In this document: positions 1 to 64,000 of the stretch, in pieces | Numbering within the stretch: the stretch's first letter is position 1 | How the letters are laid out: each line of letters opens with the position of its first letter | Assembly (NCBI GenBank): GCA_963402885.1 | Contig: OY727101.1 | Location: 20,064,417-20,128,416, forward strand | Reading direction: 5' to 3' | From: Antedon bifida | Taxonomy: Eukaryota; Echinodermata; Crinoidea; Comatulida; Antedonidae | DNA: 64,000 bases | Notes under the pieces: model-generated | The model's database searches: none | Seen by the model: the letters and a program-made list of their open reading frames with translations, nothing else | What the model was told of the DNA's origin: nothing | Made by a program: the position numbers and the translations under genes

Positions 1-19
1 AGAAGATGGTAAAATATAA

Positions 20-112
20 TACAGTACTACAGACAATCCTAATTCAGAGGATACCCCTATTAAAGGGACACTTTGTTGGGTTGGTGCCCCTTTAATGTGG
101 GTTCTACTATAA
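20..112. repeat. Dispersed 'GGGGACAC' short repeat, copy 1
   Basis: The two halves are roughly inverted: a left part with CCCCTATTAAAGGGACAC and a right part with GTGCCCCTTTAATGTGG, ending in GGTTCTACTATA. Other copies lie at about 388-476, 3690-3780, 43030-43075 and 46318-46490. It looks like a small non-autonomous inverted-repeat element. The superfamily is unknown. Confidence 0.6.
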
Positions 113-387
113 CCTACAAAACAAGTAATAATGTTTATAATTTAATTTAACCCTATGCATTAATTAATATTTAATAATCATAAAATGAAAAGATAAAAAA
201 CAGAATGATTACCATAACATTATTATTAGTAAGCATGCTATTATCATTATTTAAAATATATAAATATAAATTAATATTTAAAAAATATAGAATAAATTGA
301 CATGCAAATTTATAGCATAGTTAACCTCTTCTTTGAGAATTAACAGAACATTTTTGCATGGAACGGACAACAGCTATATATGTTTTA

Positions 388-476
388 ACAATACAGCCAA
401 CCTCCATTAAGGGGACAACCCTATTAACAGGACACTTTGTTGAAAAGGTATTCGCTAATAATAGGGGTTCTACTAT
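388..476. repeat. Dispersed 'GGGGACAC' short repeat, copy 2
   Basis: It has the same arrangement as the copy at 20-112: ACAGCCAACCTCCATTAAGG at the left and AATAGGGGTTCTACTATA at the right. The two ends are imperfectly inverted. Confidence 0.6.
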
Positions 477-721
477 ATTTGAAGTTTCGTTAAAAATATA
501 TCTTTCTTATTTTAAAACTGATTTTCCCAATAACTTATTGTTTTGGATGCGTAAAATACAAGGGTGCGGCAATATTAGCAGGTTTCATGCAGCAGTTTTT
601 TTTTTCTGTACGAGCAAACAGAATAAACAAAACGTCAAAAATAAGGAACCTCCATGGATTTATCTTACACTCGGTGTCTTAATTGATAGTAGACTCCCGT
701 AGCAGCGCCCTCGCGGCTTAC

Positions 722-3700
722 CTTCTTCTCTCGTTCGGATAAATAGTTAAACCCGTGAGTTGACTTGATAGCTTGGAATTCGTCTTCAGCGATTTCTGAT
801 GGAGAAGAAGTTAGAATTGATGAAGCAAGAAAAAAAAATTTATATAAACAAAAATTAATATAGTTATTAAATTAAAATATTATACTAAAAATATAAATAT
901 TTTTTTTTGTATTTTGCAAGCTCATCGGCCACATTTATTGCATTACATAATTTCAACAAAGACAGTCATTGTGCATTTGTATGACTGTAAAGCCCAACAT
1001 TTTTGTGATTTTCCATTTATACTATTTTGCAACCTTTTGTTTTCGCGATTTGATTTTCTTGTAATATAATTTGGTGAAAAAAAGAATTGTTGTCCTGTTC
1101 GCCAAATTGGGGAATGCATTTCACCTCTATGATGGACGTAAAAGATTTAACAGCGTCAGTGAAATGAAAGAATACGCGATTGTAAATTTAGGGATGTCAC
1201 TAAATAAATACTTTTGTATTTTTTTCTGGCAATAAAACTGAAATGAACTAGTAATTTTCTTTTTTCTAATGAACTAAACTGAAAATTGTCGTTGAGACAT
1301 AAATGACAACCGTAGGCACTCCTTAGCCACCTAGTGTGATACTTTACTACAGGATGGGTAGCACGCTAATCCCTTAATCCCCATGATTCAGGTCTAATCC
1401 CAAGGATAAAGCTAAGCTCATCATGCAAGTATAATTTCCTTTCCATATTCATGTTGTCGTATCCATTCTAAAATTTAATCGTTCATTTCCCCTCTTTTGT
1501 TCAAAACTAAATATACATTTTGGGTGGATTGACTCAAAATAATAGAAATTATTGATAAAAACAACTAATTTTCACAATGAAAAATATTGAACTGTAATGA
1601 TTTTGAAAACTTTAGAAAAGAAGAATTAATAAACCTAAAAAATAGTTTGACACTACAAATGATGAAAACAAATTTATTTGATAAATCTTGTAAAAAAAAC
1701 ACCACGAAAGCCGAACATATTAAAAGTTTCAGAGACCCTGATTTTTCAATACAATCAGAAATTTTTAAACAGTAGACTTATTTAAGTTATTACATAATGT
1801 TTCAAATTTAGAAAGTATTGTTAAGACCAAGTTATTTATATTTTTTCATTTATCAAAATTCAGTAGCAGCAGAATTAAAACCATCTAATATTCAGTCATA
1901 AACCTAAGACAGATGTTTTTAAGTTGAGTGACCACAAACCAACATTTATATCATCTACACGTTAATCCCTAGCTTAAACTGACAAAGGAAACTTTGTCGT
2001 ATTCCATCTAACGCTTGATTACCGTAAAATAATAACTTGAGGTTATAAAGTCGAGTCAATGATGCATAGAATCCGATCAATACGATTCTCAATTTATTTT
2101 AAGAACATCCACGTGGTTTGATAATACCCAACGAAAGGAAGTGGGTTCAAAGATGGCTAAACCTTCCGGCAAATTATTGACGATTTCTTGTTTTGATACC
2201 GACCAGACAAGTTGTTTGAATCTGTCCGCAAAAACTAATACAAAGTACATTAGCATGACAGGGTTGTGTAATCATTTCCTTAGCGTAACACTCGCAGTAT
2301 CCTGTTATGAGATGCTGATTCTTCCAATTCAATGATCTTGTACCTTTCCATGTCAAATTACACAATTGAAATCAATTTAAACTTTGACGAATATTGATAT
2401 TGAGAATGTCATTTATGACGGTACACTTAATGTCATTAAATTTAGATATGATTGACAGGCATTTCTCTTTGTTGTCACGATAATCAGCGCCAGACTGCAT
2501 GCATGAGTGTGTGGTCTAAAAATGGCATCTTTTTGCCGTTCATTAGGATGTTTTTTACTTGTCACCTGTTTTTCAGGCTTTTTCAGAGCCTGTTTTGACC
2601 AAGAAATCCCGAAAAAGAACTATTTTATTTCTCATTTTTAGTGATCGTTTGTGTAATGGCGCCATTATTAGCGATTTTTCGTTATCACGAAGTGCCACAC
2701 GGCTATACGCATATTTAGTAAAAATATATGTCTGCGTATATGCACAGAAACATATGAGTATTAAATTGAGAGCTTAGATTGCGCTGCAGCTTTTTGACGA
2801 CCAAGACCGGAATCAACTTGGGTTTTGAAAACCATATTTAAGATCGGTTTTTAACAAACATGGCATATCCACAAAGCATCGAGGTGATGTTATCACAGAG
2901 CGATCAACATATATAATAGTGGATATGGAAATCTGAAAGTACTAATACTTTTTTAAGTGCCCTGCATACAAATTAACTTAACATTTACTTGTGCATTTAC
3001 AGTGCAGTAGACAGACAAGAAGTAGCCACACTAATGTCTGTTTCAGTACATTAAAGACTTTTAACTTGGTAGGCTACCTGTCACTTTCAAAAGTCCAAAA
3101 ATGCTTCTTAATTGACAGAGAACTATATGTTTTAAAAGCAAATAAACATCTTGTACGTAAATATAACTTCCACTCAAAAAGTAACCAATCATATTGGCCA
3201 GTATAGAGTAATGTACAATAGTCAAATCTGGTTAAGGTGAGTTGCTCTAGCTGTCTAACGTTGACAGATGGATACCTGGTTCATGCATAGTCTAATCTTT
3301 AGTTCAATAAAGGATGTACTTTTAAGGCTTTAGCCACCATACAGAAAATATAGTTTCACGATTTTCAGGATTTTAACTATTAGCTATTGTGACAGTCATT
3401 GTTTTTCAAAAGATTCTTTCAATTAACCCTAAACATTTACACACAAATGTAGGTATTTGGCTACAAAATGTGATGACAGAGGGAATATGAAAATGAAATG
3501 TTTACCTCTTCCATTTTTTGGAGTTCTTTCTTCTTTGACTCTAAAATAAAAAAAAAAATTAAGATAATTAATGTAATAATACACATAATAATTTATTTAT
3601 TTAAGAAAAGTTAAAAAAAAAAACACAGGTTAACATTTTTTTAAAGGAGAAAATTGGCAATGACATTGGTTAAATGTTTTAATGAATACAGTAGAACTCA

Positions 3701-6700
3701 TTTGGGATATTTTTATTCATGGATCACCAACTAAGGGGACTCTCTGCCAGATTCCATTAATAGAGTTTCTACTATATTTATAGTAGAAAATTTATCGCAA
3801 TTCATGAAAAATATAATGTATTGTTGTAGTCATAGCTTTAAATACAGTTAGTTTATACTACTGTACTGTAGGCATATTTCATTTATGAAAAAGTCTACAG
3901 ATTTACCCAAGTTGCACGAATAATAAGATTTAAGAACCAAATAAGAACATTTTGAGACTGAAAACCATAAAAAATAGGAACAACAGAGCTTGGGGAAAGA
4001 TTTACTGATTCCTATAAAACCAAAGTGTACACACACAAGAACAGAAGCCACATATAATTGTCATCAGTCTTACAACTAACGTCAACACTGTCTACTACTG
4101 TACATGAGTTTGTTTCTGTGTGTTGGTAATATCTTAATCAGCACCTCACAAGGGGCTTGCCTGTTGCTTCTCTTACCTAAATTGAGTTAATAAGTTGTAA
4201 AACGATTGTCGTTTCTGATCTTCTTCAAAGCAAACATTAATCAAGCCTACTGTACACAATCAATAAAACTAATTAAATTATCATTTATCACCTCCATTGC
4301 TAAATCAGTGTTAAAACAATTGCCATACTACACAACAAGAAGAAGCCTCATATAGATGTCAATGAAACTTCAATACAATTAATTAAATTATGTTTAATCA
4401 CCATCATCTCTTATCACTCTTCTATCTGTGAAATGAAATTTAATGTGTTTTATGGACACTGTCTCTTTCCCACACTTGACAGTCTCAGGGGCCTACTGTT
4501 CTTCAATGGCATGTACTCTTTGGTATCAAGTAGCATGGGGTATACTTGGGGTAGAAGATGAGGGGCAGAGGGGCTGGCTTCTTCCTTCCTGGTTTTGTTT
4601 CTCAAAGGCAGCCTAGTCAATTTGGGGTCTGTAATTGGGGTTTTGTTTTTTTTTTTAATTTTTTCATGAGGTTTTATATTAAACTAAGGTGTAATTGGTC
4701 TAGGTGAGGGTAAAGGACAGATGCAGTATTATGGAATGTAATTAATATGTAAAATGGACTAATTACAGACTTACGGAAATTACTAAACTGTACAGAAGCA
4801 CATGCAAATCCAGCCTATATGTATTGTATGGGAAACCCTTGATAAAACATAATTAAAAACAAATCAACAAAAGCCACAAAACATCTATGTTTCCAAAACT
4901 GTACAACTGTGCAGAATTTCGTTTTCAAGAAGTCAATATGCAGCTATCAAGTCAAAAAGTCATTCTGCACATATTTCTGAGCCTGCACAGAAATGTTCTA
5001 TTTCACAACTGACATTAAAAGACTACTAAATTTAATTGTAGCAATGTTGGGAACCCTGTATTGTCTCTTTCACACGTCTTAACTTTCCAAGTACGGCAAC
5101 TCAGAGGGAGTCGGATCTATACTCATACTTTAATAATGATTTAAAATTATTTTAATGCTACTAAATCATTATTAACAATCACGTTATTATTAAGGCCTTG
5201 ACAACAATATGGTATCACACAACAGTTAAGACTATTGTTAAATTTTATAGTCAAGTCTGTGAAATATCTAATACAGATGGACTGACCACATTAAATAAGA
5301 GACCCCTGTTATGTTAATCCAAGTGCTATGCTTTCTTTGCTCTATGACGTCATTCAGTAATAAGCTATTAAATTATTCAAAGAAATAGCAAACATTTCCT
5401 TCTGCAATTTAACACCATAAGTAAACAAATTTGTAACTATGAGAATTGGGTATGGCTGATAAAGATACAAAAAACCACTGTCTTTTTAATAAATTTATTG
5501 AATAAAGTTCAAATTGTACATTGTAGTTCACACACAATGTGGTACGTGCAATAGTAGGCTACACCCAATCTTCTCATTGGATACACCCAGGATATGATTT
5601 TTTTTAATGAAGATCAAATAAAGTTCAAATATGATTGGATTTGTGGCCTACTTTTTAGTTTTGTTTACTCTTTATTAAAAACTGGTACTGGTACTAACAA
5701 GAAACAATTATGGTTTCTGCAGAATATGTGACCTAGCCTTTCGATAAGAGGAAGGGAAGTTATCAATCCCCACCCCATTATCTGTTAAAATGTCATGCTT
5801 GTAACTTGCCATATGCTACAATATACTGTAGTGGCACCTGTTTTAGTGCTTTAACATAGTTTTACCCCCATTGCCTCAGATTAGACAAAAAGTAGGGCGA
5901 GTGAGTGGCCGAGTGGTTAAAACAGTGGTACTGTCATTCATAGCCATTGGCAAGGTTTTACTCGCTTTATGGTTCTAGTGGTAGAACAAGTCTAATATGG
6001 ACTATAAACCATAGGCCCAGTGTACACAAAATACCCGTGTTACTTTAAAGAACCTGGTGGAGTAGGGGGCTAGCTCACACACAACTGCTGTGGACAGATG
6101 GGAGAGTACCATAGTTGTAGGGGAGAAGCATGTAGTTGAAAAGTGTCCACGTATGTCCATTCATTATGTAAATACATGATTGATGGAAAGGGCACTATAT
6201 ATTAAAAAATGTATATAGTATTACTATCGTATACTATTTCAAATTAGGGAACCATCTCCCAGTTTGCTGGGAATGGTGGCGACTGTGTGCCTGTGAGGAT
6301 TAACCCTGTGCCATGAACTTTTATTTGTGAACATAAAATGTGTGAATTAATACAAAATAGAGATTAACTACTTAAAACTATGTTCTATTTTCAAGATCAT
6401 TCCTATATTTCTTCCATCTCAATTAAAGAGACATGGTTAATTCATGTAATGTATTTTCTGTGATGTCAACTAGGATGGGAAACCTGACAGTCTACAAATC
6501 AAACAGATAAAGGTTGAGTAATTGGAAATGGTAATGATTACTCCAGGAAGTCCAGACCTATTAATTTATACCAATCAAGTAGCCAATGTCAGTGGCCTGC
6601 TTGTTCCATTTAAAATTACATGAATCTTAATCAATTGCTTCTGTATTGTTTCCTGTGAAGTGGGAGTTCTATCTTAATGTGTTGGTTAGCTTATTTTGTA

Positions 6701-9700
6701 TAGCATATAAAACTTGTGAGGGTGTCAGAGGGTAAGATTAAGAGGCTCAGATGGCCTGGGCAGATGGGAAAGATTGATTGAGGGTTCGTCTATCAATAGT
6801 GTCAACAACCAATCCTCACTGGCTATCTACATTTCCAAGTGGTTAGTTCCTGTCCCTAGCTACTCTTTATTCACTTTCCTATACCCCACATCCTTAATAT
6901 CACTGTTTCCTCATCATCATGGAATGTTCCCTTTTAAAAAATAATCCCCTCCCAGTACATGCATATTTAGGACCGTTCCTTAAATATGAATGTACTGGTA
7001 AGGAGGGAGAAAATAGAAAAAGAGAATTTACAAAACTTTAACAGAAAAAATGTACACAGAGTTGAAATTTGAGAGAGAATAATAAATTGTATGTAATTTT
7101 CTCCATTTCTGTATGTTCCTTTCGACTTTTTGCAATAAGTACCTCAAGGATATTATTTGTAGACTTTTCAAGAAAATAATGTGAAAAAATGATGGTGATA
7201 AGTTTATGTTCTTAACAGATTGGTTGGCCGTAATATGGGACAGGGTTGGTCAGGGTTCATGTGCAAATTACAGTTAACGTGTGTAATGACCATGTTATGA
7301 CTAATACTTTCACTTCTAAAGTTGTTACTGGTTCAACTCCTACAGTATGTAAAACATAGTTAGACACAAAGTCACTAAAGTCAATAACATTTAATTTACT
7401 TCCTTAATCATGTTTAATTTCCAGGAATTTACTGGAAAAACCCACAATAAGGTTAATTATAATGCTGAGGATGGCGACGGGTATCACTGAAATATTCGTC
7501 AACAAATTTGTGTTGTTGACCAGGTTTACCCTTCCTGATGAACAATAATGTAGGTTTTCTAGCTTTATGACTTCAACATGTACTTCAGATGAGAATGTAC
7601 TGTACTGTAGCGAACTCTCCCAATACCGGACACCATTAGGCTAGGCTAATATGTTTGGTTTACAGAAATTTTGGGATACCAAATGTGTTTATTTTTTATG
7701 GTACAAACAAATTTTTGGCCTTTTGGCCATCAAGAAGTTTTCCGGTTTTAGATAGTCCAGTATTGAGAGTCAAGTACTATGGTAACCAATTACAAATGCC
7801 CAATTTAAAAACATTGTTGTATTTTGGTATCAATTTTGCACAAAATTATGCTTTGAGGGCAAAATATAGTCAAAAACAGGACCTAGAATAATGTTCAATG
7901 ACATGACTCTGTGACTTTCCATGACATGAACATTAAAAACAAATGCTGTGAATTTGTAACTTTATTAATTTAATTAAAAACTCTGTTTCTACAGAAGGGT
8001 ATGTAATTGAAGATGTTACTGTTATATATTTTCAGTTGACATACACCAGGTAGAGGTGCATATCTGTTGGAACATGACAACATGTTTGTGTGCATCTCTT
8101 AAATTTCACTTCCATTTTCTACAGGTTTATAATATAAGATTACCAATATCATCAGTTTAATGTACTTTTGATAGAAGTTTTGCCAATAAAGCACCCAGAG
8201 AAGACAATTAAACTTATCAAGAGAGGAAACAAACTTGATGAATCCAGGTTAAATGTCATTTCATTCTGTTCTTTCTTTCTTTTGACACGTTCAAGTCATT
8301 CTACAGACCAAAACATGTGTTTTCCTGAGAGGTCTGGAAAGTGCCACAACTTTGATTTATAACTACTAACATCTGATTTAGAAATCTTCACAAATCATTT
8401 GTTGGTTTCTTTCAAAATATCTCCTAAAAATAAACTTATGGAAAAAAGGTCATCTTCTTTATTGAAGATAAATTGCATATTGACTTATTCTAAGGTAAAT
8501 GTATAAATTGAATGAATCAGGTTCATGAAATGAGGACAAAATCATGTCAGTTAAGATCACTGGGGTACAGGCTTGTCTTACCTACTGTAGGCCCTATAAA
8601 TTGTTACAAACTGAGGTGTCATCGATCAGGTAGACATGTTATAAACATTCTTTTCTGTATCAGAGTTAAATATGTGTTCAAACAGTGCATTAATGTACTC
8701 TCATGTTAATTGATCACACAAGTACTATACATCGTAAACTCTAAAAACAATTCATAACAGCTTTGTTATGTATGCATTGTAGGTAATTTAGCTGCTAATA
8801 ACCGGTTAACTGGGTTTCAATTAATTAGGCGTTGTTGTTAACCTTTAACACAACTTAAACCAGTTATTTGAAATGGGTTTAGTTTCTGCTGCTTCCCAGG
8901 TAAATTACTAGCACACTATTTATCCAGTTATTTCCTTGAAAATGAAACAATCAACTTAAGAGCGTAAAAAAAATCTAAAAAAATATTGAAATATTTATGA
9001 GTAAAAATAGGATATATTGAATCCCCAAGTGAAGTACAACCCTGATTAGAAGAAAATAAACCATCTTGGTAACCCTTGTGTAATAAATTATATAGTTTAT
9101 TGGAATTTTAATATTGAAGTTTCAGGTTTAAAAAACATAAATCACTGAGAAAGTTGTTTATGTTACATAAGCTTGGTTGGGTCTGTCTCTGTTGAATAAA
9201 ACAAGAAATATTTCTTACAAAAAAAAAACACTTGACTTTTTGAGGGAACAGTAAAAAGTATAAAGGCCAAATAAAAAAAGTTAGTTTCATGTACGAGATG
9301 ATGGGTTTTACTAAATTGTTAGGTATCAACGCTAGAATGATTTTTGCAATTAATCAAGAACTTTGATGGAACATTTTGAATGATTAATCTAAAAAAACTT
9401 ATTTATGACCATTTAATAAAAATTGAAATAGTTATAAGTAGTTAAATAACTCATTTGGCTCCAACATTTGAAAAGGTCTTTAAAAATATACAGAAAAAAA
9501 ATGTACAAATAGAACTAGAAAAGATATAGGTTATTTTTATTGAACAAATCAATATTTCACAATTTCAAAAGATGGAACAAAACCAGAAGATATATGGGAG
9601 GCATTACACTTGTTGAAATGACTATAACAAGGAGAGATATCAACTTACATCCAAAAGTGACCTGTGTTTGCCTACCTATAAAAAACATTGCTAGTTAACT

Positions 9701-12700
9701 TTCATATCTCACAATTTGTGGTAAAATTGTTTTTAATGAGGTTGAAATGTTTGTTTCTTAATGTGTTTCTGATTTGTTAACAAGCATTTCATTCATACAA
9801 TTTTATACCTCCGTGTGTACGATCATTTTAGCAATCTGGGCTAATGGTAAGGAAGTTACATACTCGTTCAAACACGGTGTAACCCTTACACACAATTAAA
9901 CTAGAAGTTACCTTTCAAATTCCACACACTATCCAATTACAAATTCAAACTTGCGTTCATTAAAAAAACCCATTTCATGCGCATCTAAAATATAGCAATT
10001 GTCAATTACAGGACGGATAAAACTCAGCTATGATCGTTTAAAACTAAGTATCAATTGAGGCTTAAGCAATGGTGTGAGTGAGTTGCAACCCTGCTACTCC
10101 ACAAGGTCAGGATTGAACCCTGGATTTTGGGATTGGAAGGTAAGCACTTAAACCACCAAGCTACATCTCCAATAAAATGAAGAGTTGTGAGAAGTATAAT
10201 GAGAAAATCTTGTTGCTAATGTTATGACGAAGGCCAGATTTGAACCCAAGATTTTATGAAGCAAGCATGCTAGCTTTCACATTTATATTTTCCTAATTTA
10301 TAAAACAATTATAATAATTAATATCATTAACTGTATACTTATAAATGTCATGTATATAATTTATTAAGTTGTAAATAATTTTCTTTTTATAGTATTGAAT
10401 TATAAAGAATTTGAATTGCCAATTTAAATTCCAGTCAGTCTAAATAAGTTGAAATATGGGATATAATTAAATGCTAGTCACATACCAACATTTACTCAGA
10501 AAAAGTTTACCACAACATTGTGTAATAAAAAAGTAGAATAACCAGGAAAAACCTGTTTCAGCTGGAAAAAAATTACCGGTTAATAACCATGTTAATAAAT
10601 TAACACTAATTTCTTGGCAGCATAAACAGGACAAATTTTCAATAACCGGTTAAATGGCAGCCTGAAAATAATGGTTAAAAACAAACTGATCGATTCAGTG
10701 TTAGAACGTTGCTGTGCAACTTATTTGATTGACAACCACTGACCTTAAGTCAACTAGAGTATAATCCAGTAAAGGTAGTGGTACCCCCAAATATGGTAGT
10801 GATATGATGTCATCGTGTCCATATATGGGCACATCAAACAAGTTTATAGTGCAGACAGAGCTACATTTCCATTCCTTGAAATGTATCAAGAAAAACACAT
10901 CAGTTGTTACTTTTCCATTTAAATTAATTCTATTTTTGCTCAAACAAACTTAAAATATTTATATCAAGATGTTGTCATTTGTCAAACATTTAATTTTTTA
11001 GAAGAAAATGTTGACAGAAGAAAAACAAATTTGATTGACGGACGGAGATCAAGACCACGGTCAGTAATGAGCGAGGAATGTCATCTAATAAGCCAATAAA
11101 ACCAGTATACATCAGAATGTTTACATTGATAAATCATGATGACAATTTCTAATCCATGTATTTTAATATTCAACATTAAAAATAGGAAAAACAAGATAAA
11201 AATCGACCTTTAGAATATACATGAAGTATTACATGTATTTAGGAATAATCATGTGACCTTCAGGAAAGGACCACTTCTATAACTAATTAATGGGTTGTCT
11301 AAAGTAAATCTTTGTATTGGATTTATTCAAGGGCAGAATTAGGTACATTTATTTTTATCAGACACAGTCAAGTCTACCAATACCGATTTATACCAATACC
11401 AGATTCTACCTATACCGGATTCTACCATTACCAATACCGGACTCTACCAATATCAAACTCTACCAATATCAAACTCTACCAATACCGGACTCTACCAATA
11501 CCGGACTCTACCTCTGTAAACCGAAAACAGTCTTATACCAGACTTTTCTTAAAGTCCACAAGGTCCAACATTATTATTTTAAAAACACATTTAGAATACC
11601 ATAATTTCTCGTAAGCCAGACATATTAGGACAGCCCAGGGGTGTCTGGTATTGGGAGAATAATAGATAATAGTAATATCAAAGAATGGGTGAATACTGTC
11701 CACAATTTTTTCTCCATTATTACATTATTAACAAAATTATCATATAGGTTTTAAATGGTTTCCTTTCTTTTGTGAATTTCTAATGTAATAGATTTAAAAA
11801 ATAAGTGAGCATAAAATTTGGAATTTGAGGTAGTTAATAACTACCTCAAAAAGAAAGTACAGATTGTATTAAAATCGTTATGATCTATTGCTCTGTATTC
11901 TTTGATGTTAGATCATCGAAACTTCTTATTCCTATAAATGTGTGATACAATAATGTTAAAATTCTACCACTTATTAAATGGATAGATCATTCAAAGCCAT
12001 TCTCAAGATCACAAACAGCAGTCCAGCAAAGAAGATAGATAACCAACAGATCTTTGATCAATGACATTAACAGGGAGTCTAAGCTGATACCCTAGGCACA
12101 TTTCAAAACCTACAAATCCATGTAAAGCAAATGTCTAGAAATGCAATACTATTTGGCCTTTGGGAGGCAAATATCTTTAGAGATTTTCATGGTTGACCGA
12201 AATCTAAAAAGTAAAACAGACAGCAAAAAATTCTGACAAATTGAAGATATTTATCAGAAAAACTCATGTTTTATCTAATTGTAATTTTACAGAATAAACA
12301 AAAAATAAACACTTTTGACTCTAAAAACAGGAACTATTTTTACTGTATGATCAAATAAATATGTATAAATAATGTTTAAAATCAACCAATGAAATGGTTA
12401 GGCCTACACTTAGGGTAGGTATATTAATATGTAAATGTGCTTGTTTTTTTTTGAATTAAATTAAAGTAAATTTAATTATATTGTACCCAGAGCCCAAGGG
12501 ACATCATCCTTGGAAAAAAAAATCATGAAAAATTAAATCATTATAACACCCCAGAGAATAAAATATTAATATAAACAATGTTTTAATAATTTAAAAAATT
12601 AATATTATTTTATCAGAAATGCCCTTGACTTTGAAGCGTGTACTTTAGCAACATTGCTTCCCTTCACCCAGGAGTATAAGTAGGTACCTCAGAGGATTGA

Positions 12701-15700
12701 ATGCCAATGTGTTGATGTAACAAATATTATGTTCCTCCCCAAGGTACATAAGGTACAAAGTATGTGTCCTATTGATGGTATTGTGGGTAATAAATCATGA
12801 CATATGCAGCTTGGGAGTCATACCTGTGTACTATAGAAAATATTATATTTGTATTGTTGAACTTGAAATACTGTACTGTATAGTATTAGTAGAACCTCTA
12901 TTAAGTGCCTCCCCTAAATAGGAGTTATGTGTTAATGTTAAAACATACATCTGCCCCTTCATACATCATTGTTTCATCATGTTTCTAGTATACAAACTTA
13001 TGATGGTTATCTATAGGCTAATAACTCAGCAGATAACTGAAATAATAGACAAAACATCAATTGATCAATCAATATAATAAGATTTTCCTGTTGTTAGAAG
13101 CTTATAAAAGGAGTAGTGCAAAAACATATGTAGCAACAAATTTTAAAACTTGATATGACTGAAAATACACACAATTTTAATTTTGATATTCTTAATAGTC
13201 TAGTATACTTGGAATATTGTAGACACATTCCATCATTTTAATGATTTTGGAATAATTTGTGCAACCACAAAAATGTAGATAGATTTTTTTGACAGGAATC
13301 TTTCTGTCCCCTTTGTTTAGTCTCTTCAAAATATGTAAATCAAAGGAATTGACTATAGTAAGTAATAACATAGATAATAAGCTAATACAGACAGACATTG
13401 ATGGGTCAAACAATTGTTAAAAACAGGGCAAATGTGAGAGCAACACAATTAACTATGGCTTTTGATTGTAGCCAAATTGCTCCATCAAGAACAGATGTTA
13501 AGATTATTGGCGTTTTGTGACTTCAGCCCTGCTTTTGGACAAAACAATTTTCATTGATATACTGTAGTATTAGAACAATGATGAAATTAATATCCTATTG
13601 TTTTTATATAATTAAACAGAAACATAATTTACAACCTGGAGAGAATGTAGTTCTTTATGGTGTTTTTTTTTATAATGCCAATTAATAACTGACAAAAAAC
13701 AATATACATACTGTAATACTTATGTGTAAAAATTTAAACTATTATTGACCCCCAAAACATGAAAAATATTAAAAGATGAAAATAAATAATGATTTTGCTT
13801 CTACAATATAAAAAGACAAAACGGTTACATTTAAAACCAAAATCTTGTTGACTTTACAAAACAAAATATGGTTTTATCTGTAAATAAACTGTTTTAATCT
13901 AATTTTGGAACTGAATAACTATTGTGTGACATTACTACAGTATAATGTTTATTTTATGTTTATTATTTTTTCAGGGAGAAAATAGGTTCAAGTAAAAGTT
14001 CATTAATAATAATATATTCATGTTTGCCTACAGTACAATATAAACAGCCAATTATTTTTAAATTAAATTGTTTTAATAGAAAAACTTTTTCAAAACAAAC
14101 AGAAGTTCAAGAATCTTATAAGACCACCTAAGTAGCATTCTGTCCACATGAGTGTCCAGTAGCTATGATAAGTGGAAATCAACAGTCGGCCCACACTAAT
14201 CTCAAAGCAATTAATAGGTTTTCCAAATCCAAGCACTGACAGCTACAATAGTACACTTACCTATTATAAAATTAGCTGGAGAAAAACAAAAGCTTTCTTA
14301 GAATTAAATGACAGTATTGTTTTGGAATGTTGGTATTCAAAAACAACTAATTTATTCACTTAATAAGGAAATATCAAGGATGAAAAATAAAATGGTTGGT
14401 TGAAAAATAAAATGGTTGGTTGAAAAATAAAATGGTTGATTGAAAAATAAAATGGTTTTGGTTGAAAAATAAATTAGAAGAATAACCATTTTAATTGTCA
14501 GGTTACATTTTTCTATTTTATTCCTTTTTTCAGTGAAACATAAAGAATGAAACACAAGGAAGAGACAAAGATGTCATTTACCAAAAGGCGTGTCTCCCCA
14601 AAGGCATGTCTCCCCAAAGGCGTGTCTCTCAAAATTGGCCAGAGTAATTTTATATTTTTGTGCATAGAATTCCGGAGTTCGATTGATCGACTATCACCCA
14701 AATCTCGCTCATTTACAGATATTGTGTAATAATGATCGCCACTTTTCAGAAGCTGTCAAAATGACACTTAACAAGGTGATGATTGCCTTTGTTCCAATGA
14801 TGTAGAAACATTTAAAGAATTTTATAAATCACAACATGAATCATAAAATACCAATACTTTTTAGAAGTATTATGAAGTGTTTGACATGAGGACAGATAGA
14901 CAGACAGACAGAAATTTATGTAGGGCAACTAAAAATTAAATAGTCAGTCCTGGTGCATCAGTTTTGACCACCAAGGAGTTTAGAGGGGAAACTTAAAACA
15001 TGGCCAGGGAAGAAAAATAGGAGTATAGTCAGTGAAGAGATTGTAATGACAGCTGATAATGACTTTAATGAACTATTATTCAAAATATCACTGTAATATA
15101 CTAACTTTAAATGGACAAAAACAACTATACTATAATTATTATAAACTATTCATTTACTCAACATTCACAAAAAATACAATAAAATAAATAATTAGAAATA
15201 AATTAAAATAAAAACAATTGATTATTAATGTACAGAGTTGCAATAAAAATAAAGATCATTGACCTAATTTTGGACAGAGCTTGAAATGCATTGTGGGTAA
15301 AGGTGATTACATACTGTACAAGCAACACAGACAAATTAGTGGTTAAGGGTACTAAAGAAATAATTGGTTATTTTGTACAATTGCCAATTGACACAGACCC
15401 AGTGACATCATTGAAACGAAAAGTAGAACTTCAACCTAATTAAAAAATTGAATTACATGACAGATAAAACGTATTTAAAATACTCAAGAGACAACAGCCC
15501 ACGCAGAAAGAAAAATGTCAAATACTAGCTAATGTGTTACTATAGACAATTACAATCATTAATGTACTTGTTCCTAGAATAGACTTTTAGAAAGATTTGA
15601 AAGTAAGTACAATTTTAATTTTTTTTTTTTTTTTTGCATTGCCAGTAGAATACTTCGGGTCCCAACAAAGCATTCCCTCAAAAGTAGGGGTTGTGGTAGT

Positions 15701-18700
15701 GTTATACTGCCTCTTGTTTGTTTCATGGGACAGTGTCTCTGCTTAATAGGGTGTCCCAGTGGGCCTACTGTATTCATAGTATGTTAGTTGTAAAAACAAG
15801 ACAGTTTTCGGGTAGAAAATAGAATTCTTTACCAGACCTGATTAAATATTTCAAAAAGTATAAGTTTGTAATTCTAACTAGCCCACAAAGAACTGGAATA
15901 AGCAGAACAGCTGAAACAGGAACATTCAACATCTTCATTGAACATCATTAAATGGTGGTTAGCTTACTGTTGACATTAATACAATATTTAGTTTGGACTA
16001 GAAACATAAACTTTGCACACAGTCAGTGCAACAGTATCATTATTTAATTACTGAATGTTTTATTATTCTTTAATAGAAATTCTTGAATTTAGTATCCTGA
16101 ACACTTGAGCAACAATAAATTTCCCAAAAGTAATCAAAATTCCATTGAAAGTTCAAGAGTTATTTTGTTTCAATTTTTGACCAGACAGGTTGTAGTGTCA
16201 CATAACTGTTTCATTTTTGTTTACTTTAAATAAAGAAAAGTTTATACCATATGGACCTATGTGATAATTTTCAAAATTCCAGCTAGGCCTACAAAACTAA
16301 GCCTAGTTAAGCTAGGCCTAGGAACGTCTACAAGAGAAAATTCAACACAAGCTACTTAGGTAGTGCATTGTTTTATCATAATTAACCACAGAACGTACAT
16401 TTAAGACAAAGAATGACTTGATTTAATGTTTTTAAAGTTAAAACCATTATTTTTTACAAAATGTCAATAATTACAGGTAAAGCGTCTTTATCAAATCTAG
16501 AGATCCTGTCAACAACTGCTCTTCAGAACAAAATAAATTGTGAATTAGTGAAGTCTGACTTTGTTTGAAGGAGCGTTATTCTTTAGTGGCACTTTCATGC
16601 AAGTTAATCAGACAGAGTATAAGGATATTTCTACAATGGACACCACAAAAGAAATTATATTATTCAATTCTAAAAGTGGCAGGATACAGGATGACGGAAA
16701 CTACAAAGAAATTTATTTAATTACCCGATACCTGTGTGAAAAGTTAATAATTGGATGAATTATCCGACAAATTACTATGCTTCAAGAATTAAAATTTAAA
16801 TGCCGAAAAAAAAGTCTCAGAAAAAATAAAAGGAGGATAATCATATCTAATTATTGTTAAATTGTTGAATTGTTAGTCATAAAAAACATATGGTATTTTT
16901 TAAAATGTTTATGATAACAACTTTTTAATTAGTCAATAACAATGAAATATGTTTAATTTGAGTTCAAAAGGTTTCATTGAATTTTAATTATGTTTAAAAG
17001 AAGAATTTATTGTGCGTTATACAAGTGATAACAAACTTGAAGTGAAAGAATAACTTTGAGATATGAATTAATAATAGTTATAATTTTGCTATTTTTGGTT
17101 TCCTGCAACTAAAATGACACAAAAATGTAAATAGAGGGCGACATCCCACAATTCCAACTTCGCTTAAAATATCCTAATAATGCTATATAATATAAAAAAA
17201 AAAAAATAAAGATTTTCAACTTACTCTTTTCTTGTAGTTGGCGTTCGTTTGCTACTATTCTTCTCAGCTAGTTTCTTTTTGTATTCCTTCCTTTTATCAC
17301 GCTTAAATCTGGCTGCATCAAATTCTTTACATTCTGGAGAAAAAAAACATTTCAATCACCAACTTAATTATTAATGTACATTTCTTGTGTCTGTAAATTT
17401 ATGGTCTTAGACTCTAATCTATTTTAGATGGAGAAGCATAAGATATTTCTATTATTTGTTTGGATATGGATATACGACTTTCAAAATAAAAGCAATTAAA
17501 ATAAATAACACAAATTAAATTTATTTTCAAAGACAGAAGAGACATTTATAATGACATACTTACCTTCTAATTTTGTTATTCCATTTCGCCTATATCGTAT
17601 TAACTCTTTTATTCTAACCTTTAGTTCTTTTTCACCTAAGAAAAATGTAAGAAAAAAACAATTTGAAAGGAATGTCAGAGACATTTTTTTCCCCCAGACA
17701 CAATGAACATGGATGACTACATGTCCCTTCATGCACCACCCTTTTTAAAGAGAGAGTCTACATAATCTATGTTCACACATCATTAAAACGTTTAGTATTA
17801 CTACGATGTATTTGCCAAGGTTAGGTGCCTGTTCACACACACAATAGTGATCTAGATTTCCAAAATTACTTCATTTTACTGGAAGATCCTGATGCAACAC
17901 AAAAGTAACTGATTGACTATTTAAAAGTGTCAAATCTCTAACTCTTACTGATCCAGATAATCGATTCTGATTGGTCAATTTAGTTTACTGTATCTGTAAT
18001 TTACTTTCTCTTGGATGTGTGTTGTAATATAACAAAACTTACGTTGCATATTTTCAAATAACTCTTCGTGCTCTTTACTTTTTTGAAATTGGCAAAATTC
18101 TCGCATCCTCTCACGCAACTCTGACTCCTCTTCTGAGATCTTCCTCTTTGCGGGTTTTGAAGAAAGAACTACAATAAAAAAAAATAAAAGGAATTATTTT
18201 CTAATGAAACATTTTTATTCTATAATCCAATGCATTATCAAGTGTTTCTAAAAAGCACAACATATTCAAAAAGATGTTTGTGGTGGCCTCAAATTTTACC
18301 ACACCCAGTTCCATCGATGTCCTCTCAGTTAGCATGAATGCCTTTGAAAATGAATAACCACCACCACTACCATGTGTGGTCAAAATTGGCACATAAGGGA
18401 TGGGGTCATGATGGGAACTATGTCATCTATTTCACATAAGCATATGTGATAATCTTATTAGCTTTCTTAATGGTTACCCCTCACTTTGATAACATTAACA
18501 ATTTTTTTTTAATGTACTTACCTTGTGGTTTTGTGCTATTAAAAAAACTAGGTACTAAAGAATATTCTCTTGATATTTGTTTTCTTCTTTGTCTTTCTTT
18601 TAAGAGTTTTGTGTACATATCTACATGGGCAAACCTAAGAGCTGCAAAAGAGGAAAAAAATTTCAATAACAACATTAGTATAGCACAATTGTGACAACAA

Positions 18701-21700
18701 TATGAAAATATGTATAGCGACATACAGAGAGAGACAGACAACATGATTCCATGGGTTGTACATGTTATTTAAGCATCAGGAGTTGGAAAAAAGATTATAA
18801 GTATAGCCTTCAGTTATAAATAATTTTGAATACATGTAATTTACTTAATTTTTAATAAAATTTTAATATTTCTGTAAGCATGAATGACTTTGGATGGGCA
18901 CTATCTTGTACATCATCAAGACAATTTTTTCAATAGTGCCATGTAAAACTTCTTACTTACCTGCATCTAATTCATCATCTTCTAAATTGATTTGTAATTG
19001 ACTAACTATTTTTTCTGAATCATTGTCAAATTCCTGAAAAGTAGAAAATTAGATAGTCAGCAATTATTATAAAAACAAACTCACAAATGAAGTTATTATA
19101 AGCAAGAATCTGTGGTCTTTGCCAAACAAAAAAGGTTTATCTGTGGATGCAACACGATCTGTTCCATGCTCCCTAAATGTTTTGACTGATTTTCGATTGG
19201 CCAATTGCCTTTCTCAAATGTTAGGTTAACAGACACCGCGTCACAGAGAATATGTATATAGTATAGTACTGTATTTGTTGCAGCCAGACATAAGATCAAA
19301 GGCCTGTTACACGTTCCTATCTTGGCAAGGCAAGTTCAGCATCCTGTAGATTACTTTGATGTAACAGTATATGTATCTTACCCTTTCAAAGTCATCCCTT
19401 AACGGCATGAAACCTAGTTGCTGTTGCTCTTCTATTAAAATTTCTATAGGTTTTAACGTTGACCTTAAACTAGGAGATAAAGGACCTGTAAAATAAAATA
19501 TAAAAATAGTACACATATGGGACAATATTGAGAAAAATATATATGTTCTCGATCGAAATTGTTTTTCTAACAACATAAAACATATAACTCTGTCACATAT
19601 ATGGTGATATGCTATTCAGTTACACCCAGGACAAATCCAAGGAGGGACATCAGCGAAAAGAACAAGTGGTGGCGCTAGACAGCACTGAGACATGATGAGT
19701 GATGATAAACAATCAACACGTCACTCGCGTGAACAAGGCTACTGTTGCAAGTAGCCGAAATGTAGCAAAATATATTTTTTTATAGTTTACAGTTAGAAAA
19801 AACATATACTTTAATACTTACCATCAATTGGTCCTGTGTGGTCTTCTACTTTAATGTCAAATGACGTTGGTATGGTCACTGTAAACAACAATATATACAG
19901 TTTTATCAATTTAAAGTGCACTCACATAGTAATAATCTTTATTTATGAGTATTCATACTTAAACTGGGTAGATTTTCTGTTTTAAGATATTTCAATTAAT
20001 TCTGTATTAATACAACTTTACATGTATTGTAAGATTTTTTTTTCTGAATAGTATACTATATTCAATATAAATCATAAATACCTTTTCCTATGTTACTATG
20101 CACAAGAAATTCTGTATAGTGTTCCATGGCTTGCTTGGCTGTTTTGGTCCCAATGTTACTAGCAATTCCCTCCCTGTAAATGAAAAAATGTTATTTCTTG
20201 CCAAAAATAAAACTAACTATATATAATATATTATTGGATGTTGAGAATATTTCATGAGTTGAAACATTGATTGCTCTATTATTGGAGTTAATTATTAATC
20301 ATCACCATTAAATATCCATTTTTTCATTAGGTATGGCTAATTCCAAATGATGTGTGATGCGTAATTAATCAGGTGTTAATAATAATACTGTACAATACAA
20401 AGTGGTCTTACCAATTGCCAAAGCCATAGCTCTCAATGGCGTCTAAGAGTTTCATCTCCTCTTGGCTTGACCAGTCCTCGTACATCAACGGTATCGCACC
20501 ATTATCCTAAATTAAAAAACAAAAATAAACATAAATTCCTTTCTGCAAAACAAATAATTCAAAACACATTCAAAGTGACAGATCCATAATTTTGAAATAA
20601 GCAGGTGGTTGGGTGCTGAAAAAAATTGTGAAATTAAGGGATAAACTTAAGCTACAGTATATCCAACCTTTTGCAATGTATTTTCAAAATTTATGTAGGT
20701 GGGGTTGGTTGGATCCGCATATGATTCAATCATTGTTTTAAACTAAGTTTGTGTTACATTGTTTTAAAAAATTAATTTTAAATATAACTTGTAAAATATA
20801 ATTTGTATATTATTATTATTAATAAAGTTATTATTAATATATTAATAAAGTTCAATATCAAACTGAAAATTTATTTAATTTTAAATTTGTCATAATGTAT
20901 AGATTCAATCAAATGAGCAATTATAATATTAGGTCGAGAATATTTTTATAATATGTACTGTGATGTACAGTGTCAAAAACATATTTAAGTAGATATGGAA
21001 TATTGTACATGGTATTATTTACGTTCATAATCATATAATTTGCCTCAATTATTAACACTGTTACAATACATGGCTACAGTATCAATGTATGTCAATCTTC
21101 AAAGGCTTTTGTTAACGAATACCATTTACAAATCGTACACACAGCTATTTCACGCTTCAATGAACATGGAAGACCCCTGTGCATCTGCTGCCCTCATTTG
21201 CATATGAATCATGTATGGATGTACTAATTAACATGATTGTTGTATGTCTTATGATGATATGCAGGCAAGCATTACAAATTATAATTATCATAACGCAATT
21301 TGCTTTGCTATTTTGAATTATTATTGTATTACATTTTGAGGTTTTTTAATAATACTGAACTTCCTATAATAACAATAACATAATTATAATAAGGATGTCG
21401 GAATTTCCTTCCTTTTCCATCTGGAATTTTATCCATAAATTTAGTTTGTTATCTATAAATTATGGATCTTTTTAATGAGAATAACACTGTAATATTATTA
21501 AACTGATTACCATATGACTAGGTCTAGTCCCTAGGTAGAAAATTTAGCTTAAAGGAACTTAAGGGGTGAGATTATTCTCCAGCATGGGACTATATTAGAG
21601 TAAATGGTATATACCATCATAATTTGAACTAATGAAATTAATATTATTTTATAATTAGATTAATTATTAACTCCAATAACATGACCTAAATCCCATTTTG

Positions 21701-23815
21701 TAAATCAAAATATCTAATAAAATATAGCCATGTAAGAATGAAAATTACATAATAGATATCTATTTTCATTTACAGTTAAATGTACTTTTATTTATAGTAG
21801 AAAAATAAAAAAGAATCTGGCGTTTTTTAGTTACGTGAGCTAATTTTAAAGATCAACCTTTTTAAAGAAAATTTAAATTTGGTCCTAAAAGTGGTCTTAA
21901 ATTGGAGGAATAACTGAAATACAAATCACTATGTATACTCTATAACACCATGGAGGACAAAATATTAATTTTTTCCTCCATGATAACACTAAACATTGCT
22001 ATGTTCCACAACGAACCATTTATGTTCTATGTAAATACTAATCCCTCAATATTTTAATCTATGCTTAATCATGCGTGACCAAGAATGCTCCCCTTAGAGT
22101 TTTGGATCTGTTGCATGTTATTATACCACACACAGAATTATTTTTCAATGGTTACACACATGAAAAAGCAGTTATTTTATAGTGTAATCATTTTCAAAGC
22201 TTGAATTCAACACAATTGAATATTATCTTTATGAATATTAGGCCACTGTCCAATTTTTCTATTCTTTGAATATTAACCTAGCTTTAAAGTTGTTATGCAT
22301 TTGCATCCATATTAGGTCATGGATATGAATTTGTCATTAATACCTTAAATATATCACATTATTTCTATATTATTTATTTCTATTATATAAAATACATTAG
22401 ACTTTTTGTCAAGTTTTTAAAAATAATAATTAATAACAAAATTGATGTTTTGCTTGATACTATACTATACTTAAATGTGAACACTGTCTCTCTTTTTAAG
22501 AAACTGTTAACTGCTAATTTCATATAGCTTTATTTAAATGTAGTGTATTATTTAATTTTATAGTTAGTAAGAGTATCCTTGTTTAATTTTTTTTCATTGT
22601 AATTGTTTTATTATCTGTTTTGATAGTAATTAAGGTCTTTCTACATTTATTTTTGTTGGTGTTTTCCTTTGAGCATGGTCTTACTGAAAAACAACTTTCA
22701 GTTGAGTTAAGTATCCGTGATTAAATAAAGCTTATTATTATTATTTGTTAATTTATTAGTTTAAAATTGAGTGTACACTTAATTACTTTAATGATGGGAA
22801 TGCATTATTGCATTTTATATAACACCTATAAATTCCTGTAATTTGATTGGACGATTGCTGGTCCCATGGCATGCAATAGTACATACTATTTAACGATAAT
22901 ACTTTTTTTTCCATGAAGAAATCTTTTCTCATGTACGAAAAAATGAAATTCAATTGCAGCATAGTCTGTTGTTCTGCGAACGGAAACGACGACGCACACT
23001 ACATGGGATGACCTCTCCTTCAAAAGTCAGTGAAAATAGAATTTCCTCTTTCACCTTATGAAATTATTTGTACCATCGCACTTACAAATTCATTATATGT
23101 ATATACTTACTAAGACTTCATAGTCATGAGACTTGAGATGTGTTCCAATTTCCGCACCAGCAGAAAAGCACTGTAAAACAATTTTTAGAAAAAGAATTAT
23201 TACAAAACATCGGCATAAAATCTACTTACATTCTAATGAAAAAAATCAAAGGCAGAGCCTTTTATTTATGCAGAAGGTGCAGAACACAACACAACACAAA
23301 TTCAATGAACAGTAAACAATTATTTAAAGACCTGAGCAAACCCACTGACCCATAACAAATCACTGGCACACCAGGGTCACTCCCAATTATAAAAAAAAAA
23401 ACATGTGCATCCAAAAATATAAATACTGTACTAAGCCTACTACCTATCGCATCCATTGTATTAAATCCGACCAGGCTATTATCCACACAAAAGCACAGAT
23501 TGGTTCTTTGCAGGCCTGGACAAAAGATAACAGAAGGGGATTCCTGACCTAGCTAGCTACACGTACGTACTGCACTTCCTTCTATGTAAATGAAGGTTAC
23601 AACTTGCCTGTAAACAAAGATCGAAATCAGCTTCGGAACATTCGATGCATTTCACTCTCACGCCTTTCAGCTCTTCTTGACAATAATTACAGTAAAACTT
23701 GGTCGAAGGTTCTGAAATAAAGTAAACATACATTTATTCACAGTTATTGTACGTTAGCTAGAAACACAGAAAAATGGATTTAAATACAAAGGTACAAAGA
23801 CAACCTACCGGCCAT
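722..23815 (-). CDS. TADA2B: TADA2B (transcriptional adapter 2-beta), 14 exons visible, C-terminus outside window
   Basis: ADA2b-type adaptor of the SAGA histone acetyltransferase module, which positions GCN5/PCAF on nucleosomes in the nucleus. Exons on the minus strand, high to low: 23809-23815, 23608-23711, 23111-23170, 20412-20506, 20082-20173, 19822-19878, 19382-19485, 18961-19033, 18522-18641, 18043-18168, 17564-17635, 17225-17333, 3506-3540, 722-795. All phases join cleanly to 376 codons; the human protein is about 420 residues. Residues ~7-57 form a ZZ zinc finger (YCNYC, KCIEC, DLCLQCF, H-x3-H). A SANT domain follows (~69-118, YEDWSSQEEM, NWEGIASNIG), then the ADA2 signatures PLSPSL, EEQQQLGFMPLRDDF, AHVDMYTKLLKERQRRK and RYRRNGITKLE. 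Exon 14 is the linker into the SWIRM domain (FNYLSEREKK). The start ATG has only seven coding bases before a GTAGGT donor. Intron 2 uses a GC donor and intron 12 is 13.7 kb. The family call is firm; the 35-nt exon 3506-3540 is the least certain. Confidence 0.94.
796..3505. other. TADA2B intron 13
   Basis: AT-rich intron of about 2.7 kb between the SWIRM-linker exon and the 35-nt exon. No ORF longer than about 72 codons resembles a protein, and no RNA gene was recognised. Confidence 0.6.
3690..3780. repeat. Dispersed 'GGGGACAC' short repeat, degraded copy
   Basis: Shares the AACTAAGGGGACTC-like core and a GTTTCTACTATA end with copies 1 and 2, but is more diverged. Confidence 0.45.
5896..6320 (+). 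repeat. SINE-like element with tRNA-like head
   Basis: Begins with GAGTGGCCGAGTGGTTAAAA, which resembles a tRNA gene A box. A body follows with TACTTTAAAGAACCTGGTGG and GGACAGATGGGAGAGTACCA. The boundaries are approximate, and no clear target duplication was seen. Confidence 0.45.
7612..7775. repeat. Small inverted-repeat element (CTCCCAATACCGG ends)
   Basis: The left end carries CTCTCCCAATACCGGACA; the right end carries CCAGTATTGAGAGTC, which is its imperfect inverse complement. Related ends bound the element at 11366-11660, so this is a family of about 160-300 bp non-autonomous elements. Confidence 0.5.
10064..10165 (-). repeat. tRNA-derived SINE head
   Basis: On the minus strand it reads GATGTAGCTTGGTGGTTTAA (A-box-like), then about 30 bases later GGGTTCAATCCTGACC (B-box-like). 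It resembles the head of the SINE at 32285-32527, so the two are probably one family. A functional tRNA is unlikely because acceptor-stem pairing is absent. Confidence 0.5.
10785..10862. repeat. Partial copy of the palindromic GCTCTGTCTACAC MITE
   Basis: Shares CCCAAATATGGTAGTGATAT, CCATATATGGGCACATCA and the terminal GCAGACAGAGC with the intact copy at 40814-40929. The left terminus is lost. Confidence 0.6.
11366..11660. repeat. Inverted-repeat element enclosing an internal CTCTACCAATACCGGA minisatellite
   Basis: Units of about 17 bp (ACTCTACCAATACCGG or ACTCTACCAATATCAA) repeat in tandem from about 11376 to 11515. The far end carries GTGTCTGGTATTGGGAGAA, the inverse complement of the unit. 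The terminal repeat of a small element therefore appears to have been amplified at one end. Overlapping reading frames here are repeat artefacts. Confidence 0.65.
14382..14475. repeat. Tandem repeat, 20-bp unit, about five copies
   Basis: The unit TGAAAAATAAAATGGTTGGT is repeated with small changes. It is intronic. Confidence 0.85.
14583..14632. repeat. Tandem repeat, about 16-bp unit, three copies
   Basis: The unit AAAGGCGTGTCTCCCC is repeated three times, the middle copy with a G to A change. It is intronic. Confidence 0.8.
20507..23110. other. TADA2B intron 3 (2.6 kb)
   Basis: Very AT-rich intron between the ZZ finger exons and the SANT exons. No gene, structured RNA or clear repeat was recognised. 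Confidence 0.6.
23607..23608 (-). other. GC-AG splice donor of TADA2B intron 2 (zero-length marker before 23607)
   Basis: On the minus strand, exon 2 ends CAG and the intron begins GCAAGT at 23607-23602, a strong match to the known GC-AG donor consensus. The frame and homology across the junction (DLCLQ joined to CFSAG) fix the boundary. No GT donor nearby would keep the frame. Confidence 0.85.
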
Positions 23816-23900
23816 TTTCGCCGTCCGTCGAAGATGACCCTTGACATTAGTGATGATGTCATGAGCTCCCACAATGCATAAGTCATTGCAATCAACAAAC
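23816..23900. promoter_or_regulatory. Remnant of the TADA2B/MED17 divergent promoter
   Basis: These 85 bp separate the TADA2B start codon from the left end of the inserted element. Only about 7 bp lie between the other end of the element and the MED17 start codon. Without the insertion and its duplicated target, the two start codons would have been about 85 bp apart, head to head. No TATA box is evident. The promoter role is inferred from gene arrangement. Confidence 0.5.
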
Positions 23901-24010
23901 GAGGTATATTCAGAGCGTCATTCTGGCGACTGGAGCATCCTCTACTTCTCTACGGAGCGCCATTTATGCCTTTATTAACTTCAGTAATAGAAATTGTACT
24001 ACGGTAACTG

Positions 24011-24733
24011 CTCAAGTGGACCCAATTTAGCACCAGGGTAGCACAGTGATATAAAATAGAAATAAAGTCACTAAATTTTAATATCTTTTCGTATGTTAAT
24101 ACACTGTGCTCAAGTAAACCCAATATGGCGCCAGTGGAGCACAGTGATATAACATAGAAATAAAGTCATTTAAGTTTCAATATCTTTTCGTATGTTAATA
24201 CACTGTGCTCAAGTGGACCCAATTTGGCGCCAGTGGAGCACAGTGATATAAAATAGAAATAAAGTAATTTAAGTTTCAATATCCTTTCGTGTGTTAATAC
24301 ACTGTGCTCAAGTGGACACAATTTGGCGCCAGTGGAGCACAGTGATATAAAATAGAAATAAAGTCATTTAAGTTTCAATATCTTTTCGTATGTTAATACA
24401 CTGTGCTCAAGTGGACCCAATTTGGCGCCAGTGGAGCACAGTGATATAAAATAGAAATAAAGTAATTTAAGTTTCAATATCTTTTCGTATGTTAATACAC
24501 CGTGCTCAAGTGGACCTAATTTGAAGTCACTTGAGTTTAAATATCTTTTCGTATGTTAATATACTGTGCTCAAGTGGAGCACAGTGACGTAAACTAGAAA
24601 TAAGTCACTGAATGTTAATATCTTTTCGTATGTTAATAAGTGGACCCAATTAAGTTTCAATATATTTTCGTATGTTAATACACTGTGCTCCAGTGGATCC
24701 AATTTGGCACCAGTGGTGGAGCACAGCGAAATA
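24011..24733. repeat. 98-bp tandem array inside the left arm of the fold-back element
   Basis: About five full units and several truncated ones. Each begins near CTCAAGTGGACCCAATTTGG, passes through GGAGCACAGTGATATAAAAT and ends TTTTCGTATGTTAATACACT. Unit starts at 24011, 24109 and 24208 show a 98-99 bp period. The later units carry internal deletions. Confidence 0.95.
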
Positions 24734-26049
24734 GTCACATACAAAAACATCGAGAACTAGAATTTAATTCGTCACTTTGACGAATTTTAGGTGATCATTT
24801 TTATAATTTTACTGATATTTAATTTTTAAAAAACATGCACGTATGTTAAATATTACTGCAAAATATTGATTTATGCAATCCTGTGACCTGATATTATGCT
24901 TATGGTGCTGATTGGTGCCTATTATGTGTCATAGAATATATGCTCTATACTTACAGTGTACTGTATATCTATATACAGTGTAACATAGGTGAAATTACGG
25001 GGCCCATCATGTTTGAATTTTGAAAAATACTTCTGAAAATACTTCAAAAATATTTCAAACTTCCAGGTATATATGTTAAATATCGGTACTCTATAAAAAT
25101 TAGTTTCAAGCCATATCAGTTATTTTAATAGCTTGCGTTTGTCTAAGATAAACACTTATTTAGTGTCCCCGGAGAGTGCACCTATTCATAGAAATATGAA
25201 ATTAAATATTAAGTCTCCAGTACTAGCTCACCATGGTTGTGGCAGAGGTAATAATAATGAAAATAGAGCCCAGAATTGCACTTATACTTATTACTATACA
25301 TAATCACCTATGATAATTATGGTAATGTTAAAATTTCAACTATCCAGATGCGACTTCAAAGTTGTAGGTGTGGTTTTTTACTTCAAAACACGACTTCGTA
25401 TAAGGCCTAGTCCGGCGGCGGAATTAGTCTACTTCGAAATTGGTCTAGAAATCGGCATCTTTGGAAATGTTCTATATTTGATCTTATTTCACTCTCCATT
25501 AGCCCCACAAAAACCATCGGAGACAAACTATCTGTTTAAAACATGTTTATTCTGGGGACTGTGCGGCCATACACACCAACTACCATCAAAGTTTATTCAT
25601 GACTAACAATACCATCTTTCCCACCAAACCGTTTCGTACACCTGCGATGAAAATATAAATTCAATTTCTTTTAAAATTGAGGGCGGCAAACCTAAAATTT
25701 ACGAGATCGAATACGGGTTGAAAAAAAAAAATTAAATAAAAAAAAAGATGTTAAATGTGCTCTCCCTGCCTCAGCACTAAGGCCCTGCCACAGCCTTTTG
25801 GGGTCGTTTCCAGCACATCACCAGATGCATTGATGTTGTCGCCTCATGATGTGTGGTGGAAAGGGGGACGTATAATTCTGTGAACCCCAAACACAGTGGC
25901 CGCATGCCTTTAACTCTATTCCACCGACCAGCGACTGAGCTAACTGATCATTTTGGTATTAACAAGATTAATATGATAGTTATGACGTACTGATGAATTA
26001 CGTAATACACGTATAAATAGACTATTATCAGCTGTTCAGTCATGTACTA

Positions 26050-26170
26050 CTTTGTGGCCTAACGGGTAATGCTCAGGTTTAGGTGCTCTCAGCTCTAGTA
26101 GATTGGGTTCGAACCTCTACGGATATTTTTTTTTTAAATAAAAAAAAATAAATAAAAAATAAATAAATAA
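26050..26170 (+). repeat. tRNA-derived SINE inside the fold-back element
   Basis: TGGCCTAACGGGTAATGCTC (A-box-like) is followed by GGGTTCGAACCTC (B box) and then T- and A-rich simple sequence. This is the organisation of a tRNA-derived SINE with an A-rich tail. Confidence 0.6.
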
Positions 26171-26299
26171 ATAAAATAATGAATATTGTTTTTCTTTTAT
26201 TTTAAAAGAGAGATATTTTGAGGGTTGTAAATGTCAGGTCTAACACAAACCTTTTTTAAAATCAGAAACAAAGTTGCATGGCATTATTTTCCATTAAAT

Positions 26300-26425
26300 A
26301 GACTACCATAAAACCCGAAAAGAAGCCCATGTGCTCCTTCATTTTTGGTACTCTTGGGTGGGCTTCTTTTCCAAATGAAGTTCTTTTCAAGATTACTTTT
26401 GCAAACTAAAAGAGGGGAGCTGATA
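26300..26425. repeat. AAGAAGCCC-type small repeat, diverged copy
   Basis: Shares AAAACCCGAAAAGAAGCCCA, GGGCTTCTTTTC and AAGATTACTTTTGCAAACTA with the intronic XPO5 copy at 37316-37443. Its ends are worn. Confidence 0.55.
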
Positions 26426-26659
26426 GGTTCCCAGCCGGAAAATGTTTTATTTACATGATTTGAACAATCTTCTAATGTAAAAATTAACAACATCAACATT
26501 TTAACTTTTTTACTCTGCTAAAGGAAACACAAAGGATATTAGGAGGACTGAGGACGATCAAAGCATATTGATCGAAACGTCAAGAAACTCAACAGTTCTT
26601 TTCAGAACTAATATACATGGTGTACCGCAAACTGTATATCAACAAAGGATTTTTTTTTC

Positions 26660-26892
26660 TTAAATTTATTAAAATGTATTGACTTTATTTCTATATACCA
26701 CTGTGCTCCCTGGTGGCAAATTGGGTTCAGTTGAGCACACAGTGTATGAACATACAAAATATATTAAAATTCAGTGACTGGACCAGTTACCGTAGTACTA
26801 TTTCTATTTCTGAAGTAAATAAAGGCATAAATGGCGCTCCGTAGAGAAGTAGAGAATGCTCCATCGTCAGAATGACGCTCTGAATATACCTC
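26660..26892. repeat. Right inverted arm of the fold-back element
   Basis: The inverse complement aligns with 23901-24200: a shared unique end of about 110 bp (CTCTACTTCTCTACGGAGCG, CCATTTATGCCTTTATT) and then about one and a half of the 98-bp units. The arm ends 8 bp before the MED17 start codon, so at least part of the MED17 5' leader is probably transposon-derived. Confidence 0.9.
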
Positions 26893-26899
26893 AACAAAC

Positions 26900-29800
26900 A
26901 TGGCGGCTCACTCGGTGCAAGTGAGTGTCGAATCTTTGTTAGAAAATCAAGTTCAAGAAGTTGCTCTAGATGGACAAGAGACGTATAACAAGTAGGAATA
27001 TTTTCAATGAATTAAAAAATGTTGAATTCTCAATTGTCTACTAAGTGTATCTAGCTAATAGATAAGTAAGAGAGAGGCTAGGCCCGGCGCCAGCCATAAC
27101 TTCTTGTTCAATGCATCAAACACTACCGCCTTCCCCTGGCTTGATGGGCCTGCTGCCTGCCGCATATGCAAGATTCGGTTAATGGTACATATGGCCTACG
27201 TTTGTTTAGGAATATATTTGTTTTGAATAATGCAAGCACTACCAGCTGTCATAAATAAAAGCTCACATTACATTTTTTTTCCAGGCCTTTGTCTATGTCT
27301 GAAAACTTGGCAAAGTTGGCCCACAAAATTGACTTTGATAAAGTTGAAGAAGAAGAGAAAAAAGAGGAGGAAGATAATGCCGATGGAACCACATCTTTTC
27401 AACATCCTCAGTGGCCATGGGAAAGTGTTAGAAATAAACTTAGGTAAGGAGAGTTAACTTAAATTTGAAATATCGATTTTACAGTAATACAAATTATCTA
27501 TATTATATAGTATTAATAATATTATTAATTACTGATTTTTATGGAGATTTGTTTTTGTTAGTTTACACTTTTTTAATTTATAAGCCTAATTGATTTTTAG
27601 CACTCTCTTTGTAGAAATCAAAATCTCATAATACAGAATTATGATAAACTATTTGTAGAGTTCGTAAATTCTAAAAACTATAGAGCATCACCAACGGAAT
27701 CAATCGCAAAAATGATACAAACAAACGGGACAAACTTGGTTGAGAAAAACAAAATATAACTTTAATCCTGATTATCTTGCTCTTAACATGCATACAAAAT
27801 CGCTGTCACTTCGTATCGAGAGGGATTCACTAAGTTTTGTGGCTCAATAGAAAACTTTACGAATCTACAATTTCTAAATAATATCTTTAACAAACTTGAA
27901 ACTAAAGGGCAAGGCACAACCACGTTGCATACATGAAGGCCGCCATGATACTTCTCCCAGAAAACCAGCCTAGCGCCCTCAATAGCTCAGTTCAATGGGA
28001 ACGCTATACTATTTATATTATTTTTATACATTGTTAATTGCATGCAATTTGTCTTTTGTGCAATATTTTGTATGTCACGTTTTATATTGAGAATAATAAA
28101 AAGAAATAATACTATGCCTATTTTACTGTTTTTCACTTAGGACTGCATTCACAGAGATTTGTGTATTGTCTGATATACTCCACATTGGCCAAGAAAAGAA
28201 GTATCTAGTATTTGATCCAGTCAACCAAGAAGCTCCTCCTCATAGACAAGTTCTTAAATTAGTTACAAAGAAAAAAGTAAGCATCGATGGAGTTGATAGA
28301 GCATTATTTCACAAAAAGGGGGTCCGAGAAATTACTATACTCCAATGGTGAACCCCAATGAACCATAGCAAATCCCAATCTTATAATGAACCATAGGGTC
28401 GGACAAATTACTAATGAATCACAGCAAACCCCAATAATGAACCATCCATAGTGAACCTCAATGAACCAAGGTCAGACAAATTACCATAATGGACCACAAC
28501 GAACCTTGGACTTAACCCAATTAAAAAAACATTCACCCGTTGCACAGCTGTGGTGCCGAGTGACCGTGTCTTTAGCCCATCGATCCTCAATGGTTCCCTC
28601 TCCATATATTCACTGTGGTTCACTCATTGTACAAGGGAAACGGAATGAATTAAATAAGTTTACCTTTTTGTAGAGTTTAGCAACTGTAGCCGATATTTTG
28701 CTGAAGGGTGCTAAGATGCTAAGTAAGCCTCCATCTGAAGCAAATGTACCAGATTTCCATGTGGAACTCCTGAAACTCTGTCAGCACTGGCGGTTAAAGA
28801 AAGTTGGAAACAGTATACTGGGTGATCTTAGCTTCAAGTCCGGTGAGAAACCCTTCGATGGGCATAATAATTATTCCTTAAATAACTTTAAAAAGAAATC
28901 TATGTTGCTAAAGCATCAATTAAAACAGGGTCAGTGTTTTTAGCTGATTTTGTGTTAAATATCTTACTAAGAAACTGCTGGGCCTAAATAAAAATTAGAG
29001 GATGCTATAGAAAATTTACTTATGCATGCAAACAAATTTTGGTTTGGCCATCATAACATATTTTATTTTAGGCCTCTCTCTCCAAGTTATTTTGAACATG
29101 TTTAGATGATGTTTCACCTGGATTTGTGCAGTTTTTTCTTTTTATTTTCTTTTATCTTTTGTAGCTGGTTCAAGATTTTGGCATAGTGGTGTATTTGAAG
29201 TAATAAAAACATCAGATATCGACACGCAAGATGCCGCTGCAGTTGGTATGAATAAACGATCACTCCAAGTTGTGGTACCTACTGATCTTGAGGGAACCAG
29301 TTATATACAAGTTATAATACAAACAGGTTTGTTATTTAGAATAAATTTAAATGTATACCAAACATGTAAAGCTGTGCTTCCACCCAGCTCATTGTCTCAC
29401 TGAAAAAATAATTTAAAAACTTGTTGTTGAATAAACCATATCCTCTAAGCTAAATCATCCTTTTGTTCATTTTCATTTCTATGGAAGGGAAAAATGTTAT
29501 TAAAACAAAAAAATGGCCTATTCAAGTTATTTTTAATGTATTGGAGGAAAATACATTTTTAATCAACAACTTATTCAAGAATCTACTATTGTATTTCATT
29601 GGCTATTTTTTATTGTTTGTAGGTGATGCAGACATAGCCTCAACTGTTGTCTCTCAGATGAGTCGTACCAAAGTATCAGCTAATGCTCATTGGCAGGAGA
29701 GACTGGAAGCAGCCCAGAATGTGCTATTCTGTAAAGAGCTCTTCTCTCAGGTATGTAGTCAGATCTTTTAATACAGGTAGCATTTTGGCAGCTGAGCTGA

Positions 29801-32800
29801 TTGTAGCCACTAAGCTGTGTGTGCTAAACGATCTCATATTGCTTTGTTATTTATGGTCCAGGTTGTAGTTTTTGTGGCATATTCTTAATTATAGTATCGC
29901 TAATTAAAATTAATATAATCAATTATTATGTCTGTATTCCTACCACCCAACAGTACAGTGCACAAATAGAACCCCAGTGGAGGACTCGTGCACGGGTGGG
30001 ACAAATTTTCCTCCTGAATTTATAAACAAAATATTTGAATCTACCACTACATCAGTAATACCAATTTTTTATTTTAATTATACAAAATATTGTTTATACC
30101 ATATTTCAGATAAGCTGTTGTGAAATATTTATTAATGTTATATTTTTATACTATTTTATATTTTTGTAAATGCAATAATTTTAGCCTTTGGCTACTTTTT
30201 GTATTTTGTATTATACCCGAATAAAATAAAAATAACAAATCTAGTCATTTTTAAGAAGGTGCAAAAGCAATATTATTTGTTTTATTTTTAGATTGCAAGG
30301 GAAGCCGTCCAGTTGAAATCCCCTATACCACATCTTGTCATTGGTAACCAAATAATATGCTCTTTGTTCCCACGAGTACAGCTCAGGATTACACTATGTC
30401 ATGATTCACAAGCTGATGATGGGGTAGGGCATAGGTTATTATAATATAAATAAAGAGTGGAGATATTTTTTTACCTGTATATGCTATTTAGTGTAAGATA
30501 ATTAACATACACATTCTTTACTCCACTTTATCATCTCCTCCCAATTCATGTCAAAATTACCCTACTACATGTTATACATGTTACTGTAACTAAAATAAGT
30601 TTATGAGGCAAAAAAATGTATGTGTATGATTAGCCAGAAAAAATCTTGCTAAATAATTACATAAATAAAGTTAAATAAAATGTAGTTGCTGCAGTAACTG
30701 CAGTAGAACAATTATGACATATGGTACCTTAGGCCGACCTAAATTTGGGCCAGTAATTTTCTTAACAAGTGTGTAAAATTACCTTGAATGACTATATATT
30801 TCTAAATCTAACTTGTCGATATTCTTCAATTCCTCCACTCAGATCCCAGCTATGCAGGCAAGTGACCAGAACACATCATTGGAGCATTCACTCCATCAAA
30901 TGTTGAAAGCTTTGCACATAAGTAACCAGTACACAGCAACCCCTCATCCAGTCACCATGTCTCACGTTGTTAGTAAGAAACGTAGGGTAGCTGGACCTAC
31001 TGCATCTACCAAGAAAGAAGTTATGGACAAGCAACCAGGGTAAGCAGTATCCATGATTTTAAAAAGCGGGTGCGACAGATCCAACAGTCAATGAGTGTAT
31101 ATATAATCAGATCTAATTTCACTATTGTTAAATATAATAAATGAAGTAAATGGCCATACTGCATTGAAACACTGGTTCTCATAAGATCACAGAAGTTAAG
31201 TAACATTGGCCCGTTTGCGTTCTGGACTATCACGTTGGGTGCTGTATATACCAGAGAGTGATTGTGTAATGATAACAACGGACGAGCATGGGATAGGCAT
31301 GGGTTCAAGCCAATCTGTTCCATACTGATTGTATCATTTAGGCAAGGTGCTTTACTATCATTGCCTCATCCTTCGGATGGGACATAAAGCCGTTGTAATA
31401 TGCACATTAAAGAACAATTGGTGCATTATTAAAAAACAGTAGGGGATCGTCTCCCGGTGTGCTGATCAGGTAGGCACTGCAGTGGTAGCTGCCGTGGGTC
31501 TGTAGATGGCCTAATCCGAATATCCTCAGTTTCCAGTTAAGCTGAAGGACGATAATAAATACCTTTACCTTTTTAATATTTAAAACAACCTTTAATATTT
31601 ATTTTTCAGGGAATGTATTCTTGAAAGAATAATAAAGCAAGCTAAACATATAGTTCTTAGGAAAAGGTAGGTAAATAAGAGGTTTGGTGTTCTATAGCAT
31701 AGACCAGATTATAAATTTTGAAAATCACAATGGAAAACTACAAGAGCAATCCGAGAGCAAAAACCTCTGCCTATGACTATGAAAATTTAAGGACGTGTTC
31801 CTATAGAGCTATGAAACTATCCTTTAAAATCTTATGAAAATCAGGCAATACATTTTTTAGTAATCCTGCTGACAAATATAGAAACAAACATGAAAAGATA
31901 ACCTCCTTGGCGGAGGTAATAATGTGTGTAGTATGTAAAATAATTGTACTTTATTTGAAGGGTTGCAAAAGTGATAGATGAATTTACAAAAGAGCACAAT
32001 GATCCAACGTTAATTGCGCATTGGGGATCATTTACTCAACCTCTGCAGTCTACTGTTATACTAGATATTGTATCTCAGAGATACGACCAAATACAAAAGT
32101 AAGTTTATTTTCTGCTTTTTTCACTGACTTTCATGATGTTATACTATTCATTTGAAGCATTGCCTTTTATGTGTATTCACTGATCAGGGTAGTTATAGCT
32201 AGTAGCCTTTAAGTGTTGCCTGTTCTCCGATTTAACTGGCCATTTGAAGTGGCATTTGAATTTGGTTTTTTTTTTTTTTTGTTTTTTTTTTAAACCATAT
32301 TTAATGAGGGTGATCCATCCAGCAATTGCTGATCATTAGGGACCCTCAGAGGTTCACAAGACAAACATATACACAATGCTATAGATAAACAAAGTCTTAT
32401 TACAAGTCTTTGGGAGTGGAGTTGTAATTTTGTCCTTAGAAAAAAATCCTGACATGTGACAGGACTTGAACCCAGGACCCTTGGAGTGGTAGCCAAGCAT
32501 CATAACCACCAAGCCACAACTCCACTCCAATGAACCAAAACACTTTATTTATATTTTATTTATAGAACCCTGTTGCAACTGTTTGTTGAGTGTGACCATG
32601 TCAGAGCTGTTTTACGAGATGGACGAGTTACACAGCTGTCACATGAAGAAGAAGACCTCTATGATCTCCTTCTAACACAGGTACATAATTAAAATTGTAT
32701 TTGGACAATTACCCCTAGGATGATTATGATTAGAGACTGTTGGGAACAGCAGTTGTCCTAATAGTAGTTGTCCTAGGGGTATTTGTCCCAAGGGTAGGTT

Positions 32801-33682
32801 ATCCCCTAGGCTAAGGGGTAGGTTGTAGGTAGGTAGTTATCCTGATATACTACCCACTAGGATAACTACCCTAAGCTCTGGGGTAGTTATCCTAGGGGAG
32901 TAGTTGCTCTGAAAGCGTTGGTTTTCCAGGGGCTAATCATAACAATTCAATCATGAACACTTGTTATTGCCATTGTTTTGTATACATGTGCAACTGTGGT
33001 CATTTTCATCTACAAATTGTAATATTTACAGGTGGCTCAATATTTTACATTTTTTACAGGTGTCTTTCCATCAAATGAACACATTGTCGTTTCTTGCTAA
33101 ACTTACACGTATGAATATTCTTCAACACAACATGCAAGTCGGCGTGGGCGATATGGCAAAACTTGGAAATGCTTCGTCCCTCCTGCTGTCGACACCGAAC
33201 GGCAAATAGTAAGTTTATACATGTAATATCTTACTTATGAGGCTGTTAGTGGCTATTGACGAGGAGCTTAGCCATATGAGGCTGGTAGTAGTGGTTATTA
33301 GCTGGGAGTTCGGGAAGGTCCCATTAGCATGTGCTTTTATAAGAAAAGGTAATAAGTGCGTATCTCTTCAGTCAACTGTTTATGGCCACTCCACAGTTAT
33401 TAAACAACATATTGTCAAAACTGCATTAATTCTTTCATTTTAAGATTTGTTATTTTTAATTTTAGTACAATTTCTGTTCGATCTGATCCACTACATGGAA
33501 TTAAAGTGTTTGTCCAAGGTACAACAAAGCCTGTATTTTCCAGCACTGAGAGCAATACCAACATCGTCACCGATCCCAAATATGAACACTTTTCAACGTC
33601 CTTCAGAGAGGTAGATTGGAAGAGGATACCAGGGAGAAATTTTATACACTCTATGGAATTGTTGATGAGTTCCCTGATGTAG
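26900..33682 (+). CDS. MED17: MED17, Mediator complex subunit 17, 13 exons, complete
   Basis: Head-module scaffold subunit of Mediator, which links activators to RNA polymerase II. Exons: 26900-26991, 27285-27443, 28141-28276, 28674-28842, 29165-29326, 29623-29750, 30292-30423, 30843-31039, 31610-31666, 31961-32098, 32566-32680, 33060-33208, 33466-33682. They join in frame to 616 residues; human MED17 is 651. Recognisable family blocks in order are [91 protein letters not shown] and the C-terminal [16 protein letters not shown]. The N-terminal half lacks most of the acidic linker seen in human. The start lies in CAAACATGG, just outside the target duplication of the transposon. It is convergent with DTD2. 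All introns read here are GT-AG. Confidence 0.95.
27654..27871. repeat. Small inverted-repeat element in MED17 intron 2
   Basis: GTAGAGTTCGTAAATTC at the left and GAAAACTTTACGAATCTAC at the right are inverse complements with a few mismatches. This suggests a MITE of about 220 bp. No second copy was noticed in the window. Confidence 0.4.
28330..28510. repeat. Degenerate GAACC-rich repeat in MED17 intron 3
   Basis: Words such as ATGAACCATAG, CCCCAATGAACCA and GGTCGGACAAATTAC recur several times with variable spacing. It begins 54 bp after the exon 3 donor and looks like a decayed tandem repeat. Confidence 0.5.
31150..31565 (+). repeat. 5S-rRNA-derived SINE in MED17 intron 8
   Basis: The first 100 bp (GATCACAGAAGTTAAGTAAC, TTGGCCCG, TTGGGTGCTGTATATACCA) closely follow the internal promoter region of 5S rRNA genes. 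They are followed by a SINE body with the widespread CCTCATCCTTCGGATGGGAC motif and a tail near AAATACCTTTACC. This organisation matches 5S-derived (SINE3-class) elements. It is not a functional 5S gene because the 3' half of 5S is missing. Confidence 0.75.
32285..32527 (-). repeat. tRNA-derived SINE in MED17 intron 10
   Basis: On the minus strand: GAGTTGTGGCTTGGTGGTTA (A-box-like), GGGTTCAAGTCCTGTCAC (B-box-like), then a body repeating AATTACAACTCCACTCC and an end near T-rich sequence. The element ends 38 bp before the exon 11 acceptor. Confidence 0.65.
32700..32930. repeat. Inverted and direct repeats of a GTTGTCCTAGGGGTA word
   Basis: The word and its inverse complement recur at least six times over 230 bp (AATTACCCCTAGGA, GTTGTCCTAGGGGTA, TAGTTATCCTAGGGG and others), so strong hairpins are possible. 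A related block (TACCCCCTGGAAAATTACCA, GGACAACTA) lies at about 50620-50680. Confidence 0.55.
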
Positions 33683-33956
33683 TAAAATGTTGCAAAGTTT
33701 GGAATATAATGGTCATTTTTAGTCCGAATTGGTGAATTTTAAGATACTGTAATTTGCCTTTGTACAAGAGGATATCATCAGTGAGAAATTTTCTGGAAGT
33801 TGGACTTCAGATGTATTAATCAATTTAATTTTATTGGTTCACTGCCATTTTCTGGCTAAACTATAATTCTCTAATTTCCCTTTTTAAAAACAGAATCATG
33901 TTTAGAGAACAAAAACAGTGCATGTACATATTGTAAAAATGTATATTTATGTCAAT

Positions 33957-33962
33957 AATAAA
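33957..33962 (+). terminator. Probable MED17 polyadenylation signal
   Basis: AATAAA 275 bp after the MED17 stop codon. It lies only 30 bp from the oppositely oriented signal of DTD2, so the two transcripts probably end tail to tail. Confidence 0.6.
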
Positions 33963-33991
33963 AAGAAAATATCAAAGATATTTAAATGTTT

Positions 33992-33997
33992 TTTATT
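33992..33997 (-). terminator. Probable DTD2 polyadenylation signal
   Basis: TTTATT on the plus strand reads AATAAA on the minus strand, 130 bp after the DTD2 stop codon. Confidence 0.55.
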
Positions 33998-34126
33998 CTT
34001 TTTCAACAAAATGTATACAATACAAAACCGTAAATCACACTTTATGTTGATACTGTTTTACTGCGCTTGATTCATTTTGTGTAGGTCCCAATTACAAAAA
34101 CTAGTTGACGACTTTACTAACGTATT

Positions 34127-35266
34127 TCAAAACTCAAAGTAATGAGTATATGGTCCATTAGTTACAGTAGAAAATACTTGCCGATTTCCGTAAGTCCCAT
34201 TTCTAACCACACAACTAGCTTCGGTACATTTTGTACTCTTCTCCATTAACTCATTACACAATCGTACAAATTCTGTGTAAAGTTCGCGTCCAATGTCTTT
34301 TTCTATGTTACAATGATATTGCATCATTTTACCTTTGACCTTTCCGCCTAAAGTTGCTTGTGGGATTATGAGAACACTCCCCGGTAAATCGAGAATAGAC
34401 ACATTTTTTTCTTTCGTTTCACTTAGCTTTACATTCATCACCATTGAGGCTAAAAGAAAATAAATATACAATAATACCACAATATTTAAATTCATCTATT
34501 TATGAACTGTATACATCTTCAGCTACAAGTTTTCTACACTAATTCATTGCATTATGCATTATTATTTTTAATTTTTCAAATGTTTTTTTATGTATTTTGT
34601 TAAACACTTACCCATCTTTTTTACTGTTTCAATAGTTGCTCCTTTTAAAAAGCAAACATAGACGACACATCCTTCACCAATCTGTTGAAAAAAAATGTAT
34701 CATAGAAAAGTTGCTTGCACCAAAAGTAATTGAATTACAGCCAACAACAAAATGATAGGTCGGATCCAGGGTTGAGCACTAGGGTGCTTTTTGCCTCCTT
34801 GACAGGTAAAATGTATGAACTTAGGAGGAAGCAGAGGAAGCAACAAAAAGATGTACACTCAATATTAATTTGATCACAAACAAGAACATCTAAAAACTGT
34901 GTTTATGGTCAAAATCATGTGTGTCCTGCACTATATCCTTGCTTGTATCCTCGCACCAGAACATCCTGTCATCTTAATGGTGGTGACCACAGAGGTTGCG
35001 CATGAAGAGGGTTTCCAGGTGGAAATTTTAGTCCAGACCTAAACAATATACACTGCAATAACATATGTTGGAAAAAAAGGACTTGTTACAGTAATTTTGG
35101 TAAATAATTAATATTACCGGTATTCATTTTGTGCTATACTTACTTCAACCCATTCCGCATCACTTTCATCAGTTGGTGGTTTTACTTGTAGTCTTGCTGA
35201 TAAACATCTTTGTATTATAATTCTGGAATTTGGCGTTAAAATACTACTATCACTACTTGATGTCAT
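34127..35266 (-). CDS. DTD2: DTD2, D-aminoacyl-tRNA deacylase 2, 3 exons, complete
   Basis: Trans-editing enzyme of the DTD-like fold, known in animals as ATD. It removes wrongly charged amino acids (for example L-alanine on tRNA-Thr) or D-amino acids from tRNA. Exons: 35144-35266, 34612-34681, 34127-34449, giving 171 residues against 168 in human. Visible family motifs are SARLQVKP and AEWVE at the N-terminus, [27 protein letters not shown], the active-site strand IPQATLGG and the C-terminal GTYGNRQV followed by [11 protein letters not shown]. The TNGP motif matches the DTD2 type (Gly-transPro) rather than the DTD1 type. It shares a 251-bp divergent spacer with XPO5 and converges on MED17. 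Confidence 0.96.
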
Positions 35267-35517
35267 CTTTGATAACTTAGATTGATCTTAATTTATTTTT
35301 TCCGCTTCATTGAATACGGTAAAGTCCAAGAGGGCGAACCCACGTTAAGCCGAAATTGTTTTCGTAAATGTACATCACATTTTCGTACTTCTCCAAATTT
35401 CGTACTAGTGTGAGTGAGTGAAAGAAGGAGGAGCGATCTGCCCCCGCCGCATGATGGATGATGTTCGTGTTATAATGTTTTGATTTAGGCCTGAAATTAG
35501 AAAGAAAAACACCCAAA
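35267..35517. promoter_or_regulatory. Divergent DTD2/XPO5 promoter region
   Basis: 251 bp separate the two start codons, transcribed away from each other. No TATA box or repeat was seen. The bidirectional promoter is inferred from spacing alone. Confidence 0.55.
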
Positions 35518-38500
35518 ATGTGCGCTTTACATCTGGATAGTACTGTCCAGAAGCTCATACATAGTGTAAACATTACAATGGATCCATCTGCTTCACAGCA
35601 ACAGCGTACAGAAGCTTATCATGTAAGTTTTGTGTAGGCCTACTAAACTATACATATCACTCCAGGGTCGGTAGCTAAAAATCCCGCGTATAGGAAGCTA
35701 GTTTGGAGAGATAACACGTATTATTTGTAGGCCTAGAGAGTGGGATTTCCCAGTTTGTGTGGTTTTTTTTATAAACTAGGTTTCAACTTATTACCAAAAT
35801 GAGTTGGGTGATTCGCATAAATGCAGATGCCAGTTTACGTCCTAGCTAGGCTAGGCCTAAATGTTATTGTTTAAAAAATATAATAATGTGTGAAAACATG
35901 ATGTTATTGTTTAAAAAAATAGAAAAGTGAAAAGTGAAAATGCATTTAGCTTTTGTTTTACTTAACTTTTGACAAATAATATATGGTTTTTCTTTCAGTT
36001 TTGTGAGGAATTTAAAGAAAATTCGCCGTTGTGTGTTGAGTGTGGTATGGTGCTTGCCAAGACGGTCTACCCTCCAATCATAAGACATTTTGGACTGCAA
36101 ATTCTAGAACATTGTGCCAAGTAAGTCACATTGTCATGGTCCTGTTTTTTCTGGGGTAGAGAGGGGGTTTAATATATATCTTATTTATTTATTTATTTGT
36201 TCTTTATACTGGGTGACCTCTTCAGTAAAAAAAAATGTTCTCCCAGAGGGCACAGACAAGACAAGGCAAGTTAAAGTACCACACCAACATTTTGAATTTT
36301 TTTCCTCCTAGATTTCGATGGTTAGATATGAACCCACAACAGAAGGGGATTTTCAAAGAAGCTACGATTTCTCTCATTCAAACTGTAAGTTTAAAATATT
36401 TTTCTTTTTTACCAATCACATTTAAATGTAATCAATTTAACGATACTAGCTGATACTATTGTGATATTGTATGTTTTGTGTTTTTTTAGGGTGTTAAAGA
36501 CATTTTATCAGAAGAGATATTTATTAAAGATGGTCTTTCAAGGATCATGGTTGAAATGATAAAGAAGGAATGGCCACAGCGATGGGAAAGCATGCTAACT
36601 GAACTTGATCCTCTTGCAAAAAGTGGAGTAGGTACACTTACCAGAAGATCTCTATATACCTCGGCTGCGCCTTGTTCGATAGAGCAGTCAATATTCTCTC
36701 TATTAAATGAATATACATTCAAAATATGTTGTTATGCCTAAGCCTGAATATGACATAGTTTGGTTTACATTTTCATTTTTTAGGGAACACAGTGTGAACT
36801 GGTGCTTCTAATTTTGTTGCGTTTAGTCGAAGACGTCGTTGCTTTTCAAAATTTTGATCAAAAACGTCGTAAGGACATTGTGACCGGGTTAAACCAAAAT
36901 ATGAAGGAATTGTTAGAGTTTATTTATGGAATGCTAAAAGTGCACTGGGAAATGTATAAACAAGCTGTAAGTAGTCTTATATTTATCTTTCTAGTTGGAA
37001 CTTCTAATATTATTAGAGGTTTCAACTTTAAATAGTCTTTGTTAATAGTATTGTATATTTTTGCATTATTTTCTGTAGAGGAACTCATCAAGTCAGCTTT
37101 CCTGCTGTAGTGCAGCTGTTAAAACTCCCTGCTTTCCCTGAAATAAAGTTTAATGAATAATTAAGTTTTAATTGTTGTTTCAGAAAGCAAATACCAGTGC
37201 AAACAGCCCTGAGGTAAGTTGCCATGAAAGAATAGATGCTACTGCTGTTTACAAAATTGTCCATCACTGATTAAAAGCATCTTATTATATATGCTATAGT
37301 TTATACCATATATACAGTAAAATCTTGAAAACTGGGCTCTCCTTTTTTCGAAAAGAAGCCCCCCTCTGTGGTTTGCAAAAGTAATCTTGGAAAGAAGCCC
37401 ATCTCGAAATCGAGCAATGGGCTTCTTTTCGAGGTTTTACAGTATTGTGTTTAGGATTAGTTTAAAAATTAAAATACCCCTGTTTTCATTCATATCATCC
37501 GAATATAGCTCGCCACTTAACCTTTAACCTTGCAGATGAAAGTAGCATGCAAACTCACAAATGCTACTCTAGAAACTATTGCTGCGTTTGCGGAATGGGT
37601 CACGCTTCCAATGGTTTTCTTGAACGATGGCTATCTCTCGCAGACTTTGTATGAACTCGTAATGGAAATAGAGTTGAGAAATAACGCAGCTGAAATTTTA
37701 AGTATTATTTTTAATAGAAAGGTGAGTAATATGATGAATTTATTAAATTATTGTGATTTATAATTGCAATTATATTTTGTATTTGTAATAATTAAAGGGA
37801 CCATGACAAAAAGATTCTGCTGCAGTAACCATGCAATCACTGCAGCAATTCATATTTTCCACAGAACGTTGATCTCTCATCATTCTTCATTCAAGTCCGA
37901 ACTTATAAACCGGTTAAAGAGTAAAGAAAATGTATTTTACTGCAGTAGAATAATTTTGACCTGGTGTCTAATAACCTTGAAAAGGTTACAAAAAACTGCT
38001 TTTCACGATATTTTGGTATTTTGGGTAATTTGGCAGCTTTTGGAGATAAAAGAAAAATATTAATGATCCATCAATTTAAATATAATTTTGAAAATAATTA
38101 ATTCAGGAAGTTTAAATTCTTTATTTTCTTAGGATCGAGACAAACAGCCTTTAGATTTTATGTTCAGTAAAGCTGCTATGATTGCTATCCTAAGTGCAGC
38201 CCAGTAAGTGCATCAAGTTAAATCTTGTCTTTGTTTGGGCATGTCTGCCACAAGCTTTTTGCTTTTTTGAACATGCCTTCTTCATTCATATTACCTTTCT
38301 TTACACAATTTTGTATACTGTTTATTTGAAGAAAATAAATGTTACTTTGAATTGAATTGAATTGAATTGAAGTTCATTCTTTTATTACTTATTGGCAAAA
38401 TTTAAAAATAAATACATAATACCATAATATGCCTACTGTATAATAAAATCAAAGAATATATGTAAAGATAGAGCAATCTGCTATTTTTCCATTGAAGATT

Positions 38501-41500
38501 CGTAAAGCTTTTAACAAAGCATGGATAATTACTGCCCTCATACAAGCGGATGTATAGAGATTAAAGAAGACTTTATAAAAAAAATTACACCAATAAAAAT
38601 ATCACATGAAATAAATTATGATAATATATTTTGCAATAAATCTTTAACAGAAAATATTAAAAAATTATGTTACCAACATTTATCAAGAAAAACGTTTTAA
38701 TCTTACAGGATGGCAAGTGCGGAGCCAGTTAACGAACAAAATTACATTTTCCTGAAAAAGATTTGCCGATGTGTGACAGGCATGGGGTTTCAGATGACTT
38801 CATTATGGGTAAGTTAGTTAGTTTTGTAAGTGTTTTGTAAGAAAGTACTACTATAAAACTGTGTGTATGGTTACCCAGTAAAATGTAGTACCTAAGTAAA
38901 ATAATGGTATGGTTTGTTAAATATTTCAACAAAACATCTAAAGCCTTTCATAATTTCAATATTAAGTACAGTGCTATGAATATATTTTATTTTCTGAAAT
39001 AACACCATGTGTGCTAGCATATTAAGTCTTGAAATTCAATTACAGGTTGCTTACTATGAGATCTTGTTTTAATTTGGACTCAGTTGCTGCTTAAACAATA
39101 TAGGTACAGACAAAATATGAATACTTATAAAACTCAGAGTTTTTGAAAAATAAACAAAAAATAAACAAAATATATAAAGAAATATTCTAGGATTTGGGGA
39201 GGGAATATTGTCTGGTTGTTAACATCCATGCAGTAGTTTTCTAGATAAAAAGAAATGTACAAAATCTACGATATTAAAAATTATTTTTGTGTTAAAGCCT
39301 GAATATCACTTGGACGCAATGCAATAGGGTATTGCGCACTGTAAGTAATTTTGCCAATTACGAAGTAATGAATCATCTGAACTGTCACTTGTGATTGGTC
39401 AACTCAATTGCATTGCACCTACGTCATGTTGCATCCAAGTGGGATTTAGGACTTCTCTCATGTACTAAATTATAATTTTGGTTTATTTGCAAAACCTCTG
39501 AGCTTTATAAGTGATCAGATACTAATTTTTTCAGTGATAATAAGTTTTTTTTTTTTGCGATTCTAATTTGACTAGGAGACAAGTGAAGCTGAAGGGGAGC
39601 CCAAAAAACCCGAGAACTTCACAGAATATCTGAGAGCTCTGATGGCATTCACTAGTCACGCTAGTGTACATTTGAGTCAGATGACTCTGGCCACGTGGTC
39701 TTTGTTCTTCCGTACTCCGATCATTGCGGAGGATCCAAGTCTAGTTGAGGTCCTGCCAATTTTTCTGAAGGTCGTTACTGTTCAGGCTCAGAAGGTAGGC
39801 AAAAGTCTGCGTCTTGAGTCCCTACAGAACCCTAAAATTCACCTTAGGGGTAGGGGTTATCTTGTATGGGGTCATAGAGGATGCTAATAAGCCTATCACA
39901 GGTGTTTTTATTTAGTGTATATACTCAGTTAAGTGAGGAGTTACAGAACAGGGTAATAAGTTGTGAGTGTGTATTTGCCAAACAAAAGTAAGAGTAACCA
40001 CCCCCCCCCCCCCCCCCCCCCCACCAAATAATTAAGACATGATGGATGGTTGGTGAAAGTAGGGTACCATATTTGGAGTGGCTTTATGTTTATTATAATT
40101 AATTTGCAATATGTATATATTCATGTATAATGTATGTATTTGTTAATACAAGGTGGGAGACCCATCATTGTTGCCATCTCCTAAAGCAGAATACTTCCAA
40201 ATGGATTTTGATTCAGAGGATGAGTTCATGTCATTTTTTGCAAGTAAGTATTCCAGTTGGTCTTGCCAACTCAAGCTTTTCATTTCATGCCGATGTGTTT
40301 TATTGTTTTATATTTTATTAGTTTATAATTTATTACCTAAAGGGGCGTGGGCTGGAGTGAAAAAGGCCCACTTGTTTAGGGCTAGGCCTGACATTTTCAA
40401 AATGCAATTAATGTGGATCATTATTTTATTTCAGCATATCGATCACTGTTCTTGGAGTTGGTTAGATATGTTAATGGTCTGCAGCCACTGCTTACGTTCC
40501 AAGTTGCGGAAGCATGGCTTAAACAAACACTTGCAGAACCACTCAGATATGAACCAGGTAGGTGAAAGTAAATACATTTATGAACTAGTTTACATCATGA
40601 TTTGAATCACATTCCTAGGATTTTGGTTAAATTCTAGGTTCATGTGATCCCTAAAATGTTTGTAAATACTGTGCTGTAAATTTATCTACATTAACGTTCT
40701 CTTTAAAACTTGTTTTCCGAAGTCCTATAGTTAACACTACAGCCACACCCTCTATTAAATGGGACACAATTGGATCAACACATAATATAGCAACTATACT
40801 TTAAATGTTTCCCTTAAGCTCTGTCTACACTATCAAACTAGTTTGACAAAAAAAGTGTGATGTGCCCAAATATGGTAGTGATATGACATTTTGTTGTCAC
40901 ATAAAGTTTATAGCGTAGACAGAGCTTAAGAATGGACATACAGTAGAATCCCTCCTTTAAAACACCTATACTCGGGGGACATTGGGTCCCGCTCAAAATA
41001 TAATACAGCGACTTTATACATTAAAAAAAAAATATCTATACTTCAGGAAAAACTGTCATTACTAACAACAGTCCATCGTTGTTACAATGGGATGCGTTAA
41101 CAACATTCATGGAGAGTGCCGTTCCACGTACTCTGAGAGGCGTGAATCCTCCGATTCGAGAGGGTGAAGAGTTACTGAAGCAAGTTATTATTTATCAGAC
41201 TACAGTGAGTGGAAAGTTTATTAGATTTTAAAGACTTTTTCTACTGAAAAGAGCATTGAATCTGTGTCGATTTTATGGATATAGCTTGCAGGTGCCTTAA
41301 CCACTCAGCCATGACAATTTGCTACCATTCAAAATAATTGAACTAAAGCTCTGTCTACACTATCAAACTTTATGTGACAAAAAAAATGTGATGTGAACAT
41401 ATATCGGAATGATGATGTCATATCACTACCGTATTTGGGCACTTGTTTTGTTTATCTTCCTCTCTTTTATTTCTTCTTATAGGATCCAATGATAGCATCA

Positions 41501-44500
41501 TGTGTTCTAAGCTGTGTGTCTACTCTGTTCCCAACCATAAGATATTCTCCACATTTCCTTGGACCTATTCTTGACAAGGTAAGTTGGAGAACTTTATTTA
41601 AGTTTTTAAAAAAACTTTCCCTGCAATTGTTGATGTTTTGTAAAAATAATGCATGTATATTACTTTAAAAACATTAAACCAGGTCATTCCTTTGTACATT
41701 AATTATGATAAAAAGAGAAAAACAATGGACTACCTACGTAGTTTATGTTGAATGCCTTCTTGTAGACGGGGCTTAGACTTAGTCGTTTTATGCTTAGTTT
41801 TGTAGAGTATGGTTTGACATAACAATATCACATTTTTCTTGCAGTTATTTGCAGGAGTAACTTTCTCTGTACCTGGCCAGTCTAAGGTATGTTTGTGGAA
41901 AACGTGGTTTTATTTAATCAAAAAATCATGTGACAAGCATAGGTCTTGGTAAATCATATAACCTTTGACATATCTAATTGAATAATTTTTAAGGAAAAAT
42001 GAATATACAAAAAAAAGCTTTCAAAACTAACAAATTTACCAAAACAAACAAGTCTGAAAATGAACTGTGGGATAAACAGGTTATGGTTTTACTAACCTTT
42101 CTGTTTATATACAATTTCACCTTTGACCTATCTATATATTTAATAATAATTTTGATATGCTGCATAATTTTCTCTCAGAAGACTAGAACACGTTCAGTCC
42201 AGAATGTACGGAGGCATGCTTGTTCTGCATTGATAAAGATGTGTCGCGATAATCCGGAGCTCGTCATGGTAAGATAAATCAGGTTTAACTTATGAGTATG
42301 CTGTTTACAGGATGAACTCTGACCCTTGGCACATGATATAAGTTCCTGAAAGTTAGAACTATTTACAGTACATACTTATACTATTAATGACTCCTTACAT
42401 CATGAAATATCAAACTATGGATAATAAGTATGGAAGGCAAAAAGTGACTTTACTACTGGATTTATTATATCAACCAATATGAATAAACTAAAAAACTATG
42501 AACAAAATATATTACACAGTTTAAAGCTTTTTCGGCAGAATTTTTTTAAAGAACTGTGCATTATAATATGTTTTTTCTTGTGGGGTTTTCTAACTTTTAG
42601 CCTGAATTTAACAAGATATACACTGCCACCAAGAGGCTGAGTGCTGACCCCAACCAGTTGACTCAACTTGAGAAAGTCGCCCTCTATGAGGCTTTGATAC
42701 TTCTTAGCAACCAGTTCAAAGATTACAGAAAGCAGAGAGAGTTCCTGGCAACCATCTTAGAACCAGTTGCTACTGTATGGAATTCTCAAGAAGTTACATT
42801 GTAAGGAAATAAAAGATATTTTTCACAATTGTTGTAATTAAAAATGCATCTGTGTGGCTTAAGCTAAATGTTCTCGACGGGCTGCTCGTGGACCAAATGC
42901 GGATCATGACTGCATTTAATTTACTGCAAAGAGCTAATACTACTAAAAAAAGTAAAATAAAAGAAATACATGTTAAAAAGGTGATCCCTGAATAGAGATG
43001 TCCTAAAAATAGAGTTTTACTGTATATATTTACAGTTAACGAAAGGTGTCCCCTTAATATGGGTTCAATTCAAAATTTATTTTGAGCAAATTCAACATAG
43101 TATGTACATTTACAAAACAAATACTACAATATTAGATATTATATATCTTCTTTCATAAATTTCTACAATCACATACATTTAATTTGATGGTTATTATATT
43201 TTTTAGGGGAATTTCAACTCCAGAGAATTTCGTTGAATTTGTAGGCCTCACTAAATATGATGAACAGGACCCAAAGGGAATCAATAGGGCCAATATCATT
43301 GGGTCTGTTCAGACAATTGTTGCAGTGACTAAACGATGTACCTGGCCTGAAAATGAAGAGGTACTCTATATTGAAATTTAAAACAATACAACAACTAATA
43401 AATACCCTTAATAAGAATATCCCCATTTTGAAATGGTATGACCCATGAATTCCAGCATTCACACACCCAATATTGTTTATTGTCTGCTTTTACTGAATTG
43501 ATGTTTTCAAAATTTAATTAATCCATAAATTGTAACAATAATAATAATGGTATCAATAACAACATTTATTTACAATAATGGTTAATGGTTTTGCAAAAAA
43601 AGGTGGTTTTTATTCAAGTATTTTGGTTTTTTTTGTAGGAGGCCATGGCTGGAGGTTTTATCCAGGGTACGATGGAGAATGGTAAACCAATCTATAGAAA
43701 CGCTTGTGCTCCTTTCATTGTACAGCTGCTAAACAATGTTTTAATTTTAACAAGGTGAATTTTAAATTTGTTAAGTAGCTTTGTGGTTACGTACTGATCC
43801 CAGGATCCGTGGTTCAAATTCCCTCATGTCAGGATTTTTGACAAAAACAACTCTTCTCCCAAATAATTTATTTCACTCGCAGAGAGCAAACTGTGCCTAG
43901 GTTGTCTTAGGCCATTGTTTTGCAGACAAACAATGATCTTACAGGCAATGAAGAATGATGGGAGGTTAATTAAATTGCTGTAAAGAATATGAATAGCTGC
44001 TACACAACAAGACAAGACAGTGCCTTACAGAATGTTGTCTTATTAATGTGCAATTGTATATATATGTATATATTTAGGACAATGAATGCAATATGGTCAA
44101 AGGATGTACAGTTCAAGGTAGACCCAGCCTTTAAACAAGCTTATGAGATGATGGAATGTGACCGGCTAGCACTCCTTGGTAATCTATTTCTTGGAATTTA
44201 TTTTTGTTTTTGCATTTCTACCATGATGGGAATTATTTATATAGTCAATTATTAATTTCAATTTAATTTATTTCCACAATATATTAACATACAGGATAAT
44301 AAATAGTAATCATGTGGTTCTCATCTTGTTGGAATCACTTCTCATTTTCAAGAGTCCGCCCTCTAGCCAATCTTATAGACTTTTTGGCTAACACCAAGCT
44401 ACATAATTCTATTCTATATTTATTTTCTATTTTCAGGTTCATTTTCAATGATAAGCTCTTGTGATTCACAAACACTAAAAACATTACCTGATAAGCTACA

Positions 44501-47500
44501 GAGCTTTCTAACTATGCTTCATGACCTCTGGTAAGTAAAGGCTAGAACTAAAGTGTCTGGGAACTAAATACTATATTTATAATAGAGTACACTAAGTAGG
44601 GGAATGTTGCAAGGTCAAGGTTTAAATCTTTTACTTTGTATTTGTCAATGAACAATGCACTTTATGGGCCTTCGATCCTCCAGCAAAGAAGTGGTTTCTG
44701 CGTTTGGTTTATTATCATTATCAGTTTTTTCCGCATAGCCAAAACAACACCCCTATCAAACCATAATCTTACTATTTTATGCAAATGATGTACTAAATCA
44801 AAATAATATTTTGCTTTGTTTTTATTTTCTAGTTACCACACATTAGCTGGAGCCAGTACTTGTCTTGGTTATGAATTCTATGCAACACCAAACCTTGCAA
44901 AGCAGCTCTTGTCGACAACATTCACAAACCTTCACCTATTACCTAACCACAAGCTTAGGCCAATTATTCATATCCTTTGTACAGATTTGCACAATTTAAC
45001 ACTACCCAACTTCCCACAGACTGGCCGCGCACAGGGGACTGTGCTTGGCTTAGAACTCCTAAGGGGCCCTCCAATGCTAGGCAATTGGACTGAGGTTGCT
45101 CATGCTCTCTGGTCCCTTTAAGCTTTAGGGCCAGTGAACGCTCATAGCCATTATATCACTGATTATTGTTGTTATATTTAAAAAAATTAATCTACCACAA
45201 AAATATTATATTTTCTTAACAATTATTTACGCGTTTTTCTGAAATTGTTTGTCCTTTACTGCCCACTGGAATTCTATTACTCTCTCTTGATTCCGATCTT
45301 TAGAGGGTTTTGCGAATATATGCTGATACGACTAGGTCAGTGTTGGGAAGAAGTGCACGAGAAGACTGCTACCAAGTTAGTATTTAGTAGATAAATTTAC
45401 AGTACAGTATATACAAACATTTTAGGGGTCACATGAACCTAGAATTTAACCAAAATCCGAGTTCAAAAATGTGTTCAGTTTGACCTACCTGGATCATATC
45501 TGAGTGGTTCAGCCAGTGTTTGCTTAAGCAATAATAATTCACTATCTATTTGTAATAATGAGGTTTCATATCTGAACGAATACAGTACAATAAGAAAAAA
45601 AAAAGGTCACAAAACTATGTTGTAAATTAGTTTTTATTAGTTTAAATCACTCTCTTCTGGTTTATACTCACTCTATTCAATATGTTACTAAAAAGTAAAG
45701 TTATTAATTATTTCAGCTCTGATAGTGATGAACCAGAGAAGGAGGTTTTAGAGGATCAAGTAGTGAAACATGTAACCAAAGATTACCTCGACTTCTTGCG
45801 TACGTTTGACACAATATTATTATCTCATTTTCTTTGAAACATTTTTTCTGAATTAAATGGTTGATATGAACCAAAAGATATTTGATTCAAGTTGGTGTTG
45901 GTGTCTATTTTACTGTGGTGTTTTGTATCATTACACAAGCACCATTGGTTTGGAATGGTGCTTGTGCAATGGTAAAAACCAAAATCTGTGCTTTATTATC
46001 ACTATATGCACACTCACACAAAATAAAAAAATAAACTTTTGTTCTTGTTTTGTATATACAGGAAATGTGTTTCGAATACGAGATCAATCTTTAAAGAAAA
46101 ATAGTGGTAATGATGAGATTGAGATGGAAACAGAAGCTAAACTAGAAAAGTTAGAACCTGGTGAAAAGACTTCAGAGTTTTTTTCACTCAGTGACCTAGG
46201 AAAAGCCATAGTTAAAACTGAGGTATTTCAAATTATAAACTGTTAATGTATTTATAATTGAAATCCTCGAATTCAGATTACACTCACTGCAGATCCATAG
46301 ATGATGCCCTACTCTTTTACCACTACAGCCAACCTCTAATTACAGGGACACTCCTATTAAGGGGACACTTTTCCATGAAATGAATAAAGAGAAATGTATG
46401 TTTTACTAACACTACAGCCAACCCCTATTCAGAGGACACCCCTACGTTTGTGGGCCCTGAAGGTGTCCCCTTAATAGAAGTTCTGTATTTTCACAATTTT
46501 TTTAAAATGTCAAATGATTAATTTACTAAAAAGATTAGCAATAGAATACTATTAATTAACTTAATTTTGTGATTCATTATTTTTCACCTAAGTTTGTTCT
46601 TTTTTTCCTCATTGTCAATGTTGTTAACTGTTTTTGTAAATCACAGGTTTGCCCTCTTGGATTGTTGTTATGGTTTACACCAAATAAATATAAAAATTAA
46701 ATAATATTTCTTTGTTAACAGGACCTGATGCAGAACATTACATTGTTTGTATATTCTGCTTTGTCATTCGATGATTCTAATGTCTACTTCAAGGCTATAG
46801 GTGTCGCCCAGCTTCTGCTGCAAGAGGTAAGAATCAAAATTAAAATACTAGGAAAGACATATCGATCAAAAATACCAATGACGCATCTAAAAAGATAATC
46901 CTGTTTCGAAAGCTGTCACTACATGTTACTGGTGCAATCTGGAAAGTTGACTCAAACCGCAAACCTAACTAGTGTTTATTCGCCATGCAAACCTTTAACT
47001 TAATAAAGAAATGGTTTATTGAATACTTTTTTCTTTACTTTACACAGTTACCCAATTGTAACCTATTACCTGAGGCTGTGAACCACTTATTTGTCGCTGT
47101 GTTACGCCCTTTGCAAGTGCATGGACACCATGATTCTCATGTTTCAACTATTCTAAACAACGCCATCTACCATTATGACGTTTTTGTAAGACTCAATTAA
47201 TGTAGTTGTATTAATTTTATAATAGCAATGCAATAATATACAAATAATGAATGCTTATAAGTGCAATGGTACAAATAATTTCATGTGAAAATAGTACATG
47301 TCATTATTCACCGAATGAAATTATTAGTTCCATTGACATGTATATATCGCCACTTTTTGCAATCATTTGCAGAGGCCAAAATACCCAAAGATTATTGATG
47401 TACTCTTGCACGTGCCAGGCTGCGATGCTGAAGCGGTGCAGGCCTACGACAGCAAGGTACTCACCACATGGTCTATAGGCAAACCAATACCAGATAAGAA

Positions 47501-47860
47501 GAAAAAAGATCACTTTAAGAAACTTGTTCAACCTCTTATTAGGGTAAGTCTATTTTAACGAATATATGATGTTTGAAACAGACATTCCAACCTAAGTAAT
47601 TTAAAAATCGGGAGAATGTACTGCCACTAAGTTTTTTCTCAAAACCTGAAAGGGTAATATAATGTGTATTATTTTTTACTATTTTGAAGAAAAAACATTA
47701 AAATATGCAATTATGATTTTAGGTAGTTGTCAGTAATAAATACAAAAAGGAGGTCATGTTTGGAAAGATGCCTCGTCTCTACCGCCCTCCTAAGCCTAAA
47801 GCACCCACGGTTGACGAAACCAGTCAGGAGTATGGATTGATACAGCTATTTAAGGACTGA
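35518..47860 (+). CDS. XPO5: XPO5, exportin-5, 29 exons, complete
   Basis: RanGTP-dependent karyopherin that exports pre-miRNAs and other structured small RNAs from the nucleus. Exons: 35518-35622, 35999-36120, 36312-36384, 36490-36627, 36784-36966, 37184-37213, 37536-37721, 38133-38203, 38709-38808, 39576-39794, 40153-40243, 40435-40557, 41047-41204, 41483-41578, 41845-41886, 42179-42268, 42601-42800, 43207-43360, 43639-43754, 44078-44178, 44437-44530, 44833-44969, 45231-45375, 45717-45799, 46062-46222, 46722-46826, 47048-47185, 47373-47543, 47723-47860. The frame is continuous to 1189 residues (human 1204). The N-terminal importin-beta-like region shows FCEEFKE, RHFGLQILEH and MIKKEWPQRW. 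Later blocks include LLRLVEDVVAF, FDSEDEF, NVRRHACSALIKMCRD, ALILLSNQFK and VHGHHDSH. The intron between exons 22 and 23 is AT-AC (U12 type). Exon 11 has the weakest acceptor (no clear pyrimidine tract). Confidence 0.97.
37316..37443. repeat. MITE with ACTGTAAAACCTCGAAAAGA-type ends, XPO5 intron 6
   Basis: Left end TACAGTAAAATCTTGAAAAC; right end TTTTCGAGGTTTTACAGTA. These are inverse complements with a few mismatches, flanked by TA. GGGCTTCTTTTCGA and its inverse occur inside. A worn copy lies at 26300-26425. Confidence 0.65.
38348..38371. repeat. (GAATT)n microsatellite
   Basis: About five tandem copies of TGAAT/GAATT in XPO5 intron 8. Confidence 0.9.
39296..39445. repeat. Copy of the CAACGCAAGGACGTA MITE family in XPO5 intron 9
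   Basis: Begins CACTTGGACGCAATGCAATA and ends CATGTTGCATCCAAGTG, an inverted pair. It also shares CTTGTGATTGGTCAACTC with the paired copies at 53837-54211. Confidence 0.6.
40001..40022. repeat. Homopolymer C tract of 22 bases
   Basis: Uninterrupted run of 22 C, flanked by A on both sides, in XPO5 intron 10. The exact length may be affected by sequencing. Confidence 0.9.
40814..40929. mobile_element. Palindromic MITE with TTAA target sites, XPO5 intron 12
   Basis: Near-palindrome with ends GCTCTGTCTACACTATCAAA and GTTTATAGCGTAGACAGAGC, flanked on both sides by TTAA (40814-40817 and 40926-40929). TTAA duplications are typical of piggyBac- and Kolobok-like elements. Related copies lie at 10785-10862, 41342-41455 and 56150-56285. 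Confidence 0.85.
41342..41455. repeat. Truncated copy of the palindromic TTAA MITE, XPO5 intron 13
   Basis: The left end GCTCTGTCTACACTATCAAA is intact and the internal ATATCACTACCGTATTTGGGC matches the inverted orientation. The right terminus is absent. Confidence 0.7.
43780..43960 (+). repeat. tRNA-like SINE in XPO5 intron 19
   Basis: AGCTTTGTGGTTACGTACTG and GTGGTTCAAATTCCCTCATG resemble A and B boxes. CATGTCAGGATTTTT then follows, as in the SINE at 32285-32527. The right boundary is vague. Confidence 0.45.
44970..45230 (+). other. U12-type AT-AC intron of XPO5 (intron 22)
   Basis: The intron begins ATATCCTTT, the consensus 5' site of AT-AC minor-spliceosome introns. It has TTTTCTTAAC at 45211-45220 as branch site, 10-12 bases before the 3' dinucleotide AC at 45229-45230. 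Removing it joins LRPII to RVFLKLFVLYCP, which follows the XPO5 family. No AG acceptor exists in the 70 bases before the coding sequence, and reading through gives a non-homologous tail. Confidence 0.93.
46318..46490. repeat. Two adjacent copies of the GGGGACAC dispersed repeat, XPO5 intron 25
   Basis: ACTACAGCCAACCTCTAATT with CTATTAAGGGGACACTTT, followed by ACTACAGCCAACCCCTATTC with GGTGTCCCCTTAATAGAAGT. The second copy shows the inverted-repeat layout clearly. Confidence 0.65.
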
Positions 47861-48236
47861 GTGACCTTTGACATTTTTAGGAAGATGTTTTCATTGATCT
47901 TTACAAATAAGTTGGTCAAGGAACAGGTGATGTATAGCCACAGAATAAAGCGACCTTTGACATGGCTGATCATGTTTAGGAAAATATATCATTGAACTTA
48001 ATAAAGTCAAGGATCAGGTGACATATACAAGTAACAGAATAAAGCGACCTTTGACATGATTGGTAGTGTTAAGGCAAATATTTCGCTGAACTTTACACTG
48101 GTGTAAACATATTAATATAAGCAAATTGAACCGTAAAAGGTTTAATCAAGGTGAACTATGTTCATTAAAATAAACAGCCACTCAAATCATGATTATAGGT
48201 GAGATTCATGATTTGTATAATCATGACCTTTGACAT
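47861..48236 (+). repeat. XPO5 3' UTR: about 90-bp repeats carrying poly(A) signals
   Basis: GACCTTTGACAT recurs at 47863, 47952, 48046 and 48225 (spacing 89, 94 and twice 90). Similar intervening sequence and AATAAA hexamers lie at 47944, 48000, 48038 and 48245. The repeat starts right after the XPO5 stop codon, so several alternative 3' ends are possible. Confidence 0.7.
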
Positions 48237-48574
48237 GGCCTGAAAATAAAAGAGGTACTAAAGTCTGAAGTAAAATAAACAAAAAAGTTTCTTGCAAAAT
48301 ATCTTTAATCAATTCAACAAGAATTAAGGAACAAGAACAACAAGGATATTTTAAAATGATTTTTGTTTGTGTATAAACTTTAAAACTGTTTTAAACCAGA
48401 AATGTAATGTTTTGTTTATAAAGTATAAAATTATGTGAATCATCTGCTAAATTCTAGCTTGTCTCATCAAGGACTTCCATATGGAAATAAAATACTAGCT
48501 ACTTTCAATTTTGTATTCATTTTGTCGGTGTAATTCTTTGTAATCAAATGATGTTATCAAACTATACAAACAAC

Positions 48575-50446
48575 CTATGTTATTAGGTGTTTACATACAT
48601 TTTGTTTTATATGTTCATTGCACAAAACAGGCGTAGAATACGGGAAACACTGGGTTAGTGCCTTCGTCAGGTCTGGATCCTGATTGCTTCCAATTTTAAA
48701 ATCCAAACTCTGTATATCTTCTTGATCTTCCATTAATATTCCGCTGAGATGGGAAAACAAAGTGTGGAAAGTTGCATAGTCAAAATCCCAATGCAAAAAC
48801 ATAGGTCCCAATACTAAACTATGTTCACCAGATGCAGAAGTGTAATTCTTATACACAGTAGCTGTTACGTAACTTGGCCCAATATCAAATGGCCTATCGA
48901 CCACTACAATGTCAAATCCATAATCTGTTTTTACGCTAAATTTCTGCTTAAAATTAACCAACTGTGTGTCACTGTGTAGTATTACAATTGGATGTTTCCT
49001 TTTTCTCTGAATGATTCCTTGCACTAATTCTTCATTTTCAAGCATTAACAAAACCTTCATTGGAACTACTTTATTCTTCCGCACCACGTTATATTCTTTT
49101 ATAATATTGTAAACTTGTGGGAAATTTCTTGGTGTAGCTATTTCATTCTGTTCAGCCATACCTTGGTAACTTTGTATTGGTGTTTGCATGCCATTCTGTT
49201 CTGCCATACTTTGGTAACTTCGTTTTGGTGTTTCAATCTGTTCTGCCATACATTGATAACTTCGGTTTGGTGTTTCAATTTCATTGTGTTCCACTACATC
49301 TTGATAACTTCGTGTTGGTGTTTCAATTTCATTCTGTTCTGCCATACATTGATAACTTCGTGTTGGTGTATCAATTTCATTGTGTTCTGCCATACCTTGG
49401 TAACTTCGTTTTGGTGTTTCAATTTCATTGTGTTCCACTACATCTTGATAACTTCGTTTTGGTGTTTCAATTTCATTCTGTTCCACTACATCTTGATAAC
49501 TTCGTTTTGGTGTTTCAATTTCATTCTGTTCCACTACATCTTGATAACTTCGTGTTGGTGTTTCAATTTCATTCTGTTCTGCCATACCTTGATAACTTCG
49601 TTTTAGTGTTTCAATTTCATTGTGTTCCACTACATCTTGATAACTTCGTTTTAGTGTATCAATTTCATTGTGTTCCACTACATCTTGATAACTTCGTTTT
49701 GGTGTTTCAATTTCATTCTGTTCCACTACATCTTGATAACTTCGTTTTGGTGCTTTACTTACTACGATTTGATTGTTTTGTTCGGATTGTACGAATGATA
49801 TACCTATATCTTGATCAATGTGTTCCAGTGTTTCAATTTCTACCGTTTCTAAACTTTTTGGTTGTTTTGTTTCTACGTTTTTTGAATTACCATGAGCAAC
49901 GCGGTTATTACTATAGAATCCGCGATATTCAATGAGGGCTACATCTGTTAGTTTGTTGTTTTCGTACAACGTTGTTACACGTTTTCTGTAGTTCGTATCA
50001 GGAGCTTTGAGATGTGTGTAGTATCTTCTCATTTTGATAACTTTCCCTGGTTGCGGTACTAAAGGATGCCACAAAGACACTTTCTTTATTCTGCTTTCAA
50101 TACAATAAAGATTGTCCTTCAAATAAACAGAACTTAGTTTGCCATTTGAGTTCACAATGAAATAATTTGTAACTGCTTTTTCCTTTTTAGAGTCCCAAAC
50201 TCCACAGTCATCTGGGAAAAATTGTCGTTGACAGCAGTGTTTCTTTCCTGCATTGCGTGTGTTATCTACAAGATAAACACTGTTCTTGGGACCACATGGG
50301 ATATGTTGATGAATGAACAAGTCTTTTGATGTTAAATGTTTATACGTTTCTGTAACGGGCAAAAATGATCCTGTCGTGTGTATCTTTGATAAACAAGACA
50401 TGGATGTCATCACTTCCGACTGTTGTTCTCCCGATAGCAACACCAT
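48575..50446 (-). CDS. MULE-transposase-derived gene with 13 x 16-residue repeats
   Basis: Single long uninterrupted frame of 623 residues from the ATG at 50446. Residues ~40-190 resemble the N-terminal domain found in invertebrate MULE-related proteins (VYLVDNT, FFPDDCGVW, YYTHLKA). Residues ~230-437 are 13 tandem copies of ETPKRSYQDVVEQNEI with variants. The C-terminal ~180 residues match the first part of a MULE transposase core (VVVDRPFDIGPSYVTATVY, LGPMFLHWDFDYATF, LCNEHIKQNV). The GTDGE-type segment of active elements reads GSNQDPDLTKAL here. The frame stops just after CNEHIKQN, before the third catalytic residue and any zinc finger, so transposition activity is unlikely. A splice acceptor (TTTGCAG) abuts the ATG. 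A possible 5' exon ending ATGTAC with donor GTAAGT lies at 51485-51490. It is convergent with XPO5. The gene could be domesticated or a recent partial copy. Confidence 0.75.
   Translation of the reverse strand: MVLLSGEQQSEVMTSMSCLSKIHTTGSFLPVTETYKHLTSKDLFIHQHIPCGPKNSVYLVDNTRNAGKKHCCQRQFFPDDCGVWDSKKEKAVTNYFIVNSNGKLSSVYLKDNLYCIESRIKKVSLWHPLVPQPGKVIKMRRYYTHLKAPDTNYRKRVTTLYENNKLTDVALIEYRGFYSNNRVAHGNSKNVETKQPKSLETVEIETLEHIDQDIGISFVQSEQNNQIVVSKAPKRSYQDVVEQNEIETPKRSYQDVVEHNEIDTLKRSYQDVVEHNEIETLKRSYQGMAEQNEIETPTRSYQDVVEQNEIETPKRSYQDVVEQNEIETPKRSYQDVVEHNEIETPKRSYQGMAEHNEIDTPTRSYQCMAEQNEIETPTRSYQDVVEHNEIETPNRSYQCMAEQIETPKRSYQSMAEQNGMQTPIQSYQGMAEQNEIATPRNFPQVYNIIKEYNVVRKNKVVPMKVLLMLENEELVQGIIQRKRKHPIVILHSDTQLVNFKQKFSVKTDYGFDIVVVDRPFDIGPSYVTATVYKNYTSASGEHSLVLGPMFLHWDFDYATFHTLFSHLSGILMEDQEDIQSLDFKIGSNQDPDLTKALTQCFPYSTPVLCNEHIKQNVCKHLIT
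49138..49755 (-). repeat. 48-bp coding minisatellite, 13 units
   Basis: The unit codes for E-T-P-K-R-S-Y-Q-D-V-V-E-Q-N-E-I. Position variants alternate between DVVE and GMAE/CMAE, and between Q and H before NEI. One unit lacks two codons. No unit breaks the frame. A long frame on the opposite strand over the same stretch is a mirror of the repeat. Confidence 0.95.
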
Positions 50447-51842
50447 CTGCAAATAAAAATATCAAATTTCTGTATGGTGGAAAAACAAAAAAGTTAATTA
50501 TGTGCTAATAATATTGCCACAATAGTTAAAAGTTCAGAAATCAGTAATGGTAAAAGAATGAAATCAGTAATGGTAAAAGAATGGTCCATACTTTGCAAGG
50601 AACAGTTATAGATGGAAAGCTACCCCCTGGAAAATTACCACCCAAACAACTACTCCCCTTGGACAACTAGCCAATGAAATATTTCCAATAATCCAGGAGG
50701 TGGTAAACACTATAGAAAAGTGTGCAAGTTTCGTGTATAATACCTTAGGAAGTGGTGTTTGGTGGCTGTCAAGAGACTGCCACGCCATTTGGGAATCATG
50801 TTTTGGATCATTCATATTTGTTTTGCTGACTGCCATTACATCCTTGTCCTCTACGAAAATTAACAAATTCTCTACAGCAATATTATTTAGCCAAAGTCCA
50901 CATCACTGAGATGTCAATCTATTAAATTAACAAATAACAGTAAGGTTACTAAACATAATGAAATAAACTTTCCCACTCTTGCTCATATGATTTAATCATA
51001 AAAGAGGTATTGTCTGAGACCTGGCCTACCAATTAAATTTTCTCCTGGATTGCTAATAGCTGCATTGCATAGTAATAACAGCATTAACAACAAGATTAAA
51101 AATGATGTAAAACACTTTCGTAGGTTAGAGACAGTTTAATATTCGTAATAGAGAAAAACATTTTGGCACACATGGCGTGTCATACCTGTACTTGAATTGA
51201 AAATATTTTGCTGACCTCTTTAGAAATGAAATTTGTTTATAATTCAGATGTATTTAATTATGAAATGGATAACCCGGGCATTTGGCAGGAGTGGTTCATA
51301 CCAATATGGGTTCTTATACTGATTAGTGTTACTAAGTTAGTCCTTTTAAAACTATTATTATTCCCTAATTAAACTAGGCCTAGAATCATAATGGAAGACG
51401 TAGGCTACGTAGCCTAGGTCTAAAGCTAAAGAATATCATTTTACAATATAAAAGAATAAATATTATATACGGTACAGCACTTACGTACATAAAAAGTCCG
51501 TTTTCTTCAGTATCACGAAAATGAACAGAGTGAAGGCTACATGGATAATTCGAAACCAATTAAGCAAAAAAATTACGCCAATAATGAAGACAATGAAACA
51601 GTGTACAGACAATGTACAGCGATACAATGAACACAATGAACGATTTCCGATGTCGACACAATGGTCACATTTGTATGGAGCGCCAAGTGTGCCATCGTGG
51701 TGTGTTTTAATAGTTATTTATGACGACTCAGGTTTTTTCATTTAATAATTTTACAATAATGGAATTATTTTAAAATAAAGAAGACAAAAGATTATTTATA
51801 ATGAATGACGTCGGTGATGAAAATGAAAATTCCATAAAGCCA

Positions 51843-51925
51843 TTGTATTTATGGTCTAATGGTTAACCGTTTGCATATCAAGCAGAAGGTTCCGGATTCG
51901 AATCTCACCGGTTTGGGCGGCTTTT
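51843..51925 (+). repeat. tRNA-like SINE
   Basis: TGGTCTAATGGTTAACCG fits an A box and GGATTCGAATCTCACC a B box, about 35 bases apart. An acceptor stem is not apparent, so it is read as a SINE rather than a tRNA gene. Confidence 0.5.
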
Positions 51926-52019
51926 TCTCATTCTCAGATAATTATTTCCTATTTATCGCTATTAACGCCCAATAACCTTTGTGGATAATTGTGAACGCTA
52001 CCCTCCAAAGAAAGTACCG

Positions 52020-52050
<31 letters not shown>
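52020..52050. repeat. (TAC)n microsatellite
   Basis: About ten perfect TAC triplets. Confidence 0.95.
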
Positions 52051-52051
<1 letters not shown>

Positions 52052-52962
52052 TACAACATTTTATTTTCCAATTATAGGCACACAGTAAGTACAGACTTAA
52101 ATATATATACGAATTGATATTTATATTTATGAAAAAAGAGTGATTACTATTTACAATTAGTCATGATAGTGTTCCACTATTTTATTCTGCCTACTAGTTA
52201 GTTTTCTGTCACCATTGTGTTGTCTTCACTTCAGTAAGCTCATTTGCATTTTGCCAGCCCATGTGTATCTTACTGTAGGAATAAATACTGGCTATAGCTG
52301 TGAAAACACTCCTTAGAAGAGACCTGTTTACCTATATTCAAGAACATACTGATAAATTTGGTAAGCGTGTTTTCTTCCTCTATAATTAATGTTTCTGTTA
52401 TAAGCTTTAGAGTGGTGTGTTTTGGGTAGGCTAATTTTAATTTTAAACATTATTATGCTGTGTAGACTATGCGTTTCTTTCTCCATAGAATTTCGTCAAA
52501 TTGGTTGAGTGTAATTCTAGTTGGCCCGGGCGCGCCAACCATAGAAACTTGACTATCATCGTTATAAACTTCTTTCGTTGATTATTCTGTTTACAAATTA
52601 ATGGACCATTACAAAAAAAGACTAAGTTATAGTTAATAGTATTTTATTCAATAGGGCCTATTCCCTATTCATAAAGGTGCTTAGACGTGCCTACATTTTT
52701 AATGTTCCAGGAATTATACGCCTATAAACTCGTTTTATGCTGTCATTAACACGAGTATTTCATTTTTTTTAGATAAAATAAATACAACCTTCAGTATTGT
52801 TACGTGTACTGTGCTTGCTGAGTTTTTACTCTTATACAAAAAACAATTATAAAAGTGCATGTCAAAGGTCAAATGACCAACAGGTTCTGAGTATAGTGTC
52901 ATTTCTATGAAAACCAGAATTTGAATGAAGTGCGATTGAGTTGGTAGCATTCCAATGATGAG

Positions 52963-55900
52963 CTACATGTTCATTGTTGATTTGTCATCAATAGTACTAT
53001 ACATGTTCTCTATATATGTTTGTTCTTGCATTGTTTTTTCATTGTGTTGACATTTCTGTTTCTTCTTGTACACCTGTAAAATTAAATGAAGGGACAATCA
53101 GATAATGTTTTTCTTTTAAATGTAATATCGTATAGAGAAAAGCGAACAATTGCTGTTATCTTCCGGTATTTTTTTTTAAATTTTTATTTTATTAATTTGA
53201 TTTTGTATTATGCTTATTATTAATAAGTGTTATATTAGTTATATTAGGTCACAGTATTAGGACTTTGACGTCATCACCACAAGACGTTCTTCAGTAGTAA
53301 GTAAGTAATCTTCAGTAATCTTCAGAAGTCTCTCCAATTTCATTTTTACAAGCTAGGACCTACTAGGAAAATCCCCATATTATAGACGTCTCGCAGTAAT
53401 CCATCAACAAAATAAAAATCTGGTCATTCTGCAATTAATATCAACTTACCAGAACTAATAGAAAGATGATTAAAGCTATTAAGACGCCGATGACAGCGCA
53501 TACAACACCGACGGTTACTGACTGGTCATCTGTTGATATGTTTTGTTGGTCTTTATACTGTGTTCTGAACGTAATGGAATCCCGGTAGGCTACCAACTGT
53601 GAACCTTCGAATTCGAACTGGAAATTCCCTTCATTTACCTATAAACATAACGTTAAATAAGTTAAAATAACATATTTTTTTATAAAGTAATATTTTATCC
53701 TCGCTACTCATCGTAATTATTTTTCTTCTGTTATTTTTTGGGAAGAAATGAAAACACATTTTTTGAATATGAACATTGTTTCATTACTACGTTTCAAATG
53801 CGTTTCAATTCTTGAACGCCGCAGAAATATCTAGTTAAAGCTTGGTTGACACTAGGACGACGTAACGCAAGGACGTAAGCCGCAACGCAAGCGAATTACA
53901 TGAAGCTTGGTTCCCACTAGAACGTAACGCAAGGACGTAAACGCAACGCAAGCGTTTTAACCAATGACAAGCGAAGTTATAGACAGTTAGCAATCACAAG
54001 CGAATAAGTCATCGCTTGTGATTGGTCAATTCACTTGCGTTGCGTTACGTCTTTGTGTTGCGTCGCTAGTGGGAACCACGCTTTAAGCTTGGTTCTCACT
54101 GTGACGCAACGCAAGGACGTAGATGCAAACGAGTTGACCAATGACAATCGCTTGTGATTGGTCAAATCCTTTACGTACGTCGTTGTACTACGTCTCTAGT
54201 GGGAACCAAGCACCTACCTGTTCTTCCATAAATACGACAAGATCTGTTACTGATAGAGTTTCAGATTCATCTTCAATTAATTGGAAATCCACTTTGATGC
54301 TTCCTCGAGTTATCTATTATCCAAGATAAAATGTTGTAAAATGTAATAGGCCTATAACCGTATTTTATCTAACCTGAACACTTCTTACGTATGTGCATGT
54401 TCTATTTAGATTCAGTTTTGTAAACTATGCATCAAACAGTCACTAATAAAGTATAGGAGGTGACAAAATATTTAAAAGTACAACACCTACATTTCTGGAA
54501 ATTACTCTTAATGTTAAAAACGAAGCATGGTCAATATTAAGCAGACATCGAATGTTTCTCATCTCGTTATTTCCGTTGTTTTGTTATCTTTTTAAGATTT
54601 AACGCTTTTGTGACAATACGGTAATTGTTTACACCTACCATGATGTTCTTTACATTTCTAGCATCAACCCCATACTCAGAATTCATAAATAAAGCAAATT
54701 CTCTGAGAATAAGAAAATATTTATTCGTTCGTTCATTCATTCATATAATAGTGGTAATAATTTTGTAATAAGTAATTCAATATTTCAACTACTGTTTTAA
54801 CTTTGTAACATTTTATATACAATTCTATTTTTGTGGTTGCCTTTTTACCTACAATAAGTTCAAACTCGTTATGACTTAGGAATGTTTGTTTCTTTATATA
54901 TACCAGGATATTTTTTTTTAATGTAAAAGAAAACCTATTCCGAAAGAAATCTGAAAACAAATACCACACTCACCTTTGAAACAACTGTGTTTTGTTGACA
55001 ACAATTGAGTAATCATTTTCAAATCTTAAAGCCACGTCAATTCCCCTAGATTAATCAAAGAAGTTTAAAGATTAATTGTAGGTGATTTGTTAGTCCATCG
55101 CTGCTTTCAATCAGTTTTTTTACGGATTCTAAAATACTGAGTTGATGAGTTGTGTATGGATAAAAAGGATTCATATTTTATGCCCTTAATTAGACACTGG
55201 AGAAAATAATACAGGTCTAAGCGTTCATGGGAATGATAATCTCAACCGAATTCAGAATTTCGTTCAGTTTTCTATCATTGGCTCAAATTGACTTAGCCCG
55301 GAGATGGATTAATGTATTGACCTTCCGATGTCCAAATATGGCCAAATAGTAAAATAATTGTCTACCTGTCATATACACATAAGTATCAGATAATGCTACT
55401 TACTTTACCCGCATGTTTTCTGAAAAGTAAAAAGAATAAATTTATTGTAAATGGTGATGTAACACGTATTATTATTAATAACAGAAAACCAAAGTAATTA
55501 TAATCATTGTACTGTATATTTTAGAAAATGATATCAAATATATCGGTTGTTGTTACTCACGGCATTGTGGTTTTCTATCAATCGTTCCAATATCACCTTC
55601 GATTTTGGTTCCTAATTCATCAACACACCAACATTCGTTTAACAGATAATCGCACTGAACTGCCGAGTATCTGCCGTCTTCGTCGCAGTCTGGAACTGCA
55701 ATGTCTTCAGCTCTAGACATTTTTCGATATTCTCCTCGTTGTCTTTCAAACATACATCGACTCGGAACTGCGTGTAAAGGAAGTTAGAATATTATTGCCA
55801 TCTTGTAAGGAAAGAAACATAACAGAGGGAGATTTCGGAAGGGAAAATTGAAATATAAGAATGGACTGGACATGAATGCGTTATGAGAAATGCGTGAGGT

Positions 55901-58900
55901 TGGGGCAACAGAGGAAAGAATGGAAATTCATAAAAGCCAATCTGATTCGAGCGGGTAACAAGTACTGTAATGGGACTATCAACAAATACTATATTTTTAA
56001 AACTATTTAAAGTTGCTAAGTGATCTCTTCCATTTGCAATCTATTTGTATATATAATAATACTTTGCACATTGTGTAAAAGTAGAGAAACTTGAAATAGT
56101 TTTCACCACCAAACCACAACATTGAGACGTGCGGAATTCGCTCCCTAAAACACTGTCTACACTATCAAACTAGTTTGACAAAAAAGTGTGACATGACATC
56201 ATCATGTCCATATATGGGCACATCACACCTTTTTGTCACATACAGTTTGATGACAAGACAAGACAAGTGTAGACAAGAGCTTTGATATTATAATAATTCA
56301 CTATCTGTTTATAATAAGAAGATTTCATAACCAGACAGAGCTTTAGAGTGCATTAATGAAACTATTTTACCTTGATTGCAATCAACATTTTCTCCGTCAT
56401 TGTTAACAAACTTCACTTTACACTGGCCGCAGATGTTGATAACACAATGTGCGTATTGGTTCCAACGACAGTACTCCGTAGCACATAAGTCTTGGGTGCA
56501 TATTTGGGCAGGTTGGCCTGGAGGGCATACTATTTCCTCTTCAACTGCTGCTTTTTGTGGTTCTGTGAGAGTAATTATTATTTTGTTTAAAATCAGTGAT
56601 TTGCAACATTTATTGTTCTTCAATAAGTATTGGATTTCTTTTATTAAATAATAATTCGGATTAGTTCGTGCTGTAATTTAACAAGATGCAAAGTACACTA
56701 TATTATAGACAAAGAATAGCGCGTACACACATTTCTTTTCTGCGCGTATTGACTGTGGCAATTGTTTGTATTAGGATTTCAATATATTGTTGTCCTACAG
56801 TTTCACCGTCATTATCTGGTAGACACTGTGTTTCGTACAAACATGAGCGATGTTTGACAGCACTAATGTTCGATCATTACACTATTACTTACAATGCAAA
56901 TTAACTTATAAATTGATTGTGATTTAGGCCTGTATAAGTCTGTATAATCATGCCTTAGAGTGTGGCCAACCTTTAATACTTATTACTGTGCATAGACTAA
57001 ACTAAAGAGCAACAATAATAACATGAATGAAAATGTATATATCTAAGGAAATTTGGTAGAAAAGAACAATCGTTTCTCAAGAAATAATACTTTATTGTGT
57101 TATTGTAGACTATATAATAGAAATAAAATGAAATATATAGGAGACAATACAGTATTAAGTGAGTGTTAAAAGAATACTCGCGAATATCATGTTAAAATGT
57201 CAGCTTGGTCAAATCAGTCAAGCTGTTTATATTATTAATAATAGATGAGTAAGAGTAGTTGTTGTCCAATAGCATAAACGAGCAGTTTATCAAGCGTCAT
57301 GGAGCATGCGTGCTCCTACCTCGTTTACCAACCCTATGACTACCGGTTTCACCTTGGCAAGAGATGTTCTCAGATGGCTTCGTACACGTTCTCCATATCG
57401 GTCTGCAACCATCACACGGATCCATCACACAGAAGACGTCGTCTTCATTAGACTGGCACATCTCACCAGAACAACGGTTCACTGAGCATACGTCTGGGGT
57501 ACTTCCGTCGTCGCATAACTTGTCTGTTATTACTAAGCAAAATTGAAAATAATGATATTAACCAAACTGAAGGAGGAAAACTTCGTATCATCTACTGGCC
57601 CTGTACTGTATTTAGATATTGTAGGCCTGAAAATTCATCCAAATTCTTAGTAATGTAACATAGATGTTAATTTTCTCGAGTAAAATATATATACGATAAT
57701 CTATAAGTAGGCTTAAGTTTACTACAAAATAACTTTAGTTATAGTTATTTTTAGTCGCGTGGACGCGACTCTATAGTTCACTATGTCGGTCTTTCGGTCT
57801 GTCTGTCGGTCCAGTATCACAATGCGTTTTAGCACGCGACTTATGGCTGTTGGCCTTGTTAGTATTACCACTGGGTCATTTAAGATTCCTAGAGCCTTAT
57901 TAGAAAGATAAACATAATTTGTCCTACTTGTTTCAGCATTGATTTCACCATTTTGGTCACATCTAAGCTCAGAAGCATCCATTCCAATCACCAACGTATT
58001 CACCAACATGCTTCCATCTGCATCAACACACCAACACCAATCAACATCTGTACGACACTGCTTCCACTCGAATTGTCCGTCAGTAGTACAAAGAGGAACG
58101 TGTGGAACCAGTAATGGTATGTGGCGATCTGAAAGTTTAAACAGGTTATTGCTTTATGGTCTATCTTTGCTTGTTTACGTGTATAAATGTGTATCTCTAT
58201 TGGGATCCATTACATGAGATATAGTATAAAGGAAACACACTGACAAATGGAAATTGCTATGGGCTACAAAGCAGAAACCTAAAGCAAAACAATATGTACA
58301 ACAATAAAAAAACAATTCTCAGCAATTTTAATGCAATAAGAGTTAAGATACATTATCTTCAATTATTTAAAGAAATTCAAGAATACATTTGGTAAAAAGT
58401 TAAAAAGAGAATTGTTTGCATTTTTTATTGTTACTTTTCTTTCTTTTTTTATATGAAGTTAAAAGATACAAGATAGTATCACCGATTTACTCACTGTTCT
58501 CTTTTGTTGCTCTTCTCCGTCTTCCATCGGATCCTGGAACCCCCGGTGTTCCCGGTTGCCCCGGTTTGCCTGGTTGCCCAGGACTCCCAGGAATGCCATC
58601 GCTTCCTGGTTGTCTCGTTCCATAGGGTCTCTCAGGTCCAGTAGGACCTGGTGGCACATAACTACCATCACCACCATTACCACCATGTCCGCCATTCCCA
58701 CCGTTACCGCCATTCCCACCGTTACCGCCATTTCCGCCGTTACCGCCATTTCCACCGTTTCCGCCGTTACCGCCATTTCCACCGTTGCCTCCATTACCGC
58801 CACGTCCGTCGTCTTCATTACCTTCTGTCGGAGTAATATCATCATCTACAGTTCATAAATAATTTAAAACAAATTCTTTTAATTAGGAACATGAAAATCA

Positions 58901-61900
58901 TTTCATATACATCAATTTAGGCCTACTCTCATTAAAATACTGTTGTCTCTTAAAGCAATTGTGACTGTACGTTTTGATTTATCTTTTTTGCTTATATTTA
59001 TTTATTTATTTTTCTAATTTGATGATGATTTTTTTCCATTTTTAGATTACCTGAATCTGTTTCTATGGGTTGATCAAATCTAGTAAATCCTAGCTCTTTT
59101 AAAAGGTCTCGGAGATTATATGTAGGCCCACCATGATCTGTTGTGGTCAGTGTTGGCAGGTTTACTTGTCCGTCTGCCGAAACCAGTGACAGTAAGGATT
59201 GAAACTCTTGCACACTTAAGCCCTGTCCATCGGGACCACCGATTACGTTTATAAAGTCATAATTCGGATCTACAGTAAACGCTCGTTTGCGCACGAAAGA
59301 CTGGAGTGCTTTGAAAAGGGTTATAACGTCATCGTTTGGTTTTATGTTTTGTTGTTTTTCTTCCACCGTTTTACAAATACTGGTTAGTCGATGATTTAGT
59401 TGGCTTTTTGAAGAAACGGCAAAACTTTGATGTAAAGAATTCAGACTGGTTTGTCTCTGGACTTCACATGTTGATAAACCTTAAAAGAAAATGGTACACC
59501 ACAGTTAGACGTTTCTATTGTATTTAGACGTTTTAGAATTATTTAAAAGGCAATACCGTTATATATTTGTAAATAAAAAGGTTTCTGCTTTTATGAATTA
59601 GTAGAAAGACAACATAAACTTGTGTAGACACTTAAGATATTTGCATACTTAGCAGGTGCTACATTGAACTGATCTGAGCAAACATTTTGTTCGTTTCCAC
59701 CGGCAGCAAGTTATGTTTGTGTAATCCTATAATTGTCTATAAAATCGTATATTCCGCTCGATTGGATTATGTTCCCGTAGAGAGTAGGTTTGTTATGTGG
59801 AGAAGTGAAACACACTTAGTACTACTGCATGTTCACTGAAATCATTTCCACCGGACATGATAAATAACTTACCTTTTGAACAGTCTACTTTTCTGTTGAG
59901 CCGATCATAGAATGCGTACGAACAGCTCCCACAAGAGTCCATTCTGCAGACGGCAGTGTGGTCTCCCAGACAGACTTTGGAATCGCAGAGATCCCGCGGA
60001 CAATCGAGATACGGAGTATTGTCGCGACAAACTGCAATAAAAGCAAGGTGAATATTAATTGAAATAATATAATACCATAATTTTCCACAATTTCTGATTG
60101 ATCATAAATGTTTCAGACTATAGGTATTTCTCAAGTCATGACATTTTGAACACTTAAGAAAGACATACATTTGTCTGTACTTTTATTGGATGTATTACGC
60201 ATTTGCCTATGATCACAATCAATTTCGGTATACATTGAAAAAATGAAAACAAACTCACCATTCCTTGTGTTTTCGTCATTACCATCTAAATACGAGAAAA
60301 CATATTATACCCAGAAACTCAGAATATGGAATTATATTATAGGCCTACAATAATATCCGTTCTGTTTAAGTGGTCTTTGATTTGACCATCAATGGATATA
60401 TGCACAACAGTTTGAACAATGCTGGTGGCAATCGTACCCAATCATAAAAAAATATATGGAAGGCACTAATTCAAAAACACGTGATATCGACCAAAAAAGA
60501 TTATAGGAGGTCTTAGTATATGCATGCGCGTGAAAGCCTCTACTTGTGAACGGAACGATTATGTTTGAGGTTGTCTGTCCCAAGAAATCTAAAGTTAAAA
60601 ACACTGAAATAATATCTTACCGATTCTGGGTGATGATACGCCTCCACCTATAGAAAAAACGAAAATAAAAGTATATAATTATAATAATTATCCATAAGAT
60701 ATGTTTGGATTTATGTCCAAAACAGTATTAATTAATTGCATATTAAAACATTTTAAAATAAAACAATCCTACGGTAATATCTTGAACAATCTGGATTTCC
60801 AAGGACAATGCTTCCATGGATTTTCCTTCCTCTTCCGTCTACGCACCAGCACAGACCAGCTTCTCGCCAGCATTGTGTTGTTAACCAGTCACCATTGGGT
60901 GAACAACTAATATTAATAAAACATTACGTTAATTACTTAAAAATACCTACTATTAGTGAGATTTTATGGGGCGCCATAAGCAGCAATGTAGTTTACGCCT
61001 ATTTCGTACCAACCAACCAACACACATACTTTGATGCTTATTGCACCCCATAAGTACTTATATGAACAATAAATGTTTTCTCTTTACCGAGGATAAAAAG
61101 ACTGGAACAGACTATACGGATACGGTATATATTGCCAAGACGTACAAACAGTTTGTCCATCTGCAGTAAAGAAAAAGTATGTAATATTAGTTCAGTACGA
61201 ACAAATAGTGTGTCGGACGGCACCCCGTAGTTAAAATGAAATTGCAAAAGCTATTACAGTATAAAGGTTCTGGTTGTGTCAGTGACGATTTAGAAAAAGT
61301 GGTTATTGGCATTGAGTAAAGAATTGGTCATAAACTTTATTTTGATTGCGAGTCCGTCCCAATTGTACAATCCTAAACTACAGAACACACCACCCCGGCT
61401 CGTCTCCTCTGCAATCCTCAATTGAAAAACATTGATTGTAGGCCTATAAGTATTGGTGAACAATCCTGAACATACCTTTCTGAGGCTGTACACATTGAGT
61501 TCCACAGCCGTTGCTACAGCACTGTAAGCCAGGCCGACAGTCGGTATCATCTCTGCATAACTGTACGCATGCGCCTCTTATTCCAGAAGATGGTGGGCAT
61601 GTCAAATTTGGAACTAAATAGAAAAAAACTGTATTAATCACTACGGTGAAACTAAACATTTTCAATTGAGTTAGGCTAAGTCTACACATTAATTGAATAT
61701 GTGCATATTTCAACAATTTATTCGTTTCTTGTTTATTTGATTAAAGTGTATTTTTATAACATCTCAGACTTTGAGATCTGCAATCTGCAATTAATAAGTG
61801 GTAATAAGTGCGATAAATTTTAAAACATTGATAACACATAATGTATAAAATTTTCGGCCCAACGATTTATTATGATTTTATACCCAATTAAATCATAAAC

Positions 61901-62543
61901 GTTTATTCGATCTTTTTCACCTATTGGCACTTCTCTTTTACGATCGTCTTACCTGTTGTATTGCATTCGGTTACGTTCCCGTTGCTATCGTAAAATTCTG
62001 GCGAACAGCCCTTGCAGTAGTCTACCCTACACTGTACGTCTGGACGACTGCTGCAATGGTTGTGAAGACACGGGTTAAGAGGACATGTGTGTGGTTTCTG
62101 ACCATCTGGACACTCCCTGGTCTTCAGAAGCGATTCAGAATCTACGCACTGTGGTATGGCTGGACATGGTGGTGATTCACACACAATCCTTACCGGCACA
62201 CATTCATGTCCAGTCGGACACATGGACTGAACAACCTAAAACAAAAACAGAAACATGACATGTAGTAATGTTTTTTCTTCTTTCGGGTTGGTTACATTTG
62301 TAATAGAATGTATCTGGCTGTGTGTTTTATAGACTGTTGGGTTAATTTATTTTGGTTGTTACTTTTGCGTCTCTGTTCATCACTCGATAATTATCACAGT
62401 GAATTAGTTTGAAGTGTTTGTAGGGGCACTGACCTCACATGGATCCATACACTGGCATAGCTTACAGCCACTGTAATCTCTTGCATATCCGTACTGACAC
62501 TCAAGGTTACAGCGAAACGTCCTGCATAATGGCTTTAACCATC
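52963..62543 (-). CDS. Type I membrane mosaic protein: antistasin-like, 8-Cys modules, WAP, TY1 x3, Gly-Asn and collagen-like repeats, SEA-like, TM
   Basis: No gene name recognised. Exons, high to low: 62434-62543, 61953-62235, 61476-61613, 61088-61160, 60773-60906, 60621-60647, 60259-60285, 59873-60031, 59051-59479, 58495-58845, 57949-58128, 57353-57532, 56371-56562, 55561-55767, 55404-55419, 54974-55045, 54639-54702, 54218-54313, 53450-53638, 52963-53073. They join to 1011 residues with one stop at the end; the 5' exon with signal peptide was not found. Order: antistasin-like (FRCNLECQYGYARDYSGC); a C-P-rich segment; 8-Cys module; WAP (CRDDTDCRPGLQCCSNGC); TY1 (TTQCWREAGLCWCVD); 8-Cys; helical segment; 15 GGX triplets; nine Gly-X-Y triplets; RRRR; TY1-like (EWKQCRTDVDWCWCVD); 8-Cys x2; TY1 (YSAVQCDYLLNECWCVD); SEA-like (LRFENDYSI, GSIKVDFQLI); membrane helix (VGVVCAVIGVLIALIIFLLV); 35-residue tail with YSTI. 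TY1, WAP and antistasin modules often inhibit proteases, so a surface protease-inhibitor or adhesion role is inferred. Most module exons are phase 1. The 57353 donor could instead be at 57318-57319. Confidence 0.85.
53837..54211. mobile_element. Nested or tandem pair of CAACGCAAGGACGTA MITEs abutting a splice donor
   Basis: Ends read AAGCTTGGTTCCCACTAGAA and CTAGTGGGAACCACGCTT (inverse complements). A second copy starts AAGCTTGGTTCTCACTGTGA and ends CTAGTGGGAACCAAGC at 54211. Inside lie inverted CAATCACAAGCGA and TCGCTTGTGATTGG words. A partial third end (AAGCTTGGTTGACACTAGGA) lies at the left. The right end is 6 bp from the donor of exon 54218-54313 of the mosaic gene. Confidence 0.8.
56150..56285. 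repeat. Copy of the palindromic GTCTACACTATCAAAC MITE
   Basis: CTGTCTACACTATCAAACTA at the left, CATGTCCATATATGGGCACA in the centre and a disturbed right end (AGACAAGACAAGTGTAGACA). It lies in the mosaic gene between exons 13 and 14. Confidence 0.7.
57740..57905. repeat. Repeat-like block with GTCGCG inverse words
   Basis: AGTCGCGTGGACGCGACT is a perfect short palindrome, followed by TCGGTCTTTCGGTCTGTCTG and later GCACGCGACTTA. It has the appearance of a dispersed element, but no second copy is in this window. Confidence 0.35.
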
Positions 62544-63105
62544 CTTCAAAATAAAAACTTTTTTCGTTAGGCTAAGTTTTAAATATTTATCTCTTTAAAC
62601 CTTCATTTGAAGTTTCAGTCACAATATGTATGGAACGCTACAATTCAAACCTAAATATTTAAGTTCATTTGTCATACGTCAAGTTAAGAAGCCGCCCAAA
62701 AACTTTGTTTGATAGTGTACACATACATGCAATCTATTTCAATAGTCATCATTTCACCTATACGAGTACGTTTCCATTCTCAGAAAATAGAAATGGAATG
62801 ATGTTATATTCTAGTAATTAGGCCTAACTAAACTTGTTCACGTCAAATCTAACAATTATTTTTTCTTCGGATTTTGTCGAGTACTTTATAATAATAATAA
62901 TAATAAGATCGTTGCATGCGCGTCGCGTAATTTCCACGTGTGCCGCTGTCATGGTATTTCGAGCGCGTACAGTTGTTGCGTAACAACGAGTTGCCACAGT
63001 ATCTTGCCAACAATAAACATTGTTTCTTTTGCTTTTGCTAAGACAAGTACCTTTACAGATATCTCTGTCATTATTTTAAAATAAACTACGAAATTACTAG
63101 CAAAT
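62544..63105. other. Spacer between the mosaic gene and STMND1, missing 5' exon of the mosaic gene
   Basis: The two genes run away from each other. A signal-peptide exon for the mosaic gene would be expected here or further upstream, but no hydrophobic start followed by a phase-1 donor was convincing on the minus strand. An (ATA)n run lies near 62888-62907. The STMND1 promoter must lie in the right part. Confidence 0.45.
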
Positions 63106-63957
63106 ATGGGGTTGTGTTTGTCTAAAATTAAAGTGGAACCTAGCGCGGAAGATGGTCCAACCCATCTGTCAAGAAATCAAGTCAAAGAGGGTAAAAAGTT
63201 GAACAGACTTGTTAGATTTTGGCGGCGAAGATCAAGTAAAGTCGGTCCCATGCCAGAGGTAGGTTTTTGTATTCATAATGGGTTGTTTTCATAAACGTGC
63301 ATTTACGCACTACTATATATTATTATTGTTAGGCCTGTACAATAATTTCAAATTAAAGTCTTTATGTAGGCATACAACGCCTAAGACTAGAAGGTCTGAA
63401 ATCTTCATTGTTCTTTTCCAATTGATTCTCTATATAGAGTGATTCGGAAACCAACCTATCTGATCATGCATCTTTGATGAGCCATGACGAAAGAGTGAAC
63501 AAAGAACTATTAAGATTAAAGGATGGAAACTCAACTGGTAAGATATATACAAGATAAAGATAATGGTTGATAGTGAGACACTTAATACGTTGATAATAAA
63601 GTAATGTATATCAAAAAATGGCTAAACAAAATATTTTAAACAATTAAATTACTATTTTTTCAAACTGTAGCAAACATTGTTCCAGCTCGAAGGCTTCCAC
63701 CTATTGGTAACCAAAGTATGCCAACTCTTAGAGACAAGAGCACTTTCCAGATCTTAGAAGAGCTAAGAATGTCTGGTGTCATCGTTAACCCTAGACCTGG
63801 ACATAATGGATGCTCATTTGACATTGTGGATAGAGCCACACCTGTATTAGACATGCCACGGTCATTGTCCAGACTCGAGCGACAAACAGACGACGAGAGC
63901 AATGGAAAAGAAACTAAGCTTACACGAAAGCTAGCAGCAGCAGAAGAAAGACGAAAA
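63106..63957 (+). CDS. STMND1: STMND1-like, stathmin-domain-containing protein, N-terminal part
   Basis: Exons 63106-63258, 63438-63537 and 63671-63957 join in frame to 180 residues. A GTAAGA donor at 63958 leads out of the window. The start MGLCLSK has Gly2 and Cys4, suited to N-myristoylation and palmitoylation, as in the MGCG start recalled for human STMND1. A basic patch (FWRRRSSK) follows. The STFQILEELRMSGVIV and CSFDIV segments and the AAAEERRK helix start match the stathmin-like region of STMND1, ahead of the tubulin-binding coiled coil that would be in the next exons. The gene call rests on recalled similarity of these short segments. Confidence 0.8.
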
Positions 63958-64000
63958 GTAAGAATATATTGGCAGCCTTAATTATCATAAATCATACTTT

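Follow-up and report, generated by a model that had tools for sequence, protein, structure and literature searches.

A proposed foldback-like DNA transposon between TADA2B and MED17 in Antedon bifida and a bias of its sampled relatives to gene starts

Results

The TADA2B/MED17 locus contains a 2,992-bp element

The window analyzed here is a 64,000-nucleotide stretch of the Antedon bifida genome (C14:20064417-20128416; the assembly comprises 315.6 Mb in 27 contigs). It contains two head-to-head co-activator genes, TADA2B on the minus strand and MED17 on the plus strand. Pfam scans were run on single ORFs and on the joined exons of these host genes. TADA2B (23608-23815) was followed through the coding part of exon 1 (23809-23815, with the ATG at 23815) and exon 2 (23608-23711), and the joined exons, whose junctions were placed by eye, match ZZ_ADA2 with an E value of 8.8e-21. 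MED17 exon 1 occupies 26900-26991, its junction also being placed by eye, and the joined MED17 exons match the PDB MED17 chains with an E value of 1.1e-52, query residue 4 aligning with chain residue 5. By eye, TADA2B exon 2 ends at an apparent GC-AG intron donor (CAG/GCAAGT, minus strand, ~23602-23610). Farther along the window, Exportin-5-like exons were seen by eye at ~36000-37720 on the plus strand, and a 48-bp tandem repeat of 13.1 copies fills 49129-49752; its unit is divisible by three and is possibly coding.

Between the two genes lies a transposon of 2,992 bp (23901-26892), which has inverted ends and AACAAAC on either side. The end sequence GAGGTATATTCAGAGCGTCA is located at 23901 on the plus strand and at 26892 on the minus strand, with no other match in the window at up to three mismatches and a mean of 0.00 matches for 100 shuffled versions. 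The AACAAAC repeats are exact at both borders (23894-23900 and 26893-26899, plus strand), as an earlier note on this DNA had reported, and the right one is the sole native remnant immediately 5′ of MED17. The left end lies 85 bp from the TADA2B ATG, also as reported, and this native spacer includes one AACAAAC. When the element is subtracted, the ATGs of the two head-to-head genes are 85 bp apart, in agreement with the predicted ~85 bp. The right end was placed 8 bp before the MED17 ATG (26900); we measured 7 nt.

Within the element, a left terminal inverted arm (type A, 23901-24008, plus strand) is followed by a tandem array (24009-24733, plus strand) with 5.2 regular copies to 24523 and degenerate copies on to ~24733. 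The repeat unit is 99 bp rather than the 98 bp first given. The array is confined to the left; on the right, a single minus-strand unit (~26682-26779) precedes the right terminal inverted arm (type B, 26786-26892, minus strand), which is the same as the type-B majority of the family. The description of the 3-kb segment as having mirror-image ends therefore holds for the arms and not for the ends as a whole. The arms themselves, said to be identical at the two genes, differ at 6 of 108 aligned columns (five substitutions and one gap; ~94% alike). The interior (24734-26681) is non-coding and contains one internal module, which is tandemly repeated in most other copies read, and the Pfam scan of three ORFs from it gave nothing significant. 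A part of the interior (26295-26421) resembles a repeat at 37357-37453 in the window (81-84% over 43-54 bp), and 26589-26635 weakly matches the Rfam model of the histone 3′ stem-loop (20 bits against a gathering score of 34, E 0.04).

The element belongs to a family of about 200 insertions

A genome-wide search with the 20-base end, as the earlier note had suggested, gave 407 matches at up to two mismatches (208 + 199), while the reversed control gave 0; the arms are thus present elsewhere, and the number of ends corresponds to ~200 insertions. These 407 ends, together with the 7-bp duplications, bear out the proposed transposon insertion and exclude a local inverted duplication in its place. 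Twenty loci were fetched, and 17 of them, with inverted arm pairs 2.5-7.6 kb apart, were used. The other three hold copies that were omitted for want of a full arm pair, namely two back-to-back arms 5 bp apart (L012), an incomplete arm (L014) and a single arm (L022). Exact 7-bp duplications flank 26 of the 43 paired copies (10/18 including the window copy, 14/20 and 2/5) and show no strong consensus; the remaining 17 have offset, partial or no repeats where an exact adjacent duplication would lie.

In all 18 copies compared, one arm is of type A and the other of type B, indicating that the difference between the left and right arms was inherited and not acquired at this locus. Since both types are common to the whole family, a local event as the source of the arm similarity is excluded, and the divergence of the arms was dropped as an insertion clock. 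The two arms of the window copy contain no private substitutions among the 18 copies, and its right part contains 10 at 1,268 sites (11 of the 18 copies compared, range among those 11: 3 to 12). By this measure, the window copy is young, like its relatives.

Several features of other copies were also noticed. The duplications at L010, L018, L020 and L026 are displaced by 2-7 extra bases, perhaps through end variation or a second event. At L019, a partial arm (8556-8622) lies 25 bp beyond the right end, as though another copy started there. The 7.3-kb copy at L013 contains frames of 435 and 332 aa (~1264-2568 and a minus-strand frame) that by eye resemble a nested LINE reverse transcriptase. 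On contig C1 (33.2 Mb), 24 ends are listed, of which 13 fall within its first 4.6 Mb and another 10 within its last 1.3 Mb, which suggests crowding at contig ends, the lists being possibly incomplete for any contig.

The insertion separates candidate activator sites from MED17

The 78 bp of native spacer retained by TADA2B (23816-23893) contain a CRE/bZIP-like sequence, TGATGTCA (23854-23861), and a ZNF143-like sequence, TCCCACAATGCAT (23867-23879, plus strand), both by the generally known definitions of these motifs. The ZNF143-like site is the sole exact match in the window, against 0.025 expected, and with one mismatch allowed there are two matches against 1.08 expected; it was picked after the sequence had been viewed, as was the TISU motif considered below. 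In the empty site, the ZNF143-like and CRE-like sites would be 21 and 39 bases from the MED17 ATG, and with the element they are 3,020 bases and ~3.0 kb away, respectively. None of 74 flanks, taken from 37 further copies, contains the exact ZNF143-like motif, which is therefore no general mark of the targets.

At MED17, a TISU/YY1-like sequence, AAACATGGCGGC (26896-26907, plus strand), extends across the start codon and agrees at 11 of 12 positions with SAASATGGCGGC, which we take to be the TISU consensus. The sequence ANATGGCGGC has its sole occurrence in the window at this start, where 0.04 occurrences were expected. The functions of TISU and ZNF143 are known from mammals. In human genes, TISU is located no farther than +30 from the start site, and the median leader is 12 nt if its ATG is used, according to an excerpt of PMC2518114; also in human, the motif group discussed together with ZNF143 is enriched in bidirectional promoters, according to an excerpt of PMC11118474. 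MED17 resembles the human TISU genes in its 11/12 match and would share the logic of a short leader (excerpt of PMC2518114) if the motif acts in this animal as it does in human genes. Unlike in those genes, the remaining start region at MED17 would be provided by a transposon end.

Three ATGs precede the MED17 ATG within the right arm, at −69 (26831), −44 (26856) and −28 (26872), and the frame of the one at −44 extends beyond the MED17 start. The native spacer also contains ATGs on the MED17 strand, so upstream ATGs by themselves are no proof of a short leader. Those of the right arm argue against long leaders that traverse it and favor a start within the final 27 nt, because a leader without an upstream ATG must begin in these bases, which comprise 20 nt of the transposon end and the 7-nt duplication.

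We consider it fairly probable that a non-autonomous foldback-like transposon recently entered the 85-bp promoter shared by TADA2B and MED17, 7 nt 5′ of the MED17 ATG. The ZNF143-like and CRE-like sites, as putative activator sites, would have remained with TADA2B, while MED17 would have kept just the TISU/YY1-like start. Transcription of MED17 would then begin within 27 nt of its ATG, probably either in the terminal 20 bases of the transposon or in the duplication; the TISU-like motif would direct this start, the leader would be very short, and the wider arms would be passive sequence and no captured promoter. That the insertion split a bidirectional promoter appears well supported by the target-site duplication, in this one genome.

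The absence of private substitutions from both arms and their small number in the right part would also fit an insertion that the sequenced animal carries as a rare or heterozygous allele, in which case most MED17 expression would come from the empty haplotype and no adaptation would have taken place; we regard this explanation as somewhat unlikely. The proposal that the arms are working promoters, with the same inverted transposon sequence serving as the core promoter of both genes, is unlikely. It would be in keeping with the position of one arm immediately 5′ of MED17 and with the arms of other copies, which lie tens of bases from gene-start-like motifs or frames and are thus at least tolerated there. 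However, the right arm carries the three upstream ATGs, TADA2B retains 78 bp of its native spacer, MED17 has an intact TISU-like start, and the arms are unlike at six columns.

The family is biased to gene starts in the copies sampled

We compared the landing sites of three sets of copies. Set 1 consists of 17 copies selected by similarity to the left arm of the window copy, and sets 2 and 3 of 20 copies and 20 ends among the at least 100 exact ends listed of the 407, so that older ends are absent from them. At 8-120 bp from the element, the CpG observed/expected ratio of 94 flanks is 1.05, against a null of 0.60 (sd 0.06, maximum 0.84 in 2,000 draws). When 72 flanks were compared with their own sequence at 500-1000 bp, the ratio was 1.03 against 0.63 (maximum 0.83). 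With distance, it decreases from 1.06 (8-60 bp, 94 flanks) through 0.99, 0.75, 0.68 and 0.65 to 0.64 (500-1000 bp, 74 flanks), which can be compared with 0.64 in a regional control 30 kb upstream of set 2 and 0.58 in the window. The rise adjoins the element in each of the three sets and is confined to ~120-200 bp of the site.

The reading frames near the copies point in the same direction. The stop-to-stop frames considered were 55 aa or longer and lay no more than 1 kb from one of 37 copies; 125 read away from the element and 103 toward it. A Pfam scan at E 0.001 found 14 families among the away frames and two, a kinase and Flavi_M, among the toward frames. The traced away frames comprise FAA hydrolase, Forkhead, HSP70, Ocnus, PQ-loop and CBM20 above the Pfam cut-off, and WD40, CAP, C12orf66-like and Extensin below it; the kinase of the toward frames is below it as well. 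WD40 and TEP1 are one frame among the 14 away families, Extensin is of low complexity, and CSN7, Hus1 and CCDC24 (all away) were counted without tracing, while the untraced Flavi_M match is probably a chance match. Counted as frames, the difference is 13 away versus 2 toward (p 0.007), or 11 versus 1 (p 0.006) with the doubtful ones removed.

The start-codon motif AANATGGCG occurs eight times reading away and never toward, four of these within 60 bp of the element. It is not rarer in the controls (3 in 20.2 kb versus 8 in 83.8 kb of flanks), the shorter ATGGCG is found 11 times away and 8 times toward, and TISU-like matches in the controls number 7 in 20.2 kb, 5 of them in one locus. The evidence from start motifs is strand bias only and is weaker than that from CpG and Pfam.

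Single copies illustrate the pattern. At L020, the left frame matches U5-40K/SNRNP40 (E 3e-21, chain residues 45-100), where the higher-ranking rows are designed WD40 repeat proteins with one repeat matched many times, and the right frame is KICS2-like (E 7e-4, below Pfam's cut-off). Judged from these matches, the element at L020 separates SNRNP40-like and KICS2-like frames that each read away from it, and is a second apparent case of a split head-to-head pair. At L027, the ATG of a DEAH-helicase-like frame is 39 bp from the element. At L034, a STRAP-like start read by eye had no match in the PDB.

We conclude that the sampled copies of the family tend to lie at gene starts. This bias might reflect selection, gene density or the choice of copies with intact ends in place of a transposase preference, given that surviving copies alone are visible and that set 1 was chosen by similarity to the window copy and sets 2 and 3 from the list of exact ends. 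We consider this quite unlikely, as the CpG ratio is raised only close to the sites in all three sets, with the controls upstream of set 2 at the regional value, and selection is not expected to spare copies tens of bases from start codons. With a family that favors gene starts, landing at TADA2B/MED17 would be typical.

A conserved tRNA-headed unit lies inside the element

The internal module contains a tRNA-Val-like gene, and the majority of the 17 other copies have it in repeated form, as tandem modules of ~1.75-1.87 kb. ARAGORN found 36 tRNA-Val genes in these copies, 1-4 per copy, with the anticodons GAC (30), AAC (4) and TAC (2), and 26 of the 36 are identical. They contain A and B boxes, and the Rfam tRNA model gave eight matches of 48.5-50.8 bits in three loci searched. 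In the window copy, the gene (25924-25950, minus strand) is truncated by a 48-bp deletion that takes out the anticodon arm and the B box, and by the covariance model, ARAGORN and the boxes it does not qualify as a tRNA gene; it is intact in the 17 other copies read.

The tRNA heads a conserved block. In 42 module matches, the 250 bp that begin with the tRNA have a diversity of 0.0060, versus 0.0368 elsewhere, and with one match per sequence (21) it is 0.0051 versus 0.0360, with 0.019 in the lowest other 250-bp window. This ~250-nt unit is hence about six times less variable than the remaining module. The block terminates at T9 and T10 runs, the T9 run at its end in the window copy (25738-25746, minus strand) being a candidate Pol III terminator. 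These features fit a transcribed Pol III unit under constraint, with gene conversion as an alternative.

Genome-wide, the 31-base tRNA head was found 452 times at up to three mismatches, and the reversed control 0 times. The heads were compared by eye with the transposon ends on C1, C7, C8 and C9 (to 30.76 Mb), using lists of at least 100 exact matches for each, and 36 of the 37 listed heads are within 10 kb of a listed end; the exception is C1:2762618, with no listed end nearby. We rejected a dispersed SINE, since the sole matches in the fetched DNA that lie beyond the listed elements are those at L012, L014 and L022, where the copies lacking a full arm pair are located. The unit resembles tRNA-derived SINEs in having a tRNA head with A and B boxes, a body and then T runs, and it differs from them in being tied to a DNA transposon, as the proximity of heads to ends indicates.

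Discussion

The family, its ends, the 7-bp duplications, the little private divergence and the bias to gene starts in the sampled copies are established here, and the wider finding is a family that is biased to gene starts and carries conserved tRNA-headed units. At the locus itself, the transcription of MED17 from a distant upstream exon or start, with the element spliced out or read through, is very unlikely, as the protein homology starts at the ATG (26900) and no clear splice acceptor was seen by eye immediately before it.

We propose that the element is a non-autonomous foldback-like DNA transposon. The 407 inverted ends and the exact duplications are those of a cut-and-paste DNA transposon. 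Foldback elements are defined by long inverted arms with tandem repeats in them; here, inverted arms of ~108 bp are present in 18 of 18 copies, and the window copy has the array on the left only and one unit on the right. Galileo, a Drosophila element of the P superfamily, has foldback-like, long and internally repetitive inverted ends and 7-bp duplications, according to an excerpt of PMC2775673, and it is like our element in both respects. Galileo has its own duplication consensus, GTAGTAC, whereas the 26 exact duplications here are without a strong one; the internal tRNA-headed modules and the one-sided array are features of the element described here. A link to the P superfamily was sought through transposases and end sequences, and neither provided one. 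P-type transposase matches number 18 in the genome, and none of the nine on C1, C7, C8 and C9 (to 30.76 Mb) was seen by eye within 600 kb of a listed end (at least 100 exact ends of the 407). At one P locus (5.5 kb), the similarity to the arms is at chance level (best E 0.23), and inverted ends of at least 12 bp are absent.

The Mutator superfamily was rejected by duplication length, which is 8-11 bp in that superfamily versus 7 bp here. Sea urchins also have foldback elements, presumably those named TU. Tetris, a foldback element of Drosophila virilis placed in Mutator, shares with our element the inverted ends with tandem repeats, and its complete copies are without a conserved ORF, in the excerpted text of PMC4079207, which also names a sea urchin foldback. 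The repeats of Tetris are ~220 bp long and its duplications, according to that excerpt, 8-10 bp, unlike the one-sided 99-bp repeats and 7-bp duplications found here.

The locus offers a natural experiment on the minimal DNA for an essential promoter, with 7 native bases left 5′ of the MED17 ATG and the candidate activator sites, formerly close by, now 3 kb off. A literature search for bidirectional promoters with a transposon insertion found nothing. With ~200 insertions, the gene-start bias in the sampled copies and two head-to-head cases, the cost of insertion and its rescue could be measured in one genome.

To our knowledge, it is unusual for each copy of a DNA transposon to carry 1-4 conserved units headed by a tRNA, and a search of titles and the first parts of abstracts found, among the papers listed, no tRNA units of the same kind in DNA transposons, which is no proof of their absence. 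Speculatively, the family may both seek transcription starts and carry its own conserved Pol III unit, whose RNA or bound TFIIIC/Pol III would serve the element, perhaps by keeping it at open promoters or in a favorable part of the nucleus, with the inverted end having become the transcription start of MED17, an essential Pol II co-activator gene; we think this extension is improbable but offer it tentatively. A single tRNA head present 452 times could also lead the automated annotation of tRNA genes astray. At C1:1267123-1275876, six tRNA heads ~1.75 kb apart lie beside one end, suggesting that the arrays can exceed the 1-4 modules seen in the copies read.
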